In this document: positions 1 to 64,000 of the stretch, one piece after another
How the letters are laid out: each line of letters opens with the position of its first letter
How positions within the stretch are numbered: the first letter of the stretch is position 1
From: Candidatus Cloacimonadota bacterium
GTDB lineage: Bacteria; Cloacimonadota; Cloacimonadia; Cloacimonadales; Cloacimonadaceae
Reading direction: 5' to 3'
Assembly: GCA_012516855.1 (NCBI GenBank)
Contig: JAAYWB010000058.1
Coordinates: 1-64,000, forward strand
Length of the DNA: 64,000 bases
Notes under the pieces: generated by a model
The model's input: only the letters and a program-made list of their open reading frames with translations
The model's database searches: none
Told to the model about the DNA's origin: nothing
Position numbers and translations under genes: made by a program

Positions 1-3000
1 CTTGGAGCATAGCCGGCGGCGGACGCGGTCACACTGTGGGTTCCGGCAACCACCTGCATGCTGTAGGCTCCGGAGGCGTTGGTGGTGGCGGTGACGTCGC
101 CGCAAGTGACAGTGGCGCCCATGATGGGGGCGTTCTGCTGGGTACGGACGATACCGGCGATGGTGCCGATTTCGGTGATCTTGGTAAGCGGGTTGGAGAA
201 GGCGGGCACCGACATCGCGTTGCCGGTGTAAACGGCCTTCACGGCCCATTTGTAGGTCCCGTCGGGCAGACCGTTCCAGCCGTTATCCTGCCAGGCTGTG
301 GCGGTGATGACATCCTGAGTGAGCTGGATCCAGGAAGTTTCGTTGCTTTCCTGGCCCTGCTGCAGGCGCCAGACCTTGTAGCCGTTGAGGACGCGGTTGC
401 CGCGATCAGCTGGTCTGTCGGGCCTGATTGCTTTTTCGGGCACGGTTTGGACAACCGGGCGCGGGGTGTCGGTCTTGAGGCTGAAGAAGCCGGCATTCAC
501 GGGCTGGCCTGTGGTTTCCACCACAACCGGTGAAATCATCGGAGCGATATTGGGATACGAGTATCCCACATAACCCTGGATGCTCCAGTTGTAGTTGAGT
601 GAGCTGGCCAGGGTCAGCAGGGTGGTCCAGGAGCCGCTACTGTAGATCATATTGCCGAAGCCGTCAATGGCAGGGCCCGGATCGCAGCCCGCGGGGTAAC
701 CTGAGGTGTGGACTATGTTGTAGCCAAACCAGAGTTCTTCGTTGCCGGTGATGCCCACGGGGTTGTTGAGGTTCACTGTCATCCAGGCGTCATAGGTATC
801 CACCGTGACGGGTTGGCTGGTGGCTTCAACCGCTGGCGCGCTGGCGGTTCCGCCGGTCCAGACCTTGAGGGTGTAGGTGGCGGGGTCGCCGGGCCAGAAT
901 TTGATGGCTCGCAGGCTCATGCCCACGTAATCCTGAAGCGCTGATGGCGGGAAGCGGATGGCAACGGCGAATTCTCCGCCGTTGGTTAGGCCGATGCTGT
1001 TATTTGCATCCACTGTGGAGTATTGGATCCATTCTCCGCCGGCGGTGCCGGGTTCGCTCCAGGTCACGTTCACGTCAGGGCCTGCTTCAACCGCGGTCAC
1101 GCCTCCGGGCGGAAGGGTAATCTCGGTGAGCACGAAGTTCTGCGTGGTGGTCTGGGTTCCCACGATGTTCACACCGGTGACGGTGGAGGATTGGTAACCT
1201 TGTTTGGAACAGGTCACGTCGTAGGTGCCCTGGTAGGCCAGGAAGGCATAGCTGCCGTCGGGGCCGGAGGTACCGGAGTAGTCGCCCGCTGTGATGGTGG
1301 CGCCGGCGATCGGGACGTTGGTGCCGAATTCGGTAACGGTACCGCTCAGGGTGCCCATCATGCCTTTGTGGATCTCGTTGGAGAAAGCCGCGCCAGAAAG
1401 CACGTCATTGGTGTAAACGGCCTTCACGGCATATTTGTAAACACCGGAGGGCAGCGGAGACCAGGCAGTGTCCACAAAGGTGGTGTCGGCGATGCTGGCC
1501 GGGGTCAGAGATGTCCATTGCGTCTCGTCGCCTTCGTTGATCGCCAGCAGGCGCCAGACCTTGTAGCCGGTGAGGACACGGCTTTGGGCATTGGGTTGGG
1601 GTTTTGAATCGCGCACTACGTAAGCAGGGCTGGCATTGAGGTTGGCCAATTCCTCGAGGGTCGCGGCTTCAAATTCATCCAAACCGCGCAAATCCGCGGG
1701 TTCGATGGCAGATATGACGCTCTCGCCACTGGTTCGGGCTGGCCCCACATAGACATCATCTATGTACCAGCCGGCATAGTTCACCACGCTGGTGGCATAC
1801 CATTCGAAGCTTACTTCCACGTTTGCCTGGTTTGCATAGTTGGCAAGGCTTACCGTTATCTCCTGCCAGGGCATGAACACCGCAGCTGCGCTGCTGCCCC
1901 AGACTGTGTTGCCGTTCACCTTGATCAAACCGTAATCCCAGGTGTTGAAGCCGTCCATGTAGTGCCAGAGGTTCAGGACAGGGTTGCTGACCCCGCTGAG
2001 GTTGAAGGTTTTCTTCAGGTAGGACCAGCCGCTGCAGTTGCTGTAGGGTCCATAGATCACGGTGCCCCACAAACCGGTTCCGGAATAAGCCGTCGGAGGC
2101 GGAATCTGTGAAGAGGTGCTACCGGAGGGGTCGTAGTTATTGACGTCGTAGGTGTTTGTCCATTCCCAGTCTCCCAAAGGATCGGACCAGTTGGATGACG
2201 GCACCCAGCCGCCGTCGTTGAGCTCGAAATCATCATAGGGCGGAGCAGGAACGGGGCTGTGCCAGATCAGGTCAACCTGGGTCTGGGCGATATTTTCGGT
2301 GGCAACCACCTGGGAAGGAGGGAAGGCTATCTCGGGCAGAATCAGCGTTCCCATGTCGTAAGCGGTTGCGCCAACTGTTATCGAGCCGGTCAGGTTCTGG
2401 TATCCTTCTTTAATCACGATATAGTCATAGGTGTTGCCGGAAAGCACGCCGGGGATGGTGAAATGCCCGGTGGCGTCGGTGGTGGCAGAGTAATCCACTA
2501 TCCCGGTCAGCGAGACAGTTGCTTCGGCCAGGCCCACTGTGGGTTGGTCGCTGCCCACCACGAATCCGGTCACGTTCACGGAGGAGGAAGGCGTGAGCAC
2601 GAAATTCAGGGTGGTGGTTTCGTCCGCAACCAGGGTGACCGGCAGGGTCAGGCTTTCATAACCCAGCTTGCTGGCCGTGACATTGTATGTGCCCGGCTCC
2701 ACGAAGGGGAAGCTGTAGTTGCCCAGGGCATCTGTAAGCGTGGAGTGGATTGTGCCCGTGATCACCACACTCGCGTCCGCGACGGGGTTGCCGCCGGAAC
2801 TTACGTTCCCGTTAAGGGATGCCATTCCAACTATGTTCATGAATAGGCGGATATTAGCACGGTTCACGGAGGTGGTGCCAGTGGTGGAGGATGACGCGTC
2901 AGTGCTGTCGCTCTGATAGCGGAGGCTGGTGTTGGTGCCAGTGGTGGGGGTGTAATAGACCGAGGCGTTGCGGGTGTAAGAGCCCGTTATCATGGTGGTG

Positions 3001-5090
3001 ACGATGTCCACCAGCAGGTTCTGCGTTCCGTTCCAGACGAAGGGGGTGCTGAGGGTGTGCACGTTCCATCCGTTAACGGGCTGGTATTCGTTTTGGAACC
3101 AGACCTGGGTGTAATCCCCCACCTCGAAGGTTGTGGTGAGAGCGGTCTGGTCGGTATGTTTAAGTTTGATGGTATAGTTCGGCATCGCCGAGCAGGCGTT
3201 CACGTTCGCCACGTTAAAGCTCAGCGCGGTGATCAGTCCGGGAGCACCGCCGTTGGCCAGAATTTCCGCCGCGGTAAAGAGATACTGCTGGTGGAAGTTC
3301 CTGTAATATGTTCCGTAAGGTGTGGGCGCACCGGTATCGGAGTTGGTGCTTGTGCCGTCGCCGATGTTGACCACTTGGGAGCCAGCGGACTGAACGCTCA
3401 CGGTCAGGTTCGGGCTTTGGTCATTGGCGGGGTTGATGTCGCCGGTGAGGAACACCTTGGCATAAAGAACCACTTCTCCTTCAGCGGTGGGCGTCCAGGT
3501 CAGCGGAATGTCAATTGTCATTCCGGGATCCACGGCAACACCGGGGGTCGAGGCAAGTTCCACGTTATCGCTGTTGAACAGCTTGACGGTGTAGTTGCTC
3601 TGCGCTGCGGTTCCCCAGTTGTGCACGGTGGCACTGTAGGTAACCGCTGTGTTTACGTTGGGGGTCTGGTTGCCGCTCAAAGCGTCGCAGCCCAGGTCGT
3701 TGGGAGCGATCTGTTCGAACGTGATGTCGTCAATGTAATGCGAGCGTCCGGTGCCGCCAAGACCGTGCTTGAAAGCGATGTGCGTGCCTGTTCCCGTGTA
3801 GGTAGTCATGTCGAAGATGTACTCTGTGAGAGTGTTGGACATGGTGAGCGCGTGCACTTCGGTGTAGGTGGCAGCGTCAGTGGGATCGCTGATCACGCCA
3901 AGTGAAAGCGGATAGTTTGAACTGCCAGCCCGGGCCCAGAATTTCACCCGCACCTCGTTGACCGGCAGGGTCGTGGCCAAGGGCGGACCCACCAGGATCA
4001 GCGTGGCGTCTGCGTCGCTGGGATTGTAGAGGCGCGCGCAGTTTGGCTGGCTGTGGGCGTAGGTAGTGGAGGAGTAGGTACCCACAAAAGCGCTGGTGGA
4101 GGTGGATTGGACGATTCTCGTCCAGTCGAAGGGCAGCTCCGGAGCGGTCACCTGATCCCAGTTTTGGGTGTATGGCAGCGTTTCGATATCGGGCGCGCCG
4201 TGGGTGGTGAAACTCCAGATGGGGCAGTCAGCCGCGTTACCGTAGGTGTTGAAAGGAACCACTTTCCAATAATAAGTGGTGTCCAGGTTCAAATCCGGGG
4301 TCGGGTCATAAGTGAGCACGTTACCCAGGTTTTCATTGTTGACGATGTTAGTAGCCGCGGGATCGGTCCCGAGAAAGAAATAGTAGCCGTCCGGCCAGAT
4401 GTTGCCCGGCATCCAGTTCAGGGTTGCGCTGGGTGAAACAAGGGTTGCACCGTTCAAGGGAGAAACCACCACTGCGGGGTCGGGTGCCGTGGTAGTAGGT
4501 GTGATCAGCTGGATGTTGGGCCGGTTGTAGGTCCTGGTGCCGTCCACAGCTGGAAAACTGGCGTCCTGTTGCTTGTAAACGCCGGTGTAATTAGGCGTGG
4601 TGCTGGTATAGCGGTAGTTGGGATAACCTGACAAATAAGTGCCATCCCAGTTCTCAAAAAGGAACTCAACGTTCTGGGTGCCGTTCCAGGCGAAGGGGGC
4701 GCTGAACACGATGTAGTGCCAGCCTCCGCCGTCGAAGGTCAGGTCGCCCTGGAACACCTGCTGAAACTGTGTGTTATCAGGGTACCCGACATCAGTCGTC
4801 TCATAGGCAGTGGCATCGGTATGCCGAACGAACACACGCTGGTCCAGCATGGTGTAGTTGCTGGGCGTGTTGCCAACGTAGAAACCAATGCCGATGATGT
4901 TTTCCCCGTTGGTTAGTCCGGCAGTGTTGATTTCTGCCTGGGTGTAAATAACCTTGCTCCAGTTGTAGTTGTAAAATCCATAGAACGGAATATAGTTCTG
5001 GGTGCTGGTTCCGTCGCCGATGGTGTAGGCATCGGCAAAGGCAAACACCACCAGAAGCAGGAGCAAGCCTGAGAGAAGCAGTTTTTTCAT
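1..5090 (-). CDS. Giant secreted multidomain surface protein (3' end outside window)
   Basis: The reading frame starts at ATG 5088-5090 behind a good Shine-Dalgarno (AGGAG) and stays in one frame to base 1, about 1,696 residues with no stop seen; the C-terminus is missing. An N-terminal signal peptide (MKKLLLSGLLLLLVVFAFA) implies export. A module beginning IGDGTSTQ follows at about 20-190 and recurs at about 573-750. Fibronectin-III-like and jelly-roll/MAM-like segments lie at about 210-455 and 925-1115, with a CARDB-like segment at about 458-560. At least four carboxypeptidase-regulatory-like beta-sandwiches occur (about 755-835, 840-915, 1236-1315, 1640-end). The motif GYKVWRL is repeated near 1171 and 1568, so the C-terminal half contains an internal duplication. 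Such proteins in Cloacimonadota and Bacteroidetes usually end in a T9SS-type sorting domain, which would lie beyond base 1. Adhesin or cell-surface role is inference; no catalytic motif was seen. Confidence 0.85.
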   Translation of the reverse strand, partial: MKKLLLSGLLLLLVVFAFADAYTIGDGTSTQNYIPFYGFYNYNWSKVIYTQAEINTAGLTNGENIIGIGFYVGNTPSNYTMLDQRVFVRHTDATAYETTDVGYPDNTQFQQVFQGDLTFDGGGWHYIVFSAPFAWNGTQNVEFLFENWDGTYLSGYPNYRYTSTTPNYTGVYKQQDASFPAVDGTRTYNRPNIQLITPTTTAPDPAVVVSPLNGATLVSPSATLNWMPGNIWPDGYYFFLGTDPAATNIVNNENLGNVLTYDPTPDLNLDTTYYWKVVPFNTYGNAADCPIWSFTTHGAPDIETLPYTQNWDQVTAPELPFDWTRIVQSTSTSAFVGTYSSTTYAHSQPNCARLYNPSDADATLILVGPPLATTLPVNEVRVKFWARAGSSNYPLSLGVISDPTDAATYTEVHALTMSNTLTEYIFDMTTYTGTGTHIAFKHGLGGTGRSHYIDDITFEQIAPNDLGCDALSGNQTPNVNTAVTYSATVHNWGTAAQSNYTVKLFNSDNVELASTPGVAVDPGMTIDIPLTWTPTAEGEVVLYAKVFLTGDINPANDQSPNLTVSVQSAGSQVVNIGDGTSTNSDTGAPTPYGTYYRNFHQQYLFTAAEILANGGAPGLITALSFNVANVNACSAMPNYTIKLKHTDQTALTTTFEVGDYTQVWFQNEYQPVNGWNVHTLSTPFVWNGTQNLLVDIVTTMITGSYTRNASVYYTPTTGTNTSLRYQSDSTDASSSTTGTTSVNRANIRLFMNIVGMASLNGNVSSGGNPVADASVVITGTIHSTLTDALGNYSFPFVEPGTYNVTASKLGYESLTLPVTLVADETTTLNFVLTPSSSVNVTGFVVGSDQPTVGLAEATVSLTGIVDYSATTDATGHFTIPGVLSGNTYDYIVIKEGYQNLTGSITVGATAYDMGTLILPEIAFPPSQVVATENIAQTQVDLIWHSPVPAPPYDDFELNDGGWVPSSNWSDPLGDWEWTNTYDVNNYDPSGSTSSQIPPPTAYSGTGLWGTVIYGPYSNCSGWSYLKKTFNLSGVSNPVLNLWHYMDGFNTWDYGLIKVNGNTVWGSSAAAVFMPWQEITVSLANYANQANVEVSFEWYATSVVNYAGWYIDDVYVGPARTSGESVISAIEPADLRGLDEFEAATLEELANLNASPAYVVRDSKPQPNAQSRVLTGYKVWRLLAINEGDETQWTSLTPASIADTTFVDTAWSPLPSGVYKYAVKAVYTNDVLSGAAFSNEIHKGMMGTLSGTVTEFGTNVPIAGATITAGDYSGTSGPDGSYAFLAYQGTYDVTCSKQGYQSSTVTGVNIVGTQTTTQNFVLTEITLPPGGVTAVEAGPDVNVTWSEPGTAGGEWIQYSTVDANNSIGLTNGGEFAVAIRFPPSALQDYVGMSLRAIKFWPGDPATYTLKVWTGGTASAPAVEATSQPVTVDTYDAWMTVNLNNPVGITGNEELWFGYNIVHTSGYPAGCDPGPAIDGFGNMIYSSGSWTTLLTLASSLNYNWSIQGYVGYSYPNIAPMISPVVVETTGQPVNAGFFSLKTDTPRPVVQTVPEKAIRPDRPADRGNRVLNGYKVWRLQQGQESNETSWIQLTQDVITATAWQDNGWNGLPDGTYKWAVKAVYTGNAMSVPAFSNPLTKITEIGTIAGIVRTQQNAPIMGATVTCGDVTATTNASGAYSMQVVAGTHSVTASAAGYAP

Positions 5091-5804
5091 CTCATCTCCT
5101 TGTTGTAGATACTGTTAAACGGGTTGACAGGGTAGTAATGATTCGGGACCGATAGTTTGAACCTTGCCCGAATGTTGGATTGGAAACCTGAATTGAAGTG
5201 ATAGCTTTGGTTTGTTGAAGATTCCTTGTTTGGAAAAGATTTTGCGGATAATGAAAAGCGTGACAAGCCCCTGTATTGGAGAGAACTCCAAATGACGGGA
5301 ACAGCCGTTCAGGACGTGGCTCTGATCTTGCAAACACAACACTGCGAATCAGCACTAAACGCTCCCAAGGGTAAAAACCGCCAGCCGAACCGGCAAGACG
5401 ACACAACTTTTCATTCGATCATCTCCTTTTTACCTTTGTCTTGGTGTTATGGTTGATCAGCTTACTTATTACGGCAACCTCGCCGGAAAAACCAGCGCGA
5501 AGGATACCAACAATATATCAAAACTCACAGTTAACACATCGAACCAAATAAATACGCATCCATTTTTTTGTAAAGCTATTTTTATGCCATAGTCCCTGTT
5601 TTCTCCATCATTACGGCATCAATACCGTGAACCATTTCTGATCCGGAATATGTCACGAATACCGTCAAAGCATTTCCTTGCAAGGAGTTGGACCTGTTGT
5701 TCGACCAGCATGGCCTTGCGAAATACAGGGTCGGTGTTCAAATGAGTCGGGCGCTACTGCCGTCATCCCAGCGCCAGGCTCTCCGCGAATAAACGAAGCG
5801 ATAT
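5091..5804. other. Intergenic region without a supported gene
   Basis: About 700 bases between the divergent giant surface protein gene and the NUDIX gene. Only short open frames without ribosome binding sites or recognisable protein motifs occur. The promoter of the surface-protein gene should lie near 5105-5160 on the minus strand, but no convincing -35/-10 pair was found. The right part merges into the first copy of the dispersed palindromic element. Confidence 0.5.
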
Positions 5805-6000
5805 CCTCTGGCCGTTAAGGCCCTTTCCCGTCTCCCGGATGCGCCTCCCGCACAATGGCCGCACTTGATGCGGGTATTATACGGGAGGCATGGGAGGGGG
5901 ATGTAAACGGGCGTTAAGGGTGCGGTAGACAGGACCTTGCGGCGGGTTGGCAGGTATAGCTCTCTTTTAGATCAAGCAGCCGCGGATGCCCAACCAGAAA
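5805..6000 (+). repeat. Dispersed palindromic element, copy A
   Basis: First of five intergenic copies (others near 14632, 22770, 29736 and 57216). The conserved order is a left end resembling CTGTCTGGCCGTTAAGGCCC, then GCCTCCCGCA, a short spacer, TGCGGG and CGGGAGGC forming nested hairpins, then GTTAAGGGTGCGGCAGACAG, whose reverse complement resembles the left end. The core of this copy is 5805-5934. A further 65 bases including GCTCTCTTT and ATCAAG are shared with copy B, so the full element is about 195 bp. It encodes nothing recognisable and looks like a REP- or MITE-type element. Confidence 0.75.
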
Positions 6001-6060
6001 GCCATGAACCGGTAACCCGCCAGGCTTTGGAGCGTTACGCGGATTCCGTGCACAAAGGGG

Positions 6061-6088
6061 TTGACAGGCTGGAGCGGATGGACATAAT
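6061..6088 (+). promoter_or_regulatory. Sigma-70-type promoter of the NUDIX gene
   Basis: Consensus -35 TTGACA at 6061-6066, a 16-base spacer, then CATAAT at 6083-6088. The expected transcription start is near 6095, which is the start codon itself, so the mRNA would be leaderless or nearly so. Confidence 0.6.
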
Positions 6089-6094
6089 GGTATT

Positions 6095-6622
6095 ATGCTT
6101 GAACGTGAAAAACCCCAATACCCCGAAGTGAAGTTCTGCCAGGGCTGCGGAAGCCCGCTTGTTCCAAAAGAGGATCACGAAGGCAAAACCCGCCTGGTTT
6201 GCGAAGATTGCGGCCGGGTGCATTACAAGAATCCCATCCCCGCGGTGGCCGTTTTGGTGCTCAACCCGGCGGGGGAACTCCTTTTGGTGAAGCGTAAATT
6301 CGCTCCCAGCGCGGGAATGTGGGCGCTGCCCAGCGGTTACATGGAGATATTTTTATCCCCGGAGGAGAACGCCGTGGCTGAACTGAAGGAAGAAACCGGA
6401 CTGGAGGGAGAGGTCGAGCGCTTCATATCGTGGTTCTATGGCTACAGCCCCATCTACGAACGCGTTCTGAGCCTCGGTTTCCGGATGCGGGTGACGGGGG
6501 GAAGCCTGCAGGCCGGTGATGACGCCGAGGAGGCCGAGTTCTTTCCCCTGCAAGAACTTCCGCCCATCGCCTTTGACGCCCACCGCAGCTTCATCAGGCT
6601 GGAGACAGGTCTGGAAATCTGA
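6095..6622 (+). CDS. Zinc-ribbon NUDIX hydrolase
   Basis: 175 residues. NUDIX enzymes cleave nucleoside diphosphates linked to another group; a zinc ribbon in front is typical of the NADH pyrophosphatase (NudC)-like and ADP-ribose-type branches. Two CxxC pairs lie at about residues 15-40 (CQGCGS and CEDCGR). The NUDIX box is at about 81-103 and ends in ELKEETGL, so the metal-binding EExG part is intact. The first box glutamate is replaced by leucine (GYMEIFLSPEE) and the usual RE is AE, so substrate and activity are uncertain. ATG 6095 has no Shine-Dalgarno but sits where transcription should begin. The gene stands alone, 106 bases before the next gene. Confidence 0.8.
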   Translation: MLEREKPQYPEVKFCQGCGSPLVPKEDHEGKTRLVCEDCGRVHYKNPIPAVAVLVLNPAGELLLVKRKFAPSAGMWALPSGYMEIFLSPEENAVAELKEETGLEGEVERFISWFYGYSPIYERVLSLGFRMRVTGGSLQAGDDAEEAEFFPLQELPPIAFDAHRSFIRLETGLEI

Positions 6623-6728
6623 TTGCCTTATGAACCGGGAATCGGCTGAATGCCCGCATTCCAGCTTTTGCTTGACATAATCCTTTGAGGCGCGATTAGG
6701 GATTAAATCCATCCGGATTGGAGGAAAA

Positions 6729-9700
6729 ATGGCCCAAGTGGAATACACCGAATACGAACCCCGCTTTGCCAAAGCCGTTGCCGCGATGTGGAACCGCAGC
6801 AGCGAAGGCTGGAACGGCCGGATTTGGAACAGTAGCGAGGCCAGAGTTCTGCAAAAGGAGCGTGATTCGGCCTATCTGAACCTTTGGCTGGCGCTGGCCG
6901 GCGAGGAGGTTATCGGCTATGTCAAGCTCTCCAAATACTCTTTGGAAGAGGGTGTGGCTTATGTGGAGCTGATTTCGGTGGACCCGGCCTGGCACGGCAA
7001 GGGAATTGGCAAAGCCCTGATGAGAAAATGCGTGGAACGTTCCGCGGAACTGGGATATCAGCGCCTCGACCTATTCACCTGGCCGGGCAACACCAAGGCC
7101 GTTCCGCTCTACAAAAAATGCGGCTTCTTCTGGGAAAGGATGGAAAGCCAGGTCACCCATCTGATGAACTTTCTGCCTGGGATTCTGAACAGCCCGTTTT
7201 TCCGGCCTCATTTCGAACATTTCCACTGGTATGACGATCTGAAGCGGGAGCTTGAAGTGACGCCAGACGGCAGGGAGGAACGGGGCTTTGATTACTATGA
7301 TTACCTGTGGGAAAAAGAGGGGCGCAAGCTTACCGTCAGCTTTGAAAAAACAGGGCGGGGCATCGCCGCCTTTGCCACAAACGAGATCGAGGTGGAATGC
7401 CTTGTGGATGAAGCCCGGCCCGTTTTCGGGAGTGAACACAGGGTCAGCTACAGATTCACCAACCGCTCCGGCAAGCCAATTCCGGTGCGGATCGAGGGCT
7501 TGAACGACGCCAATGTGGCCTTCAGCGCCAGCCACGGTTTCCAGCTTGGGGAACAGGCCGTCTGGGAAGCGGGATTCAGCCTTTCGGCGCCCCAGCCTGG
7601 CGACGGCGAATGGCAGACCCAGCCGGGTGTTCGGGCGCTGCTGAACCTGGATGGACAAAACGTGGAAATGAAAACCGGGCTTAAAACCCAGTATCCGCTC
7701 TCCCTTTCCTTCTTAAAGGAAACCATGTTGTTCATTCCCAACCGGGAATACAAACTCCAGCTCAACGTTCAGAATCATTTTGAAACGAATGCCGAGTTTG
7801 AAATAGAGTTCCTGCCCCAGGAGCCTGTGACCCTGCTTGAGAACAGGCATCAGATCAGCCTCGCACCCCAGGCCAGATCAAGCATTCCCCTAAGCATCAG
7901 CTTGTCCCGCGGCTGCCTCTGGACCCCAATGGCGCGAGTGACCGCCAGTCCGGAATCCGGAGGCGAAGTGACCTTTGAAAAACGCTGCGAGGCAATTCTG
8001 AGGACCTTTGAGGCGCGTGACCAGAAAACCCTGGAGCATTACCACGCCCTCATCAACGGTCCGTATGCCCTCATTGTGCAGACCAGAGGGGATAAGAACC
8101 GCGCTAGCTTCTCCAAGGTTTTCGGCGATTATTGCTATCTTTCCGAACCCATGTTGGGCGAGCCTTTTTCCGAAGAGTTCGAGCATCTTGACCCCTTTGA
8201 CGCGGTTTTCAAGGACCTCGGCGGCGCGAACCAGCTCACACTAAGCTATCGCAGCCAGGATTTTCCCGGCGTGGAATTCGCCCTCATTTACAGGCTCTAT
8301 CCCTCCGGGATGCTGGATTTGCGAACCCGGGCAATCAGCCTTCCGGAAAACGCCAAAACCACTCTGCGCCTGCGGTTGATGCCTTACAGCAGCTTGATCA
8401 CATACGAACACGAGGGTGAATTGCACAGTCTGGAGCGTGACCAGATAGAGGCTGAACTGGAATGGCTGCCTGAAACCGCCGTGACCGGCAATTTCATCTT
8501 TTGCGGCCAGGAAGGTGACACCACAGGCATCGTTTGGGACCCAGCCCTAAAAGTGAAATTGAAAAGTTGGCATCTAGCCTGGGACTTTGATCTCGATGCC
8601 ATGCTCCAGGCTGGCACACCGGAAAGTAAACCCATCCAGGTCTTTCTGAACCAGTTCCAGAACGCCTTTCAACTGCTCGATTACACCCGGGGAGTCTATG
8701 TCCCGGTTGACGCGGCACATCCCAGTCTGGAACTGCGGGTCAACCAGGGAAACCCAGTTGTTTCCGGCCCCGTAAATGCGGAATTGATTTGGCGCCAGGA
8801 CCGCGATCTGACCGGCTCGTTTCAACTTAGCGCGCAGGGAGGAAAATCCGGAGAGCCGCAACTGCTGGAGCCCGGTTCCGGCCAGCGGGGTGTGAACTGG
8901 AAGGATGTGGAACTTCCGGACACGCCTCTGGTGGAGTTGTGTTGTGATGCCAGCCTTCCGCTGTACCGTCTTCTCAGGAAGCAAACTCTCCTGCAGCCGG
9001 ACGGAGGGATCAATTTCCGTAAAGAAGAAACCTGGCTGAGTGTGGACAACGGATTCCTGAAACTGGGCGCAGCCATCGATTCAACCTTACCGGTGCTGCT
9101 TTCTCTGGAAACCGGGGAATCTGAGTGGCTGGACCAAGCCTGGCCGCAGTTTTATGCCAAATCCTTCTATAATCCCTATCCCGGAGGCTTTCACGTGCGG
9201 CCGGGCGGAATTTCTCTGGCTGAACTCAGCAAGGAAAAACACAGCCTCGGCATCGCCGAGGTGAAGGATCAGCACGGCAATACCTGGCGGGGCTTGGCGT
9301 TTGATACCAGGATAGATAACTACAAACTGTTCAGGGGGATGCGGTTCCGACAATATTACCTCACGCTGCCGGGGCTGCCTTTGCTCGTCGCCACCACGGA
9401 AGTGGTTTCCGGAACGGGTTTTGCCTGTTATGAGAGTTTTCCGCTGATGGGCTTTTTCGCACCCGGCGGCAAGCTGGAAAATTGCCGGATACATGTTCCC
9501 ATCGACCAGAAACGCTGGCAGAGCGTGGAGGCGGGGAGGGAAGATTTGCGGTATTGGGATTATTCCCGGCATCTCAGCGTGGAGAACAAGGAATCCGGTT
9601 GGCAAATGTATTTCCCCAACCCCGCCAAGGTGGAAACAGGAATCCACATCGACAAGGCAGTGGCCCGCTTACGGATTGGTCGCTTCAGCTACAGGGCGAC

Positions 9701-9827
9701 AGAATATCCCAAGTGGTTGAACCCGATCTTCATCCTTTTCAGCCGGGAACGGCCAGCCTGGGAAAGCCTAGGCCAACTTCTGGACCTTCGCTTTGGCACT
9801 GGATACAGGGACATCCAGCCCCTGTAG
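6729..9827 (+). CDS. GNAT acetyltransferase fused to a giant beta-rich region
   Basis: 1,032 residues, start fixed by the GGAGG ribosome binding site just upstream. Residues 1-150 are a complete GNAT N-acetyltransferase: the acetyl-CoA loop HGKGIG is at 89-94 and the C-terminal motif AVPLYKKCGF at 124-133. These enzymes move an acetyl group from acetyl-CoA to an amine. The remaining about 880 residues have no motif I recognise; composition and alternating hydrophobic pattern suggest several beta-sandwich domains, possibly carbohydrate-related, but that is a guess. No signal peptide is visible, so it is probably cytoplasmic. A plain GNAT protein is 150-200 residues, so the fusion is unusual. 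A TTGACA lies near 6673 upstream, so the gene probably has its own promoter. Confidence 0.75.
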   Translation: MAQVEYTEYEPRFAKAVAAMWNRSSEGWNGRIWNSSEARVLQKERDSAYLNLWLALAGEEVIGYVKLSKYSLEEGVAYVELISVDPAWHGKGIGKALMRKCVERSAELGYQRLDLFTWPGNTKAVPLYKKCGFFWERMESQVTHLMNFLPGILNSPFFRPHFEHFHWYDDLKRELEVTPDGREERGFDYYDYLWEKEGRKLTVSFEKTGRGIAAFATNEIEVECLVDEARPVFGSEHRVSYRFTNRSGKPIPVRIEGLNDANVAFSASHGFQLGEQAVWEAGFSLSAPQPGDGEWQTQPGVRALLNLDGQNVEMKTGLKTQYPLSLSFLKETMLFIPNREYKLQLNVQNHFETNAEFEIEFLPQEPVTLLENRHQISLAPQARSSIPLSISLSRGCLWTPMARVTASPESGGEVTFEKRCEAILRTFEARDQKTLEHYHALINGPYALIVQTRGDKNRASFSKVFGDYCYLSEPMLGEPFSEEFEHLDPFDAVFKDLGGANQLTLSYRSQDFPGVEFALIYRLYPSGMLDLRTRAISLPENAKTTLRLRLMPYSSLITYEHEGELHSLERDQIEAELEWLPETAVTGNFIFCGQEGDTTGIVWDPALKVKLKSWHLAWDFDLDAMLQAGTPESKPIQVFLNQFQNAFQLLDYTRGVYVPVDAAHPSLELRVNQGNPVVSGPVNAELIWRQDRDLTGSFQLSAQGGKSGEPQLLEPGSGQRGVNWKDVELPDTPLVELCCDASLPLYRLLRKQTLLQPDGGINFRKEETWLSVDNGFLKLGAAIDSTLPVLLSLETGESEWLDQAWPQFYAKSFYNPYPGGFHVRPGGISLAELSKEKHSLGIAEVKDQHGNTWRGLAFDTRIDNYKLFRGMRFRQYYLTLPGLPLLVATTEVVSGTGFACYESFPLMGFFAPGGKLENCRIHVPIDQKRWQSVEAGREDLRYWDYSRHLSVENKESGWQMYFPNPAKVETGIHIDKAVARLRIGRFSYRATEYPKWLNPIFILFSRERPAWESLGQLLDLRFGTGYRDIQPL

Positions 9828-9987
9828 TGAGGTGACGGGTGCCATCCCTGGCGTAAGATCAACCAATCCACAGGATTATGGGCGGTGAAAACCATTTGAT
9901 AACACCCCATCTGAAAAAACGGATGGATGTGGGCGGGCATTAAATTGTTGACAAAAGTGAACACCGCCAATTCTGGGTAAGAATATG

Positions 9988-10020
9988 CCGCCTTGGCACA
10001 ATTCCCTGAAAACAAGGCGG
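9988..10020 (+). promoter_or_regulatory. Stem-loop just upstream of lepA
   Basis: CCGCCTTG (9988-9995) pairs perfectly with CAAGGCGG (10013-10020) around a 17-base loop, ending 23 bases before the chosen lepA start. No U-run follows, so it is not a typical terminator; it may be a 5' leader structure. A TTGACA about 40 bases upstream could be its promoter. Confidence 0.4.
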
Positions 10021-10043
10021 TTGTGAAACAGCTTAGGATGAAC

Positions 10044-11840
10044 ATGAAACAGGAATATATACGCAACTTTTGCATCATAGCGCACATCGACCATGGGAAA
10101 TCCACCCTGGCGGACCGCTTTCTTGAAAGCACCAACGTGGTGGGCAAGGTGGATGTGGCGCAGTTGCTCGACAGTATGGACCTCGAGCGCGAAAAAGGCA
10201 TCACCATCAAAAGCCACGCGGTGCGGATGGTCCACAGCTGCAAGGGCCGGGACTATGTTTTGAACCTCATCGACACACCCGGACACGTGGATTTCTCCTA
10301 CGAGGTATCGCGCGCGCTGGCCTCCTGCGAAGGCGCCATCCTGCTGGTGGACGCCTCCCAGGGCATCGAGGCCCAGACGATGAGCAACCTCTATCTGGCG
10401 CTAGACAACGATTTGGAAATCCTGCCCGCGCTGAACAAGATCGACCTGCCCAAGGCTGACATCGAAGGCACGGAACACGACCTCTGCGAAATCATGGGCT
10501 GCCTGCCGGAAGACATTTTGCGGGTAAGCGCCAAATCCGGCACCGGGGTCACCGAGCTGCTGGATGCTGTCTGTGAAAGGCTTCCCGCGCCAACAGGCGA
10601 TCCGGACGCCCCGCCCAAAGCTTTGATATTCGATTCGTATTTCGATATGTACCGCGGCGTGGTTGTGCTGGTGCGGCTTTTCGACGGCTCGCTGAGCAAA
10701 GGCGACAAGATCAAGCTCCTGGCCACAGAGCGGGAGTATGAGATCGAGGAGATCGGCCACTTGGGCCTGAAATTCTCCCCCCAGCAGCAATTGAACACCG
10801 GCGAGGCAGGCTACATCATCGCCAACATCAAAGAGGTGGCGGACGCTCGTGTCGGCGACACCATCACCCTGGCCAAAGGCGGCTGCGAAGAGAGTTTGCC
10901 GGGTTTCATGGAACCGAAGCCAATGGTTTATTCCGGCATTTTCCCCATCAACGGCGAGGACTATGAAAACCTGGTGGAATCCATTGCCAAGCTCAAGCTC
11001 AACGACGCCTCCCTGATCTATGAAAAGGAAAACTCCAGCGCCCTCGGATACGGCTTCCGCTGCGGCTTTCTGGGCATGCTGCACCTCGAGATCGTGAAAG
11101 AACGCCTCCTGCGTGAATACAATATCCCCATCATTGCGACCACGCCGAGCGTGCGCTTCCTCATCACCCTCAAAAACGGCAAAGAGATCGAGGTAAACAA
11201 TCCCATCGATTTTCCCGATCCCACTTTCATCGAAAGCATCGAGGAACCTTTCATGGACACCGAGATCATCGTTCCAACAGACTTCATCGGCAACATCATG
11301 AAGCTGGCTCAGGAACGCCGGGGCATCCAGAAAAACATCCAATACATCGATGAAAAGCGCGTGGCCCTTCATTATGAGATGCCGCTGATCGAGATCATCT
11401 TCGATTTTTACGACAAGCTGAAAACCGTAAGCCGCGGCTACGCCTCTCTGGATTACTCCTTCAAGGAATTCCGCCCCTCCCGAGTGGTGAAAGTGGACAT
11501 CCTCATCAACGGCGAAAAAGTGGACGCCATGAGCTTCATCTGCCACCAGGACAAAGCCCACAACTGGGGGAAAAGCGTAACCGAAACCCTGCGTGAGGTG
11601 ATCCCGCGCCATCTCTTCAAGATTGCCCTGCAAGCGGCCATCGGAGGCAACATCATCGCACGCAGCACCATCAACGCCATGCGCAAGGATGTGCTGGCAA
11701 AATGCTACGGCGGCGACGTCAGCCGCAAACGCAAGCTGCTGGAAAAACAGAAGGAAGGCAAGAAGAAGATGAAGGAAATCGGCTCCGTGACCGTGCCGCA
11801 GGAAGCCTTCCTGGCCGTGCTGAAGGCGGACCGCGATTGA
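10044..11840 (+). CDS. lepA: Elongation factor 4 (LepA), ribosomal back-translocase GTPase
   Basis: 598 residues, the usual length. LepA is a translational GTPase that binds the ribosome and acts on stalled or wrongly translocated complexes, and in translation initiation. Start ATG 10044 gives MKQEYIRNF and has AGGA five bases upstream; an in-frame ATG at 10038 touches the same AGG and a further upstream start would add unusual residues. The G-domain shows G1 AHIDHGKST (13-21), G3 DTPGHVDF and G4 NKID. EF-G-like domains follow, and the LepA-specific C-terminus with its lysine-rich tail (KQKEGKKKMKEIG) is intact. A barrel gene follows 10 bases later, probably co-transcribed; in many bacteria lepA is likewise linked to envelope or secretion genes. 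Confidence 0.96.
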   Translation: MKQEYIRNFCIIAHIDHGKSTLADRFLESTNVVGKVDVAQLLDSMDLEREKGITIKSHAVRMVHSCKGRDYVLNLIDTPGHVDFSYEVSRALASCEGAILLVDASQGIEAQTMSNLYLALDNDLEILPALNKIDLPKADIEGTEHDLCEIMGCLPEDILRVSAKSGTGVTELLDAVCERLPAPTGDPDAPPKALIFDSYFDMYRGVVVLVRLFDGSLSKGDKIKLLATEREYEIEEIGHLGLKFSPQQQLNTGEAGYIIANIKEVADARVGDTITLAKGGCEESLPGFMEPKPMVYSGIFPINGEDYENLVESIAKLKLNDASLIYEKENSSALGYGFRCGFLGMLHLEIVKERLLREYNIPIIATTPSVRFLITLKNGKEIEVNNPIDFPDPTFIESIEEPFMDTEIIVPTDFIGNIMKLAQERRGIQKNIQYIDEKRVALHYEMPLIEIIFDFYDKLKTVSRGYASLDYSFKEFRPSRVVKVDILINGEKVDAMSFICHQDKAHNWGKSVTETLREVIPRHLFKIALQAAIGGNIIARSTINAMRKDVLAKCYGGDVSRKRKLLEKQKEGKKKMKEIGSVTVPQEAFLAVLKADRD

Positions 11841-11850
11841 TTTTCCGGCC

Positions 11851-13515
11851 ATGAAACGCGCCCTGTTGGCCGCAGCTCTTCTTCTGGCCTGGGTTTTGGC
11901 CCCTGCCCTGAGCGTGGACAAGGTCAGTTTCTCTGCCAATTTTCCCTTCGACGAGACCGCATTGCTGAAGGCTTCCGGACTGGCTGCCGGAAGCGAATAC
12001 ACCCCCGCGGACGTCAACGCCGCCATCGCCCTGATGCAGGCTTGGCTACAGGCAAACGGACATCCTTTCGTGAAAATCACCAATCCGGAACTGATACCCC
12101 TCTCTGAAAGCAGCTTGGAACTGGCTTTCAAGCTCACGGAGGTATTGCCGGCACAGGATTGCGAACTCCGCTTCCGCGGCCTGCGCTATTTCTCTGAAGC
12201 AAAGCTGCGTGAACTGCTCCTGCTTGTTGATAAAAGCAAGGTCGGGCTTTCCGAACTGCCGCGCATCATGGACCGGATTCTAGATGAGTATCACCGCCGC
12301 GGCTACCTCTTTGCCAGTGTGGGGCTAGATTCCCTGACCCTGGGCGAAAACCTCGCCGCCTACATCGGCATCGAAGAAGGCAAGCCGCTCAAGCCTGAAA
12401 AATACTACTTCCAGGGCAACAAATACACCCGCGACCAGACCCTCATCAAACTGGCCGGCTTCAGCTCCGGGCAGGTGGTTACCCCTGAGGCCATCCGCGC
12501 CGCCGAGGACAGGATTTTGGGCAAAAGCTACATCGAGGCCTGCTTGATCGAACCGGTGGACCCCGCCAGCCTGCTGATCAAGATCGAGGAAGGCAAAATG
12601 ACCTCTCTGGAAGGCGTTTTGGGCTTCACCCGGGTAGGCGCGAAAAACGAATTCACCGGCTTCCTCAACATCGGTTTCCTGAACCTCTGGGGCAGCGACC
12701 GCTCCCTGACCTTGAACTGGAGAAAACTGCCGCTCACCAGCCTGCTCCGCTTTTCATACCACGAATCCGGGCCGAACGTCTTTCCCCTTTCCGGCGACCT
12801 CAGGCTTTCCCGCGAGGAGGAAAAAGACAGCTTCATCAAATCGGCCGTGGGCGCCGATATCTATTCCTATTACGACGTTCACCGCTACGGCCTGGAACTG
12901 GCCGTGGAAAGCGTTAACTACTATGTGCCCGCCGCAAAGGACAGCCTGCTGGTGGAAACCACCTCCAGCCGCGGCATCGGCGCCTTTTGGCGACTCGACA
13001 GCCGGGACCGCGCTTTCAACCCTTCCAAGGGAATGCAGACCAACATCACCTACCGCCTGCACCAAAGCGAGCGAAGCGGCTGGAACAACGCCCTAGAGGC
13101 TGACCACACCCAATACATTGGCCTGGCGCCGCGCTGGACCTGCGCCCTGGGCGTTCATCTGCGCAGCCTCGCCGACAGCAGTTCCGTGGCTTATGAAACC
13201 TACCGGCTGGGCGGCTACAACTCGCTGCGGGGCTACCGCGAAGACGAATTCAGTAGTTGGCGTCTCGGCTGGGCTTCGCTCGAACTCCGCTTTCTGATCA
13301 GTTCCCAGGCCCGGATCTACCTCTTTTACGACCACGGCCTCCTCGCGCGGGACAAGAACAGCCTGCGCGCCGACCTCCTCGCCCCCGGACTAGGCATCAA
13401 ACTGCGCACCAGGCTGGGAATTCTGAGCATCGAGTATGCCCTCGGATACCGGGAAAACGGCTTCGCGGACTTCTCAGCGGGAATGGTTCACGCCGGTCTG
13501 GAATCGAACTTTTGA
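11851..13515 (+). CDS. BamA/TamA-like outer-membrane barrel with POTRA domains
   Basis: 554 residues. Signal peptide at 1-21 (MKRALLAAALLLAWVLAPAL). The N-terminal half (about 22-245) has POTRA-like repeats, for example FRGLRYFSEAKLRELL near 105 and YYFQGNKYTRDQTLIKL near 187. The C-terminal half is a 16-strand-type surface-antigen (D15/Omp85) barrel, and GGYNSLRGYREDEF near 450 is the family's conserved (V/L)RG[F/Y] loop. Omp85 proteins insert or secrete proteins across the outer membrane. It is shorter than BamA (about 800 residues) and has fewer POTRA domains, so a TamA/ShlB-like or lineage-specific role is more likely than BamA itself. It follows lepA by 10 bases. Confidence 0.8.
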   Translation: MKRALLAAALLLAWVLAPALSVDKVSFSANFPFDETALLKASGLAAGSEYTPADVNAAIALMQAWLQANGHPFVKITNPELIPLSESSLELAFKLTEVLPAQDCELRFRGLRYFSEAKLRELLLLVDKSKVGLSELPRIMDRILDEYHRRGYLFASVGLDSLTLGENLAAYIGIEEGKPLKPEKYYFQGNKYTRDQTLIKLAGFSSGQVVTPEAIRAAEDRILGKSYIEACLIEPVDPASLLIKIEEGKMTSLEGVLGFTRVGAKNEFTGFLNIGFLNLWGSDRSLTLNWRKLPLTSLLRFSYHESGPNVFPLSGDLRLSREEEKDSFIKSAVGADIYSYYDVHRYGLELAVESVNYYVPAAKDSLLVETTSSRGIGAFWRLDSRDRAFNPSKGMQTNITYRLHQSERSGWNNALEADHTQYIGLAPRWTCALGVHLRSLADSSSVAYETYRLGGYNSLRGYREDEFSSWRLGWASLELRFLISSQARIYLFYDHGLLARDKNSLRADLLAPGLGIKLRTRLGILSIEYALGYRENGFADFSAGMVHAGLESNF

Positions 13516-13524
13516 AAAAATAAC

Positions 13525-13552
13525 TTGCCAAAAAATACGGCTTATATAGAAT
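13525..13552 (+). promoter_or_regulatory. Probable promoter for the small lipoprotein gene
   Basis: TTGCCA at 13525-13530 and TAGAAT at 13547-13552 with a 16-base spacer. It would give a leader of about 165 bases containing an inverted repeat, TGAGAGG (13595-13601) with CCTCTCA (13629-13635). Confidence 0.45.
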
Positions 13553-13724
13553 GGGTACAATTATGCAAGCACATAGAAGTGTCTAAGGACTGTGTGAGAG
13601 GTTGCTAAAGGCTTTGCGGCTCTTCAGCCCTCTCAGCAAAAAGCCCCGGTAAGGCTATAAAATGCCACCGAATTCAAAAAAACAAAACCAAAAAATACGG
13701 ATTTCACTGAATGGAGGAATCAAA

Positions 13725-13910
13725 ATGAAAAAACTGGCTCTTATTGCTCTTCTCGCGATGATGCTCATCGGCATGCTGGCCTTCTCAGCTTGCAAAGCCG
13801 AAGAAGCCGAAGAAGTTGTCGAAGAAACCACCGAAGAAGTGGTTGACACTACTGTCGCCCCCATTGTTGACACCTTGGCACAGCAAGCCCCTGTCAACGG
13901 CGTTAACTAA
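13725..13910 (+). CDS. Tiny acidic lipoprotein
   Basis: 61 residues. Start ATG 13725 has GGAGG nine bases upstream; an in-frame start at 13662 would bury the signal peptide and lacks such a site. The signal peptide MKKLALIALLAMMLIGML ends in the lipobox FSAC, so the mature protein is a lipid-anchored peptide of about 38 residues, rich in Glu and Thr (EEAEEVVEETTEEVV). No family is recognised. The next gene encodes a second protein of the same plan with a nearly identical signal (LIGMLTLAAC), and a strong terminator separates the two. A small envelope lipoprotein is the safe reading; its function is unknown. Confidence 0.75.
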   Translation: MKKLALIALLAMMLIGMLAFSACKAEEAEEVVEETTEEVVDTTVAPIVDTLAQQAPVNGVN

Positions 13911-13929
13911 TAAGTTAAACCCTATCTAA

Positions 13930-13943
13930 ATCGACTAGTCGAT
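13930..13943. repeat. Perfect 14-bp palindrome
   Basis: ATCGACTAGTCGAT, extended by CTAA on one side and ATTAG on the other to an almost symmetrical 23-mer. It lies between the lipoprotein stop and the terminator and could be a protein-binding site. Confidence 0.4.
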
Positions 13944-13961
13944 ATTAGTAGCGCAGTCCTT

Positions 13962-13995
13962 AAAAAACGGGTGTCCACAAGGATGCCCGTTTTTT
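13962..13995 (+). terminator. Strong intrinsic terminator, probably bidirectional
   Basis: A-run followed by ACGGGTGTCC, loop ACAA, then GGATGCCCGT and a T-run. The stem pairs over 15 positions counting G-U, with six A before and six T after, so it could work on either strand. It ends the first small lipoprotein gene. Confidence 0.85.
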
Positions 13996-14034
13996 GTTAA
14001 CCAATCAATGTGACGATCACTGATAGGAGGATCC

Positions 14035-14238
14035 ATGCAAAAGATCATCAGCCTCATCCTGTTGGCCGCCCTGCTCATCGGAATGCTGACACTCGCGGCT
14101 TGCCAGCCTCCGCAGGATAAAACCGACGCCAACGAGGAATCAACCACCCAGGAAACAAACTCCGACGAACCCGCCTCGGACACGGAACTCATCAGCACGG
14201 AAGGAGATACCACCGGCGGAGCCCAGAGTCAAAACTGA
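14035..14238 (+). CDS. Second tiny acidic lipoprotein
   Basis: 67 residues, with AGGAGG placed well before ATG 14035. The signal peptide has the lipobox LAAC at about 20-23, and the mature part is about 45 residues rich in Glu, Asp, Thr and Ser with no predicted fold. It shares the LIGML...AAC signal and acidic tail with the gene at 13725, so the two are probably ancient tandem duplicates or convergent small envelope lipoproteins. Family and function are unknown. It is followed by non-coding repeats rather than a gene. Confidence 0.7.
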   Translation: MQKIISLILLAALLIGMLTLAACQPPQDKTDANEESTTQETNSDEPASDTELISTEGDTTGGAQSQN

Positions 14239-14273
14239 TCTGATCAGCCGCCCAAACATAAATTTACACCGGT

Positions 14274-14321
14274 AAGGCCGCCGGACGTAATCTGCGCCTC
14301 CAGCCCTGTCCTGTGGCTGAT
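14274..14321 (+). pseudogene. 48-bp fragment matching fmt
   Basis: These 48 bases match 37678-37725 inside fmt with only two differences, both C in fmt to T here. The matched part of fmt encodes KAAGRNLRLQPCPVAD. Flanking bases do not match, and no reading frame extends through it. It begins 36 bases after the second lipoprotein gene. It is either a remnant of a duplicated fmt or a captured gene segment. Confidence 0.7.
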
Positions 14322-14473
14322 GTTCAATTAGGGTGGACAAAGCCGTTTTCCAGCTTATTGTTGCCCTTAACAATTTATTACTGCCTGCCCCCATTCTCAA
14401 CGCCTTTCCAGGCTTGACCCGAAATCCGAACCGGGCGAAATAGCCCATAAACCATCACTCAGCCCCAAACCTA

Positions 14474-14562
14474 CGTCATTCCGGGCCTGACCCGGAATCC
14501 AGTTTCTATACCGCTATGGATCCCGGATATCACCTCGCAAGCTCGGTGACATCCGGGATGAC
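14474..14562. repeat. Inverted-repeat element (CGTCATTCCGGG family)
   Basis: The left arm CGTCATTCCGGG and the right arm ATCCGGGATGACG are inverted copies with a few mismatches. Inside each arm a smaller hairpin occurs (TTCCGGGCCTGACCCGGAA on the left). This layout is common among small non-coding mobile or REP-like elements of many bacteria. It sits between the fmt fragment and copy B of the dispersed element. Confidence 0.55.
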
Positions 14563-14631
14563 GTGGCCTTGGAGCCTGCCGCCGATGCTTGTTCCTCGCT
14601 CGGTCCAGCGTGTGGAAGCGTGGAAGCGAAG

Positions 14632-14825
14632 CCTACCGGCCGTTAAGGCCCTTTCCTGAAGCCCAGACGCGCCTCCCGCACAATGGCCGCATTTGATGCG
14701 AGTATTATTCGGGAGGCGTGGGAGTGGGATGGCCATGAGGGTTAAGGGTGTGGCTGACAGGATATAGCAGCAGGCAATCAGATTTGGCTCTCTTTGTAAT
14801 CAAGTGGCTGCGTGTGTTCAAGCAA
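14632..14825 (+). repeat. Dispersed palindromic element, copy B
   Basis: Same order as copy A: GGCCGTTAAGGCCCTTTCC, GCCTCCCGCA, TTGATGCG, CGGGAGGC, GGGTTAAGGGTGTGGCTGAC. The extension beyond 14763 (GGCTCTCTTT...ATCAAG) matches copy A. It lies between a + strand lipoprotein gene and the convergent ABC-F gene. Confidence 0.75.
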
Positions 14826-14876
14826 AAATCAGCCCGGAGGAATTTAGCCACCCGGTTTGCAAGAACCTCTTTATTA

Positions 14877-16520
14877 TTAAGTCGACACGGAGTTATGATC
14901 TCGGGCCGGAGTGTTGGCAAGCTCCACCTTTCGGGTGGCAAGCCTGTTAATGAAGGCGCGATCGTGGGAAACAAAGACGACAGCCCCACTGAAGTTTTTC
15001 AGGGATTCCTCCAGCATTTCGCGGCTGCGGATATCCAGGTGGTTGGTGGGCTCATCCAGCAGCAGGACATTGTATTCGCCCAGAAGCAACATGAGTAGTT
15101 GCAACTTGGCCCGTTCGCCCCAAGAGAGGCTGCCCGTCCGGGCAAAGGCCAGGTCTGTCTTCAGGCCGATGCAGCCCATGAGAGTGCGTATCTGGCTTTC
15201 CTCCTTGCCAGAGGTTTTCAGGAAATCCAGCACCACAGCCTGGGGGTCCAGCTTGCTGAGGTCCTGTTCATAATACCCGATCCGCAGGCGGTTGGCGCGG
15301 GAAATCGTTCCCTCGCAAGGCTCCAGAGAACCCAGTAGAAGGCGCAAAAGGGTGGTCTTGCCGCTGCCGTTGGGACCGGCAAGCCAGAGCTTTTCCGCGC
15401 CATAGAGGTGGAGGTAGAAATTGCGGAATATCCAGTTTTCCTGATAGCGAAAGCCCATCCCAGCCACGCTGATCAGCTCCCTGTCGCCCACCTGGACCTC
15501 TTCGAAAGCAAGGTGGCGAAGCTTGTCCTGATGCGGCTTTTCCACTGGATAACGTTCAGTGAGCATTTTGATGCGGTTTTCGATGTGCCGGGCCTGCTGC
15601 ATTTGGGTGCGGGCTGGGTTGGAGATCATTTCAAAAACGTAGCCGCCGCCCTCGCCACGGGTTTCCTTCTGAAAGGACGAGGCCCAAGCCCGCCTTTTCC
15701 GGCTGGCGTCACGCAACTGGCGCAAAAGGCGCTGACGCTCACGGTATTGCACCATTTGGTGGTCCTTAAGCTGCTGTCTGTCACGCACGAAGCTCTGGTA
15801 GTTGCCCGCGCGCAGTTCCATCTTTCCGGCCTCCAGTTCGGCTATTTTGGTGGCGGTGCGGTCGATGAAAACCCGGTCGTGGGATACATAGAGGACAGCA
15901 CCGCCGTAATCCAGCATCCAGTCCTCGAACCAGAGCAGTTGTTCGGAATCCAGATGGTTGGTGGGTTCGTCCAGGATGAGGATGTCGGGTTTTTCCAGGA
16001 GCAGGGCCGCCAGTTGGAGACGGGTGGATTCGCCGCCGGAAAGGGTTGCGCAAGGCCGTTCCGCCAGCATCAGCAAATCCATCCCGAGGAGGATGGCATG
16101 GACCTCTTTTTCCCATTCCGCCGTGTTCTGATCGTTGTATTCCTGCCAGAGGGAAGCCAGTTCCAGTCCGGCTGAGGAAGAGAGATTCTCTGTGGAAGTG
16201 AGAGATTCGATCCGGGTGAGCAATTCAAATTGCCGGGGCCTAACCCGCAGGAGGAAATCACGGACGCTGAGGGGCGCGGAGACGCGGATGTCCTGGGGAA
16301 GATAAGATATTGCGGGGCGGGAGCTTGGATAGCTGATACTACCTTGGGTGGGGGATAATTCGCCTAGAATTATCCGCAGAAGGGTGGTCTTGCCGCAACC
16401 GTTTTTGCCAATCAGGGCGATCTTTTCGCCAGCGGCGACCACCAGGCTAACGCCCGTGAGGATGGGCTGATACTGGTCCGGGTAAGTGTAGTGGATGTTT
16501 TTGAGCTGGATAAACTGCAT
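14877..16520 (-). CDS. ABC-F family ATPase, ribosome-acting, possible antibiotic-resistance type
   Basis: 547 residues, two ABC domains on one chain and no membrane segment, as in ABC-F proteins that bind the ribosomal E-site. Walker A motifs are GKNGCGKT (38-45) and GPNGSGKT (382-389), signatures are LSGGES (160-165) and LSWGER (465-470), and both Walker B regions read LDEPTNHLD (183-191, 488-496). The linker of about 240-330 is rich in Arg, Lys and Gln, like the P-site tRNA-interaction motif. ABC-F members either help translation (EttA, Uup) or protect ribosomes from antibiotics (Lsa, Vga, Msr, VmlR). A leader-peptide uORF and hairpin over its ribosome binding site favour the inducible resistance group, but the drug cannot be told from sequence. 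Confidence 0.88.
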   Translation of the reverse strand: MQFIQLKNIHYTYPDQYQPILTGVSLVVAAGEKIALIGKNGCGKTTLLRIILGELSPTQGSISYPSSRPAISYLPQDIRVSAPLSVRDFLLRVRPRQFELLTRIESLTSTENLSSSAGLELASLWQEYNDQNTAEWEKEVHAILLGMDLLMLAERPCATLSGGESTRLQLAALLLEKPDILILDEPTNHLDSEQLLWFEDWMLDYGGAVLYVSHDRVFIDRTATKIAELEAGKMELRAGNYQSFVRDRQQLKDHQMVQYRERQRLLRQLRDASRKRRAWASSFQKETRGEGGGYVFEMISNPARTQMQQARHIENRIKMLTERYPVEKPHQDKLRHLAFEEVQVGDRELISVAGMGFRYQENWIFRNFYLHLYGAEKLWLAGPNGSGKTTLLRLLLGSLEPCEGTISRANRLRIGYYEQDLSKLDPQAVVLDFLKTSGKEESQIRTLMGCIGLKTDLAFARTGSLSWGERAKLQLLMLLLGEYNVLLLDEPTNHLDIRSREMLEESLKNFSGAVVFVSHDRAFINRLATRKVELANTPARDHNSVST

Positions 16521-16526
16521 GGTTTT

Positions 16527-16617
16527 CTCCTGTAATCTGGTTTTGGGATGGGCAGCAACAGCTCGATGGGGATTTGTGAAAAAGGGGTGTAATCACAACG
16601 CGAGAGCTGTTACAGGA
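16527..16617 (-). promoter_or_regulatory. Translational attenuator of the ABC-F gene
   Basis: In the mRNA, TCCTGTAACAGCTC (16617-16604) follows the uORF stop codon directly. Its AACAGCTC pairs perfectly with GAGCTGTT (16564-16557), and its TCCTGTAA pairs perfectly with TTACAGGA (16534-16527), which contains most of the ABC-F Shine-Dalgarno (ACAGGAG). Both pairings fit one long hairpin with a bulge. A ribosome stalled on the uORF would cover TCCTGTAA and free the ribosome binding site. Confidence 0.65.
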
Positions 16618-16635
16618 TCAACTCTTCTTGCGCAT
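16618..16635 (-). CDS. Leader peptide uORF MRKKS
   Basis: A five-codon frame, ATG CGC AAG AAG AGT TGA, with an almost ideal Shine-Dalgarno (AAGGAGGTAA) six bases upstream. It lies 97 bases before the ABC-F start and about 25 bases after the predicted transcription start. Such a strong ribosome binding site on so short a frame is what drug-inducible leaders of erm, cat and ABC-F genes look like. Stalling is inferred. Confidence 0.6.
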   Translation of the reverse strand: MRKKS

Positions 16636-16666
16636 CGCGATTACCTCCTTTGATTTTATGGATGCC

Positions 16667-16694
16667 ATTATCCTCAGCCGCGAATCGCCGTCAA
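16667..16694 (-). promoter_or_regulatory. Promoter of the ABC-F leader transcript
   Basis: Minus strand: TTGACG at 16694-16689, a 16-base spacer, GATAAT at 16672-16667. Transcription should begin near 16660, leaving a leader of about 140 bases before the ABC-F start. Confidence 0.65.
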
Positions 16695-16806
16695 GGGAAT
16701 TGTGAAGACATCTGGCAGACAGGGGTCCCTCCCCTAATAAGCAAATAGGTAACTACGAGGAATAACGTCGGTTAGGCTCCCGAATCTGGTGTGCCATAAA
16801 CTCTTT

Positions 16807-17217
16807 TCAATCCGCCGGAGGCTCCAGATAGCCCAAAAATATTTCTAACAATTCTTCAGACACCCGCGTGGCTTTTCCGCCACTGGCGAAGACGGCGACC
16901 ATTTTCGCTTCAAAGCAAAGTTCGCCGCGGGAATTGTATATCCTCTGCACCCAGTGGCCTTTCACGCGGTTCATTTCATCAAACCAGCTTTTGATGGTGA
17001 TGAGGTCCTCATGTTCGATGGACTGCCGGTAATCCAGCTCGAAGCCGCGGATGAAGACCTGAATGTCAAGTTCATGCATCCTGGACATGGACATACCCAT
17101 TTCGATCATGGCCTCAGACCTCGCGCTTTCCAGCAGTTGGAGGTAGTTGGCGTTGTTCAGGTGCCCGTAAACGTCACACTCAAAGCCGTAAATCCGCTTG
17201 CGAAACTCGAAAACCAT
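16807..17217 (-). CDS. Hotdog-fold acyl-CoA thioesterase
   Basis: 136 residues from ATG 17217, which has GGGAG seven bases upstream; the earlier ATG 17238 lacks one. The protein starts MVFEFRKRIYG and belongs to the 4-hydroxybenzoyl-CoA/YbgC-like thioesterase group. The family's active-site region reads ECDVYGHLNNANYL, with Asp followed by GH.NN as in the Asp17-type enzymes. These cytoplasmic enzymes hydrolyse acyl-CoA thioesters; the substrate is not evident. The gene is monocistronic, divergent from the YfhO-like gene, and the shared upstream region holds the 15-base palindrome GATGATTAAATCATC (17284-17298). Confidence 0.8.
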   Translation of the reverse strand: MVFEFRKRIYGFECDVYGHLNNANYLQLLESARSEAMIEMGMSMSRMHELDIQVFIRGFELDYRQSIEHEDLITIKSWFDEMNRVKGHWVQRIYNSRGELCFEAKMVAVFASGGKATRVSEELLEIFLGYLEPPAD

Positions 17218-17315
17218 TATCTGTCTCCCTTTTGGCATTCGCCGCCGTATTTTGTGCTTGACCGATAAGGGCGGCGTAATTCTGATGATTAAATCATCTT
17301 TGAATTGAGGATAAT

Positions 17316-19958
17316 ATGGCCAAGAAAAATGTCAACCCAAAAATTCAGCATAAAGGCGTGAAGGGCGTTAAACAGGCCGCCCGCGCCCATTCTTCAGCCC
17401 GCACCCCGAGACAGGCGCCGGCCGCCGCCCCGGGCTGGTTGGAAGTCCTTTCCGCCAAACCCTGGCTGCCTTGGGCACTGATGGTCTTTCTGCTGGTTTT
17501 CGTCAGCCTGCTCTATTTCCCCGTGGCTTTCGGCGGTAAGACCCCCCATGCATCTGACATCTCGCAGTGGCAAGGCGCGGCGAACAAGATAATCGAATAC
17601 AACCAAAATCACGCTGACAACGCCCTCTGGACCCAAAGCATGTTTTCCGGCATGCCCTCCTACATGATCTCCTTCCCGAACCGCTGGCCCTTTCTGGAAA
17701 ACCTTTCCCGGCTCACGGACAAGTTGATCAACTGGCGCATCTTCCTGCTCTTTATCGGCTCGCTGGGGATGTTTTTGCTGCTCAGGTTCCTCAAACTGGA
17801 TGTCTGGACCAGCTTTTTTGGGGCCGTGGCCTTCATGTTCTCCTGCCACTGGCTGGGTTTGGTGGAAATCGGCCACAACACCAAATTCCGAGCCATAATG
17901 TACATCCCCTGGGTGATCTGGGCCTTCATGCGCCTGCGGCAAAAACCCGGCCTGCTGAGCCTGGGTTTCCTGGCCACCACGCTGATCATACAATTACGGG
18001 AAAACCATCCTCAAATCAGCTACTACCTCTATCTGTTCCTGGGTCTCTACTGGCTTTGGCAACTGGTGGAAAGCATCCGCGCCAAAGACCATAAGAGCTT
18101 CTGGCTCTTCACCTTGCTGGCTGTGGTGGCGGTGGGGCTGACCCTGCTGGCGGTGATGAACCCCTACCTGAGCACGATGGAATACAGTAAATTCACCCAG
18201 CGCGGCGGAAGCGGCGGCCTGGAAACCAGTTACGCCCAGGGCTGGAGCTTCCATCCCAAAGAAATCATCACCTTCTTCATCCCGGATTTCTACGGCGGTG
18301 TGAGCCCCAACTACTGGGGTTACATGCCCTTTACGCAGGTTTACAACTACTTTGGGCTGATCGTGCTGGCTTTTGGGATCATTGCCCTGATCGGTTCCAA
18401 ACACCGTCGCACGGCGGTTTTCCTGTCCATCAGCTCGCTGATTTTCCTGATCATGTCCTTCGGCAGCGCCACGCCCCGGCTTTCTGACCTCTTCCTGAAA
18501 TACCTGCCCTACTTCAATAAATTCCGCGTGCCCTCAATGATCCTCACCATGGTGCAAATCAACGCCGTGCTACAGGCCGCCCTGGGCGTGGACACCATCC
18601 TCAGCCTCAGCGCGGAGCAAAGCAAGGACTGGAGCAAAGGACTGCTGAAGGCGACTCTGATCTGCGGCGGGGTTTTCTTCCTTTGGCTCATAGCGGCCAA
18701 AGCCCTGTTCGGCGGTCTCGGATTCGCCAGCGCTTCGGATTTGCAACAGTTATCCCAGCATGGACTTACCGAGCTTCCGGGCACGGTTAAGGAAACCCGC
18801 CTGGGCTTACTTTACAACAGCGGTTTGATCAGCCTGTTGCTTCTCAGCCTCAGCCTCGCGCTGGCCTGGCTTAAAAGCACGAAAAAGCTGCCTCAGGCCG
18901 CATTCGTGCTGCTGCTGACGCTACTAGCTTTCATCGACCTCTGGGTTTACACGGGAAAATTTCTCAAGAGCGAAAACCTCCAGGCCCGGCAGGAATACAC
19001 CGACCGTTTCGCGCCTCAGGATTACGACGAATTCCTCCTGGCGGACAAATCCAACTACCGCATCCTGCCTTTGGGCCAGAGCATGCTCTCAGAAGCCAGG
19101 ATGGGCAAACCCGCCGGTGAATTTGCCTACCACCACCAAACTGTCACAGGTTATTCCGCCGCCAAGCTGGAACGCTATGACAAGCTGCTGAAGCTGATCG
19201 AAGGCGATCCCGCCACCCAGAAGCCCGGAGAATGGGGCCGCCTGATGATGGGAATGTACGGCATGAAAGAAGGCGAAATGCCAGTTGACAAACCCACCCC
19301 GGTGCTGGACATGCTTTCCACCAAATACATCCTTCACCCCGATCCGCTTCCGAACGATTCACTCTTCACGCTGGACTTTCCGCCCTACAATCAGTTCTAC
19401 AACAAGCTTACCCCTGTTTTCACTGGCTTCGACGGCACTTCGGTTTACCGCAACAAAACCGCCCTGCCCCGGGCCTGGTTCGTGGATGCCGTTCAAAAGG
19501 TCGCCCCGGCTGATTCCATCCTCCCGCTGCTGCGTTCCGAGAGCTTTGATCCCCGCCGGCTGGCCTTTGTGGAAACGGACCTGAAAGACATCCAGAAGCC
19601 TGATTCCGCCAGGGTTACGCAAACCACGGCCGAGATGCACAAACTGGCCTATGACGTCTATACCGACAAGCCCGCCTTCCTGGTGCTGAGCGAGGTTTAC
19701 TACCCCGCCGGCTGGAAGGCGACCCTGGACGGCAAAGAAATCCCCATCCACGCCGCGAACTACATCCTGCGCGGATTACAGATTCCCGCAGGAGCGCACA
19801 AACTGGAACTGACCTTCGCCCCTGAATCCTACAAAACCAGCGTCCGCCTCAGCTTCATCGGCCTATTGGCCAGTTTGCTCGCCCTCGGCGGAGGCATTGC
19901 TTACACACGTTTCAAGAACCGCCCCATTCCTGTGGAGCCTACCTCCGATGATAGTTGA
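17316..19958 (+). CDS. YfhO-like polytopic membrane protein
   Basis: 880 residues. After a basic N-terminus (1-40), a dozen or so hydrophobic segments fill about 50-560, followed by a soluble C-terminal domain and a final membrane helix at about 846-868. Loop motifs typical of the YfhO family (PF09586) are visible: ASDISQWQG and ALWTQSMFSGMPSY, then NPYLSTMEY. The family is GT-C-like and implicated in glycosylation of lipoteichoic acid or other envelope glycans in Firmicutes; here a glycosyltransferase-like envelope role is inferred. Start ATG has GAGG upstream. It is first in a tight + strand operon: mtnA overlaps its end by 11 bases. Confidence 0.85.
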   Translation: MAKKNVNPKIQHKGVKGVKQAARAHSSARTPRQAPAAAPGWLEVLSAKPWLPWALMVFLLVFVSLLYFPVAFGGKTPHASDISQWQGAANKIIEYNQNHADNALWTQSMFSGMPSYMISFPNRWPFLENLSRLTDKLINWRIFLLFIGSLGMFLLLRFLKLDVWTSFFGAVAFMFSCHWLGLVEIGHNTKFRAIMYIPWVIWAFMRLRQKPGLLSLGFLATTLIIQLRENHPQISYYLYLFLGLYWLWQLVESIRAKDHKSFWLFTLLAVVAVGLTLLAVMNPYLSTMEYSKFTQRGGSGGLETSYAQGWSFHPKEIITFFIPDFYGGVSPNYWGYMPFTQVYNYFGLIVLAFGIIALIGSKHRRTAVFLSISSLIFLIMSFGSATPRLSDLFLKYLPYFNKFRVPSMILTMVQINAVLQAALGVDTILSLSAEQSKDWSKGLLKATLICGGVFFLWLIAAKALFGGLGFASASDLQQLSQHGLTELPGTVKETRLGLLYNSGLISLLLLSLSLALAWLKSTKKLPQAAFVLLLTLLAFIDLWVYTGKFLKSENLQARQEYTDRFAPQDYDEFLLADKSNYRILPLGQSMLSEARMGKPAGEFAYHHQTVTGYSAAKLERYDKLLKLIEGDPATQKPGEWGRLMMGMYGMKEGEMPVDKPTPVLDMLSTKYILHPDPLPNDSLFTLDFPPYNQFYNKLTPVFTGFDGTSVYRNKTALPRAWFVDAVQKVAPADSILPLLRSESFDPRRLAFVETDLKDIQKPDSARVTQTTAEMHKLAYDVYTDKPAFLVLSEVYYPAGWKATLDGKEIPIHAANYILRGLQIPAGAHKLELTFAPESYKTSVRLSFIGLLASLLALGGGIAYTRFKNRPIPVEPTSDDS

Positions 19959-20982
19959 CGGACGCGAATACCGCAGCGTCTGGTGGGAACATGGGCGCCT
20001 GCGGATGATCGATCAGAACAGGATTCCGCATGATTTCACGATCATGGATTTCAGCGACCACCTCCAGGTAGCAGAAGCCATCCGCAACATGAACGTGCGC
20101 GGAGCCCCGGCAATCGGCGCGGCGGGCGCTTTCGGCCTTGCCCTGGCCGCGAAGAACGCTCCGGATGAAAGGTTCCGCAGCCATATCCGCAAAGCCCACG
20201 ACCTGCTTCTCGCGACCCGTCCCACCGCTGTTGATCTGCAAAGCGGGGTCAATTACGTTTACGAACGGACCATCAAATTCATTCCTGACCTGGCCCACGC
20301 CCGCAAAGTGGCTTTACTGGCCGCAAAGGAGTTCGCCAACCGCAGCGCCGAAGACTGCCGTCTGATCGGAGAACAGGGCCTGCACCTGATCCCCGATGGC
20401 GCCAGAATTCTCACCCACTGCAACGCCGGCGCCCTTGCCACCGTAGATTGGGGCACCGCACTGGCCGTGATCCGGCTGGCCCACCGCAAAGGGCGAAACA
20501 TTTTCGTTTATGTGAGCGAAACCCGTCCCCGCCACCAGGGATCGAAGATAACAGCCTGGGAACTGGAGCAGGAAGGGATTCCGCATGCCATCATCCCTGA
20601 TAGCGCCAGCGGCTATTATTTCTGGAAAAAAGAGATCGACCTGGTTATGACCGGCGCTGACCGCGTTTGCCTCAACGGCGACATTGCCAACAAGATAGGC
20701 ACTTATGACAAGGCCGTGCTGGCCAAATACCACGGCATTCCCTTCTATATTGCCGCGCCGCTTTCCACCTTCGATTTCGCCTGCCGGCAGGGTACAGAGA
20801 TACCCATCGAGTTCAGAGACGAGGAGGAGATCAAGCTCTACGGCGGACAGATCACCGCCAATCCCGGCTCCCCGGTTCTCAATCCAGGTTTCGACATCAC
20901 CCCGGCAGAACTTATCCAGGGCATCATCACCCCCAAAGGTGTTTTCGCAGCAGCCGAGGCCGCCCAGAAGGTGCAGGGATAA
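19948..20982 (+). CDS. mtnA: Methylthioribose-1-phosphate isomerase
   Basis: 344 residues. MtnA converts 5-methylthioribose-1-phosphate to methylthioribulose-1-phosphate in methionine salvage, and can also act on 5-deoxyribose-1-phosphate. Family motifs are clear: NMNVRGAPAIGAAGAFG, THCNAGALAT with the catalytic Cys, ETRPRHQGSK, and TGADRVCLNGDIANKIGTY with the catalytic Asp. The start at ATG 19948 gives MIVDGREYRS, as in homologues; the open frame reaches further upstream but that part lies inside the YfhO-like gene. The 11-base overlap suggests translational coupling. The next gene, an MTA/SAH deaminase, acts in the same salvage route. Confidence 0.95.
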   Translation: MIVDGREYRSVWWEHGRLRMIDQNRIPHDFTIMDFSDHLQVAEAIRNMNVRGAPAIGAAGAFGLALAAKNAPDERFRSHIRKAHDLLLATRPTAVDLQSGVNYVYERTIKFIPDLAHARKVALLAAKEFANRSAEDCRLIGEQGLHLIPDGARILTHCNAGALATVDWGTALAVIRLAHRKGRNIFVYVSETRPRHQGSKITAWELEQEGIPHAIIPDSASGYYFWKKEIDLVMTGADRVCLNGDIANKIGTYDKAVLAKYHGIPFYIAAPLSTFDFACRQGTEIPIEFRDEEEIKLYGGQITANPGSPVLNPGFDITPAELIQGIITPKGVFAAAEAAQKVQG

Positions 20983-20988
20983 ACCTTT

Positions 20989-22302
20989 ATGAACCAAAGC
21001 ATTGACCTGCTCCTGCAGGGCGGAACCATTCTCACCCTGGACAGCGGGCTGCGCATTCTGGAAGGCCAGGCCATCGCCATTGACCAGGGCCGCATCCTGG
21101 ACATCTTCGACCCCCGGGAAAAGAGCTATCAGGCCCGGCGGACGCTGGACACCTCCAACTGCATCGTGATGCCGGGACTGATCAACGCCCACACCCATCT
21201 GCCGATGAGCTATTTCCGCGGTCTGGCGGACGATTTGCCTTTGCAGACCTGGCTACACGACTTCATCTGGCCCCTCGAAGCCAAAATGCTAAAAAGCGAC
21301 TTCATCAGCCAGGCCGCCCTCCACGGCGCCGCGGAGATGATCAAGAACGGCATCACCCAAATCCACGACATGTATTTCGATATGCCGGCAGTGGCGAATG
21401 CCTGCTCCCAAGCAGGACTGAGAGCCATCATCGGCGAAGCGGTGCTGGAAGGCAATTCCGGCACCCGCGAAGCCCCTCTCGGCAGCAAGGTCCTGGAGCT
21501 GCGCCAGCGTTACGCCGATGACCCCTTGCTGGATTTCAACCTCGCCCCCCACTCCATCTACGCCTGTTCGGAGAAAACCTTGCGCGAATGCGCCGAAGCG
21601 GCTGCCAGACACGGAATCCTGCTGCACACGCATTTATCAGAGACCCGCGGCGAGGTGGAGGACTGCCTGAAGGCGCACGGCCTCAAACCCGTTCCCTATC
21701 TGCAAAAGGTGGGCATTTTGGAGCTTCCGGCACTTTACGCCCACGGAGTCTGGACCGACCCCGACGAAATTGCTCTTCTGGCCGCCAATCCAGCTTCCGT
21801 GGCCATTTGCAGTGATTCCAACCTCAAGCTCGCCTCGGGCATCCTGCCCCTGGCCCAATATCTGGAGAGCGGCGTGAACCTCTGTTTCGCCACCGACGGC
21901 GTAGCCAGCAACAACAACCTCGACCTCCTGGCCGAAATGGACCTCACCGCCAAACTGCACAAGGCCATGAACAACGACCCCTCCTTCCTTCCGGCCGTCC
22001 AAACCGTCCAGATGGCCACCATTGGCGGCGCCAAAGCCCTCGGCGTGGCGGACAGACGCGGCTCGCTGGAGCCGGGCAAGGACGCCGACATCTGCGTTCT
22101 TGAGCTTGGCGGAATCGAGAGCCAGCCTCTTTACAATCCCTGGTCCCACGTGGTTTACACCCTCGGATCCAAACAGGTGCGCGACGTTGTGATCGCCGGT
22201 GAGGTTGTGCTGGAGGGCGGGCGCCTGTGCAAAGTGGACGAAGCCGAACTAATCGCCAACGCCAAGATGTGGAGGCAGCGCGTGCTGGAGGAATTGGGCT
22301 GA
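20989..22302 (+). CDS. mtaD: 5'-methylthioadenosine/S-adenosylhomocysteine deaminase
   Basis: 437 residues, amidohydrolase superfamily. MtaD deaminates methylthioadenosine and adenosylhomocysteine to the inosine forms. The metal-binding signature MPGLINAHTHLPMSYFRGL lies at about 58-76, followed by HTHLSETRGEV, AHGVW and SDSNLKLASG, ending with ATDGVASNNNLD, which holds the last metal-ligand Asp. The gene follows mtnA by six bases. Together they suggest salvage through methylthioinosine, whose phosphorolysis would yield the MtnA substrate; no phosphorylase gene is in the window. Related guanine or cytosine deaminases are possible, but the motif set and the mtnA pairing favour MtaD. Confidence 0.85.
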   Translation: MNQSIDLLLQGGTILTLDSGLRILEGQAIAIDQGRILDIFDPREKSYQARRTLDTSNCIVMPGLINAHTHLPMSYFRGLADDLPLQTWLHDFIWPLEAKMLKSDFISQAALHGAAEMIKNGITQIHDMYFDMPAVANACSQAGLRAIIGEAVLEGNSGTREAPLGSKVLELRQRYADDPLLDFNLAPHSIYACSEKTLRECAEAAARHGILLHTHLSETRGEVEDCLKAHGLKPVPYLQKVGILELPALYAHGVWTDPDEIALLAANPASVAICSDSNLKLASGILPLAQYLESGVNLCFATDGVASNNNLDLLAEMDLTAKLHKAMNNDPSFLPAVQTVQMATIGGAKALGVADRRGSLEPGKDADICVLELGGIESQPLYNPWSHVVYTLGSKQVRDVVIAGEVVLEGGRLCKVDEAELIANAKMWRQRVLEELG

Positions 22303-22303
22303 T

Positions 22304-22735
22304 ATGATGCTTAAGAACCGGCGGGCTTTGCACGAATACTTCGTGATCCAGAAGTTCGAGGCCGGCATCGCCCTGGTGGGCAGCGAAATAAAGAGCATCC
22401 GCGCCGGCAAGGTCAATTTCAAGGACAGCTACGCCCGCGTCATCGACGGCGAGTGCTGGCTGCTCAACCTCCACATCTCCCCCTTCGAAAAATCCACCCA
22501 CTTCAGCCCCGACCCCACCCGCAAACGCAAGTTGCTGCTGCACAAACACGAAATCCGCCGCCTCCGCGCCAAAACCGAGGAACAGGGAATGACCATCGTC
22601 CCTTTGGAAATCTTCATCAACGAAAAAGGCCTCTGCAAGGTGACCATCGCCCTCGTGAAAGGGAAAAAGACTTACGACAAGCGGGAATCACTGCAAAGGA
22701 AAGACTTAGAACGCGACCGGGACCGGGAGGGGTAG
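22304..22735 (+). CDS. smpB: SsrA-binding protein SmpB
   Basis: 143 residues, slightly shorter than the usual 150-160. SmpB carries tmRNA to stalled ribosomes for trans-translation. Characteristic stretches are EYFVIQKFEAGIALVGSEIK, SIRAGKVNFKDSYA, GECWLLNLHISPF and KRKLLLHKHEI, and the basic tail KGKKTYDKRESLQRKD is intact. The start is one base after the mtaD stop, and two ATG codons occur in tandem (22304, 22307); GGAGG lies about 13 bases upstream, inside mtaD, so coupling is likely. ssrA itself was not found in the window. Copy C of the dispersed element follows. Confidence 0.96.
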   Translation: MMLKNRRALHEYFVIQKFEAGIALVGSEIKSIRAGKVNFKDSYARVIDGECWLLNLHISPFEKSTHFSPDPTRKRKLLLHKHEIRRLRAKTEEQGMTIVPLEIFINEKGLCKVTIALVKGKKTYDKRESLQRKDLERDRDREG

Positions 22736-22769
22736 GAGATTATAACCCAGAAACGCGAAAGCTGGAATG

Positions 22770-22901
22770 CCATCGGGCCGTTAACGCCCTTTCTTGAATC
22801 CCAAGTCCGCCTCCCGCACAATGGCCGCACTTGATGCGGGAATCTAGCGAGGGGCGTGGGAGGGAGATTGGCTCGAGCGCTAAGGGCCTGACCGACAGGA
22901 C
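22770..22901 (+). repeat. Dispersed palindromic element, copy C
   Basis: GGGCCGTTAACGCCCTTTC, GCCTCCCGCA, TTGATGCGGG, then GGGGCGTGGGAGGG and GCTAAGGGCCTGACCGACAG. The right hairpin arm has diverged (AGCGAGGGGC rather than CGGGAGGC). It lies in the 311-base gap between smpB and the GyrI-like gene; the rest of that gap shows nothing further. Confidence 0.7.
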
Positions 22902-23046
22902 CACGGCAAATGAAAGGCAGGCTGGCCGGAAAAATGGGGAAGTGCCGGAAAAACCGGGCAAATCCCTTGACAGCCTTGCCCTGCTGGAAAAATGAAGCCT
23001 GAAGAGGGGACCGCCTTGGATACGGTCCCGCCGCAAAGGAGATAGG

Positions 23047-23520
23047 ATGAAACCCCGACTGGTTAGCCGCGAAGCCTTCACGGTGGTGGGCCTCAAGTGC
23101 CGCTCGAGCAAGCAAAACAACGTGATTCCGCGGCTTTGGGACGGTTTCAACGAGGTCTGCGCCGGCATCCCCCACTCCGTCAAGGACCGGACCGCCTATG
23201 GCGTCTGCTATCTCGAGGAGGGCGACGCTCCCTCCGGCGACAGGTTTTCCTATCTGGCAGGGATGGAGGTTTCAATCGCCAACGACATACCCCCGGGCAT
23301 GGAACTGCTTGTGGTTCCGGCAAATGACTACGCCATTTTTGAGCATCGCGGGGCGCTGGACAATTTGTGCCAAACCTACGAATTGGTCTATTCAGAATGG
23401 CTTCCTGCCAGCGCACTTGAGCGGGTGGGAAATCTGGATTTTGAACTGTACGACTGGCGTTTCCGCTGGGGACAGCCGGATTCCGTGCTGGAGATTTGGG
23501 TTCCTGTCCGCCAAAAATAA
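23047..23520 (+). CDS. GyrI-like small-molecule-binding protein
   Basis: 157 residues with AAAGGAGATAGG directly before the ATG. It matches the stand-alone GyrI-like/AraC effector-binding fold (seen in Rob, BmrR and YdeE): MKPRLVSREAFTVVGLKC opening, a YGVCYL strand near 55, YLAGMEV, PANDYAIFEHRG, and the closing strand DSVLEIWVPV. Such proteins bind hydrophobic or cationic ligands and lack DNA-binding parts when alone. It is followed in another frame by a radical SAM gene that lacks a normal start codon; only four bases separate this stop from the first plausible start, so the two may be translated together. Confidence 0.8.
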   Translation: MKPRLVSREAFTVVGLKCRSSKQNNVIPRLWDGFNEVCAGIPHSVKDRTAYGVCYLEEGDAPSGDRFSYLAGMEVSIANDIPPGMELLVVPANDYAIFEHRGALDNLCQTYELVYSEWLPASALERVGNLDFELYDWRFRWGQPDSVLEIWVPVRQK

Positions 23521-23524
23521 ACGG

Positions 23525-24877
23525 CTGAGGATCAGCCTCATCGGGCTGAACAGCGCCTGGTACCACAGCAATCCCGCGCTTTACTATCTGCGCGGCTCCC
23601 TGCGCGGCCTGCCTTTCGAGGTTTGCCTGCGTGAATTCTCCATCGCCGAACCGCTCTTCGACATCCTTACCCAAATTATTCGCGACCGCCCTGATGTGGC
23701 CAGCTTTTCAGCTTACGTCTGGAATAGCCTTGACCTGCGCCGGCTTATCCCGGAACTGAAGAAACTGATGCCGGGCCTGAAAGTGGTATTGGGCGGACCT
23801 GAAGCCACGAACGGCGATTTCGGCCTGGCTGAAGGCGATTTCAGGGTAAAAGGACCGGGTGAGGGAGTGTTCCGGAGGCTGGCTGAATATGGATTTGAGC
23901 TTCCCGGCGGGACTTACGAGGCTCCGGCTCCGCCCCTTAGCGAACTGCCTTTTCTCTACCGCCGCTCAGACCGTCCCGCTCTGCAGGGCAGGCTTGTCTA
24001 TTTTGAAAGTTCAAGGGGCTGCCCCTTCCGCTGCGCCTATTGCCTTTCCGCCCTGGATAAACGCAATGAAGCGCGTTTCGACCCCTCCCTGGCCTCCGAC
24101 CGCCGCAAGCTGAGGTCAGAACTGGACCGCCTGCTGGAACTCAAGCCGCGCACCCTGAAATTCGTTGACCGCAGCTTCAATGCCCATCCCCGGCTGGCCC
24201 GCCTGATCTGGGAACACGCCATCCGGCAGAAGCAGAGCTGTGAATTCCACTTTGAGATCTATCCCGACCTGCTCACCGAAGAGGACCTGCGAATCCTGGA
24301 AAAAGCCCCGCCCGGCCGCATCCGCTTCGAGGTTGGGGTGCAAACCGTGAACGCCGCCGTGTCCCGGGCCTGCGGGCGCAACTCTAACTGGGGCAAGGTG
24401 AAAGCCGCGCTTGTCGCCCTCCGCGAACGCACCCAAATCTGCGTTCACGCCGATTTGTTGGTGGGGCTGCCCGGAGAAAAATACGCTTCCGTGCTGCGTT
24501 CCCTCGACGAGCTGGCCTCCACCTTCCCGGCAGAAATCCAGCTTGGAATGCTGAAAATACTGCCCGGCACGCCGATGCAGGAAATTGCCAGCCAGCGCAG
24601 ATACCTGTGGCTGAACGACCCGCCCTGGCAGGTGCTGAAAACTGACGCTCTCAGCTTTGAACAGGTCGCCCGGCTGCAGGAACTGGCCAAAATCCTCAAC
24701 CTCTACTGGAACAAGGGAGAATTCAAAACCCAGTGGCAGGAACTTATCTCCGCCGGCAACAGGGCCTCCAGTATCTGCCTGAGGCTGCTGAAACTACACC
24801 GGCGAAGGGGCTTGACCCTGCACAGCGTTGGCAAAAGTACCCGCGCTGAGGTCTTCGTAGAGCTTCTGAGTCTATGA
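23525..24877 (+). CDS. B12-binding-domain radical SAM protein (start uncertain)
   Basis: About 450 residues. The N-terminal part resembles a cobalamin-binding (Rossmann) domain (VASFSAYVWNSLDLRRLI, KVVLGGPEATN). The radical SAM signature CPFRCAYC (CX3CX2C) binds the 4Fe-4S cluster; GVQTVN and ADLLVGLPGE fit the barrel. Homologues of this type modify RNA, tetrapyrroles or lipids, so the substrate is unknown. Homology begins at about LRISLIGLN. No ATG, GTG or TTG exists near that point: the nearest in-frame ATG (23323) lies 200 bases inside the GyrI-like gene. CTG 23525, five bases after that gene's stop, is the best start; otherwise a frameshift at an A5 run (23513-23517) fuses both genes. Confidence 0.7.
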   Translation: MRISLIGLNSAWYHSNPALYYLRGSLRGLPFEVCLREFSIAEPLFDILTQIIRDRPDVASFSAYVWNSLDLRRLIPELKKLMPGLKVVLGGPEATNGDFGLAEGDFRVKGPGEGVFRRLAEYGFELPGGTYEAPAPPLSELPFLYRRSDRPALQGRLVYFESSRGCPFRCAYCLSALDKRNEARFDPSLASDRRKLRSELDRLLELKPRTLKFVDRSFNAHPRLARLIWEHAIRQKQSCEFHFEIYPDLLTEEDLRILEKAPPGRIRFEVGVQTVNAAVSRACGRNSNWGKVKAALVALRERTQICVHADLLVGLPGEKYASVLRSLDELASTFPAEIQLGMLKILPGTPMQEIASQRRYLWLNDPPWQVLKTDALSFEQVARLQELAKILNLYWNKGEFKTQWQELISAGNRASSICLRLLKLHRRRGLTLHSVGKSTRAEVFVELLSL

Positions 24878-24949
24878 TAACTGTTGCGGAGGGTTGGAGT
24901 TGGCAGGCCGGGCATTCACCTCATTCTAAGCAAGAATCTCAGTTTAGTC

Positions 24950-25558
24950 TTAGAAAAACCTGGAAAACTGTTCCTTATAGTTGGCAACGAGGTCCTCAAA
25001 GCTGTGCCTCCCCCTGCGCGAGGGCGACAATAGCACACTGATCTCAAATTTCCGCTCAAAACCTGGCTTGCTGACCGAAAGGGTGTATTGGCGTCTCGCA
25101 ATGGCTGTCTGTTTAAGCTTGTAACCCTGCTCTCGGAGAGCCCTTTTGAAATGCCTGTAAGCAAACTCACTGGTGAAAAAAAGCTTGCGGATGCGGTCTC
25201 GGACCATGATTTCATTCACCAGGCTGATATTGTAGGTAAACTCGGACAAAGCGGTATCAACTGATTTGCGGTCTTCGCGCGTAAAGCTTTTCAGGATATC
25301 GCCCATCCCCAATTTGTGGTCTTTCAGGATTTTCTTCAGTTGTTCCACCGTTACCGGCTCAGGCTTTATTCCCATAACTTCAAACATCACGCACCAAAAA
25401 CGGTTGTCAACGGATCCATAGAAGAAATCCACGTCGCCCGCCCTGAGATCCTCAGTCCTGCCAGTGCAAAACCGCCAGGGTGGGGCGCTTCCAATTATCA
25501 CTGCTTCAGCCGTTTTCGGAAGATAAGGTGTGTAGGGATGTGTTTGTCGCTCAAGCAT
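24950..25558 (-). CDS. Uracil/hypoxanthine-DNA glycosylase-like protein
   Basis: 202 residues, with AAGGAG about 10 bases before the ATG. It resembles the uracil-DNA glycosylase superfamily (Mug/HDG branch): GSAPPWRFC fits motif I, DVDFFYGSVDNRFW has the YGSxxNRFW substrate-pocket segment, GMGDILKS follows, and SVLLSPSRRGR resembles the C-terminal PSPS loop. Such enzymes excise deaminated bases. Motif I lacks the usual GxNP spelling, so the exact subfamily and activity are unsure. It is convergent with the radical SAM gene and transcribed alone. Confidence 0.6.
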   Translation of the reverse strand: MLERQTHPYTPYLPKTAEAVIIGSAPPWRFCTGRTEDLRAGDVDFFYGSVDNRFWCVMFEVMGIKPEPVTVEQLKKILKDHKLGMGDILKSFTREDRKSVDTALSEFTYNISLVNEIMVRDRIRKLFFTSEFAYRHFKRALREQGYKLKQTAIARRQYTLSVSKPGFERKFEISVLLSPSRRGRHSFEDLVANYKEQFSRFF

Positions 25559-25639
25559 TTTTTTTTACTCCTTTATGTTGTTGTTTTGTTGCCAGAAGTG
25601 CCAGATTTCGATAGGGCTCCAAACCCAATCTGAACATAA

Positions 25640-25664
25640 AAACAGTGACTGAAAGAGTCTCTGT
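25640..25664 (-). terminator. Intrinsic terminator of the outer-membrane protein gene
   Basis: On the minus strand AACAGAGACT, loop CTTTC and AGTCACTGTT form a hairpin with one mismatch followed by a T-run. It begins immediately after the stop codon of the 25665-26222 gene. Confidence 0.65.
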
Positions 25665-26222
25665 TCAATATAAGAACTGGAACGCGTAGCGGTAACCCAG
25701 ATAAAAACCAAAGCGGCTGGAGGCTCCAAGCTCGTATCCCGCCAGCTCTTCCAGGCGTTTGAACAGGCCGGAGCTGATTACGTAGGTCACGCCGAGGTCG
25801 AGTCCGTGCCGGCGTTTTTTGCCGAACATGAACTGCGAGCCCAGGCCGGCGGTGAAACCATTGTAAACCTCAGTTTGGACCACTTCGGTGTTTGAAAAGT
25901 TGTAAGGTATGATCCCGTTCACTCCGTAAAGCAGGATGGCCTGGGGCCGCCAGAGCTTGCCGGCATTGCCGTGCAGGTATTTAAGGCCCAATTCATAGCC
26001 GGCGGCATAGAGCAAAGTGCCTACGTCCACCGTAAGCGCCAATTGGTCAAAGATATACATGTCCGCGCTGAAACCGTATCCGCCGTAAGGCAAGCCATAA
26101 CCAAAACCCAGGGTGCCGTAACGGCCGGGCTGAAAAGAAAAATCCGGCTGTTCCTGCGCGGCGCAGAGGCTGGCCAGAAGCAAGGCCAGGAGCAAGATAC
26201 AGGTCTTTTTGGAAGGGATCAT
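25665..26222 (-). CDS. Small outer-membrane beta-barrel protein
   Basis: 185 residues from ATG 26222, which is preceded by AAGGA; the open frame begins 51 bases earlier but that start lacks a ribosome binding site and would mask the signal peptide. The signal peptide MIPSKKTCILLLALLLASLC ends near AAQ. The mature part is rich in Gly, Tyr and aromatic-alternating strands (GTLGFGYGLPYGGYGF, YNGFTAGLGSQFMFG) and closes with an aromatic-rich strand ending FQFLY, a typical outer-membrane C-terminus. It probably forms an eight-strand barrel. No specific family is recognised. It is a single-gene unit with its own terminator. Confidence 0.7.
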   Translation of the reverse strand: MIPSKKTCILLLALLLASLCAAQEQPDFSFQPGRYGTLGFGYGLPYGGYGFSADMYIFDQLALTVDVGTLLYAAGYELGLKYLHGNAGKLWRPQAILLYGVNGIIPYNFSNTEVVQTEVYNGFTAGLGSQFMFGKKRRHGLDLGVTYVISSGLFKRLEELAGYELGASSRFGFYLGYRYAFQFLY

Positions 26223-26354
26223 TCGAGCGTCCTTATTCTTGGTTAAGAAACCAAACACGGGGCTGGCTGTCAAGTTTTTTCTACGGCTAAGACATAGTGC
26301 GTTGGCAAGAACCGCATGAGAAGAAGTGTGCCGGCTTCCAACGACAGCAGATTG

Positions 26355-26921
26355 TCACAGGAAAATGTCCTGCAAGGACCGGCGTTTCTGCATCAGGTAT
26401 TCCCTTTGCCGTTCCTGCTCTGAGAGGTTTTCCGGGTCTTCCGCCCAACCCACCGCGATCATGGTGATGGGTTCCAGGTCTTCGGTCAAGGAGAAGATTT
26501 CGCGGGCTTTTTGACGGTCAAAGCCTCCCATGTTGTGCACATAGAGGTCCATCAAAGACGCTTGGGTGGTGAGGTTGCCCACGGCCAGGCCCAAATCGTG
26601 GCTGGACCAGGGGTTGGGCTTGCCGTTGAAGGAAAAGGTCGTTTTGGCGAGGGTGAGGATCAGCAAAGGCGCTGAGCTTGCCCAAATCTGGTTGCCTTCA
26701 TATAGGCAGGAAAAGAGCTTTTTATACTTTTCGGAACCGTCTTTTAGCGACCAAATGAAGCGCCAGGGCTGTTCGTTCATGGCGGACGCTGCCCAACTGG
26801 CTGCCTCAAACAAAGTCAGCACCTGCTCTTCAGAGACTGGACGGTCGGCAAAGAAACGCGGGCTCCAGCGTTTCCAGATCACTTCATGGACGGTGTGGCT
26901 GAATTCGGGACGGGGCTTCAT
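26355..26921 (-). CDS. Nitroreductase-family FMN oxidoreductase
   Basis: 188 residues. Nitroreductase-fold proteins are FMN-dependent and reduce nitro groups, quinones or flavins with NAD(P)H. Typical segments are KRWSPRFFADRPVSEEQV (FMN phosphate-binding Arg and Ser region), ASWAASAMNEQPWRFI, and HDLGLAVGNLTTQA. The closing part has PITMIAVGWAEDPENL, the usual GxP-like region. Length and motifs fit the stand-alone dimeric branch; the substrate cannot be told. A ribosome binding site AAAGGAG lies about 11 bases before the start. It is divergent from aqpZ across a 244-base gap that holds a TTGACT for the aquaporin side and nothing else obvious. Confidence 0.85.
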   Translation of the reverse strand: MKPRPEFSHTVHEVIWKRWSPRFFADRPVSEEQVLTLFEAASWAASAMNEQPWRFIWSLKDGSEKYKKLFSCLYEGNQIWASSAPLLILTLAKTTFSFNGKPNPWSSHDLGLAVGNLTTQASLMDLYVHNMGGFDRQKAREIFSLTEDLEPITMIAVGWAEDPENLSEQERQREYLMQKRRSLQDIFL

Positions 26922-27165
26922 CTATTTTGATTCTCCTTTGCATTAATAACTAATGAAAAGATAATCCAGTCTGGAGATCAAGGCAAGAATCCACCCCGAA
27001 ATGGCATGTCCCGACACCGCTTCTGGCCAGGGTTCAGAAAAAACTTGACTCACAGGCAAGATGAAGCAAACTGGGCTGGAGCCGCAGGACGGCCACGCGT
27101 CATAAATAACAGCTCTTTAACGCGGGCAGTGTGTCCGGCGGCAAAACAACAGCAAGGAGCGAATC

Positions 27166-27864
27166 ATGCCAAACATCACAAGACGCATGGGCGCGGAGTT
27201 TTTCGGCACTTTCTGGTTGGTTCTGGGAGGTTGCGGGTCCGCCATTCTGGCAGGCACGTTAATCGGCCCGGTTGGAATTTCCCTGGCATTCGGGCTTACG
27301 GTGCTAACCATGGCCTATGCGATCGGCCATATTTCCGGCTGCCACCTCAATCCAGCGGTCTCGCTGGGCTTGTGGGCCGGCGGACGTTTTCCCGCCAAGG
27401 ACCTGATCCCCTACATCGTAGCCCAGGTAGCGGGAGCATTGCTCGCCGGACTGGTTCTCTACATCATTGCCAGCGGGGTGAGGGGTTTTGACATCGCCGC
27501 CAGCGGTTTTGCCGCCAACGGCGTGGGCAGCGCTTCGCCTGAAAAATACCGGGTTATCCCATGCCTGCTGACAGAAATGGTGTTGACCGGAATGTTCCTG
27601 CTGGTGATCATGGGAGCCACAGACAAACGCGCCCCGGCTGGAATGGCCCCAATCGCCATCGGCCTGGCGCTCACCCTGATCCACCTGATCAGCATCCCGG
27701 TTACCAACACCTCCGTAAACCCCGCCCGCAGCACTGGAGTCGCTTTCTTTGCCGGCTCCATCTTCATCAGGCAGTTGTGGATGTTCTGGGTGTTTCCGAT
27801 CATCGGCGCTTTGGCCGGCGGATTAATCTACCGGCTGCTCTTTGAGGACAAAGAGGAGGCCTGA
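27166..27864 (+). CDS. aqpZ: Aquaporin Z-type water channel
   Basis: 232 residues, six membrane helices and two half-helices. Both NPA motifs are present: HLNPAVS (about 61-67) and SVNPARS (about 184-190). The selectivity filter fits a water channel: His in LIHLISIPV and the Arg after the second NPA. Length equals E. coli AqpZ (231). It passes water across the inner membrane during osmotic change. Start ATG has AAGGAG seven bases upstream. It is probably transcribed alone from a TTGACT promoter near 27044; the next gene is 90 bases downstream. Confidence 0.95.
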
Positions 27865-27954
27865 GCGGCTTTAAACAAGTTTCAAAACTGAAACCATCAC
27901 GGCGGAAAGAATATTTCTTGCCGAAAATGGCGGTCTGTCTTTTTTGGAATCACA

Positions 27955-29685
27955 ATGATTAACGCTAAAGAACTGATCCGAAGTTTGGACTGGCTGCGTG
28001 ATGACATCATCGGCCGGAACATTGCCATCCCCACACCTTACGGTGCCAGGCCTCTGGTTTATGCAGACTACACGGCCAGCGGCAGAGGCCTGAAATCCGT
28101 TGAACGTGCTGTGCAAAGAATCCTGGCTTATTACGCCAACTCGCACACGGAAGACGATTTTACCGGCATGACCATGACCTCGCTACTGCAAGACGCTGAA
28201 AAGATAATCAAAGACAGCGTTAACGCCGGCCCCGCAGGCAAGATCGTGTTCACCGGCTCAGGCAGCACCGGCGGCGTGAACAAGCTGATGCAGATACTGG
28301 GTGTGTATTGGCCCCCGGCAACCCGCGAGCGGGTGGCTGAAGTTCTGAAAAGTTGCCTGCTGCGCAATCCTGATGACGTGGACTGCAACCAGGCCCTGCA
28401 CGACTTCATGCATCAGAACAAACCCATTGTTTTCGTTGGGCCTTACGAGCACCATTCCAACGAAATCATGTGGCGCCAGACACTTTGCGAGATCGTTGAA
28501 GTCCCCCTGAAAAACCATGAGCTAGACCTGGCCGCGCTGGAAACAATGGTCTCAGACCCACGCTACGAGGGGCGGATCAAGATCGGTTCCTTTTCCGCGG
28601 CCTCAAACGTGAGCGGGCTGAAAACAAGGGTTTATGACGTGGCGCGCATCCTGCACCGGCACGGCGCGTTGGCTTGTTTCGACTACGCGGCGGCCGCGCC
28701 CTATGTGGAAATCGACATGAACCGGGACGGGGAAAGCTGGTTCGACGCCATCTTCTTTTCACCCCACAAGTTTTTGGGCGGCCCCGGCACCAGCGGGGTT
28801 TTGATCTTCAACGAGCGCATTTATCCTTCAAACCTTCCTCCAACCGTGTCCGCCGGCGGCACGGTGAGCTACGTTTCCCAGTACAAGGAAGAGTTTTTCA
28901 GCGATATCGAGAGCCGGGAAAAACCTGGCACACCAGGGATTATGCAAGCTTTGCGGATCGCGCTGGCTTTTCAGATCAAGCAAAAGGTGGGGCAGTCCAC
29001 CATTGACAGGCTGGAAAAATACCTCTATGAAAAGTTCATGACGGCTTTCGAAGGTGACGAACGGATCATTTTCTACGGACTGCTGGATCCGGATAAAAAG
29101 GTGCCCATAGTGCCTTTCAACGTCCGTCACCGCGACCGGATACTGCATCCCAAATTCGTGACCCGACTGATCAATGACCTCTTCGGCATCCAGACCCGGG
29201 CGGGATGCTCCTGCGCCGGGCCTTACGGACACCATCTGATGAATATCGGCAGCCAGGTTTCGGATTTTTACCGCTGCATGATCACCAACGCAGGCTACAA
29301 CGGCATTAAACCTGGCTGGGTGCGCCTTAATCTGCACTACTCAATGACCGAGGCAGAGGTGGACTACCTGATCGAAGCGGTGAAATTCGTGCTCGAACAC
29401 GGCCATAAGTTCATTTCCCAGTATGAGTTCAACCTCATAAGCGGGGAATGGCGGTATCTGGACCACGTTATGCCCAAACCGCTGGAACTGGATATAGAAC
29501 TGGGATTTAATGGCAGCTCGGAAGAACCTGAATACATTGACAACGCTGAACATAAATTCCATGACTATCTGGAGTTCGCGCGGCAAGAAGCGGACAGGCT
29601 GCCGGAGGATTTCGAACTGCTGAGCTTCGAGCCGGAACTGGAACAACTGATGTTCTTTTACGCCCACCGAATGACAGGGCGGTAA
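27955..29685 (+). CDS. Class V aminotransferase, cysteine desulfurase-like, with C-terminal extension
   Basis: 576 residues, against about 400 for SufS/IscS. It is a fold-type I PLP enzyme: YADYTASG near 38 opens the substrate loop, FTGSGSTGGVNKL binds the cofactor phosphate, YEHHSNEIMW follows, and the PLP lysine is in FFSPHKFLGGPGTSG. A cysteine-containing segment TRAGCSCAGPYGHH near 418 resembles the catalytic-cysteine loop of desulfurases. About 120 residues after the usual end form an extra, mostly helical tail. Sulfur transfer from cysteine is possible, but isomerase or lyase activities occur in this family. The start has only a weak TTGGA upstream. Copy D of the dispersed element follows. 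Confidence 0.8.
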   Translation: MINAKELIRSLDWLRDDIIGRNIAIPTPYGARPLVYADYTASGRGLKSVERAVQRILAYYANSHTEDDFTGMTMTSLLQDAEKIIKDSVNAGPAGKIVFTGSGSTGGVNKLMQILGVYWPPATRERVAEVLKSCLLRNPDDVDCNQALHDFMHQNKPIVFVGPYEHHSNEIMWRQTLCEIVEVPLKNHELDLAALETMVSDPRYEGRIKIGSFSAASNVSGLKTRVYDVARILHRHGALACFDYAAAAPYVEIDMNRDGESWFDAIFFSPHKFLGGPGTSGVLIFNERIYPSNLPPTVSAGGTVSYVSQYKEEFFSDIESREKPGTPGIMQALRIALAFQIKQKVGQSTIDRLEKYLYEKFMTAFEGDERIIFYGLLDPDKKVPIVPFNVRHRDRILHPKFVTRLINDLFGIQTRAGCSCAGPYGHHLMNIGSQVSDFYRCMITNAGYNGIKPGWVRLNLHYSMTEAEVDYLIEAVKFVLEHGHKFISQYEFNLISGEWRYLDHVMPKPLELDIELGFNGSSEEPEYIDNAEHKFHDYLEFARQEADRLPEDFELLSFEPELEQLMFFYAHRMTGR

Positions 29686-29735
29686 GAATACCTGAATCCT
29701 GATATCCTTTCCCCACGCCAGCATATATCCTGGCA

Positions 29736-29935
29736 TGCTGTCTGGCCATTAAGGCCCTTTCCCATGCTCAAGAAGCGCCTCCCGCATGATGCCCGCATTT
29801 GATGCGGGTATTATACTAGGGGCGTGGGAGGGAGATGGAAGCAAGCGCTCAGGGCCTGTCTATCTGGACACTGAGGCGGGTAAGGATGTATTGCTTTTTT
29901 AAACCAAGTGACTGCAGAAGTCCAATAACAGAGCA
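29736..29935 (+). repeat. Dispersed palindromic element, copy D
   Basis: CTGTCTGGCCATTAAGGCCC, GCCTCCCGCA, TTGATGCGGG, then GGGGCGTGGGAGGG and AGGGCCTGTCTATCTGGAC. The extension after 29870 (TTTTTT, CCAAGTGACTGC) weakly matches copies A and B. It fills the gap between the convergent aminotransferase and lipoprotein genes. Confidence 0.7.
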
Positions 29936-30027
29936 GCCTGTAAGGAGTTACATATCCGGCTTGAAAGAGAGCTGTTTTTAGGCTGTCAGAATCAGGAACT
30001 ATTCTGATTGAATCATCAGAACGAGTG

Positions 30028-30639
30028 TTACGGCGCGCTGACCGTATATTTTGTTTCCGCTATTTCGCTGGGGTTCCAACCAGAGCGATAGGCCCGGGCT
30101 TTCAAAGTCACCTCACCGGTTTGGGTGATGGTGAACCCCTCTATGTATTTTGCGGAACTCTGATCGGGGTCACTGCCGTCCAAAGTGTAGTGAATGTCCG
30201 CATTCAGGGTGGAGCAATGGATGTTAATCTCGGTATTAGTGGTGATATTTCCGTAAAGAGGGGAGAACTGCGGCTTGGCAACGGTGTTGAAAAAAGTGAC
30301 GGTGTAGGTGGCGGATACAACGCTGCTGGGGTCAAATCCTTCCTTGTATGCCCTGGCCTTTAGAGTGGCGGTGACGGCACCTTCAGGGAAAAATTCCGGG
30401 ATGATCAGGGGATTGGCATAGAGGTTAGCCTGGTCGGTGGGTTCACTGCCGTCTGTGGTGTAATAGATGTCAGCGCCGTATTCCGGGCAGGTAAGGTAGA
30501 TGGCCTGTCCGGCAAGATAGGTCCCGCTGGGGTTGCTGAACATGGGGGCGTCCAGTTGGATGAGCTCAGTGGTGGGCTCTTTGCAGGAAAAAAAGGTGAG
30601 GGTCAGTATTAAAACCGCAAAAAACTTCAGAATTTTCAT
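30028..30639 (-). CDS. Lipoprotein with two CHB_HEX_C-type beta domains
   Basis: 203 residues. AGAGGTG lies a few bases before the ATG. The signal peptide ends in the lipobox FFSC (residues 16-19). Two tandem repeats follow: one with ADIYYTTDGSEPTD near 57 and one with ADIHYTLDGSDPDQ near 147, each ending LKARAY. These are chitobiase/beta-hexosaminidase C-terminal-like Ig folds used as spacer or carbohydrate-contact modules in surface proteins. It therefore is probably an envelope lipoprotein with no catalytic part. An imperfect hairpin (ATTCTGAT 30001-30008 with ATCAGAAC 30013-30020) just downstream may end transcription. Confidence 0.8.
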   Translation of the reverse strand: MKILKFFAVLILTLTFFSCKEPTTELIQLDAPMFSNPSGTYLAGQAIYLTCPEYGADIYYTTDGSEPTDQANLYANPLIIPEFFPEGAVTATLKARAYKEGFDPSSVVSATYTVTFFNTVAKPQFSPLYGNITTNTEINIHCSTLNADIHYTLDGSDPDQSSAKYIEGFTITQTGEVTLKARAYRSGWNPSEIAETKYTVSAP

Positions 30640-31056
30640 CTTACACCTCTTGGAAATATTACTTGTCCAAGAATGTGAGGCAGTTAAATCTTGTCAAGGT
30701 TTATCTGCCCTGTGGGAATCCCGGCGCCAACTCGGAATTAGGTTATTCGGGAAAGTGGATAAAGGCTGGATGATTGACTGCTGGAAATCCCCCTGCGGCA
30801 GGAAGATTTTTGTAATCTTTTTGGCCACATAAGAATCAGACAATTCCTCCTGTTTTTGTGTTTGCAGCGTTGTTTTTATAACTGCTTTGAAATGGGTTCC
30901 GTTAGCGATTGTGATGCCTGCGGAAGTTATTGTGTTAAATGATTTAGCCGCTTGACAAAAGACCGCCGGGGAAAAAGCTTGGAATCCCTTTGCCGCCCGA
31001 TACTGTGAAAATGTGTAATTGTTGCTGGAACAGCTATTAGGCTTGCCTCTGAAGAT

Positions 31057-31190
31057 TGTGGAAAAGATGTGGATAACTTTAATCCGGAGGGTGGACAAAG
31101 GTTGCGCGAAAATCAGATAACGAATTGAACGGCAGGTGATTACATTAGGCTACCAATCATCCTGAAGCGAATGTGGTCATCTGTGGATAA
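31057..31190. promoter_or_regulatory. DnaA-box cluster upstream of dnaA (part of oriC)
   Basis: The 578-base gap before dnaA carries TGTGGAAAA at 31057-31065, TGTGGATAA at 31068-31076, GGTGGACAA at 31090-31098 and TGTGGATAA at 31182-31190. The first and third are one or two mismatches from the TTATCCACA consensus (inverse), the others perfect. The box at 31182-31190 overlaps the expected -35 region of the dnaA promoter (TATATA near 31202), suggesting autoregulation. The left half of the gap (30640-31050) holds no gene and no further boxes that I could see. Confidence 0.7.
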
Positions 31191-31217
31191 ATATGAATTT
31201 TTATATAGGACAGACGT

Positions 31218-32549
31218 ATGGACCAAGATATTTGGCAGAACATTTTGGATAAGCTCGAGGACAATATCAATCATCAGAGTTTCCGGACCTGGTTTTCGGA
31301 CGCCAAGCTGGTGGATTTGCTGGACAACACTTTGGTGGTCAGGGTTCCAACGCAGTTCGCGGCAAATTATCTGAATCAGAACTACACAGAAACACTGGGG
31401 GAGATATCTTACGCCCTTTACAAGCAGCGTTACCTGATCAAATTCACCTCCCCGCCCCATTATCCGGCTGAAAAAAAGGCCGCCCAGGCAGAATATTCCG
31501 GCAACCGAGTGCTCCTTAACACGAAATTGAACGACCGCTTCAGCTTCGAGCAGTTCGTGGTGGGGCGCAACAACAACTTTGCCTATTCCGCGGCCAAGGC
31601 GGTGGCGGAAGCGCCTGGATACACCTACAATCCGCTCTTCATCTACGGGGAAAGCGGCATGGGCAAGACCCACCTGATGCAGGCTGTGGGTAATTTCGTG
31701 GCCCGGGAGGGCCGCAACTGCTCCATTTTCTACATCACCAGCGAAGAATTCACCAACGAAATGATCGATTCCATCCGCTCCAACAAGATGCCGGATTTCC
31801 GGTCTAAATACCGCAAAGTGGATCTGCTGCTGGTTGACGACATCCATTTCCTCTCCCGCAAGGAAGGCACCCAGGAAGAGTTTTTCCACACCTTCAACGC
31901 CCTTTTTGACAGCCGCAAGCAAATAGTGCTTACTTCCGACCGGCCGCCAAAGGACATTCCGGACCTCGAAAAGCGCCTGGTAACCCGCTTCGAGAGCGGC
32001 CTGCTCTGCGACCTCAAAAATCCGGATTTTGAAACCAGGGTGGCCATTCTGCGCAAAAAAGCTGAGCCGGAGAACATCGATCTCCCCGACGAGGTTTTTT
32101 CCTTTATCGCCGAATCCATCTCTTCCAGCGTGCGGGCCCTCGAGGGTTCGCTGATCCGCATCCTGGCCTACGCTTCCTACAACAAACTCAACCCCGCGAA
32201 TCTGGACACCGAGACAGTGCGCAACATCCTCAGCGACATGATTTCCGAGAGCCGCAGGGAAATATCGCTGGACACCATTACCCAGCAGGTCTGCCTGGCT
32301 TATAACATTACTATCGCACAGATAGTTGACAAAACCCGCCGCCAGCAAATCGCCTATCCCCGCCAAATCGCCATGTATCTTGCTAATCTGCTCATTCCCC
32401 AGCTTTCATTGAAAGAAATTGCCGAATATTTCAAGCGCAAAGACCACACCACCGTGCTGCACGCCAAAAAAATGATCGATAACCGCTTCCGGGAGGATAT
32501 CAACTTCCGCTCGCATATCGAACAGCTTATCAAAAATATCAAGGCCTGA
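31218..32549 (+). CDS. dnaA: Chromosomal replication initiator DnaA
   Basis: 443 residues, normal length. DnaA binds DnaA boxes, melts oriC and loads the helicase. Domain I is at 1-80, followed by a short linker. The AAA+ core has Walker A GESGMGKT (144-151) and Walker B LLLVDDIHF near 211. Sensor motifs follow, and the DNA-binding domain IV carries the signature KRKDHTTVLHAKKMI near 409. AGGA precedes the ATG by seven bases. Perfect DnaA boxes lie on both sides. The usual neighbours rpmH and dnaN are absent; instead a lipoprotein and chaperone operon follows, an arrangement seen where the origin region has been rearranged. Confidence 0.98.
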   Translation: MDQDIWQNILDKLEDNINHQSFRTWFSDAKLVDLLDNTLVVRVPTQFAANYLNQNYTETLGEISYALYKQRYLIKFTSPPHYPAEKKAAQAEYSGNRVLLNTKLNDRFSFEQFVVGRNNNFAYSAAKAVAEAPGYTYNPLFIYGESGMGKTHLMQAVGNFVAREGRNCSIFYITSEEFTNEMIDSIRSNKMPDFRSKYRKVDLLLVDDIHFLSRKEGTQEEFFHTFNALFDSRKQIVLTSDRPPKDIPDLEKRLVTRFESGLLCDLKNPDFETRVAILRKKAEPENIDLPDEVFSFIAESISSSVRALEGSLIRILAYASYNKLNPANLDTETVRNILSDMISESRREISLDTITQQVCLAYNITIAQIVDKTRRQQIAYPRQIAMYLANLLIPQLSLKEIAEYFKRKDHTTVLHAKKMIDNRFREDINFRSHIEQLIKNIKA

Positions 32550-32558
32550 GCAGGGGAT

Positions 32559-32751
32559 TGTGGATAAGTGGATAGTTTATGTGGATAAGTGTGGACAACC
32601 TGGTTTTAAATATAAATGCTTGTTCCTGTGTGGAAAACTCCGTGCGGAAGGATATGCTTACCCACAAGTTATCCACAATTTGAGAGGCTTCGCCAAGGCT
32701 TTATGGATAGCCACTTAAAAAAAAGGTTGACCGATAATCCACTTATCCACG
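32559..32751. promoter_or_regulatory. DnaA-box cluster downstream of dnaA (probable oriC)
   Basis: In the 256-base gap after dnaA: TGTGGATAA 32559-32567 and 32580-32588, TGTGGACAA 32590-32598, TGTGGAAAA 32629-32637, TTACCCACA 32658-32666, TTATCCACA 32669-32677 and TTATCCACG 32743-32751. The AT-rich run TTTTAAATATAAAT near 32604 lies between the boxes and could be the unwinding element. The left boxes point one way and the right boxes the other. Confidence 0.8.
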
Positions 32752-32805
32752 ATGCCTACTAACACTACTTTTTGAGAAAGGAACTTTTAATTAGGTATAA
32801 AGAAT

Positions 32806-34032
32806 ATGATGTTGAAGAACAAACTTATACCTCTACTATTGGTCATTTTGGCCTTGATGATGGCCGGGTGTATCAAGAAGGGAAATCCCACCGGCAACAA
32901 CTGGTCAGATGTGAGGCCGATAACTGTTACGGAACCGCTTGACATGATAGCCGGCTACAGTTTTGCCGGAAGCGCTGAAATCACTGGCACCGAGTCTTCG
33001 CTGCTGTGCGGAAATTATGATGGGATCGAATCCGTGGCTTTCATGCGTTTCACCGGGCTTCCGAACCCTGGAACTTTCCATATTCCCACTGCCTATCAGG
33101 ATTCCACCTTTCTTTCGCTGACCCTCACGCGCCGCTCCACTCCCCAGGGCAATCCCATCAACCTGACCATCTATAAGCTGAACCAGGCTTGGGCGGCCGA
33201 CAGCACCGACTTGATACAGGATGCCAACCTGATAGAGATATCCAATATCGAAATGACCATTCCCGACAGCATCAGCACCATGGGCACCGAAATCAAGATA
33301 CCCATTCCCATAGATGAGATAGAAACCTGGCAAACTCCCTCTGATTCACTGGGAATGACCCTGGCTATCAGGACCATGAGCGGTTTCTGGATGGAGGCGA
33401 TGTCTCTGGAAACCGGAAGGGGGCCTCAGCTTAACTTCCTTTACCGCCTTGACGAAGCAACTAACACCGATGACAGCAGATATGAACAACGACCCACCCG
33501 GGACAGCTACAGGGTTGATTCCGATGAGGCGCCTCTACTCACAAACCGCTGGATCGTAGGCAATATTAACCCTTCCCGCATCTATATGGATTTCGCCATC
33601 GACAATTCATGGTTCAAGGACATGCGGGGGAACGCGATGGACAGTTTGAGCCGCAAGCGGACCACCATCAATCAGGCCAGGCTGATTTTGTATGTGAAAG
33701 ACAATCCTTACTATACAGGCAGCCGCACCTACAAGCTGAGGGCTGACCGGATGGACGATTCCCTGGATATTACCCAGCCGGTGGAAATTGAAGATTCCCG
33801 CCTGGCCACAGGGATACCGACAGAGCAGCTTGTGCGCGGGGACAGCCTGGTGGTGGACATCACTCCGATCATCCAAGCTTACAGCTCCGGTGATAAAATT
33901 CCCTATGGCATCGTGATCCGTTCGTTGCAGGAAATGATAAACTACGGCAAAATCGAATTCTGGCACTTTGAGGACGCGCCCGCGAACAAACGCCCCAAGC
34001 TGCGCCTAACCTACACTCCGCCGTTCCTTTGA
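32806..34032 (+). CDS. Lipoprotein with paired beta-sandwich repeats
   Basis: 408 residues. Two tandem ATG codons (32806, 32809) start the frame; only a distant AGG precedes them. The signal ends in the lipobox MAGC (residues 19-22). The mature protein has DNRLRE-like stretches: TFLSLTLTRRSTPQGNP followed by INLTIYKLNQAW, and again ARLILYVKDNPYYTG followed by YKLRADR, each a strand pair around a threonine- or serine-rich loop. It ends KRPKLRLTYTPP, as in many DNRLRE-type domains. This suggests an outer-surface scaffold or adhesion protein. It heads the long envelope operon with a gap of three bases to the next gene. Confidence 0.7.
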   Translation: MMLKNKLIPLLLVILALMMAGCIKKGNPTGNNWSDVRPITVTEPLDMIAGYSFAGSAEITGTESSLLCGNYDGIESVAFMRFTGLPNPGTFHIPTAYQDSTFLSLTLTRRSTPQGNPINLTIYKLNQAWAADSTDLIQDANLIEISNIEMTIPDSISTMGTEIKIPIPIDEIETWQTPSDSLGMTLAIRTMSGFWMEAMSLETGRGPQLNFLYRLDEATNTDDSRYEQRPTRDSYRVDSDEAPLLTNRWIVGNINPSRIYMDFAIDNSWFKDMRGNAMDSLSRKRTTINQARLILYVKDNPYYTGSRTYKLRADRMDDSLDITQPVEIEDSRLATGIPTEQLVRGDSLVVDITPIIQAYSSGDKIPYGIVIRSLQEMINYGKIEFWHFEDAPANKRPKLRLTYTPPFL

Positions 34033-34035
34033 GCC

Positions 34036-34851
34036 ATGCGACGAATCCTTCCGCTCCTGATCCTGCTGCTGGCATTGCTTTCTGCCTGCGACAGGGAGGA
34101 AGCGACCAATGAAAAACTTACACCATTGGCCGAGGTGAACGGAGACGTGCTCACCCTGGAAGGATTCCGCTCCACATTTACTGACGAACAGTGGAACAAT
34201 CTCAGCTCTGAGCAGAAAAAGCAGGAAATTGAAAACTGGGTTAACCTGACCCTTCTGGCCCAGGAAGCCGAAGCCCAAAAACTGGATGGAGAGCGGGCTG
34301 TGAAACAGCGGATGGATTATGCCGCCAAGAAGATCAAAGCCAACGCCCTGATCTCCAAGCGCCTGGCCAGCATCGCCATTGGCGAGGAGGAGCTTTTCAA
34401 TTACTACCGCATCCACCAGAGCGAGTTTCAGAGCAAGCTGATGGAATATGACATCCAGCGCATCCTCTGTTCTGATACCGCCAGCGCCGTTTCCCTCCTG
34501 CAAAGGCTAAAAAGGGATGGATACGACTTTGATCTTGCCGTGGCTGAGCATTCCCAGGAAGCTCTGAAAAACAATAAGGGAAGGATGGGTTTTGTAACTG
34601 CCTCCGGCTCGGATTCGCTATTTTGGCGTACCGCCCATGAATTACCGGCAAACACACCCGGCATGGCCTCAATCAACGGCCAAACCTACATCCTGCGCCA
34701 TGTCCAGCAGCGGGAGGGAACCCAGGACGCCAATTTCGCCGAATATCAGGCTGAGATCCGTTCCATCCTGCTAAAAGAGAGAAAACAGCAAGTTTACCAG
34801 GAACTTATCCAGGAACTCAAGATGAAGACTCCGGAGATCTATTATTACTGA
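34036..34851 (+). CDS. Lipoprotein foldase of the PpiC/SurA type
   Basis: 271 residues. The signal ends in lipobox LSAC (15-18), so the protein is lipid-anchored in the envelope. The N-terminal part, VNGDVLTLEGFRSTFT then IENWVNLTLLAQEAEA, matches SurA-N/PrsA-type chaperone helices. The C-terminal part (about 130-235) resembles a degenerate parvulin domain, but the catalytic region is poorly conserved, so it may act as a holdase only. There is no Shine-Dalgarno; the start lies three bases after the previous stop and is probably coupled. The next gene encodes a fuller SurA-type protein, so the two probably chaperone outer-membrane proteins together. Confidence 0.7.
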   Translation: MRRILPLLILLLALLSACDREEATNEKLTPLAEVNGDVLTLEGFRSTFTDEQWNNLSSEQKKQEIENWVNLTLLAQEAEAQKLDGERAVKQRMDYAAKKIKANALISKRLASIAIGEEELFNYYRIHQSEFQSKLMEYDIQRILCSDTASAVSLLQRLKRDGYDFDLAVAEHSQEALKNNKGRMGFVTASGSDSLFWRTAHELPANTPGMASINGQTYILRHVQQREGTQDANFAEYQAEIRSILLKERKQQVYQELIQELKMKTPEIYYY

Positions 34852-34893
34852 ACCAGTCTTGACCGACACCAACACATCCCAACAAGGAAAGAT

Positions 34894-36156
34894 ATGAAAA
34901 AGATCCTGCTCACTCTGCTGGCCGCTGTGCTGATGCTTAGCCTGTCCGCGGAGTTGGTTGACCGCATAGTAGCCAAGGTCGGCCCGGACATCGTTTTATT
35001 AAGCGACGTTTACAAACTGATGTTCCAGATGCAAACAGCGGGTTACCCGGCTGAGTCCATCAACGAAGAAGCCGCCTTGCGCCAGATCGTTGAGCAGAAG
35101 GTGATCCTTCAAAAAGCCGAGTCCATGGACCTTAAGATCGATAACAAGCAGTTGGAGAAATACGCCAAAAAAGAGCTCGAAAAAACCAAGGAAAAATATC
35201 CTTCCGAGCAGGCATTTGCTGCCGATCTTGCCCGTGAAAACCTGACCGAAACAGAGCTTTTGGACCTCTATATCACCCAAATCAAAGAAAGCTACCTCTC
35301 GCAGCAGTTGATCGATATCTACGTGAAAACCAAAGTGAAGGTCACCGAAGAGGAAATGCTGTCTTTTTACGAAACCAGCAAGGACAGCCTGGCGGTTAAG
35401 CCGGTTACATGGAAGACCGGCGCCATCATCCACGAGATCAAGCCCAGCAAAGCCTCCGAGGAAGCGAAGCTGGCCGAGATGAAAGCTATTCAGGACCGCC
35501 TCAACCAGGGGGCGGATTTTGCCTCCCTGGCTATGGAAGTGAGTGATTGCCCCAGTAAAGAGCGGGGTGGAGACCTTGGTTTCTTCAGCCGGGGAATGAT
35601 GGTGAAACCCTTTGAGGAAGCTGCTTTTGCGCTCAACGCGGGTCAGGTTTCTCCCATCGTGCAAACCGAGTTTGGCTATCACCTTATCAAGGTGGAGGAA
35701 AAACGTGACAACGAGGTGCGGGCCAGGCACATCCTGAAAATCCTCTCTCCTACCCGGCAAGACAGCCTGGATGCCTTTCAACTGATGGAAGGCGTGCGTG
35801 AAAGGTTTAACTCCGGGGAGGAAAGTTTTGCCAACCTGGCCACCCTCTATTCAGACGAAAAGGAATCCGCTGCCAATGGCGGCATCATCGGAGAACTGGC
35901 CCGGGATGAATTTCCGGAACTCTATGCCCCGCAAATCATTGCCACCGAAGTTGGGAAAATGACACCTGTGCTGGAAAACGAGGGAGTGCTGCTGCTTTTC
36001 GTCCGGCTGGAAGAAATGCCCACCCGCGTCTTCGGTTATGATGAGGTGAAACCCGTTTTGGAAAACTACCTCATGCAAGAGAAATTTAACACCGCCTACA
36101 ATGAATGGATCAGCGACCTGATCTCCAAATCATTTGTGCGAATCATACCGCGATGA
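34894..36156 (+). CDS. SurA-type periplasmic chaperone and peptidyl-prolyl isomerase
   Basis: 420 residues. Signal peptide MKKILLTLLAAVLMLSLSA. A SurA-N helical domain covers about 20-160 (LVDRIVAKVGPDIVLLSDV, AALRQIVEQKVILQKAE). Two parvulin (PpiC) domains follow: one at about 165-268 with GGDLGFFSRGMMVKPFE and GYHLIKVEEKR, and one at about 272-375 with RARHILKIL and AANGGIIGE. The second retains more of the family's spelling. In Gram-negatives SurA escorts barrel proteins to the Bam complex. AAGGA precedes the start. Its stop overlaps the pgpA start (ATGA). Confidence 0.85.
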   Translation: MKKILLTLLAAVLMLSLSAELVDRIVAKVGPDIVLLSDVYKLMFQMQTAGYPAESINEEAALRQIVEQKVILQKAESMDLKIDNKQLEKYAKKELEKTKEKYPSEQAFAADLARENLTETELLDLYITQIKESYLSQQLIDIYVKTKVKVTEEEMLSFYETSKDSLAVKPVTWKTGAIIHEIKPSKASEEAKLAEMKAIQDRLNQGADFASLAMEVSDCPSKERGGDLGFFSRGMMVKPFEEAAFALNAGQVSPIVQTEFGYHLIKVEEKRDNEVRARHILKILSPTRQDSLDAFQLMEGVRERFNSGEESFANLATLYSDEKESAANGGIIGELARDEFPELYAPQIIATEVGKMTPVLENEGVLLLFVRLEEMPTRVFGYDEVKPVLENYLMQEKFNTAYNEWISDLISKSFVRIIPR

Positions 36157-36641
36157 ATTCCCGGCGCCTGAGCCCGACCACTTTTCTGGCCTCGCTTTTG
36201 GGTGTGGGTTTCATCCCCTTCGCGCCCGGCACCTTTGGCACTCTTTTTGCCGCGGGGGTATATCTGCTGCTGCCCAAAAGCCTCTTCAGCGGCCAAGGCT
36301 GGTGGTGGCTGGGTGGAGTGCTTCTGCTCGTTTCCGGGGCGGCTGTCTGGTTGAGCGGCAGGGCCGAAAAGAAACTGGGGCGAGACGCTCCGGCTATCGT
36401 TATCGATGAGTTTTGCGGCTATTTCGTGGCTGTGCTGTTACTGCCAAAATCACTTCTGCTGGCGATCTACGCCTTCGTCCTGTTTCGGGTTTTCGATATC
36501 GCCAAACCTTTTCCCATCAACGTTTCGCAGCGCCTGCGCGGCGGGTGGGGTATCGTGGTAGATGACCTCATCGCCGGCGTTTACGCGAACCTTGTGATCC
36601 AACTGATAAGAATACTGAAGCCAAGCTTCTTTGGCCAATAG
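36153..36641 (+). CDS. pgpA: Phosphatidylglycerophosphatase A
   Basis: 162 residues from ATG 36153, four bases overlapping the surA-type stop (ATGA), so coupling is likely; an upstream in-frame ATG lies inside that gene. PgpA removes phosphate from phosphatidylglycerol phosphate to make phosphatidylglycerol. Motifs: GFIPFAPGTFGTLFAAG near 19-35, then DAPAIVIDEFCGYFVA near 85, which holds the acidic metal-binding residues, and FRVFDIAKPFPI near 112, followed by a C-terminal helix with WGIVVDDLIAGVYANL. Four membrane segments are visible, as usual. It sits in the envelope operon before yajC. Confidence 0.9.
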   Translation: MNSRRLSPTTFLASLLGVGFIPFAPGTFGTLFAAGVYLLLPKSLFSGQGWWWLGGVLLLVSGAAVWLSGRAEKKLGRDAPAIVIDEFCGYFVAVLLLPKSLLLAIYAFVLFRVFDIAKPFPINVSQRLRGGWGIVVDDLIAGVYANLVIQLIRILKPSFFGQ

Positions 36642-36650
36642 GAGAAATAA

Positions 36651-37007
36651 ATGCTCTATACACTGTTAATGACCGGAGCCGGCGGAACTTCCGGCACCGC
36701 CCCTGCACAGCAAACCAATCCCCTGATGTCCTTATTGCCCATCATCATCATGTTCGCCCTGCTCTATTTCCTCATGATCATGCCTCAACAGAAGAAGCAG
36801 AAAGAACTGCAGAAGATGCTGGACAACATCAAGGTGAACGACAAGGTCATCACCACATCCGGAATCTACGGACGCGTTGTAACCATCAAACCGGATAAAA
36901 ACTCCGTCGTGATCGAAATTGACGAAACCAACCACGTGCGCGTGGAATTTCAGCGCGGGGCCATAGCCACGGTTGTCACCGGGGAAAACAGCGCCGCCCA
37001 GTCCTGA
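36651..37007 (+). CDS. yajC: Sec translocon accessory protein YajC
   Basis: 118 residues. YajC joins SecDF at the Sec translocon. It has one membrane helix (LLPIIIMFALLYFLMIM, about 28-44) followed by the family hallmark PQQKKQKELQKML and a soluble part with VITTSGIYGRVVTI. The start has AGGAGAAATAA. Its stop overlaps the def start by one base (TGATG). secD and secF are not in the window. Confidence 0.93.
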   Translation: MLYTLLMTGAGGTSGTAPAQQTNPLMSLLPIIIMFALLYFLMIMPQQKKQKELQKMLDNIKVNDKVITTSGIYGRVVTIKPDKNSVVIEIDETNHVRVEFQRGAIATVVTGENSAAQS

Positions 37008-37561
37008 TGTCCCGCAGTCCCAAGCTTTTGGATATCCGCGTTTATGGCGACGACGTTCTGCGCCTGAGGGCAGCGGAAGTTGAAACCATCGATGACGAGC
37101 TGCTGCAGTTCGCCAAAGACCTCACCCACACCATGTACAAGCGTGACGGGGTGGGGCTCGCGGCACCCCAGACGGGTGTAAGCAAACGCGTAATTGTGGT
37201 GGACCCGCACTGGAGCAAGGAAGGAGCCAGACGCGAACCGCTGGTGATGATCAATCCCGAGATCGAGTCCAGCGACGGCGAAACAGAAATGGAGGAAGGC
37301 TGCATCAGCGTTCCGGGCATTTATGCCCGGGTGCAGCGGCCGTCCGCTATCAGCGTTTCTTTCACCGACCTGAGCGGAGAACGCCGCCTGATGAAGCTGT
37401 CAGGTTATCCTGCCGTGGTGGTTCAGCATGAACACGACCACCTGAACGGCATCCTGTTCGTTGACCGCCTCGGCACCATAGCCAAGTTAAAGGTGAAGCG
37501 CAAGCTTAAAGAGCTCGAACGCAAGGCTGTGAATGGCGTTAACCTTCGCGGTGAGGACTGA
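37007..37561 (+). CDS. def: Peptide deformylase
   Basis: 184 residues. Def removes the formyl group from nascent peptides and partners with fmt, the next gene. Three family motifs are intact: GVGLAAPQ (48-55), EGCISVP (97-103, Cys99 binds metal) and QHEHDHLNG (140-148, HExxH with His141, Glu142 and His145). The basic C-terminal tail KLKVKRKLKELERK is usual. It overlaps yajC by one base and fmt follows 17 bases later. Confidence 0.97.
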   Translation: MSRSPKLLDIRVYGDDVLRLRAAEVETIDDELLQFAKDLTHTMYKRDGVGLAAPQTGVSKRVIVVDPHWSKEGARREPLVMINPEIESSDGETEMEEGCISVPGIYARVQRPSAISVSFTDLSGERRLMKLSGYPAVVVQHEHDHLNGILFVDRLGTIAKLKVKRKLKELERKAVNGVNLRGED

Positions 37562-37578
37562 ACCGGGAAAACGATGCA

Positions 37579-38553
37579 ATGCGCTTGATCTTCGCCGGCA
37601 GCTCAACCTTCGGGTTACCATCCCTGCAACTGCTTGAGCGGCAAGATGTTCCCCTGCTCGTCATCAGCCCGCCCGACAAGGCCGCCGGACGCAATCTGCG
37701 CCTCCAGCCCTGTCCCGTGGCTGATTACGCCCGCCGGGTGGGCCTGGACCTGTTTCAGCCGCCGGACGTGAATGCTCCAGACAGTCTGAGCCGGATCCGG
37801 GAATTCGCTCCCGACCTGCTGATCACGGCCTCCTATGGCGGTATGATCAGGCGCGAACTGAGAAATCTGCCCCGCTACGGAGCGGTGAACCTGCATCCTT
37901 CTCTGCTGCCTAAATATCGAGGCGCGACGCCCATCCAAAGCGCTTTGCTGAATGACGACACCATTACAGGCGTCAGCATTTTTCGCCTTAATGCCCGGAT
38001 GGACGCGGGACCGATCCTGATGCAGCATCAAATGCTCATCATTAAAACAGACAATTTCGGCAGCCTGCACAATAGGCTGGCCAATCTCTCAGCTCTGATG
38101 CTGCAAAACCTCATGCCCCAGTTGGAAAGCGGATCCTGTGAAGCAATTGCCCAAGATGATTCCGCGGCCAGCTACACCCGCAAACTGGGCAAAGAAGACC
38201 TTCAGCTGGACTGGTATAAGCCCGCGAACCAAGTTCTCAACCGCATCCGGGCTTTTTCACCCCAGCCCGGGGCCCAGGCCTGGCTGCGAGAAAAACCTCT
38301 CAAGATCCTGGCTGCCCAACTGGTTCAGGAACCCGCCAGCGGCGAGCCTGGCACGGTGGCAGCCCTGATAAGGAATACTGGCGTCGAAGTGAATTGCGGC
38401 GTCCAGCGTTTGCTGCTCACCCGGGTTCAGGCAGCTGGGAAAAAGGTGATGGACGCCTGGCCCTGGCAGCTCGGGGCGCGTCTGTCCATCGGCGAAAGTT
38501 TCGGCCGACCCCCAACTTTTAAACCCTCAAACCCTCTTCAGGAGGAAGAATGA
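37579..38553 (+). CDS. fmt: Methionyl-tRNA formyltransferase
   Basis: 324 residues. Fmt formylates initiator Met-tRNA using 10-formyl-THF. The formyl-transferase core shows FAGSSTFGLPSL (5-16), then NLHPSLLPKYRG (104-115) with the catalytic Asn and His, and MDAGPIL near 140 with the Asp. The OB-fold C-terminal domain follows to about 310. The loop KAAGRNLRLQPCPVAD (34-49) is the segment copied as an intergenic fragment at 14274-14321. The gene runs into DUF116 with a four-base overlap (ATGA). Confidence 0.96.
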   Translation: MRLIFAGSSTFGLPSLQLLERQDVPLLVISPPDKAAGRNLRLQPCPVADYARRVGLDLFQPPDVNAPDSLSRIREFAPDLLITASYGGMIRRELRNLPRYGAVNLHPSLLPKYRGATPIQSALLNDDTITGVSIFRLNARMDAGPILMQHQMLIIKTDNFGSLHNRLANLSALMLQNLMPQLESGSCEAIAQDDSAASYTRKLGKEDLQLDWYKPANQVLNRIRAFSPQPGAQAWLREKPLKILAAQLVQEPASGEPGTVAALIRNTGVEVNCGVQRLLLTRVQAAGKKVMDAWPWQLGARLSIGESFGRPPTFKPSNPLQEEE

Positions 38554-39308
38554 AAGATCAGGACCAATATCTGTCCGTGTTGAAATTCCCCGCTTTTGTC
38601 AGCCTTAGCCTGCTGATCATCAGCGCCCTCTATATCTGCTTGGTCTATTTTATTCTGCAGGACCAAGTTACGGAGCCGCATCTGGTGCGCGGCCTCCTAA
38701 TTGCTCTACTGGTGGTGATCGTCTTTATGATCTTCACTTGGGTGAGCACCCTGATGTCAACCCATATCCGCATCAAACCGCGCTGGATGAGCCAGCTAAA
38801 CAAATGGATGCTTAACCACATGTTTTATCCGATGGCCTGCGCTCTGGGCACCGTCACTTTTTCCTCGAAGAACGTGCTGACGGAATCATTTCTCAATTTC
38901 AACAACGAAATCGTGCTCACCGACCAAAAAGATGTCCGCAATTCCAACATCCTAGTGCTGCTGCCGCATTGCCTGCAAAAGGATGATTGCACCGTGCGCA
39001 TCACCACGGACATCATCAACTGTGAGGAATGCGGCGGCTGTGACATTGCCACCATCAAGAAACTGATTGAGCGGCAACAAGTTGAGGCGGCAGTGGCAAC
39101 CGGCGGTTCGCTGGCTCGCAAGCTCATTCATGACAAAAATCCCAACGTGATTGTTGCCGTGGCTTGCCACCGTGATCTGCTGGACGGCCTGCGCGACGCC
39201 TGGCGGTATCCGGTTTACGCTGTTCTGAACGAGCGTCCCAACGGCCCTTGCCACGAAACCACCGTCAGCATTGCCAGTATTGAATTCGCCATTCAAATAT
39301 TCAAGTAG
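38550..39308 (+). CDS. DUF116 membrane-anchored cysteine-rich protein
   Basis: 252 residues. Two membrane helices lie at about 15-35 and 50-68. The soluble part has the DUF116 layout: LPHCLQKDDC near 140, then NCEECGGCDIA near 157, then ACHRDLLDGL near 205, with a final GPCHETTVS. The conserved cysteines suggest an iron-sulfur or metal site. The function is unknown; the family is often next to formyltransferase-related genes, as here after def and fmt. AGGAGG precedes the ATGA start, which overlaps fmt. Confidence 0.85.
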   Translation: MKDQDQYLSVLKFPAFVSLSLLIISALYICLVYFILQDQVTEPHLVRGLLIALLVVIVFMIFTWVSTLMSTHIRIKPRWMSQLNKWMLNHMFYPMACALGTVTFSSKNVLTESFLNFNNEIVLTDQKDVRNSNILVLLPHCLQKDDCTVRITTDIINCEECGGCDIATIKKLIERQQVEAAVATGGSLARKLIHDKNPNVIVAVACHRDLLDGLRDAWRYPVYAVLNERPNGPCHETTVSIASIEFAIQIFK

Positions 39309-39316
39309 GTGCAACC

Positions 39317-40126
39317 ATGAAAACTTCAACAGCGATAGCTTTAGCCTTGGTGGTGCTGATCCTGAACGCAGGGATCACCCTCGTCCTGATCAACCAAAAG
39401 GGCTTGAATACAGTGTCCGAACCAGCCTCAAAGATAATTGTCTCTCACAACCAGCGCCACAACGAGATCACCGCCGCAGTGCAGGAAGTGGAGCCCGCCG
39501 TGGTGAGCGTCAACGTCACCAAAGTCCAGTATGTGCGCCGCTTTCCGAGCTTCAGTTTCTTCGATTTCTTTGGCGACATTCCCATGCAAAGGCAGGTTGA
39601 AAGCATCGGCAGCGGAGTCATTTACGATTCCAGCGGCCTCATCGTCACCAACGCCCACGTGGTGCAGGGCGCCTCCGAAATCACCGTCGTGCTGCCCGAC
39701 AAGCGTGAGTTTCCAGCCGTCCTGGTGGGCATCGACGATGTTCACGACGTCGCCAAGCTCAAGATCACCGGTTCCAATCTGCCCGTGGCCAAGCTCGGCA
39801 GCGCCAAAAACCTCTTGATCGGGGAGTGGGCCATCGCGCTGGGAAATCCCTACGGCTTCATGATGAGCGATCCCAAACCCACTGTCTCCGTTGGCGTTAT
39901 CTCCGCTCTGAACCGCAGTTTCGAACCCCAGGAAGGGCGCAGCTACCGCAGCATGATCCAAACCGACGCCGCCGTCAACCCCGGCAACAGCGGAGGCCCG
40001 CTGGTGAATATCAAGGGTGAGGTGATCGGCATCAACACCTTCATTGTGTCTGAAACCGGCGGCAATATCGGCATCGGTTTCGCCATTCCAGTGGACCAGG
40101 TTGTTTCGATCCTGAGCAGACTTTGA
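39317..40126 (+). CDS. HtrA/DegP-like serine protease without PDZ domain
   Basis: 269 residues. A single N-terminal membrane segment (about 5-25, possibly an uncleaved anchor) places it in the periplasm. The trypsin-like triad is complete: His114 in TNAHVV, Asp144 in VHDVAKLKI and Ser225 in GNSGGPL. The chain ends just after the protease domain (GIGFAIPVDQVVSILSRL), so the PDZ domain of DegP/DegS is absent. It may degrade or sense misfolded envelope proteins, fitting the surrounding chaperone operon. TAGGTG precedes the ATG. Its stop overlaps the next gene's TTG start. Confidence 0.88.
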   Translation: MKTSTAIALALVVLILNAGITLVLINQKGLNTVSEPASKIIVSHNQRHNEITAAVQEVEPAVVSVNVTKVQYVRRFPSFSFFDFFGDIPMQRQVESIGSGVIYDSSGLIVTNAHVVQGASEITVVLPDKREFPAVLVGIDDVHDVAKLKITGSNLPVAKLGSAKNLLIGEWAIALGNPYGFMMSDPKPTVSVGVISALNRSFEPQEGRSYRSMIQTDAAVNPGNSGGPLVNIKGEVIGINTFIVSETGGNIGIGFAIPVDQVVSILSRL

Positions 40127-41925
40127 GCCTGGACTCCAGAAGCTTTATCCCACGCGGCTTCAAGGGCTTGCACGGCTACCCTGTCTCCAAAGAACGGCAG
40201 GCAGCCGCAAAACCGCTTGTTGCAATGCTTTTGCTGCTGTCTCTGTTCGCTTCCCTGGCAGCGCTCAACCCCTACAATGCTTTGGGCGACACCCTCACAG
40301 TCATCCAGCAACCGCTGCTCAACATCCCTGCCATCCACATCCCCGGAGAAACCCTCACCATCACTTGCGTTGCGCCTCCTTCCACCACCGGCTGGCAGGC
40401 CTGGCTGATGCACAAGCACAAGTCCGTGGCTCTGGAAATCATCCACAGCCAGTTTTTGAACACACCGGACCGCTGGGAACTGCAGGCCCTGATACCCTCC
40501 CTGCCGGTTTATGAGCTTTACGATTTGCGGGTTGCGGCTTCCGGAGGGATCGACGACACCACCACCAACGCCGTCAAAGTGATTCCCACACGTAAAAGCA
40601 GCTACTACTTCGTCCATATCACGGACCTCCATTTGCCCACCCGGATTTACTATCCAAACAGCGGCTTCGACAGCGATTCCACCTCTGTGAAAGATTTTCG
40701 GGCCGTAATAGATGACATCAACCTTATCAACCCTGAATTCGTGCTTCTCACCGGAGACCTGCTCAACGAAGGAGAGCTGGAAGGCTTTGCGGGACAGCAC
40801 TGGTATGGCTGGACTCAGCGCCTGCTGGAGGAGTTTGAGGTTCCCTGTTTCGTGACCGCGGGCAACCATGACCTGGGCGGCTGGAACTCGACCCCGCCCC
40901 CGCAGGGAAGTTCGCGACGCAACTGGTGGCGCTATTTCGGCTGGCCCTGGCTGGACAACCCTGATTCCAACTGGCCGCTGCACACCCAGGATTATGATTT
41001 CACCTATGGCGACATCCACTTTATCGGTTTGGAATCCTATGACAACTATGACAACTGGCGACCCAACATCTACGGCGGGCAAAGCTTCATCTACGACCAG
41101 ATATTCTGGCTGAACCAGCGTCTGAGCCTGCATCCCGACAAGACCCGCGTCCTCTTCCACCATTACGATTTCTCGGACCAACTGAACCTTTCCGCGCTGG
41201 GGGTCGATCTTGCCCTCTGGGGCCACATCCATTACAACAGCGGCTCGGTTTCAGCCTATCCCTGCAATCTGGGCACCCGTAGCGTCTGTGACGGCAACCG
41301 CTCCTACCGGGTTATCCGGGTGAACGGAACCCAGTTGCAGCCTTTGAAAACCATCTACGCCGGCAGTAACTCCCAGGCGCTGAATGTGATCTGGTTTCCT
41401 TCCAACACAGCCGTGGCTGACAGCGTGGCGGCCATGTTCAACAACAACCAGAGCGTTGCTTTCGAGCACAGCCTGCTCAAATTCCGCATGCCTCCAGGGA
41501 ACTGTTCTTACAGCGTCACAAACGGCACCCTGCTTCAGGTGGACCGTTCCGATCGCGAAAACATCTGTTACGTCCGCGTTGATCTTCCCGCCATGCAAAG
41601 CCGCGTAGTGAGCGTTTCCGCTCAGCCCGGAACCGCCTCTGAAGACCCCTTTCAACCGGATATTTCCCTCATCCTGGACACCTGGCCCAATCCCTTTGCC
41701 GCCTCGCTGAACATCAATCTGGATACCCGCTTCGCCCAGCCCCGCGTCCGAATCTACAACCTTCGCGGTGCCAGGATTAGGGATTTAGTAGTCTCAACGG
41801 ATGGCGCCAACTGCGTTTGGGACGGCAACCTGGAATCAGGGCAGCCCGCTCCTGCCGGAATCTATCTGCTGCGCGCGGAAGCCGGCAAGAACTCAGAATT
41901 GCGGCGAGTGGTTAAAACACGCTGA
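40123..41925 (+). CDS. Secreted metallophosphoesterase with T9SS-like C-terminal domain
   Basis: 600 residues. Calcineurin-type phosphoesterase motifs are intact: HITDLHLP near 167, TGDLLNEGE near 207, AGNHDLGGW near 248, HHYD near 346 and WGHIHYN near 366. It would cleave phosphomonoesters or diesters outside the cell; the substrate is unknown. The C-terminus (about 520-600) matches the T9SS type A sorting domain: WPNPFAASLNINLDT, YNLRGARIRDLV, WDGNLESGQPAPAGIYLL. TTG 40123 overlaps the protease stop (TTGA); an alternative ATG 40225 starts directly at the hydrophobic signal MLLLLSLFASLAALN. Neither has a clear Shine-Dalgarno. Confidence 0.85.
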   Translation: MSLDSRSFIPRGFKGLHGYPVSKERQAAAKPLVAMLLLLSLFASLAALNPYNALGDTLTVIQQPLLNIPAIHIPGETLTITCVAPPSTTGWQAWLMHKHKSVALEIIHSQFLNTPDRWELQALIPSLPVYELYDLRVAASGGIDDTTTNAVKVIPTRKSSYYFVHITDLHLPTRIYYPNSGFDSDSTSVKDFRAVIDDINLINPEFVLLTGDLLNEGELEGFAGQHWYGWTQRLLEEFEVPCFVTAGNHDLGGWNSTPPPQGSSRRNWWRYFGWPWLDNPDSNWPLHTQDYDFTYGDIHFIGLESYDNYDNWRPNIYGGQSFIYDQIFWLNQRLSLHPDKTRVLFHHYDFSDQLNLSALGVDLALWGHIHYNSGSVSAYPCNLGTRSVCDGNRSYRVIRVNGTQLQPLKTIYAGSNSQALNVIWFPSNTAVADSVAAMFNNNQSVAFEHSLLKFRMPPGNCSYSVTNGTLLQVDRSDRENICYVRVDLPAMQSRVVSVSAQPGTASEDPFQPDISLILDTWPNPFAASLNINLDTRFAQPRVRIYNLRGARIRDLVVSTDGANCVWDGNLESGQPAPAGIYLLRAEAGKNSELRRVVKTR

Positions 41926-42029
41926 AAAGCCTCGATATCCCGGGGCCGGCCTTACAAAATACATCACTAACTTATCCATTTTCAATACCTTCAAACATTA
42001 CCATCCCTAACCTCACTTCAAATAAACGG

Positions 42030-42105
42030 GGTTCACTTCCAAACCGAGTGGGGTAGCCCTATGGGCTCGATCAAACAGTTTACCCACTCGGTTTGAAAGT
42101 GAGCC
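42030..42105. repeat. Hairpin element upstream of rnpB
   Basis: TTCACTTCCAAACCGAGTGG (from 42032) and CCCACTCGGTTTGAAAGTGA (from 42082) are near-perfect inverted arms of about 20 bases. The right half, 42063-42105 (GGGCTCGAT...GAGCC), recurs as a direct repeat at 43070-43112, so rnpB is bracketed by two related copies. The rest of the gap from 41926 shows no gene. Confidence 0.6.
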
Positions 42106-42138
42106 ATAAATAGTTAGGTAGATTCAGCGTTTTTTCCC

Positions 42139-42165
42139 TTGACGATATAGCTGTCTTGCTAAAAT
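42139..42165 (+). promoter_or_regulatory. Promoter of rnpB
   Basis: TTGACG at 42139-42144, a 15-base spacer and TAAAAT at 42160-42165, with an extended -10 TG upstream (TTGCTAAAAT). The expected start is close to the P1 5' strand. Confidence 0.55.
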
Positions 42166-42175
42166 TGCTTCCAGA

Positions 42176-42590
42176 CCCATGGGAAAACCAGATGTCCGCT
42201 GCATCCTTAGCGGGTGCAGAGGAAAGTCCGGACACCACAGGGCGGGATACTTCCTAACGGGAAGCCGCAGCAATGCGGAGCAGCTCCACAGAAACAAACC
42301 GCCCGGCGCGCCCTCCTTTTATTGGTTGCCGTTGAGAGACCGCGGCTTTTTTGTGCCGGGCAAGGGTGAAATGGTGGTGTAAGAGACCACCGTAAGCCTT
42401 GGTGACAGGGCTTGACGGGAATGCCTTATCCGGTGCAATGCCAAATAGGGAAGCCAGGAAGCGCGGCCCGCGCGGTTACGGCTTCCGGGTAGGCAGCTTG
42501 AACCCTTTCGTGAGAAAGGGTCCAGAGGAATGGACATCAGCCAGCGCGTGAGCGCTGGCCACAGAATCCGGCTTACCGTTCTCCCGTGGG
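42176..42590 (+). ncRNA. rnpB: RNase P RNA (class A)
   Basis: The catalytic RNA of RNase P, which matures tRNA 5' ends. Universal elements are plain: GAGGAAAGTCCGGACACC near 42219, AGGGTGAAATGGTG near 42363, GTAAGAGACCACCG near 42379, and ACAGAATCCGGCTTA near 42561. P1 is set by CCCATGGGA (42176-42184) pairing with TCCCGTGGG (42582-42590) with one G-U, and a run of six T follows at once, giving the terminator. About 415 bases fits the A-type. P3 and the specificity domain look complete. Confidence 0.97.
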
Positions 42591-42699
42591 TTTTTTGCAC
42601 CTTTGGATGTGTAAAAGCGCGCAAAACAAACCAGGCTCCATTACTATAACTGCCAGCCATACATGCGGTTAGATATATCCATGTTTCTCGGCCTGCTCA

Positions 42700-42835
42700 T
42701 CTTCGTTGATTCCTCCTTTTCCCTTTCCTATACACATCCTGACTGCCACTCGCTTAGTTCCCGCAGCCCGAACGGGAACTAAGCGGGAAGTGAATGGGAT
42801 GTGAATAAGATAGGGTAAATGAGGAGCAGATCAGG
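42700..42835. repeat. Long imperfect hairpin
   Basis: CGCTTAGTTCCCG (42751-42763) and CGGGAACTAAGCG (42773-42785) are a perfect 13-base stem. Pairing continues outward with gaps: CACATCC on the left and GGATGTG on the right, then TCCTC-like and GAGGA-like ends. It encodes nothing recognisable. Confidence 0.55.
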
Positions 42836-42897
42836 CAAATGGGGCATCACACAGATTCCGCCAAGTACCGGCGCTCACTGAAGCGCCGACACGAAGA

Positions 42898-42992
42898 AAA
42901 TGTTGGCGGGGAGGCTGGCGTCGAGCGAGGAACGAGCATCGACGACAGCAACATTTCCTGCCGTCCATGCTTACTGCGTTCGCTGGACGCCA
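42898..42992. repeat. Second imperfect hairpin element
   Basis: TGGCGTC and AGCGA on the left (from 42922) are matched by TTCGCTGGACGCCA on the right (to 42992), and AAATGTTG (42898-42905) is matched by CAACATTT (42950-42957). A fragment GATGCTCGTTCCTCGCTC in reverse also resembles bases 14583-14601 next to copy B. It looks like a decayed MITE-type insertion. Confidence 0.45.
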
Positions 42993-43069
42993 GGGGTGGC
43001 GAGCTGACTTTGATCCGGGTTCCGTTCGCTACGCTCACTGCACTCCCTCGCTATGATCTGCCGCCCTCC

Positions 43070-43112
43070 GGGCTCGATTAACCGGATTACCCACTCGATT
43101 TGAAAGAGAACC
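43070..43112. repeat. Direct-repeat copy downstream of rnpB
   Basis: GGGCTCGATTAACC...TTACCCACTCG...TTTGAAAGAGAACC matches 42063-42105 with a handful of changes. A third, poorer copy may start near 43121. The rest of 43113-43274 shows only the plsC promoter region (TTGACA at 43190-43195). Confidence 0.5.
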
Positions 43113-43274
43113 TAATCAAAGTACCCTTACCAACCCAGTTAAAAAAGAACCTCAAATCACGCCTATTACAGCGGGCTGGGCAAATTTTCTTGACAGATTT
43201 TCGTTCTGCCGGCATTTTGCCTATAAGAAGGCGGAATCTGCGGACAAGCCTCCAAAAAACACTTGGGAGTAACC

Positions 43275-44072
43275 GTGAAGTGGATGATCAGGACTCTGCA
43301 AACAGTCTGGCACAGCCTTATCCTGGCCAGGTTCTTCACGCGGTCTTTTTTTATCCGGCTTTTTAACCGGAACCCTATAAAACGCCGCAGGCTGGAGATT
43401 AAGAACACCACCCTGACTGCCAGGCATTTCCTGCGCGCGTTCAATGTAAAACTGAAGATAAAAAACCCTGAACGCCTGCAGGAACTGAAGGACCAGAATT
43501 ACCTGTTGGTGGGAAATCACGCCTCTTTTCTGGACATCTTTGTGCTTGGCGCCGTGGAAAACTTCGTGTTCATCACCTCGGTGGACATGAGCGAAACTCC
43601 GGTGCTGGGAGACATAATCCGCAAAGGCGGCTGCCTTTATACCGACAGGAAGAAGAAGGTGAGCCTGCCCGGAGAAATCAAGCGCTTTACAGAAACGCTG
43701 CGTTCCGGCTTCAAACTGGTGCTGTTTCCCGAGCAAAGCGGCACGGACGGCTCCCACGTTAAGAAATTCCGCCGCTCCCTTTTCCAGGTGGCCGTGGATG
43801 CCGCCTGCACCGTGGTGCCGGTCTGCATCCGCTATCTGCGTTTGGACGGCAAACCGGTCACGGAAAAGAACCGTTCGGTGATTTGCTGGTACAAAGGCGT
43901 GAATTTTTTGAAGTATTACTGGAACCTGATGGCGCGCCGGCTGGAGGCTGAACTCAGCTTTCTGGATCCCGTGGAATACGATCCGGAGCGCAACCGCGGT
44001 GAACTGGCAGAGTTGGTTTACGAGCAGGTCCGCGACACTTTCAACAGTTACGACACCCAACTTTCAACATAG
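43275..44072 (+). CDS. plsC: 1-acylglycerol-3-phosphate acyltransferase (PlsC family)
   Basis: 265 residues from GTG 43275, which has GGGAG five bases upstream; a TTG 12 bases earlier lies within that site. PlsC adds the second acyl chain to make phosphatidic acid at the inner membrane. Motif I is NHASFLD (HX4D, about 77-83), and motif III is FPEQSGTDGS near 153, where FPEGTRS is usual. Basic, aromatic N- and C-terminal parts fit membrane association. Lyso-ornithine or other acyltransferases share the fold, so exact acceptor is inferred. It heads the + strand group plsC, small membrane protein, DUF58, fumarase. Confidence 0.8.
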   Translation: MKWMIRTLQTVWHSLILARFFTRSFFIRLFNRNPIKRRRLEIKNTTLTARHFLRAFNVKLKIKNPERLQELKDQNYLLVGNHASFLDIFVLGAVENFVFITSVDMSETPVLGDIIRKGGCLYTDRKKKVSLPGEIKRFTETLRSGFKLVLFPEQSGTDGSHVKKFRRSLFQVAVDAACTVVPVCIRYLRLDGKPVTEKNRSVICWYKGVNFLKYYWNLMARRLEAELSFLDPVEYDPERNRGELAELVYEQVRDTFNSYDTQLST

Positions 44073-44085
44073 AAGAGGAGATATC

Positions 44086-44280
44086 ATGGACAAGAAAAAC
44101 GACCGCCTGCAACTGGGCCCCGTGAATTTCATCATCCTGGGAGTGGCGGCGGTGCTGCTCATTCTGGGCTACATTATCATGTCCGCCAACGAGATCACCA
44201 TCTCGCCGCTGCTGCTGATACTGGCCTATGTGGTGCTGATCCCGTTTGGGCTGCTCTATAAAAGCAAACCCAAGGATTAA
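44086..44280 (+). CDS. Small two-helix membrane protein, DUF3098-like
   Basis: 64 residues from ATG 44086 with GAGGAG upstream; a longer in-frame start lies inside plsC. Two membrane helices fill about 13-32 and 38-57. The layout LQLGPVNFIILG, GYIIMSAN, SPLLLILAYVVLIPFG and a charged KSKPKD end resembles DUF3098 proteins of Bacteroidetes and relatives, which are unstudied. It stands 13 bases after plsC and three bases before the DUF58 gene. Confidence 0.65.
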   Translation: MDKKNDRLQLGPVNFIILGVAAVLLILGYIIMSANEITISPLLLILAYVVLIPFGLLYKSKPKD

Positions 44281-44283
44281 GGC

Positions 44284-45162
44284 TTGGCCTTGCTCACAGA
44301 GGAGACCGCGGCCCGGCTGAAACGCTATCAGCTACAGGCCCGGGCGATCGTGGAGGGTTTTTTGGTGGGTCTGCACAAATCCCCTTACCACGGCTTCAGC
44401 GTGGAATTTTCCGACCACCGAGAATACAACAGTGGCGATCCTGTTAAAAACATCGACTGGAAGATCGTGGCCAAAACCGAACGCTATTACGTTAAGCGCT
44501 TCGAGGAAGAGACAAACCTTCGCTGCTACCTCATTTTGGACCACTCCCGCTCCATGTTCTACGGCTCCGGCGAAAGCACCAAAATTGACTACGCCTGCCG
44601 TCTGGCCGCCGCTCTGGCCTGGCTGATGGTGGGGCAGAAAGACGCCACCGGATTGATAACCTTCAACGAGCGGATAACCTCCATGCTGCCGCCCAAGGCC
44701 TACCGAGGCTATCTGGGCCCAATTTTCCGCGTGCTGGCGGAACTGGAGCCCAAGGATTCCACCCGCCTGCTGGAAAACCTTCACCAAATCGCTTCCACCA
44801 TCCGCAAACGCAGCCTCATCATCCTCATCTCAGACCTTTTGGACGATCCCGAACGGGTGATAGAGGGGCTCAAACATTTCCGCTCCCAACACCATGAAGT
44901 GCTGGTCTTCCACATCACCGACCTTCAGGAAGACAAATTCAGCTTCCGCCAGGAAACGGAATTCGTGGACAGCGAGACCGGCGAAAAGATCGTGGTCAAC
45001 CCCTGGCAAATCAGGGCCCAATATCTTTCCCGCTACTCCGGGCACATCAACCAGCTCAAGGCCGGCTGCCACCAATACCAGATAGAATACAACCCCGTGA
45101 GCACCGCCACGCCGTTGGAGGACTTGCTCTTAAAATACCTCCTGATGCGCAAAAAAGGATGA
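44284..45162 (+). CDS. DUF58 protein, MoxR-associated
   Basis: 292 residues. The start is TTG 44284, with AAGGA seven bases upstream. The DUF58 hallmark GFSVEFSDHREYNSGDPV continues as KNIDWKIVAKTERYYVKRFE near 41-74. A von Willebrand A-like fold follows with LILDHSRSMFYG near 97 (a MIDAS-like DxSxS) and LIILISDLLDD near 182. DUF58 proteins usually sit beside MoxR ATPases in metal or complex assembly; no moxR is in the window. Cytoplasmic, no membrane helix. Confidence 0.85.
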   Translation: MALLTEETAARLKRYQLQARAIVEGFLVGLHKSPYHGFSVEFSDHREYNSGDPVKNIDWKIVAKTERYYVKRFEEETNLRCYLILDHSRSMFYGSGESTKIDYACRLAAALAWLMVGQKDATGLITFNERITSMLPPKAYRGYLGPIFRVLAELEPKDSTRLLENLHQIASTIRKRSLIILISDLLDDPERVIEGLKHFRSQHHEVLVFHITDLQEDKFSFRQETEFVDSETGEKIVVNPWQIRAQYLSRYSGHINQLKAGCHQYQIEYNPVSTATPLEDLLLKYLLMRKKG

Positions 45163-45231
45163 GATTGGAGTCGTATGTGCGCTAAACGGATAAAACTTCA
45201 AAAACACGCCTTTCCGGGCGTTTAAACGGCT

Positions 45232-46107
45232 ATGGCTGTAAGAACCATTTCAGCCAACCAGATCAAAGATGCGGTAATAGACGCCATCGGAGAGATGTTC
45301 TGCCGTCCCACCCCGGAAACAGCGGAACTGTTGCGCCAAGCCAGAGACGGAGAAAAAAACGAAATCGCGCGTGACATGCTGGACGTCATCCTGGAAAATC
45401 ACGAACTGGCCGCGAGGGAACAACTCCCGCTCTGCCAGGATACCGGTCTGCTGGTCGTGTTCGCGGAACTGGGAACGGAAATACACGTCGAGGGTGGAAC
45501 CTTGGAATCTCTTATCGGAGAAACGGCACATGATGCTTGGCAACAATTCCATCTGAGGGATTCGATCGCCGCTTATCCACAAAGGAACTCATTATCAGGC
45601 AAAAGGATGGAAGTTCAGGGAAAGAGGTCTGATAACCCCAGACTACCTGTGGTTTTGCACCTCGAACAGGTACCGGGTGACCAGCTAACCCTGCATCTGG
45701 CCCTCAAAGGCGGAGGCGCGGAAAACTGTGGCAAGCTGAAGATGTTCCTGCCCGGGGCCAAGCTGGAAGAAATAGAGGATTTTGTGGTACGGACTGTGGT
45801 TGATGCTGGGGGAAAACCCTGTCCGCCGGTTTTTGTGGGTGTGGGCATAGGTGGAGATTTCGAAAGCTGCGCCATCCTGGCTAAGCGGGCCTTGATGCTG
45901 GAAGAGCCCAAGGATGCGGATATTGAGCAAATGGAAGGAAGAATCCTCCAAAGAATCAATCTAATGGGTAAAGGGGTAATGGGTTTTGCCGGAAATACCA
46001 CCGCTTTGAAAGTTTCCATCCTCACCCGTCCCCGGCACATCGCCTCTCTGCCCGTGGCTGTGAACATCGACTGCCACGCCCACCGGAGTACTTCCAGGGT
46101 TATCTGA
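45232..46107 (+). CDS. Class I fumarate hydratase alpha subunit
   Basis: 291 residues. The two-subunit class I fumarase/tartrate dehydratase uses a labile 4Fe-4S cluster to hydrate fumarate to malate; this is the cluster-bearing alpha part. Conserved pieces: LPLCQDTGLLVVFAELG with the first Cys ligand (about 66-82), GGAENCGKLKMFLPG, and GVGIGGDFESCAILAKRAL with a further Cys. Near the end HIASLPVAVNIDCHAHR fits the family. There is no clear Shine-Dalgarno; a hairpin (ACGCC 45206-45210 with GGGCGT) lies just upstream. A perfect parS site starts at the base after the stop codon. The beta subunit follows. Confidence 0.9.
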   Translation: MAVRTISANQIKDAVIDAIGEMFCRPTPETAELLRQARDGEKNEIARDMLDVILENHELAAREQLPLCQDTGLLVVFAELGTEIHVEGGTLESLIGETAHDAWQQFHLRDSIAAYPQRNSLSGKRMEVQGKRSDNPRLPVVLHLEQVPGDQLTLHLALKGGGAENCGKLKMFLPGAKLEEIEDFVVRTVVDAGGKPCPPVFVGVGIGGDFESCAILAKRALMLEEPKDADIEQMEGRILQRINLMGKGVMGFAGNTTALKVSILTRPRHIASLPVAVNIDCHAHRSTSRVI

Positions 46108-46123
46108 TGTTTCACGTGAAACA
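46108..46123. promoter_or_regulatory. Perfect parS site
   Basis: TGTTTCACGTGAAACA is the canonical ParB-binding 16-mer. It starts right after the fumarase alpha stop codon (46105-46107). Expected by chance less than once in many such windows. Confidence 0.88.
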
Positions 46124-46146
46124 TGGTTACTCAGCATGATTTAAAT

Positions 46147-46650
46147 ATGAAAACACATAGACTTAGTCTCCCGATTCCATCCGAAGCTATTTCCAGATTG
46201 GAAGTTGGCGACAAGGTCCTGCTCAGCGGTGAGGTTTATACAGCCCGAGATCAGGCGCATATCCGGATGTTGGAGATGATTGGCGGGGGAGATAATCTGC
46301 CCTTTGACCTGGAGAAAACGGCCATCTTCTATTGCGGGCCGGCTCCGACACCACCAGGTAGGGTGAGCGGTTCAATCGGTCCCACAACATCCACCAGAAT
46401 GGACCCTTACACCATTCCCTTGCTCGAAAAGGGCCTGAAGGTTATGATCGGCAAAGGTGAGCGTTCTTCTGAAGTGGAATCAGCTATCAGGCAATACCAT
46501 GCCATCTATCTGATTTGCGTGGGTGGAATCTCGGCGCTTCTGGCCCAATGTGTGGTTTCACGTGAAACATTTCTCTGGCCGGAGCTGGGAGCTGAAGCTG
46601 TCTATCGCCTTGTGGTAAAGAATCTTCCCTGTTACGTGTCTATCGTCTGA
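46147..46650 (+). CDS. Class I fumarate hydratase beta subunit
   Basis: 167 residues from ATG 46147, which gives MKTHRLSLPIP and fits the family's usual opening; an upstream ATG 46123 would add eight residues and uses the last base of parS. Neither has a Shine-Dalgarno. Typical motifs: LEVGDKVLLSGEVYTARDQAHIRM near 20-43, YCGPAPTPPGRVSGSIGPTTS near 70 and GKGERSSEVESAI. The second parS-like site is inside the coding sequence (46554-46569) and encodes VSRET. Together with alpha it completes the fumarase. Confidence 0.88.
   Translation: MKTHRLSLPIPSEAISRLEVGDKVLLSGEVYTARDQAHIRMLEMIGGGDNLPFDLEKTAIFYCGPAPTPPGRVSGSIGPTTSTRMDPYTIPLLEKGLKVMIGKGERSSEVESAIRQYHAIYLICVGGISALLAQCVVSRETFLWPELGAEAVYRLVVKNLPCYVSIV
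46554..46569. promoter_or_regulatory. Second parS-like site inside fumarase beta
   Basis: GGTTTCACGTGAAACA differs from the canonical parS only at its first base. It lies 446 bases after the perfect copy, inside the coding sequence, as many chromosomal parS sites do. Confidence 0.75.
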
Positions 46651-46704
46651 CAATCTTTCAATCTTTTCAAAACAAGCGTCTGCCCCTCCACTCGCGTCCA
46701 TCCC

Positions 46705-47781
46705 TCATCTGCTACTGAATAAAGCCTCCCGCAGGGTCTTTTCTATGTTTTCGGGTTTTAACTGGCTGTATGTGAGGATATTTATTCCCATCACCTTGGC
46801 CCGGCGGAGGTAATGCCGGTTGTGCCGCAAGCCATGTTCCACGTCTGGATCGGCGATGCCCAGGAAACAACGGGGCAGCAAACCGAAGTCTTTGCCAAGG
46901 GAATCCAGTTTGTAAAGAAACTCATTGAGGTCGCCGATGTTGGCTGAGGCTTTCAATTCCACAAAATGGAGTCGGTTCTCATGCATGAAAACGCAGTCCA
47001 ATTCGTTTTGCACCCCTTCCATTTCTATCACCACGCCGTAATAGACCTCATCCACGATCCTGTCCAGCCAGTAAGCCATGTATTCCTCGAACCAGGCGCC
47101 CTTTATGAAAGATAGCCAGGCAGGGGTTTCAACTTCGTATTCGGAAATCCCTAAAGCCTGGCTGAATTTTCTTGCCAGTCGGGCCAATTTGTTCTCTTCA
47201 TTGGCACTGCGTTTTTCTGAGCCCAGACGGTTTAGCAAGTTCATGAACCGGGAATTGGAGTTTTGGGTGATGATGGCGTACATCGCCTCCAACTGCTCCA
47301 GGCTGTGTTGATTAGATGATATGCGTGTTATCTTTACCCCATGGGCTTCCAGACAACTTTTCAGACTCAGTTTGAATTTGATGGGAAGATGATGTTCAAT
47401 GTGATCGGGCCAGAGCTGCATAAACACATTGCGATACGGCGGCAGGTAGAATATTTGGGACTGTAGTTTCCGGAAATGCTCAAAAGCTGCCAGGGCCATG
47501 ATCCGGGAACCGGAGGTGAGATTGACCCAATATTCGGAACTGGGATCGTTCAGATGATTCTTCAGAACTCTATCCGCGTCTTCCAGACTAAATTCCTCGA
47601 CCTCCAGCAACAGCGGTTCATCAATAATATCGCTCACGGCGCAAAGCCGCCCAACTTGTTCGCGGGATTCCCCACCCCGGGGGCAGAGGAAAACATGCTT
47701 GTCAACAGAGGTTAACGTCTTTATCAACAGGAGATTGGGGATCACCAGTTCCCCGATCAGGGACACCAAATAACGGGACAT
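46705..47781 (-). CDS. Card1/Can2-type CARF nuclease, orphan
   Basis: 358 residues from ATG 47781 with GAGGTGA upstream (a TTG precedes it). It aligns with the DUF1887 group that includes Card1, a nuclease activated by cyclic tetra-adenylate in type III CRISPR immunity. The N-terminal CARF domain has LVSLIGELVIPNLLLIK (5-21) and VNLTSGSRIMALAAF (86-100, where Card1 has a TGGTK loop). The middle has SLKSCLEAHGV and GAWFEEY (228-234). The PD-(D/E)xK site has Asp262 in NELD, then Glu275 and Lys277 in VELK. All catalytic positions look intact. No CRISPR array or cas gene is in the window; the neighbours are fumarase and barrel proteins. It may respond to signals from a distant locus. Confidence 0.85.
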   Translation of the reverse strand: MSRYLVSLIGELVIPNLLLIKTLTSVDKHVFLCPRGGESREQVGRLCAVSDIIDEPLLLEVEEFSLEDADRVLKNHLNDPSSEYWVNLTSGSRIMALAAFEHFRKLQSQIFYLPPYRNVFMQLWPDHIEHHLPIKFKLSLKSCLEAHGVKITRISSNQHSLEQLEAMYAIITQNSNSRFMNLLNRLGSEKRSANEENKLARLARKFSQALGISEYEVETPAWLSFIKGAWFEEYMAYWLDRIVDEVYYGVVIEMEGVQNELDCVFMHENRLHFVELKASANIGDLNEFLYKLDSLGKDFGLLPRCFLGIADPDVEHGLRHNRHYLRRAKVMGINILTYSQLKPENIEKTLREALFSSR

Positions 47782-47932
47782 CAATCACCTCGGATAGCTT
47801 TTGCGAACAACATCTCATCCATCACTAAGGCGGTCAACCCTTTTTCCGCCAGCGGAGTTACCACTTGATACTTTCGACGCCAGAGGGTTGTTCATAAAGG
47901 TATTTTATTAAGATTGCCGCAATTCATGAACT

Positions 47933-49474
47933 TCACTTTTTTTGGGGATTACTTGAATCCGCAGATCGGCCTGGCCAGCTCCAACCACATCGCAGCCAAA
48001 GGCGGCAGGAATCCTGATCCAGAAAGGATAGTCGCCCCTGCAAGCCAAGTCGCCAGGGTCCGCTTTTCCTGGCCAGATCGGCTACCAGCAGCTTGTCCTC
48101 CGCCATTTCCGCCACCAGATTGTATGGGTCCAACTCATCCACTTCCCAGATTTCCTCGGAGCTTTGCCAGGCAAGATAATCCAAACCCAGCTTCCAAGCC
48201 CCTTGTGACCAGAAAAAGCCGTAGCGGACCCGGTAGGTGTTGCGGCTGGCATCGGTTTTATCCTGCAACGTGTAGCTGAAAACCAGCCGTTGGTAAAAGT
48301 TGTTCAGAAAGCGGAATTGGCCGTTCAGTTGAAAGCGCCAGTTACGCGGTTCTGAGGACACGTAGTTGGAATCCACAAGGCTGATGATCTCGCGGTCGTA
48401 GTTGTGAAAAAGCAGTTTCAGATGGTTGCCCCTGTGGCTGTAACCTGCAGAGCCAGTGAAGCGGGAAAGAGCACCGCCGCTGAAGCCGGAACCGGAATTC
48501 AGAGTGAAGCGGAGTTGCAGGTTTGTGTGCAAAGGCAGGCCGAAGCTCAAATCTCCGTTGAATTCATCTCTGGAAGCAGACGGGGAAAGCACCCCGGGAG
48601 AAAGTGCGTAAGGAAGCCGATCCTGGAAGCCGTTATGGGCATAGCTGAGACTTTGGGAGAATTGATTGAGTTTATAACTGCAGGTGAGCAAAGCGCTGGG
48701 AATTCCCTCTGCCAAAGACGCTTCGCCATCAAGGCGCAGGTTTTTGTGGCTGAAGGCTGCGTATAGGCTTCCCGCCCAAAGGGCAGGGTCGATTCCGGAT
48801 TCCGCGAAATCCCGGTCGTATTGGCTCCAGTAGAGCAATCCGCTGGCCTGAACGCTGGGAAATGCCACTCCTGCTGCCATTCCGATAATGTTTTCCCGGG
48901 TTGTAGAGAGCCTGCCGGTTCTGGTTTTGAACAGGGTTTGAATCCTTCCTTCAGCATCCGTTTTGGCTTCCCTGTCCTGAACTGAACCGAACAGGGCCCC
49001 TCGGAAAAACCCGTAACGGTGTATGGCAATGGCGCCCTGGGGACTGTAGTTCCTGGGGGAAAGGGGTTCGAGCAGGCTGAACAGGCTGTCCTGCTGTGCC
49101 CGAGAGTTGGAACCGCTCACGAGGCCCCGTCCGAAGCGGAATCTATAACTGCCGAGGGCCAGATCCCAACGGGGCGAGGAGGCCTTGAGGCGGAAGGAAC
49201 CAGCACTCAGGGCGTCTTTGGCGCGGTAATTGTAATGCAGCAACAACTCCGCTTGGGAGATGTGGCAGGAGGCGCTGGTCTGGAATTGGGAATTGTTTGG
49301 CGCAAGGGTGGCCCGGGCATCCAAAGAAAAAGGCTGGCCGAGCAGTTCCTGATGGAGCTGTTCCCAAGCTGTCTCTGCCTGGGCAGCGTAGTCCAGCTCT
49401 GTCAGTTCATCGGGGATTTGGGCCGCGAGGCAGGAAAGGGAAAGGAGCAGGAAGGCAACAAGGCCGGGTTTCAC
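47933..49474 (-). CDS. Outer-membrane beta-barrel protein
   Basis: 513 residues from a GTG start (49474) whose GTGA overlaps the upstream gene's stop. Signal peptide MKPGLVAFLLLSLSCLAAQ. The mature chain shows many amphipathic strands with aromatic girdles (FSLDARATL, AELLLHYNYRAK, LRFTLNSGSG, YRVRYGFFWSQG), typical of a large barrel. The N-terminal region has a helix-hairpin-helix-like stretch (LTELDYAAQAETAWEQLHQEL). No family is recognised with confidence; proteins of this kind in Cloacimonadota and relatives are annotated as hypothetical or ComEA-related. It is last in the minus-strand operon. Confidence 0.65.
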   Translation of the reverse strand: MKPGLVAFLLLSLSCLAAQIPDELTELDYAAQAETAWEQLHQELLGQPFSLDARATLAPNNSQFQTSASCHISQAELLLHYNYRAKDALSAGSFRLKASSPRWDLALGSYRFRFGRGLVSGSNSRAQQDSLFSLLEPLSPRNYSPQGAIAIHRYGFFRGALFGSVQDREAKTDAEGRIQTLFKTRTGRLSTTRENIIGMAAGVAFPSVQASGLLYWSQYDRDFAESGIDPALWAGSLYAAFSHKNLRLDGEASLAEGIPSALLTCSYKLNQFSQSLSYAHNGFQDRLPYALSPGVLSPSASRDEFNGDLSFGLPLHTNLQLRFTLNSGSGFSGGALSRFTGSAGYSHRGNHLKLLFHNYDREIISLVDSNYVSSEPRNWRFQLNGQFRFLNNFYQRLVFSYTLQDKTDASRNTYRVRYGFFWSQGAWKLGLDYLAWQSSEEIWEVDELDPYNLVAEMAEDKLLVADLARKSGPWRLGLQGRLSFLDQDSCRLWLRCGWSWPGRSADSSNPQKK

Positions 49475-50220
49475 CAGGTGTAGCCAAGATCGAGGCTGTG
49501 AGAGAGGCGAAGGTCTGGATGGGTTCTGATGGCGTACATCAGGTCCCAGCCTTTTAGTTGGAACTTGAGACCGGCACCGAAGCGATTGGGTGAGCTTTGC
49601 CAGGAGCTTTGCAGCAAAAGGTTGTCCGTCACCTCGATGGAGGTGGCGAGGCGGTAACTGTCAGGTCCGCCAGGGCTGTAAACATAGCTGGAAGCGGCCT
49701 GGATGCCGGTCACGATCTTTGTGCTCACGCTGAGATGGAGTTCCGTGTCCTCCTTGCCGATCCTCAACAGGCGGGCTTCATAGCCGTAGCCGGGGGTGCG
49801 GTATGAAACGGCTGCGTCGCCGCTCCAGCTTTGGTAGCTGCCTGTGGCCGCGCTTTCCAGAGTCAGATGCTGGGCATAGCCAGCGCTCAAGCCTTCATAA
49901 TTCAGGGCCAGCCCCAGCCGGAAATCCTGCAGGCTGTAATCCGCGTCTCCGCTGTGGGACGCACCTGCATTGAGCACCAGAAATGACAGTTTGTGAGCTG
50001 TGGAAAGGGAGAAAGTGCCGGCTTCCGGGGCGCTGAAAGGCAGATGGCCTGAAGCGGCTATCCCGGTGAAAGGCAGGGCGGGCGAAAGCTGGAAATCGGC
50101 CACGGATTCAGAAAGCAGAGTTATGCCTGACAAAGCATTGGCGGAGGCAGTGTTATGGAGAATGAGCGCGCCCAGAGGGAAAGCCAAAAGGCAGATGCAA
50201 GCCAGGATCAAGACGCGCAT
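49471..50220 (-). CDS. PorV/UPF0164-like outer-membrane protein
   Basis: 249 residues. The signal peptide MRVLILACICLLAFPLGALI is followed by SANALSGITLLSESVADFQLSP, which resembles the NPA/plug region of FadL/PorV-type barrels. The strands that follow end in SLDLGYTW. It is short for a FadL relative (about 400), so it may be a smaller, lineage-specific barrel. The stop overlaps the next gene's GTG. A ribosome binding site AGG precedes the ATG. Function unknown; envelope transport or assembly is inferred from fold only. Confidence 0.6.
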   Translation of the reverse strand: MRVLILACICLLAFPLGALILHNTASANALSGITLLSESVADFQLSPALPFTGIAASGHLPFSAPEAGTFSLSTAHKLSFLVLNAGASHSGDADYSLQDFRLGLALNYEGLSAGYAQHLTLESAATGSYQSWSGDAAVSYRTPGYGYEARLLRIGKEDTELHLSVSTKIVTGIQAASSYVYSPGGPDSYRLATSIEVTDNLLLQSSWQSSPNRFGAGLKFQLKGWDLMYAIRTHPDLRLSHSLDLGYTW

Positions 50221-50237
50221 GGAAACCTAAGAGAAGC

Positions 50238-51341
50238 TCAGACCAGGCTAAGTTCCGTTTCGGGATCGAAGTAATGAGCCTTGGCCAGGTTCAGGCTCAC
50301 CTCCAGCGGGGCACCCGGAACAGGCAGTTCCTTGGGGTCAAAGCGGGCCGTGAACTCGTTTTTGACAGTGCGCAGCACCACGTGGTATTCGTTGCCAAGG
50401 GGCTCAACGATGTCGCAGGTGGTGGCAAGCTTGCGGGGAAAATCGGCCATGGAATCGTATCTGGCGTCGTAGATATCTTCGGGGCGGATGCCCATGATGA
50501 CGGGTTTTCCGGTATAATTCTGCAGAGCTTCGCGATGGGCGGGAAAGATCTCCAACTGGAAATCGCCGCTATCGAAGACCAGTTCGCCGCCTTTGGTTTG
50601 CACGCTGCCAGACACCATATTGATGGCGGGGGAGCCAATGAATCCTGCCACAAAGATGTTGGCGGGGTCGTTGTAGATTTTAAGTGGGGTGTCTATTTGC
50701 TGGATCACGCCATCTTTCATCACCACAATGCGGTCGGCCATGGTCATGGCTTCAACCTGGTCGTGGGTTACGTAGATCATCGTATTGGCAAGCTGACGCT
50801 GAAGCTTAACGATTTCGGCGCGCATGGCAACGCGGAGCTTGGCATCCAGATTTGAAAGGGGTTCATCGAAGAGAAAGACCTTGGGGTTGCGCACGATGGC
50901 CCGGCCCAGGGCAACGCGCTGGCGTTGGCCGCCAGAAAGCTGAGCCGGCTTGCGTTTCAGCATGTCCTGAATGCCAAGGAGTTCAGCGGCGTGCTGCACT
51001 TTTTTGCGGATGCTTTCCTTGTCCTCGCCGCGCAATTTGAGGGCGAAGGCCATGTTGTCATATACGCTCATGTGGGGATAGAGGGCGTAATTTTGAAAGA
51101 CCATGGCGATGTCGCGGTCTTTTGGGGGAACGTCGTTGACCAGGGTGTCCCCGATCCAAATCTCACCGCTGGAAACCTCTTCCAAACCGGCGATCATTCT
51201 CAGCACGGTGCTTTTCCCGCAGCCGGAGGGGCCCACGAGAACTATGAATTCCTTGTCCTCAGCCTCGAAATTGGCGTCTATAACGGCGTGGACGCTATTG
51301 TCATAATACTTGTTGAGGTCTTTAACAACGATTTTGGCCAT
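50238..51341 (-). CDS. ABC sugar/polyol transporter ATPase, MalK/UgpC type
   Basis: 367 residues from ATG 51341 with AAAGGAG eight bases upstream. The ABC domain has Walker [10 protein letters not shown] (about 37-45), Q-loop [13 protein letters not shown], signature LSGGQRQR (about 135) and Walker [17 protein letters not shown]. The C-terminal regulatory beta domain (about 235-367) with [11 protein letters not shown] and [11 protein letters not shown] is typical of MalK/UgpC/MsmX ATPases that power carbohydrate importers, sometimes several at once. No permease or binding-protein gene is adjacent, so it may be a shared MsmX-like ATPase. It sits in the minus-strand operon 17 bases before the barrel gene. 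Confidence 0.92.
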
Positions 51342-51398
51342 CTGAATACTCCTTTGGGCAAACAAAAAATTCGGTGGGCAAAGCTGTCAAGCAGGAAA

Positions 51399-53042
51399 TC
51401 AGTCCGTGGCACGCACAACCAGGTCGCGGCCGGTGCTTTTGGCGGTGTAGAGGGCTGCATCGATGCGGGCGATGTGTTCCTCCAGCTCGCTCTGTTTGAG
51501 GCAAGCGGGGCAACTTGCCCAGCCGATGCTAACGCTTATGCGGATGGGATTGCCCTGCCAGCTAAAACGTTGGTTTTTCACCTTGCGGCGAAGCTCCTCC
51601 ATCATTTCAGACATGCGTTCCGGGTCCACGTCGAAAAGTACAAGCAGGAATTCCTCACCGCCATAGCGGATAACGGCATCGCTCTTGCGGAATGAGGACT
51701 GCAGCAGCCTGGCCAGGCTTTTCAGCACCTGGTCGCCGGCAAGGTGCCCCAGTTGGTCATTCACGCTCTTGAAATAGTCGATGTCGAGGATGGCCAGGCA
51801 GACAGGCACTTTATGTCGTGCTGCCAATTGGAAGGCGTGGTAGAGGTTGTTGGTCAGGTAGCGGCGGTTTTTGAGGCCAGTGAGGTTGTCCGTTATGGAG
51901 AGTTCCTCCACTTGGCGGAGCAGTTTTTTTATGGTGCTGTAGTTTTCGTGCAGGGTTTCCACGTAGGCATTGTTCTGCAGGCTGATCTGGCTGCTCAAGT
52001 CCACCACTCGCTGCTGCAGGTAGCTCATGGATTGGGCATATTGGTCGTCGCGGAGGTTGGCACGCAGAAAAAGGGATAGATTTCGCAGGTGGGACCAGCT
52101 TTTGTGCAGATAGTAGTTAGAATGCTGAAATTCCCGGATTGACTGGGGAAAGCTGGATTTCACAGCCGACAGGTAGTTGCCAGCAAAAAAGTGGAGATAC
52201 TGAAGCTGCTGCACGCTGAGCAGGGAAGAGGAGTGGCGGAACAGAAGCTTGGTGTAGAGCATCTTTTCGCTGGGATTGGCGTGGCGGTGTTCCTGGTCGA
52301 AGAGCTCATACAAAAGGGTGGCGGAGAGAAGGTCCTTCCGCTGACGGAGCCGGGCGCCGAACCTGTGCAAAACCTTCTTGCGGAGGGCGGTGTCGCGTCC
52401 CCAGTTGATCATCCTCACCCATCTGAGGATGAGGTAGAGCGCGGTGGCGGCACCGTCCAGGCGGTAGTATTCACAAATGATGTTCAGCCACAGGGTTGAG
52501 AAGCTGATGCGTTTCCCCCGCTTTTGGAGAATGCGGGCCAAAGAAAGCAGCCAGATGATGTAGAGACGGGGCTTTTCCAGGGAGATTTGTGGTTCCAGCT
52601 CTTTGCGCAGGGGTCCGGCGCTGTCCAGATCGCCCATCAGGGTAAGCAGCCAAAAGAGTTCCAGGCGGTAAAAGAGCTTTTTATCCTCTTCGCTGGGACC
52701 CCCGGGGAAGATAAGGCTCAGAGCGGTCTGGGTTTCCTGGAGAGGGTCGAGGGGGAAGCTGTCCAGATACTTGAAGAAAGGTAGCAGCTGGCTTTTACTT
52801 TGCACCGCCTCGGAACGCAGCAGCCCCACCAGTTGCTCAATGATGTTGGCACAGCGGAAGCGGGTTTCGCGCTGGGACGGTTCGCGGCCGGGCCTGCCTG
52901 AACCCTGGGCCAGGATGATGTTGATCAGATACTCGCGCTGCGGCCCACTGGAATCCAGCAGTAGGGCCAGCATTTCGCGCAGACCCTTTTTGCGGCGCCA
53001 GCTCACCGGTATCGGGGTTTTGGCATCAGTCCCGTCGGTCAT
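51399..53042 (-). CDS. Diguanylate cyclase with helical N-terminal sensor region
   Basis: 547 residues. The C-terminal GGDEF domain (about 385-545) makes cyclic-di-GMP from two GTP. The active site reads RYGGEEF (GGEEF at 461-465), NLTGLKNRRYL opens the domain, and the RxxD inhibitory site is RKSD (452-455), so product inhibition is likely. The first about 370 residues are all-helical and TPR-like, with a coiled coil (LHENYSTIKKLLRQVEELS) just before the cyclase that probably dimerises it. No membrane segment is seen. GGAG precedes the ATG. It sits between the DivIC-like and the sugar ATPase genes. Confidence 0.93.
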   Translation of the reverse strand: MTDGTDAKTPIPVSWRRKKGLREMLALLLDSSGPQREYLINIILAQGSGRPGREPSQRETRFRCANIIEQLVGLLRSEAVQSKSQLLPFFKYLDSFPLDPLQETQTALSLIFPGGPSEEDKKLFYRLELFWLLTLMGDLDSAGPLRKELEPQISLEKPRLYIIWLLSLARILQKRGKRISFSTLWLNIICEYYRLDGAATALYLILRWVRMINWGRDTALRKKVLHRFGARLRQRKDLLSATLLYELFDQEHRHANPSEKMLYTKLLFRHSSSLLSVQQLQYLHFFAGNYLSAVKSSFPQSIREFQHSNYYLHKSWSHLRNLSLFLRANLRDDQYAQSMSYLQQRVVDLSSQISLQNNAYVETLHENYSTIKKLLRQVEELSITDNLTGLKNRRYLTNNLYHAFQLAARHKVPVCLAILDIDYFKSVNDQLGHLAGDQVLKSLARLLQSSFRKSDAVIRYGGEEFLLVLFDVDPERMSEMMEELRRKVKNQRFSWQGNPIRISVSIGWASCPACLKQSELEEHIARIDAALYTAKSTGRDLVVRATD

Positions 53043-53097
53043 TCAGGCTCCAAATGGCAATGCGGGCCCCTCTGCCCGGCAAAATCCAGGCGGGGAT

Positions 53098-53442
53098 TCA
53101 TTTTTCTCCGTTCTTACCGGCCTTTGTGGCCATGCTGTCTTCCTGGGCTGGCTTGAAAATATAGGCGGTCTCATCCTCGGCGTAGATGCCCAAAGTGGCG
53201 CGGATGGCGCGTTTACGTTCTTCCGGATCAGTCTTCAGCCGCTGGTTTTCCTGCTTGAGGCTGTCGTTCTGAGCCTCCAGCGCTTCCACCAGTTTCTCTT
53301 TCCTGGCGGCGCTTTGCTGCAAGCGCCATTTCTGGTAAAAACTGTTGCTGCCCCAGAACAGTATCCAACTCAGGATGAACAGGAACAGGGCGATGTAGAT
53401 AAAGTTGAAAAGGGCTTTATGCTTGGGCTGTTGTTTTTTCAT
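53098..53442 (-). CDS. DivIC/FtsB-like septum protein
   Basis: 114 residues. A basic start (MKKQQPKHK) is followed by one membrane helix (about 11-31, FNFIYIALFLFILSWILFWG), then a coiled coil (KEKLVEALEAQNDSLKQENQRLKTDPEE), then the short conserved end RAIRATLGIYAEDETAYIF. This is the DivIC/FtsB layout of small bitopic divisome proteins that join FtsL and FtsQ. The ATGA start overlaps the DUF362 stop by four bases. Division role is inferred from fold and family. Confidence 0.8.
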   Translation of the reverse strand: MKKQQPKHKALFNFIYIALFLFILSWILFWGSNSFYQKWRLQQSAARKEKLVEALEAQNDSLKQENQRLKTDPEERKRAIRATLGIYAEDETAYIFKPAQEDSMATKAGKNGEK

Positions 53443-54563
53443 TTTTCGATCATCCTGGTGAGAAAGGTTTTATGGATATCCACCGCGCCGTGGAGACACA
53501 TCTCGTGGCAGCACATGCACTTGATGCACTTGCGGGGATCGATTTTGGGCAGGGTGAATCTGCCGGGAGGGGAAATCGCCTGCACGGGACAGCTTTGCAC
53601 GCAGATGCCGCATTTTTTGCAGCGGTCGCTGATAAAGGGCCGCTTGCTGTAATAACGCTGCACCAGATGCCGGGCGAAACGGGGCACGCGGCGCAGGACG
53701 CGGTAGCTGTATTTCACGGCACGGATGTCCACATCGGGCAGTGTGAAATTGCGAAAACTTGTGGGTACCTGAACCCGGGAAGGCAGCACCCCGTCCATCT
53801 GCAGCGCTTCGCTGAGGTAGGGAACGTCGTCAAGGCGGAAACCCATCATCCTCGCAGCGGTGAAATCAAGCGAGGATGCGGAACGCGAACCCAGCAGCAG
53901 GCCGAATTTCCTCACTCTGCCTCCGGAAGGGCCGATCCCGTCCATTCCCAGGATGCCGTCGATGAAGCTGTAAGAAAGCCGGGCGCGGGTCAGCCCGTAA
54001 AGCGCCAGTAGCAGATGGGAAAAATCCACAGAATTGGGATAGCGGCTGTGGTAATCGGTCTTAATCAAGCCGGGCACAAGGCCGTAGAGGTTTTTGAGGG
54101 CGCCGGTGAAACCCACCAGGCCGTGAGTCTTGTATTTGCCTATGTTGATCACGATTCCGCACTGCCAGAAGACCTCGGAAATCTTAACTGGAATCCCGTT
54201 CCATTTGAGCTCGCGGTAGCCGGAGGTGGAAAGGTTCACCAGCTTCACGGGATAGCGGCTGGCCAGGTCTTTGAGCCCGCAGGCCTGCCAAACCTGTTCC
54301 ACGTCGGCTGTTCCGCCGGGGCTGTCGCCGATCCAGACCTCTTTGCCGAGCTCCAGAAAATGGCGGATCAATGCTTCCAGCAGCACCGGATGGGTGGTGA
54401 CAGCCCGTTCCGGGGGAAAAGCGCCCAAAAGATTCGGTTTCAGCAAAACCCGTTTGCTGCGCTTTATCCTGATTCGGTTTGCGTGGCCCAGAAAATCAGC
54501 CACCGCGGCCTCAAGCTGCTGCAGGTCGTATGTTTCAATCCTGCGAATCTGGACTTTTGGCAT
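53439..54563 (-). CDS. DUF362 protein with C-terminal double 4Fe-4S ferredoxin
   Basis: 374 residues. The DUF362 part (about 1-290) shows KRVLLKPNLLGAFPPERAVTT, DSPGGTADVEQVW, NIGKYKTHGLVGFTGALKNLYG and FIDGILGMDGIGPSGG. The C-terminus carries two clusters: CKKCGICVQSCP and CIKCMCCHEMC, giving two 4Fe-4S. It probably passes electrons to an unknown partner or acts on a metallic cofactor; the family has no agreed function. The start overlaps the previous stop by one base (TGATG) and its end overlaps the DivIC-like start. Cytoplasmic. Confidence 0.88.
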   Translation of the reverse strand: MPKVQIRRIETYDLQQLEAAVADFLGHANRIRIKRSKRVLLKPNLLGAFPPERAVTTHPVLLEALIRHFLELGKEVWIGDSPGGTADVEQVWQACGLKDLASRYPVKLVNLSTSGYRELKWNGIPVKISEVFWQCGIVINIGKYKTHGLVGFTGALKNLYGLVPGLIKTDYHSRYPNSVDFSHLLLALYGLTRARLSYSFIDGILGMDGIGPSGGRVRKFGLLLGSRSASSLDFTAARMMGFRLDDVPYLSEALQMDGVLPSRVQVPTSFRNFTLPDVDIRAVKYSYRVLRRVPRFARHLVQRYYSKRPFISDRCKKCGICVQSCPVQAISPPGRFTLPKIDPRKCIKCMCCHEMCLHGAVDIHKTFLTRMIEK

Positions 54564-55762
54564 CAGTCGAAATAGAGGAAGTTCTTGCGCTTGAAGGCGC
54601 TGAAAAAGAGGTCTGCGGAAAGGCTGACCTGGGCGATGGGGGCCTGCCCGGCCACGTCTATCAGGCCGGAAAGGTTCACCCGCACGTCAGGATGGTTCCA
54701 GGAAGTGCCCAGGGTGAGGATATGCTGATTGTTCTTGCCCACCCGGCCCTGGGGCAGCACGGCAGCCCACCAGATGGAGATGGTGTCCGAACAGGCGTCA
54801 GGGATCAGGAAATTCCCTTCCCAAACCTGCGGATGGTAGATATAGCCGGCGCGGTAAGTATAACGCCTGATGGTCTTTTCCATGCCCGCGTGGAAGGTGT
54901 AGCGGTCCTTGAAGGCATCGCTGATGGTGCTGCACTGCTCATAATCCACCTCGGCGGTGAAGACGGCGTTGTTTTTGTTGTAAGCCACGCCAAGAGCCAG
55001 GTTTAGAGGCAGCCGGGTATCGTATTGGGCGAATTTGAGGTCCCAATTAACGTTCTGCTGTGGCACCATGCTAAGGCCGGCACTCAGGGATTCGCCGCTG
55101 TAAAGCAGCCCCAGTTGCGGCCTGAGCACATATTTGTCGCTAATGATGCGCTCGAACGAACGCAGGAAAGTCACGTCGCCCAGATGGTAGATCTGGTTGT
55201 GCAAGTTCAATCCCACGTGGAAGTTGTCCTTGTGCCAGGCAGCGTTGGCGGTAAGCTGGTTCAGGAAAAAGCTTGGATAGCGCATGATGAGGCCGTAGCC
55301 CATGTTGACTTCCACGCCGAAATTATCCACCTTGATGCTTTTTGGCATACTATAAAGAAGGCCGTAAGTAAAATTGGGGCCGATAGTTCCGCCGCCGCCA
55401 ACGATTCCCACCGGCACGGGTGAGAGCATATTCTCTTTGGTCATGCGGTAGTAAACGGAGGTGTCGGCCATCGCGTAAATATCGCTTTCCACCGGAGGTT
55501 TTACCAGCATTTCCAGATGCAGCGAGGCCTTGTCCGGACGGTAGCCGGCGGGATTTTTGAGCACGTTGTCCACTCCCCCGAGGATGGCCAGGCCGGTGTA
55601 GCCGCGCCCCATCGCGCTGGTGGACATGTAGTTGCGCGTAAAACTGTCAAAAATGGGATTCACGTATTGGGGTTGGGGAAAGTTCAAGGCGTCGGGGGAT
55701 TGGGCAGACAGCGCTGTGCCCAGCAGCCCCAGCAAAAGCAGACAAATAATGTTTCTGCGCAT
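54563..55762 (-). CDS. FadL/PorV-like outer-membrane barrel protein
   Basis: 399 residues. GGAG precedes the ATG. Signal peptide MRRNIICLLLLGLLGTALSAQ. After it, SAMGRGYTGLAILGGVDNVLKNPAGY resembles the N-terminal plug and NPA motif of FadL/TodX and PorV-type barrels. The rest consists of amphipathic strands (FSRFS-like girdles such as SLSADLFFSAFKRKNFLYF at the end). Members move hydrophobic molecules or act in type IX secretion (PorV/LptO); which applies is unclear. It lies 14 bases after purA and one base before DUF362. Confidence 0.72.
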   Translation of the reverse strand: MRRNIICLLLLGLLGTALSAQSPDALNFPQPQYVNPIFDSFTRNYMSTSAMGRGYTGLAILGGVDNVLKNPAGYRPDKASLHLEMLVKPPVESDIYAMADTSVYYRMTKENMLSPVPVGIVGGGGTIGPNFTYGLLYSMPKSIKVDNFGVEVNMGYGLIMRYPSFFLNQLTANAAWHKDNFHVGLNLHNQIYHLGDVTFLRSFERIISDKYVLRPQLGLLYSGESLSAGLSMVPQQNVNWDLKFAQYDTRLPLNLALGVAYNKNNAVFTAEVDYEQCSTISDAFKDRYTFHAGMEKTIRRYTYRAGYIYHPQVWEGNFLIPDACSDTISIWWAAVLPQGRVGKNNQHILTLGTSWNHPDVRVNLSGLIDVAGQAPIAQVSLSADLFFSAFKRKNFLYFD

Positions 55763-55776
55763 GGTTATATCTCCAT

Positions 55777-57033
<1,257 letters not shown>

Positions 57034-57215
57034 TTATCGCTCCCTTAGGTTCGTAAAAGCATTATTTTACCCCTATGTTTTCCTGTCAAATGCTTTTTTG
57101 GGCTTGGGGCGCCGCAGGCTCGAACGGGTTTCAAAGATGCGATTACGCGCGGATAAATCGGCTTTTGTGTATATGAACTGGCCTGATGTCATTCCCCGCA
57201 AAAGAGCGAAGCGAT

Positions 57216-57348
57216 GCTGTCTGGTCCTTAAGGCCCTTCCTTGTGGTTCAGATTCGCCTCCCGCACAATGGCCGCACTTGATGCGAGTATTATCCGGGAG
57301 GCATGGGAGGGGTATAGTCGTGAGGGTTAAGGGTGCGGCAGACAGGAC
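57216..57348 (+). repeat. Dispersed palindromic element, copy E
   Basis: CTGTCTGGTCCTTAAGGCCC, GCCTCCCGCA, TTGATGCGAG, CGGGAGGCATGGGAGG, GGGTTAAGGGTGCGGCAGAC. It sits in the 501-base gap between the divergent purA and lipoprotein genes. Elsewhere in that gap only a TTGACA at 57434-57439 is notable. Confidence 0.75.
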
Positions 57349-57534
57349 TAGGCAGGGGGTAAGTTTCTGGGTATCAAATGAAAGAAAATCCCTCCGGCTC
57401 CCACCGCCGTTACTGTATCAGTGGCAAGATAATGCTTGACATCAGGACAGCGGGTCGAAAGCTTGATTTTAATAGGTTTTATCAGCCTGAATTATTTGGA
57501 CTGGCAAAGCTTAAAGCTAAAGAGAGGTGTAAAC

Positions 57535-58155
57535 ATGAAACGCATGTATTTACTGCTCCTGCCGCTGTTGGCGCTCCTGTTTCTCGCGGCTTGCGAATCC
57601 GGCGGCAATTTCCGCGTGATCAACCGAACCTCATATCCGGTGTACGTCACGCTCGACGATGAGGCGGAGTTTGCCATTCCCGCAGGCACGGAGCACACTT
57701 TCGAGGTTGCCACCGCCAACCAGCACATCTTCAATCCCGACGTGAGCGTGGAAGTGCCGGTGCGCCTGGTGGGCGAAACTTTCCAGATCTACGACGAGGG
57801 TAACGAGGTTTTCACCGACACCACCAGGGTGGTTATCCACGCCGGGAAAACAACCAGCGTCTTTGTCGATCCCAACCGTGCCAGTTTCAAGGTGGTCAAT
57901 AACAGCAGCCAGTACATAATCCAGGCCAAATTGTTCAAGCACAATTTCGTGGGCGTGGTCGCCTCCAACGATACGGGGCCCATAGCTCCGGGAAGATTCG
58001 TCTATCTGCCTGTGGAATATGCCACAAGCAGCAACAACTTTTACTACTATGCCACCGTTCAGATGGAAGACGGGGCCACCTACAATTACGGCGACGAAAC
58101 CAACATCCTGGCCGTTGATCAGCAGTTTTTGATCACCATCACCGACCCTGAATAA
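57535..58155 (+). CDS. Lipoprotein of unknown function
   Basis: 206 residues from ATG 57535, preceded by GAGAGGTG; an in-frame ATG 99 bases upstream lacks such a site and would bury the signal. Lipobox LAAC is at residues 16-19. The mature part is made of beta strands: FRVINRTSYPVYVTLDDE, TTRVVIHAGKTTSVFVD, ASFKVVNNSSQYIIQAKL. This looks like two immunoglobulin-like or jelly-roll domains, possibly a duplicated module (FRVINRT.. and FKVVNNS..). No family recognised. The M16 peptidase gene follows nine bases later, so it may be its envelope partner. Confidence 0.7.
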   Translation: MKRMYLLLLPLLALLFLAACESGGNFRVINRTSYPVYVTLDDEAEFAIPAGTEHTFEVATANQHIFNPDVSVEVPVRLVGETFQIYDEGNEVFTDTTRVVIHAGKTTSVFVDPNRASFKVVNNSSQYIIQAKLFKHNFVGVVASNDTGPIAPGRFVYLPVEYATSSNNFYYYATVQMEDGATYNYGDETNILAVDQQFLITITDPE

Positions 58156-58164
58156 AGGAATTAA

Positions 58165-60981
58165 ATGAACCCCAACGCCAAGCTTTTCGTGACCCTCATC
58201 CTGACGGCCCTGCTAGCAGGGCTTTTCGCCCAGCCGGCGGAAATGATGCAAATCCCCCTCCAGCAGGACCCCGCCGTTCTTTCCGGCCAGCTTGCCAACG
58301 GCCTCTCCTATTACATCATGCGCAACCCCAAACCCGCCAACCTAGCCGAATTGCGGCTCTATGTGGATGTGGGCTCCGTGAATGAAGACGCGGACCAGCT
58401 TGGCCTGGCACATTTCACGGAACACATGGCCTTCAACGGCACCAAAAACTTTGCCAAAAACGAGGTGGTGGAATACCTTTCCTCCATCGGGATGGGTTAT
58501 TACAACGGCCTCAACGCCATGACCAGCTACGACTACACGGTTTACCAACTGAAAATACCCACCGATGACAGCGCCAAGCTGAACCAGGGGCTGTTGATCC
58601 TTTCCGACATGGCCCACCAGGTGAGTTTCGAGGCTTCGGAAATCGAACGCGAGCGCGGCGTTATCATTGAGGAATGGAGGCTGGGACAGGATGCCGGCAG
58701 CCGGGTCAGGGATGCCCAGAATGCCGTTTTTCTGGCCGGTTCGCGCTACTCGGAACGTTCGCCAATCGGCAAACGGGAAGTTCTGGAAAGCTTTGAGCAT
58801 GACACCATCAAACGTTTTTACCGCGATTGGTACCGTCCCGACCTCCAAAGCGTGGTGATCGTGGGCGATTTTGAGCCGCAAGACATGCTGGCGCTGGTGG
58901 AGCGGTATTTCGGCGTTATACCCAAACGTGAGGAAGTTCGCCCCAGAGAGGATTTCAGCGTTCCCGAAAACCTTGCCCCCCAGGCCATTGTGACCACCGA
59001 TCCCGAATATCCGAACAACCTGCTGCAGGTGATGTGGAAAAAGGACGTCCAGCGGATGAGCAATTTGGGCGAGTATTATGACAACCTAAAGACTTCTCTG
59101 TTCTACACCATGCTCAATCTCCGCCTGGAAGAGAAAAGCAAAACAGCCGATCCGCCCTATTCCTTCGCCGCCGCCACCGAATATCCGCTGCTACGAACGA
59201 TGTCCGCGGCGATGATGTTCGCGATGTACACCCAAGGCAAGTCGGAAGAGGCTTTGCGCACCGTCCTCACCGAGGCGGAGCGGGTGCAGCGTTACGGCTT
59301 TTTGCCCAGCGAGTTCGAACGCGCCAAAATTGACATTCTGCGTGGCGCCGAGCAGGATGTGGCTGAGCAGGGCACCCGTGAATCCGGCCGCATCGCCTGG
59401 GAAATCGTGGACGCCGTTTCCAACCAGAATGTCTTTACCAGCGCGGAATTCCGTCAGATGCTTACCCAGGAACTGATCCAGGCCATCACCCTGGAAGAGG
59501 TGAACGCACTGGTGGAAAACCTGATCCAGGACAAGAACATGTTCATCGGCCTGGCTGGCCCCCAAAAAGAAGGATTGACCTATCCTACCAAAGAGCGCCT
59601 TTTGGAAATCGCCAGCGGAGTGAACAGCCTGGAAATCGAGCCCTATGAAGATAAAACCGTGAACGAGCCTCTGCTTGAGGTAATCCCGGAGCCGGTGGCA
59701 ATAAAGAAGGAAAGCTTTGATGCCAAATCCGGCGTGAACATCTGGACCCTGGCCAACGGGGTGAAGGTTTACGCCAAGAAAACGGATTTCAAGAACGACG
59801 AAGTGCTGCTCCAAGCCATCAGCCCCGGCGGATTCAGCCGCTATGACACAACCGACGTTCCCGCTGCCAGACTGGTTTCTGGCTATATCAGCGATGCCGG
59901 GTTCGGCAAATTCGACGCCATCTCGCTGGGTAAGGCGACCGCCGGCAAAGTGGCCAGGGTGAATCTGAGCGTTGACACTTACCAGGAATCTTTCGACGCT
60001 TCCTGCTCGCCCAAAGACATGGAACTGATGTTCCAGATGCTGCACCAGTACGCCGTCAATCCCAGATTTGACCGCGCTGATTTTGCCTCCTACCTCCAGC
60101 GCACGAAAACCTTTTACCAAAACAGGAACCTGGACCCGATGAACGTGTTCATGGACCGGGTCCAGAAAGAGCTCTACCAAAACCATCCTTACGCCAAGAG
60201 CCTGGCCGACGCGGATTTCGACACCATCGACATGGATGCAGTGGAACGGATTTTCCGGGACCGCTTTGCCGATTTTTCTGATTTTAGCTTCGTGATTGTT
60301 GGCAATTTCGACCCGGAACAGCTGAAAACCTATTGCCGGACCTATCTGGGCAACCTTCCCTGCGGCGGCAGGCTCGAAAAGCCCAAGGATGTAAACATCC
60401 GCCTGAGAAAGGGCTTACAGTCCATCTGGTTCAATATGGGCTCCACAGACCGCGCCTTCGCGTCCACCTTACTGAACGGAAAATACAACTCCAGCACCAA
60501 AAACAAGGTGATGCTGGACGCCCTGGAGTTTGTGCTCAATGAAAAACTGCGGGAAAACATCCGCGAGGAACGCAGCGGGGTCTATTTCATCCAGGCCTGG
60601 CAATCCACCACCAGCTACCCCGATTCCCGCTACACCGTCGGCACCATGATGGGTTGTGCCCCGGCGCGTTTGAAAGAGCTCAACGACGCCATCTTCGCCA
60701 CCCTGGACAGCCTCCGCGCCGGTAATATCGACAAGCGCTACCTCGTCGCGGCCAACGCCACTCTCCGGCAGCAGTTTGACGAGAACATCAAATCCAACCG
60801 TTTCTGGATTTACCAGCTCAAGTCCGACATCTGGCAAGGCAGGAAGCTCGCCTCATTCCTGGACGAACCCGCTTTCTTCGATCAGATCGACCTGAAAAAC
60901 ATCGCCAAAGCCGCCAAGAAATACCTGCGCTTCGGTAAAAACCAACTGTCGGTCTTTATGCTGCCCCAAGTCCAGGAGTGA
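58165..60981 (+). CDS. M16-family zinc peptidase, exported
   Basis: 938 residues, two-lobed M16 layout. A signal-like segment (1-22, FVTLILTALLAGLFAQ) sends it to the periplasm. The inverted zinc motif HxxEH is HFTEH (83-87), preceded by ELRLYVDVGSVNEDADQLGLA. A downstream Glu needed for zinc lies in EIERERGVIIEEWRLGQD near 160. A second, catalytically inactive lobe occupies about 520-930 with ERSGVYFIQAWQSTT. Such enzymes degrade short peptides or process leader peptides in the envelope. AAGGA precedes the ATG; the lipoprotein gene is just upstream. Confidence 0.9.
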   Translation: MNPNAKLFVTLILTALLAGLFAQPAEMMQIPLQQDPAVLSGQLANGLSYYIMRNPKPANLAELRLYVDVGSVNEDADQLGLAHFTEHMAFNGTKNFAKNEVVEYLSSIGMGYYNGLNAMTSYDYTVYQLKIPTDDSAKLNQGLLILSDMAHQVSFEASEIERERGVIIEEWRLGQDAGSRVRDAQNAVFLAGSRYSERSPIGKREVLESFEHDTIKRFYRDWYRPDLQSVVIVGDFEPQDMLALVERYFGVIPKREEVRPREDFSVPENLAPQAIVTTDPEYPNNLLQVMWKKDVQRMSNLGEYYDNLKTSLFYTMLNLRLEEKSKTADPPYSFAAATEYPLLRTMSAAMMFAMYTQGKSEEALRTVLTEAERVQRYGFLPSEFERAKIDILRGAEQDVAEQGTRESGRIAWEIVDAVSNQNVFTSAEFRQMLTQELIQAITLEEVNALVENLIQDKNMFIGLAGPQKEGLTYPTKERLLEIASGVNSLEIEPYEDKTVNEPLLEVIPEPVAIKKESFDAKSGVNIWTLANGVKVYAKKTDFKNDEVLLQAISPGGFSRYDTTDVPAARLVSGYISDAGFGKFDAISLGKATAGKVARVNLSVDTYQESFDASCSPKDMELMFQMLHQYAVNPRFDRADFASYLQRTKTFYQNRNLDPMNVFMDRVQKELYQNHPYAKSLADADFDTIDMDAVERIFRDRFADFSDFSFVIVGNFDPEQLKTYCRTYLGNLPCGGRLEKPKDVNIRLRKGLQSIWFNMGSTDRAFASTLLNGKYNSSTKNKVMLDALEFVLNEKLRENIREERSGVYFIQAWQSTTSYPDSRYTVGTMMGCAPARLKELNDAIFATLDSLRAGNIDKRYLVAANATLRQQFDENIKSNRFWIYQLKSDIWQGRKLASFLDEPAFFDQIDLKNIAKAAKKYLRFGKNQLSVFMLPQVQE

Positions 60982-61060
60982 ATAGAGCGGAAGCCAGCCC
61001 GGAAAGGAAACATTTACCTCATCAAATTGGTTGACACAAAGCCGCCATCCAAAAGTAGGG

Positions 61061-61088
61061 TTGCTGTATCAGTATAAAATAGTATAAA
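61061..61088 (+). promoter_or_regulatory. Promoter of nifJ
   Basis: TTGCTG at 61061-61066, 16-base spacer, TATAAA at 61083-61088. A further TTGACA is at 61031. The leader is about 20 bases long. Confidence 0.5.
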
Positions 61089-61105
61089 TAAAGATAGATA
61101 AGGAG

Positions 61106-61114
61106 TTATCCACA
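61106..61114 (+). promoter_or_regulatory. DnaA-box-like 9-mer at the nifJ start
   Basis: TTATCCACA at 61106-61114 ends with the A of the nifJ start codon. It is a perfect consensus box 28 kb from the dnaA clusters. A single box could link nifJ expression to DnaA, or be chance; another perfect 9-mer occurs inside the fumarase alpha gene at 45573-45581. Confidence 0.35.
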
Positions 61115-64000
61115 TGGCTGATAAGATCAAAGCCACCATGGACGGCAACACCGCAGCGGCACACGTGGCCTACGCGTTTGCCGAAGTGGCTGCCATCTTC
61201 CCGATTACCCCGTCTTCCACAATGGGTGAACTTGCCGATGCCTGGGCCGCGGACGGCCGCAAAAACATCAACGGCACCACGGTTGACGTGATCGAAATGC
61301 AATCTGAAGCAGGAGCCGCCGGAGCAGTGCACGGAGCGCTTTCCGCCGGTGCCGTCACCACCACTTTCACCGCCTCCCAGGGCCTGATGCTGATGCTGCC
61401 GAACATGCACAAGATTGCCGGCGAAATGCTGCCCACCGTTTTCTATGTGACCGCGCGTTCCCTTGCTGCGCAGTCGCTCTCCATTTTTGGCGACCATTCC
61501 GACGTGATGAGCGCCCGCAACACAGGCTGGGCGCTGATTTCCGCCAACAGCGTGCAGGAAGTGATGGACCTTGGTCTGGTGGCCCAGCTTGCCACGATGA
61601 AGACCTCCATCCCCTTCCTGGTCTTCTTTGACGGCTTCCGCACCTCCCATGAGCTGCAAAAAATCGAAGTTATCGACTACGAGACCATGGCCGAGCTCAA
61701 CGATCCCGCCCTGGTTGAGGCTTTCCGCCTGCGTGCCCTGAATCCCGAGCGTCCCAAGGTGAAGGTTGGCCAGCAGTCCCCGGATGTCTATTTCCAGGGC
61801 AGGGAAACCACCAACCGGCATTACATGGAAGCCCCGGCCACCATTGCTGCCACCATGGACGAAGTGGCCGCTAAGATCGGTCGTGCCTACAAACCTTTCG
61901 ACTACGTCGGCCATCCCGAGGCTGAACATGTGATCGTGGCCATGGGCAGCGGCTGCGAAGCGATTGAAGAAACCATCAACTATCTGAACGCGAAGCGCGG
62001 GATGAAGCTGGGCCTGGTCAAAGTGCGTGTTTACCGTCCCTTCAGCGTGGAGTATTTCCTCAGCGTTTTGCCTGCCAGCGTGAAAAATGTGGCTGTGCTC
62101 GATCGCACCAAGGAACCCGGCTCCATCGGCGAACCGCTTTATCTGGATGTGGTTTCCGCTCTCAAAGACCGCCCCGGTCTCTTCATCATCGGCGGTCGCT
62201 ACGGGCTTTCCAGCAAAGACTTCACCCCCACGATGATCCTGGCAGTTTACAAGCACCTGATGGCCAAAGGCTTCCACGGCTTCACCGTTGGCATCGAAGA
62301 CGACGTGACGAAGCTCAGCCTGCCGCTGGACGAATACATCGACCCCAGCCCTGAGGGAACCATCAACTGCAAGTTCTGGGGCCTCGGCTCCGACGGCACC
62401 GTGGGCGCCAACAAGAACAGCATCAAGATCATCGGTGACAACACCGATCTCTATGTGCAGGGCTATTTCCAATACGATTCGAAGAAGAGCGGCGGCATCA
62501 CCCGCAGCCACCTCCGCTTCGGCAAAAAACCCATCCAAAGCCAGTATTTCGTTACCAAGGAAAACTTTGTAGCTTGCCATAACCAGGCTTTCATCGGTCG
62601 CTTCGACCTCCTTGGCGGCATCAAGGAAAACGGCGTCTTTCTGCTCAATTCAAACTGGGAGCGCGAAGAAGCCTTCAATAACCTCACCTCCGACATGCAG
62701 CAGATCATCATCGACCGCAAGATCAAGTTCTACAACATCGACGGCCTCAAAATCGCCGAAGCGGTGGGCTTGGGCGGACGCGTTAACACAGTGATGCAGA
62801 CGGCTTTTTTCCTTATATCCGGCATCCTGGAGCGCGGCGAGGCCATCCAGCTGATCAAGGAATCGGTGAGAAAAACCTACGGCCGCAAGGGCGAGGAAGT
62901 GGTTCAGATGAACCTAAAAGCCATCGACCACGTGAACGAGGCCCTCAAGGAAGTGGAAATCCCAGCGACCCTTCCAGACCACTGCGCTCCGCGGAAAAAA
63001 CTGGTCCCGGACGGCTCGGATGCCTTTATTACAGGCGTTATCGAACCCATCATGCGCGAAGAGGGAGACCGGATCAAGGTTTCCCAGATGCCCATCGACG
63101 GCTATGTCCCCAGCGGCACAGCCAAGCTGGAAAAACGCCGCGTGGCTCCGACCGTGCCCCATTGGATCGCTGAAAACTGCATCCAGTGCAACCAGTGCTC
63201 CTTCGTTTGCCCCCACGCCGCCATCCGCGCCAAACTTGTCAAAGATGAAGACCTGGGCAACGCCCCGGCCAGTTTTAACACCCTTAAGGCTACCGGCGCT
63301 GAAGGCTACCAATACAAGGTGCAAGTCTATATCGACGACTGCCAGAGCTGCCGCGTCTGCGTAAACGAATGCCCCAAAGCCGCTTTGGAAATGCGCCCCA
63401 TCGAGGACGAGCGCGATGCCGGCGAACAGGCCAACTACGAATACTTTGAAGCTCTGCCCTCCGACGTGCTGGCCAATTTCAAGGAAACCAACGTCAAAGG
63501 CTCCCAGTTCAAGCAGCCTCTGCTGGAATTCTCAGGAGCCTGCGCTGGCTGCGGTGAAACGCCCTACATCAAGCTGCTCACCCAGCTTTATGGCGACCGC
63601 ATGATCATTGCCAACGCCACCGGCTGCTCCTCCATCTGGGGCGGCACCTTCCCCACCATCCCTTACGCCGTCAACAAGGACGGCAAAGGTCCCGCCTGGG
63701 CGAACAGCCTCTTTGAGGACAACGCCGAATACGGTTTTGGCATGCGTCTGGCCGTGAATTCCCACCGCAAGCTGCTACGCCATTACATGGAACAGCTGCG
63801 CGAAAAATCCATCGACCCCGCGCTGAAAGAGGCTTTCGGCTACGCCCTGGAACACTGGGCGGATGTGGATGCCGCCGCCAAAGACAACGCGGCCAAGATC
63901 AAAACCCTGCTTCCTACCGCTCTGGACAAAGCCTGCGAAGGCTGCAAACCCATGCTGAAACAGGTCTCCGAATTGCAGGATTACCTCCTGGAACGCTCCA
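61114..64000 (+). CDS. nifJ: Pyruvate:ferredoxin oxidoreductase (3' end outside window)
   Basis: About 962 residues seen of roughly 1,180 in complete enzymes; the thiamine-diphosphate domain is cut by the window end. One-chain PFOR turns pyruvate and CoA into acetyl-CoA, CO2 and reduced ferredoxin in anaerobes. Domain I starts MDGNTAAAHVAYAFAEVA and contains AIFPITPSSTMGE. The gamma part has AEHVIVAMGSGCEAIEE. The ferredoxin domain has CIQCNQCSFVCP (about 690) and CQSCRVCVNECP (about 747). The last domain opens SGACAGCGETPYIKLL near 808 and ATGCSSIWGG. AAGGAG lies before the start. It is probably a major energy gene with its own promoter. Confidence 0.96.
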   Translation, partial: MADKIKATMDGNTAAAHVAYAFAEVAAIFPITPSSTMGELADAWAADGRKNINGTTVDVIEMQSEAGAAGAVHGALSAGAVTTTFTASQGLMLMLPNMHKIAGEMLPTVFYVTARSLAAQSLSIFGDHSDVMSARNTGWALISANSVQEVMDLGLVAQLATMKTSIPFLVFFDGFRTSHELQKIEVIDYETMAELNDPALVEAFRLRALNPERPKVKVGQQSPDVYFQGRETTNRHYMEAPATIAATMDEVAAKIGRAYKPFDYVGHPEAEHVIVAMGSGCEAIEETINYLNAKRGMKLGLVKVRVYRPFSVEYFLSVLPASVKNVAVLDRTKEPGSIGEPLYLDVVSALKDRPGLFIIGGRYGLSSKDFTPTMILAVYKHLMAKGFHGFTVGIEDDVTKLSLPLDEYIDPSPEGTINCKFWGLGSDGTVGANKNSIKIIGDNTDLYVQGYFQYDSKKSGGITRSHLRFGKKPIQSQYFVTKENFVACHNQAFIGRFDLLGGIKENGVFLLNSNWEREEAFNNLTSDMQQIIIDRKIKFYNIDGLKIAEAVGLGGRVNTVMQTAFFLISGILERGEAIQLIKESVRKTYGRKGEEVVQMNLKAIDHVNEALKEVEIPATLPDHCAPRKKLVPDGSDAFITGVIEPIMREEGDRIKVSQMPIDGYVPSGTAKLEKRRVAPTVPHWIAENCIQCNQCSFVCPHAAIRAKLVKDEDLGNAPASFNTLKATGAEGYQYKVQVYIDDCQSCRVCVNECPKAALEMRPIEDERDAGEQANYEYFEALPSDVLANFKETNVKGSQFKQPLLEFSGACAGCGETPYIKLLTQLYGDRMIIANATGCSSIWGGTFPTIPYAVNKDGKGPAWANSLFEDNAEYGFGMRLAVNSHRKLLRHYMEQLREKSIDPALKEAFGYALEHWADVDAAAKDNAAKIKTLLPTALDKACEGCKPMLKQVSELQDYLLERS

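Follow-up and report, generated by a model that had tools for sequence, protein, structure and literature searches.

In attenuators of the ermC type, two hairpins make up the ground state and an alternative helix releases the resistance gene's start; ErmCL depends on a peptide that arrests the ribosome in the presence of drug within a leader of 19 codons. Related switches are found upstream of ABC-F genes in Gram-positive bacteria. The cplR leader of Clostridioides difficile carries a uORF encoding MRI and an intrinsic terminator, in whose stem the Shine-Dalgarno (SD) sequence is located as well (Obana et al. 2023, PMC10201436), and stalling occurs at or near the start codon by pleuromutilins or lincosamides. 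In the vmlR leader of Bacillus subtilis, the uORF encodes MIN, with the natural variants MDN, MDK, and MRK (Takada et al. 2022, PMC9226507); an alternative helix competes with an SD-sequestering hairpin, and control is largely by transcription attenuation with RNA polymerase pausing. Start-codon stalls caused by tetracycline and retapamulin in the toiL-topAI leader of E. coli open a downstream start (Baniulyte and Wade 2025, PMC12121999), and this leader, which controls a toxin-antitoxin operon, reads several positions and is coupled to termination by Rho.

Here, we analyzed an ABC-F leader from the phylum Cloacimonadota, located on the minus strand of a 64,000-nucleotide stretch of DNA (GCA_012516855.1, contig JAAYWB010000058.1) that is referred to as a whole as the window. 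A promoter-like site, TTGACG-16-GATAAT (16667..16694; 10 of 12 matches, transcription start putative), precedes a five-codon uORF, ATG CGC AAG AAG AGT TGA, which encodes MRKKS (16618..16635; ATG at 16635, TGA ending at 16618) and is equipped with the SD AAGGAGG (16644..16650). After a spacer of 97 nt, this is followed by the ABC-F gene (14877..16520; ATG at 16520, stop at 14877, 547 aa) with its own SD AGGAG (16527..16531). The first-pass annotation of this DNA had described an MRKKS uORF with a strong SD behind a promoter and before the ABC-F gene, and our analysis corroborates this arrangement, which is conserved in 14 of 15 orthologous loci. A short uORF with an SD upstream of an ARE-type ABC-F gene is shared with the vmlR/cplR/vga class, while the leader intrinsic terminator of vmlR and cplR was not found. 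These two are the nearest known systems; with cplR, the leader shares the very short Met-Arg uORF before an ABC-F gene, the 5' hairpin hiding the uORF, and the presumed translational attenuation. Unlike cplR, the Cloacimonadota leader lacks a conserved terminator and has its early codons sequestered, and the sequences are unrelated.

The encoded protein contains two ABC domains and a long interdomain linker (ARD), as expected of an ARE ABC-F protein, and reaches 423.6 bits against the NCBIfam model NF000355 (ribosomal-protection-like; cut-off 380). Its linker aligns with that of VmlR2 (8buu), an antibiotic-resistance ABC-F protein with a long linker; with Uup and YbiT, the linker alignment contains gaps. 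We consider the protein ARE-like and ribosomal-protection-like, with a probable role in resistance; a search for a close characterized homolog found none. Among 125 genomes of the phylum, 16 carry orthologs (full-length identity 49-89%, with one truncated copy in addition), which makes the gene an accessory one. Their gene neighborhoods mostly differ between genera and, since the flanking genes mostly change, promoter, leader, and gene appear to be kept as a unit. A search for plasmid carriage of the gene returned only Listeria and Enterococcus genes of 32-37% identity. In one ortholog (L008, G035:C40:7431-9038), the ABC-F frame contains one TAG and one TAA behind an intact leader; this gene looks broken or mis-assembled.

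Leaders were compared among the 15 orthologs with readable upstream DNA (49-89% protein identity). Fourteen of them, from different genera, possess a uORF with an AGGAG(G) SD 111-125 nt upstream of the ABC-F gene, retaining the SD, the start codon, an in-frame stop, and the spacing from the start to the downstream pairing segment 2 described below. In each of the 14 leaders, TTGAC precedes the uORF start by 55-61 nt. The encoded peptides, namely MRKKS, MRRKS, MRKQS, MHKQN, MRKQK, MRNQQ, MHKLS, MRQQTEVQ, MRQQD, MHNQL, MRTQQ, MINSKMNA (GTG start), MINSEMNA, and MFIVIHN, differ from each other. A role of MRKKS as a specific leader peptide is not supported, in view of variants such as MHKQN, MRQQTEVQ, MINSKMNA, and MFIVIHN. 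Unlike in ermC-type leaders, no stalling peptide is conserved and the uORFs span only 5-8 codons; tolerated peptide variants are rather known from vmlR, which shares the uORF inside the first hairpin and the start-codon stalling proposed below. The fifteenth leader (L010, G021:C1, upstream of 2155971, minus strand) is devoid of the uORF, its SD, and segment 2 but keeps segments 4 and 5. This leader represents a natural loss of the sensor half, and its gene is predicted to be either locked off or otherwise controlled.

Folding of the window leader (z = -4.67) predicts helices between five segments. Segment 1 (16631..16651), comprising the uORF SD and start region, pairs in the ground state with segment 3 (16581..16602), and this helix 1·3 closes the uORF start. 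Segment 4, GAGCTGTTGCTGC (16552..16564), has two possible partners. In the OFF state it pairs with segment 5 (16503..16518), which covers ABC-F codons 1-6 from the G of the ATG through CAG TTT ATC CAG CTC; in this predicted helix 4·5, GAGCUGUUGCUGC is bound to these codons and the ABC-F SD lies in the apical loop. In the ON state, it pairs with segment 2, GTAACAGCTC (16604..16613), the 5' arm of the anti-sequestor, which is located directly after the uORF and begins to pair at +23, counted from the start of the uORF; in this fold the ABC-F start is freed. Helix 2·4 excludes helix 4·5 because both use segment 4, and excludes helix 1·3 because the two cross. The leader thus has the mutually exclusive helices of ermC-type systems, with one of them sequestering the main start, as well as, according to folding, the first hairpin around the uORF and the competing derepressing helix of the vmlR/cplR/vga class. 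The same three helices are found in all 14 leaders. Against shuffled sequences, helix 2·4 reaches p<=0.01 and helix 4·5 p<=0.027 in 14 of 14 leaders, and helix 1·3 p<0.05 in eight leaders including the window (not significant in the other six), although the leaders are related and the per-leader tests are therefore not independent. Measured against synonymous recodings of the ABC-F start, helix 4·5 falls below 0.05 in only seven of 14 leaders, with all values <0.12. In four leaders (L005, L006, L031, and L032), an extra C-rich stretch is bound to the SD within the 4·5 loop; no such pairing occurs in the window.

Covariation was counted from alignment A2 and per sequence, the MAFFT alignment A1 shifting segment 4 of L001 and L002 by three columns. 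Within nine close relatives, helix 2·4 is paired in 107 of 108 cells, and eight of its 12 pairs vary, exclusively by one-sided wobble. Because the changes are one-sided, the tool-counted covariation of this helix in these nine does not exceed its shuffle control; such wobble would be expected for a strand fitting two partners. Two-sided changes in helix 2·4 appear among the distant members L011, L033, and L013, with the outer pairs replaced in the former two (GCAT...ATGC) and two inner pairs in the latter. The changes extend into the gene: Phe3 is replaced by Ala (TTY to GCA) in L010, L011, and L033, and segment 4 of L011 and L033 carries the matching ATGCTTGC, while in L013 a Q5H exchange and TTG for Leu6 are matched by CTCAGTTGT in segment 4. 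These matched changes inside a protein-coding arm are the most telling evidence among the compensatory changes. Codon usage agrees with a constraint on this arm. Synonymous identity of ABC-F codons 2-6 amounts to 0.67 vs 0.42 for the rest of the gene, ranking first of 483 windows along it. Gln within these codons is CAG in 28 of 28 cases, compared with a CAG:CAA ratio of 230:230 elsewhere in the gene, and Ile4 is encoded by ATA in 12 of 15 orthologs vs 121 of 573 elsewhere. This synonymous constraint points to an mRNA structure acting in translation.

The position of segment 2 is fixed relative to the start of the uORF rather than to its end. Its first pair lies at +21 to +23 from the start codon in all 14 leaders, whereas the uORF stop varies from +16 to +27 and is located at or inside segment 2 in L008, L011, L013, and L033. 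When a ribosome is trapped on a start codon, its edge maps to +16 to +18 (PMC12121999; PMC9226507), so that segment 2 would begin just past the edge of a start-codon ribosome. We modeled a ribosome by masking -15 to +15 around each P-site codon prior to folding. The mean probability of helix 2·4 was 0.66, 0.74, and 0.53 with the ribosome at codons 1, 2, and 3, and dropped to 0.14 and 0.01 at codons 4 and 5, with helix 4·5 as the mirror image. The computed ABC-F start is thus open with a ribosome at codons 1-3 and closed at codons 4-5. The opening of ABC-F codons 1-6, calculated as codon 1 minus codon 5, averaged 0.158 vs -0.008 (sd 0.016) in shuffled-leader sets. For L004 and L005, folding gives a weak and unclear switch, since segment 2 has another partner there. 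L009 and L011 fold into the ON helix by default without a ribosome, and their OFF state would consequently need translating ribosomes or folding kinetics.

Starting from the observed anatomy and conservation, the compensatory changes, the synonymous constraint, and the computed switch, we read the locus with a probability of roughly 80% as a translational attenuator that senses ribosomes and gauges how far they stand from the start codon of the uORF; the steps that we infer are translation of the uORF, stalling by drug, induction, and resistance. Without drug, the 1·3 hairpin would hide the uORF and keep segment 2 away from segment 4, or, alternatively, ribosomes translating and terminating on the five-codon uORF would cover segment 2. 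In either case, segment 4 would occupy ABC-F codons 1-6 and block initiation. A drug-trapped ribosome at uORF codons 1-3, above all at the start codon, would prevent helix 1·3 while leaving segment 2 free to capture segment 4, and the ABC-F start would be released. The ABC-F protein would then presumably dislodge the drug. By analogy to cplR, vmlR, and vga, the likeliest inducers would be drugs that halt initiation, i.e., pleuromutilins, lincosamides, and streptogramin A, and a stall of the kind seen in cplR may be assumed. A start-codon stall on a uORF in a diderm would also be shared with toiL-topAI; unlike the latter, the leader studied here precedes an ABC-F gene instead of a toxin-antitoxin operon with its sensing of several positions and Rho coupling. 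We lean, with reservation, toward the stricter proposal of a purely translational ruler. Its sole conserved sensor feature would be an anti-sequestor starting one ribosome edge (+21 to +23) from the uORF start; any initiation-trapping drug would induce whatever the peptide, a terminating ribosome would actively repress, and the first six codons of the gene would form a sequestered arm co-evolving with the leader.

A peptide-specific attenuator, in which nascent peptide and drug together arrest the ribosome deeper in the uORF, would be one alternative, and some features speak for it: among the 11 closer members, the second residue is Arg or His and the fourth mostly Gln or Lys, and a stall at codon 3 still yields the ON helix in most folds. 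Arg-X-Lys/Arg (+X+) is the macrolide arrest motif of MRLR-type leaders. We take MRKKS (16618-16635), with its Arg-X-Lys, and MRRKS to fit this motif, which is, however, confined to L001 and L002 and not matched by the other members. The peptide itself is not conserved, as MHKLS, MINSKMNA, and MFIVIHN illustrate, and the C at +4 that fixes Arg or His may be due to helix 1·3. It is the distance from the start to segment 2 that is conserved instead; together with the varying peptide, this points to a stall at codons 1-3, leaving peptide-specific arrest unlikely. We assign a clearly lower probability still to transcription attenuation as in vmlR and cplR, with one of the hairpins being an intrinsic terminator and the uORF setting read-through. 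It could draw on CCCCTTTTT after the 1·3 hairpin in L001 and L002 and on TTTTTT after the 2·4 hairpin in L013, but no U-run is conserved after any helix in the 14 leaders, scanning the gene's strand for terminators gave none, the L013 U-run follows the ON helix and thus the wrong one, and the constraint on codons 2-6 argues for translation. In the region 16581-16602 of the window and in its closest relative L002, CCCCTTTTT is partly paired with AAAGG; it could be a pause site or weak terminator private to these two.

Slightly less credible again is a structured 5' UTR serving mRNA stability or an RNA-binding protein without a regulatory uORF. The strong structure (z -4.67) and the retention of segments 4 and 5 without a uORF in L010 would suit it, yet it is at odds with the SD, the start codon, the stop in frame, and the distance from start to segment 2, all of which are retained in 14 of 15 leaders. 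The first-pass annotation had proposed that TCCTGTAACAGCTC (16617-16604) on TTACAGGA (16534-16527), which holds the ABC-F SD, is the off state, relieved by a stalled ribosome covering TCCTGTAACAGCTC. Both complementarities it named for TCCTGTAACAGCTC, to GAGCTGTT (16564-16557) and to TTACAGGA, are exact, but they are nested, the second enclosing the first, and not alternatives. The 8-bp pairing of TCCTGTAA with TTACAGGA attains p=0.02 in the window, 0.22 in the relative with 89% identity, and 0.47-0.79 across the remaining 12 leaders; being not significant outside the window, it is probably incidental and not a conserved helix sequestering the ribosome binding site. A ribosome over segment 2 is moreover predicted to close the ABC-F start, not to open it, which leaves this version the least probable one. 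The strand that had been taken as the sequestor is thus predicted to be the anti-sequestor freeing the gene, with segment 4 (16564-16552) on codons 1-6 as the conserved sequestor. What holds of the attenuation layout is a uORF that looks translated and, behind it, a switchable helix that controls initiation of the ABC-F gene, as opposed to the proposed partner at the ribosome binding site. Two of the observations on which that proposal had been made to depend, a uORF in homologs (14 of 15) and covariation in relatives (the compensatory changes), were both made.

A covariance model (R1) built from nine relatives, with the window left out, recovers the window leader at E=2.6e-16, and among the 125 genomes of the phylum it scores strongly only at this ABC-F gene. 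Two further matches of 25.9 and 21.2 bits (L136 and L141) coincide with unrelated ORFs or the starts of genes and probably arose by chance. At 80 ABC-F loci of other phyla, R1 gave no clear match (E>=3.5), no Rfam family matched the leader at gathering score, and our literature search on such leaders in Cloacimonadota found nothing relevant. The leader RNA family appears to be undescribed so far, and the bacterial phylum itself has been little studied. In the window as a whole, Rfam matches nothing but an RNase P RNA of bacterial class A (42180-42590). A non-exhaustive scan of more distant ABC-F loci for a uORF (SD of at least five contiguous bases) plus helix yielded only L015 (G043:C129), weakly supported. 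There, an MKLKSK uORF at -110 precedes an ABC-F gene with 33% identity, and a hairpin resembling that of segments 2 and 4 comes after the uORF (p=0.01). This uORF lies directly downstream of an apparent tRNA gene, and the locus belongs to a different ABC-F subfamily within the same order; it is a possible second family of the same design.

Switches of this type have been described in Gram-positive bacteria, and the leader studied here departs from cplR and vmlR in that no terminator is conserved and the early coding sequence is sequestered; vmlR likewise has competing helices, yet is governed largely at the level of transcription, and no terminator was found in the Cloacimonadota leader. If true, our reading would carry the control of ABC-F genes by start-codon stalling beyond Gram-positives, into a largely uncultured phylum of diderms and in a purely translational form, and would provide a resistance-type gene with a regulatory constraint on its first codons. 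A reporter would make it testable which natural ribosome inhibitors these anaerobes meet. In addition, the spacing rule of an anti-sequestor just past the initiating ribosome could reveal peptide-independent attenuators that searches for peptide conservation have missed.
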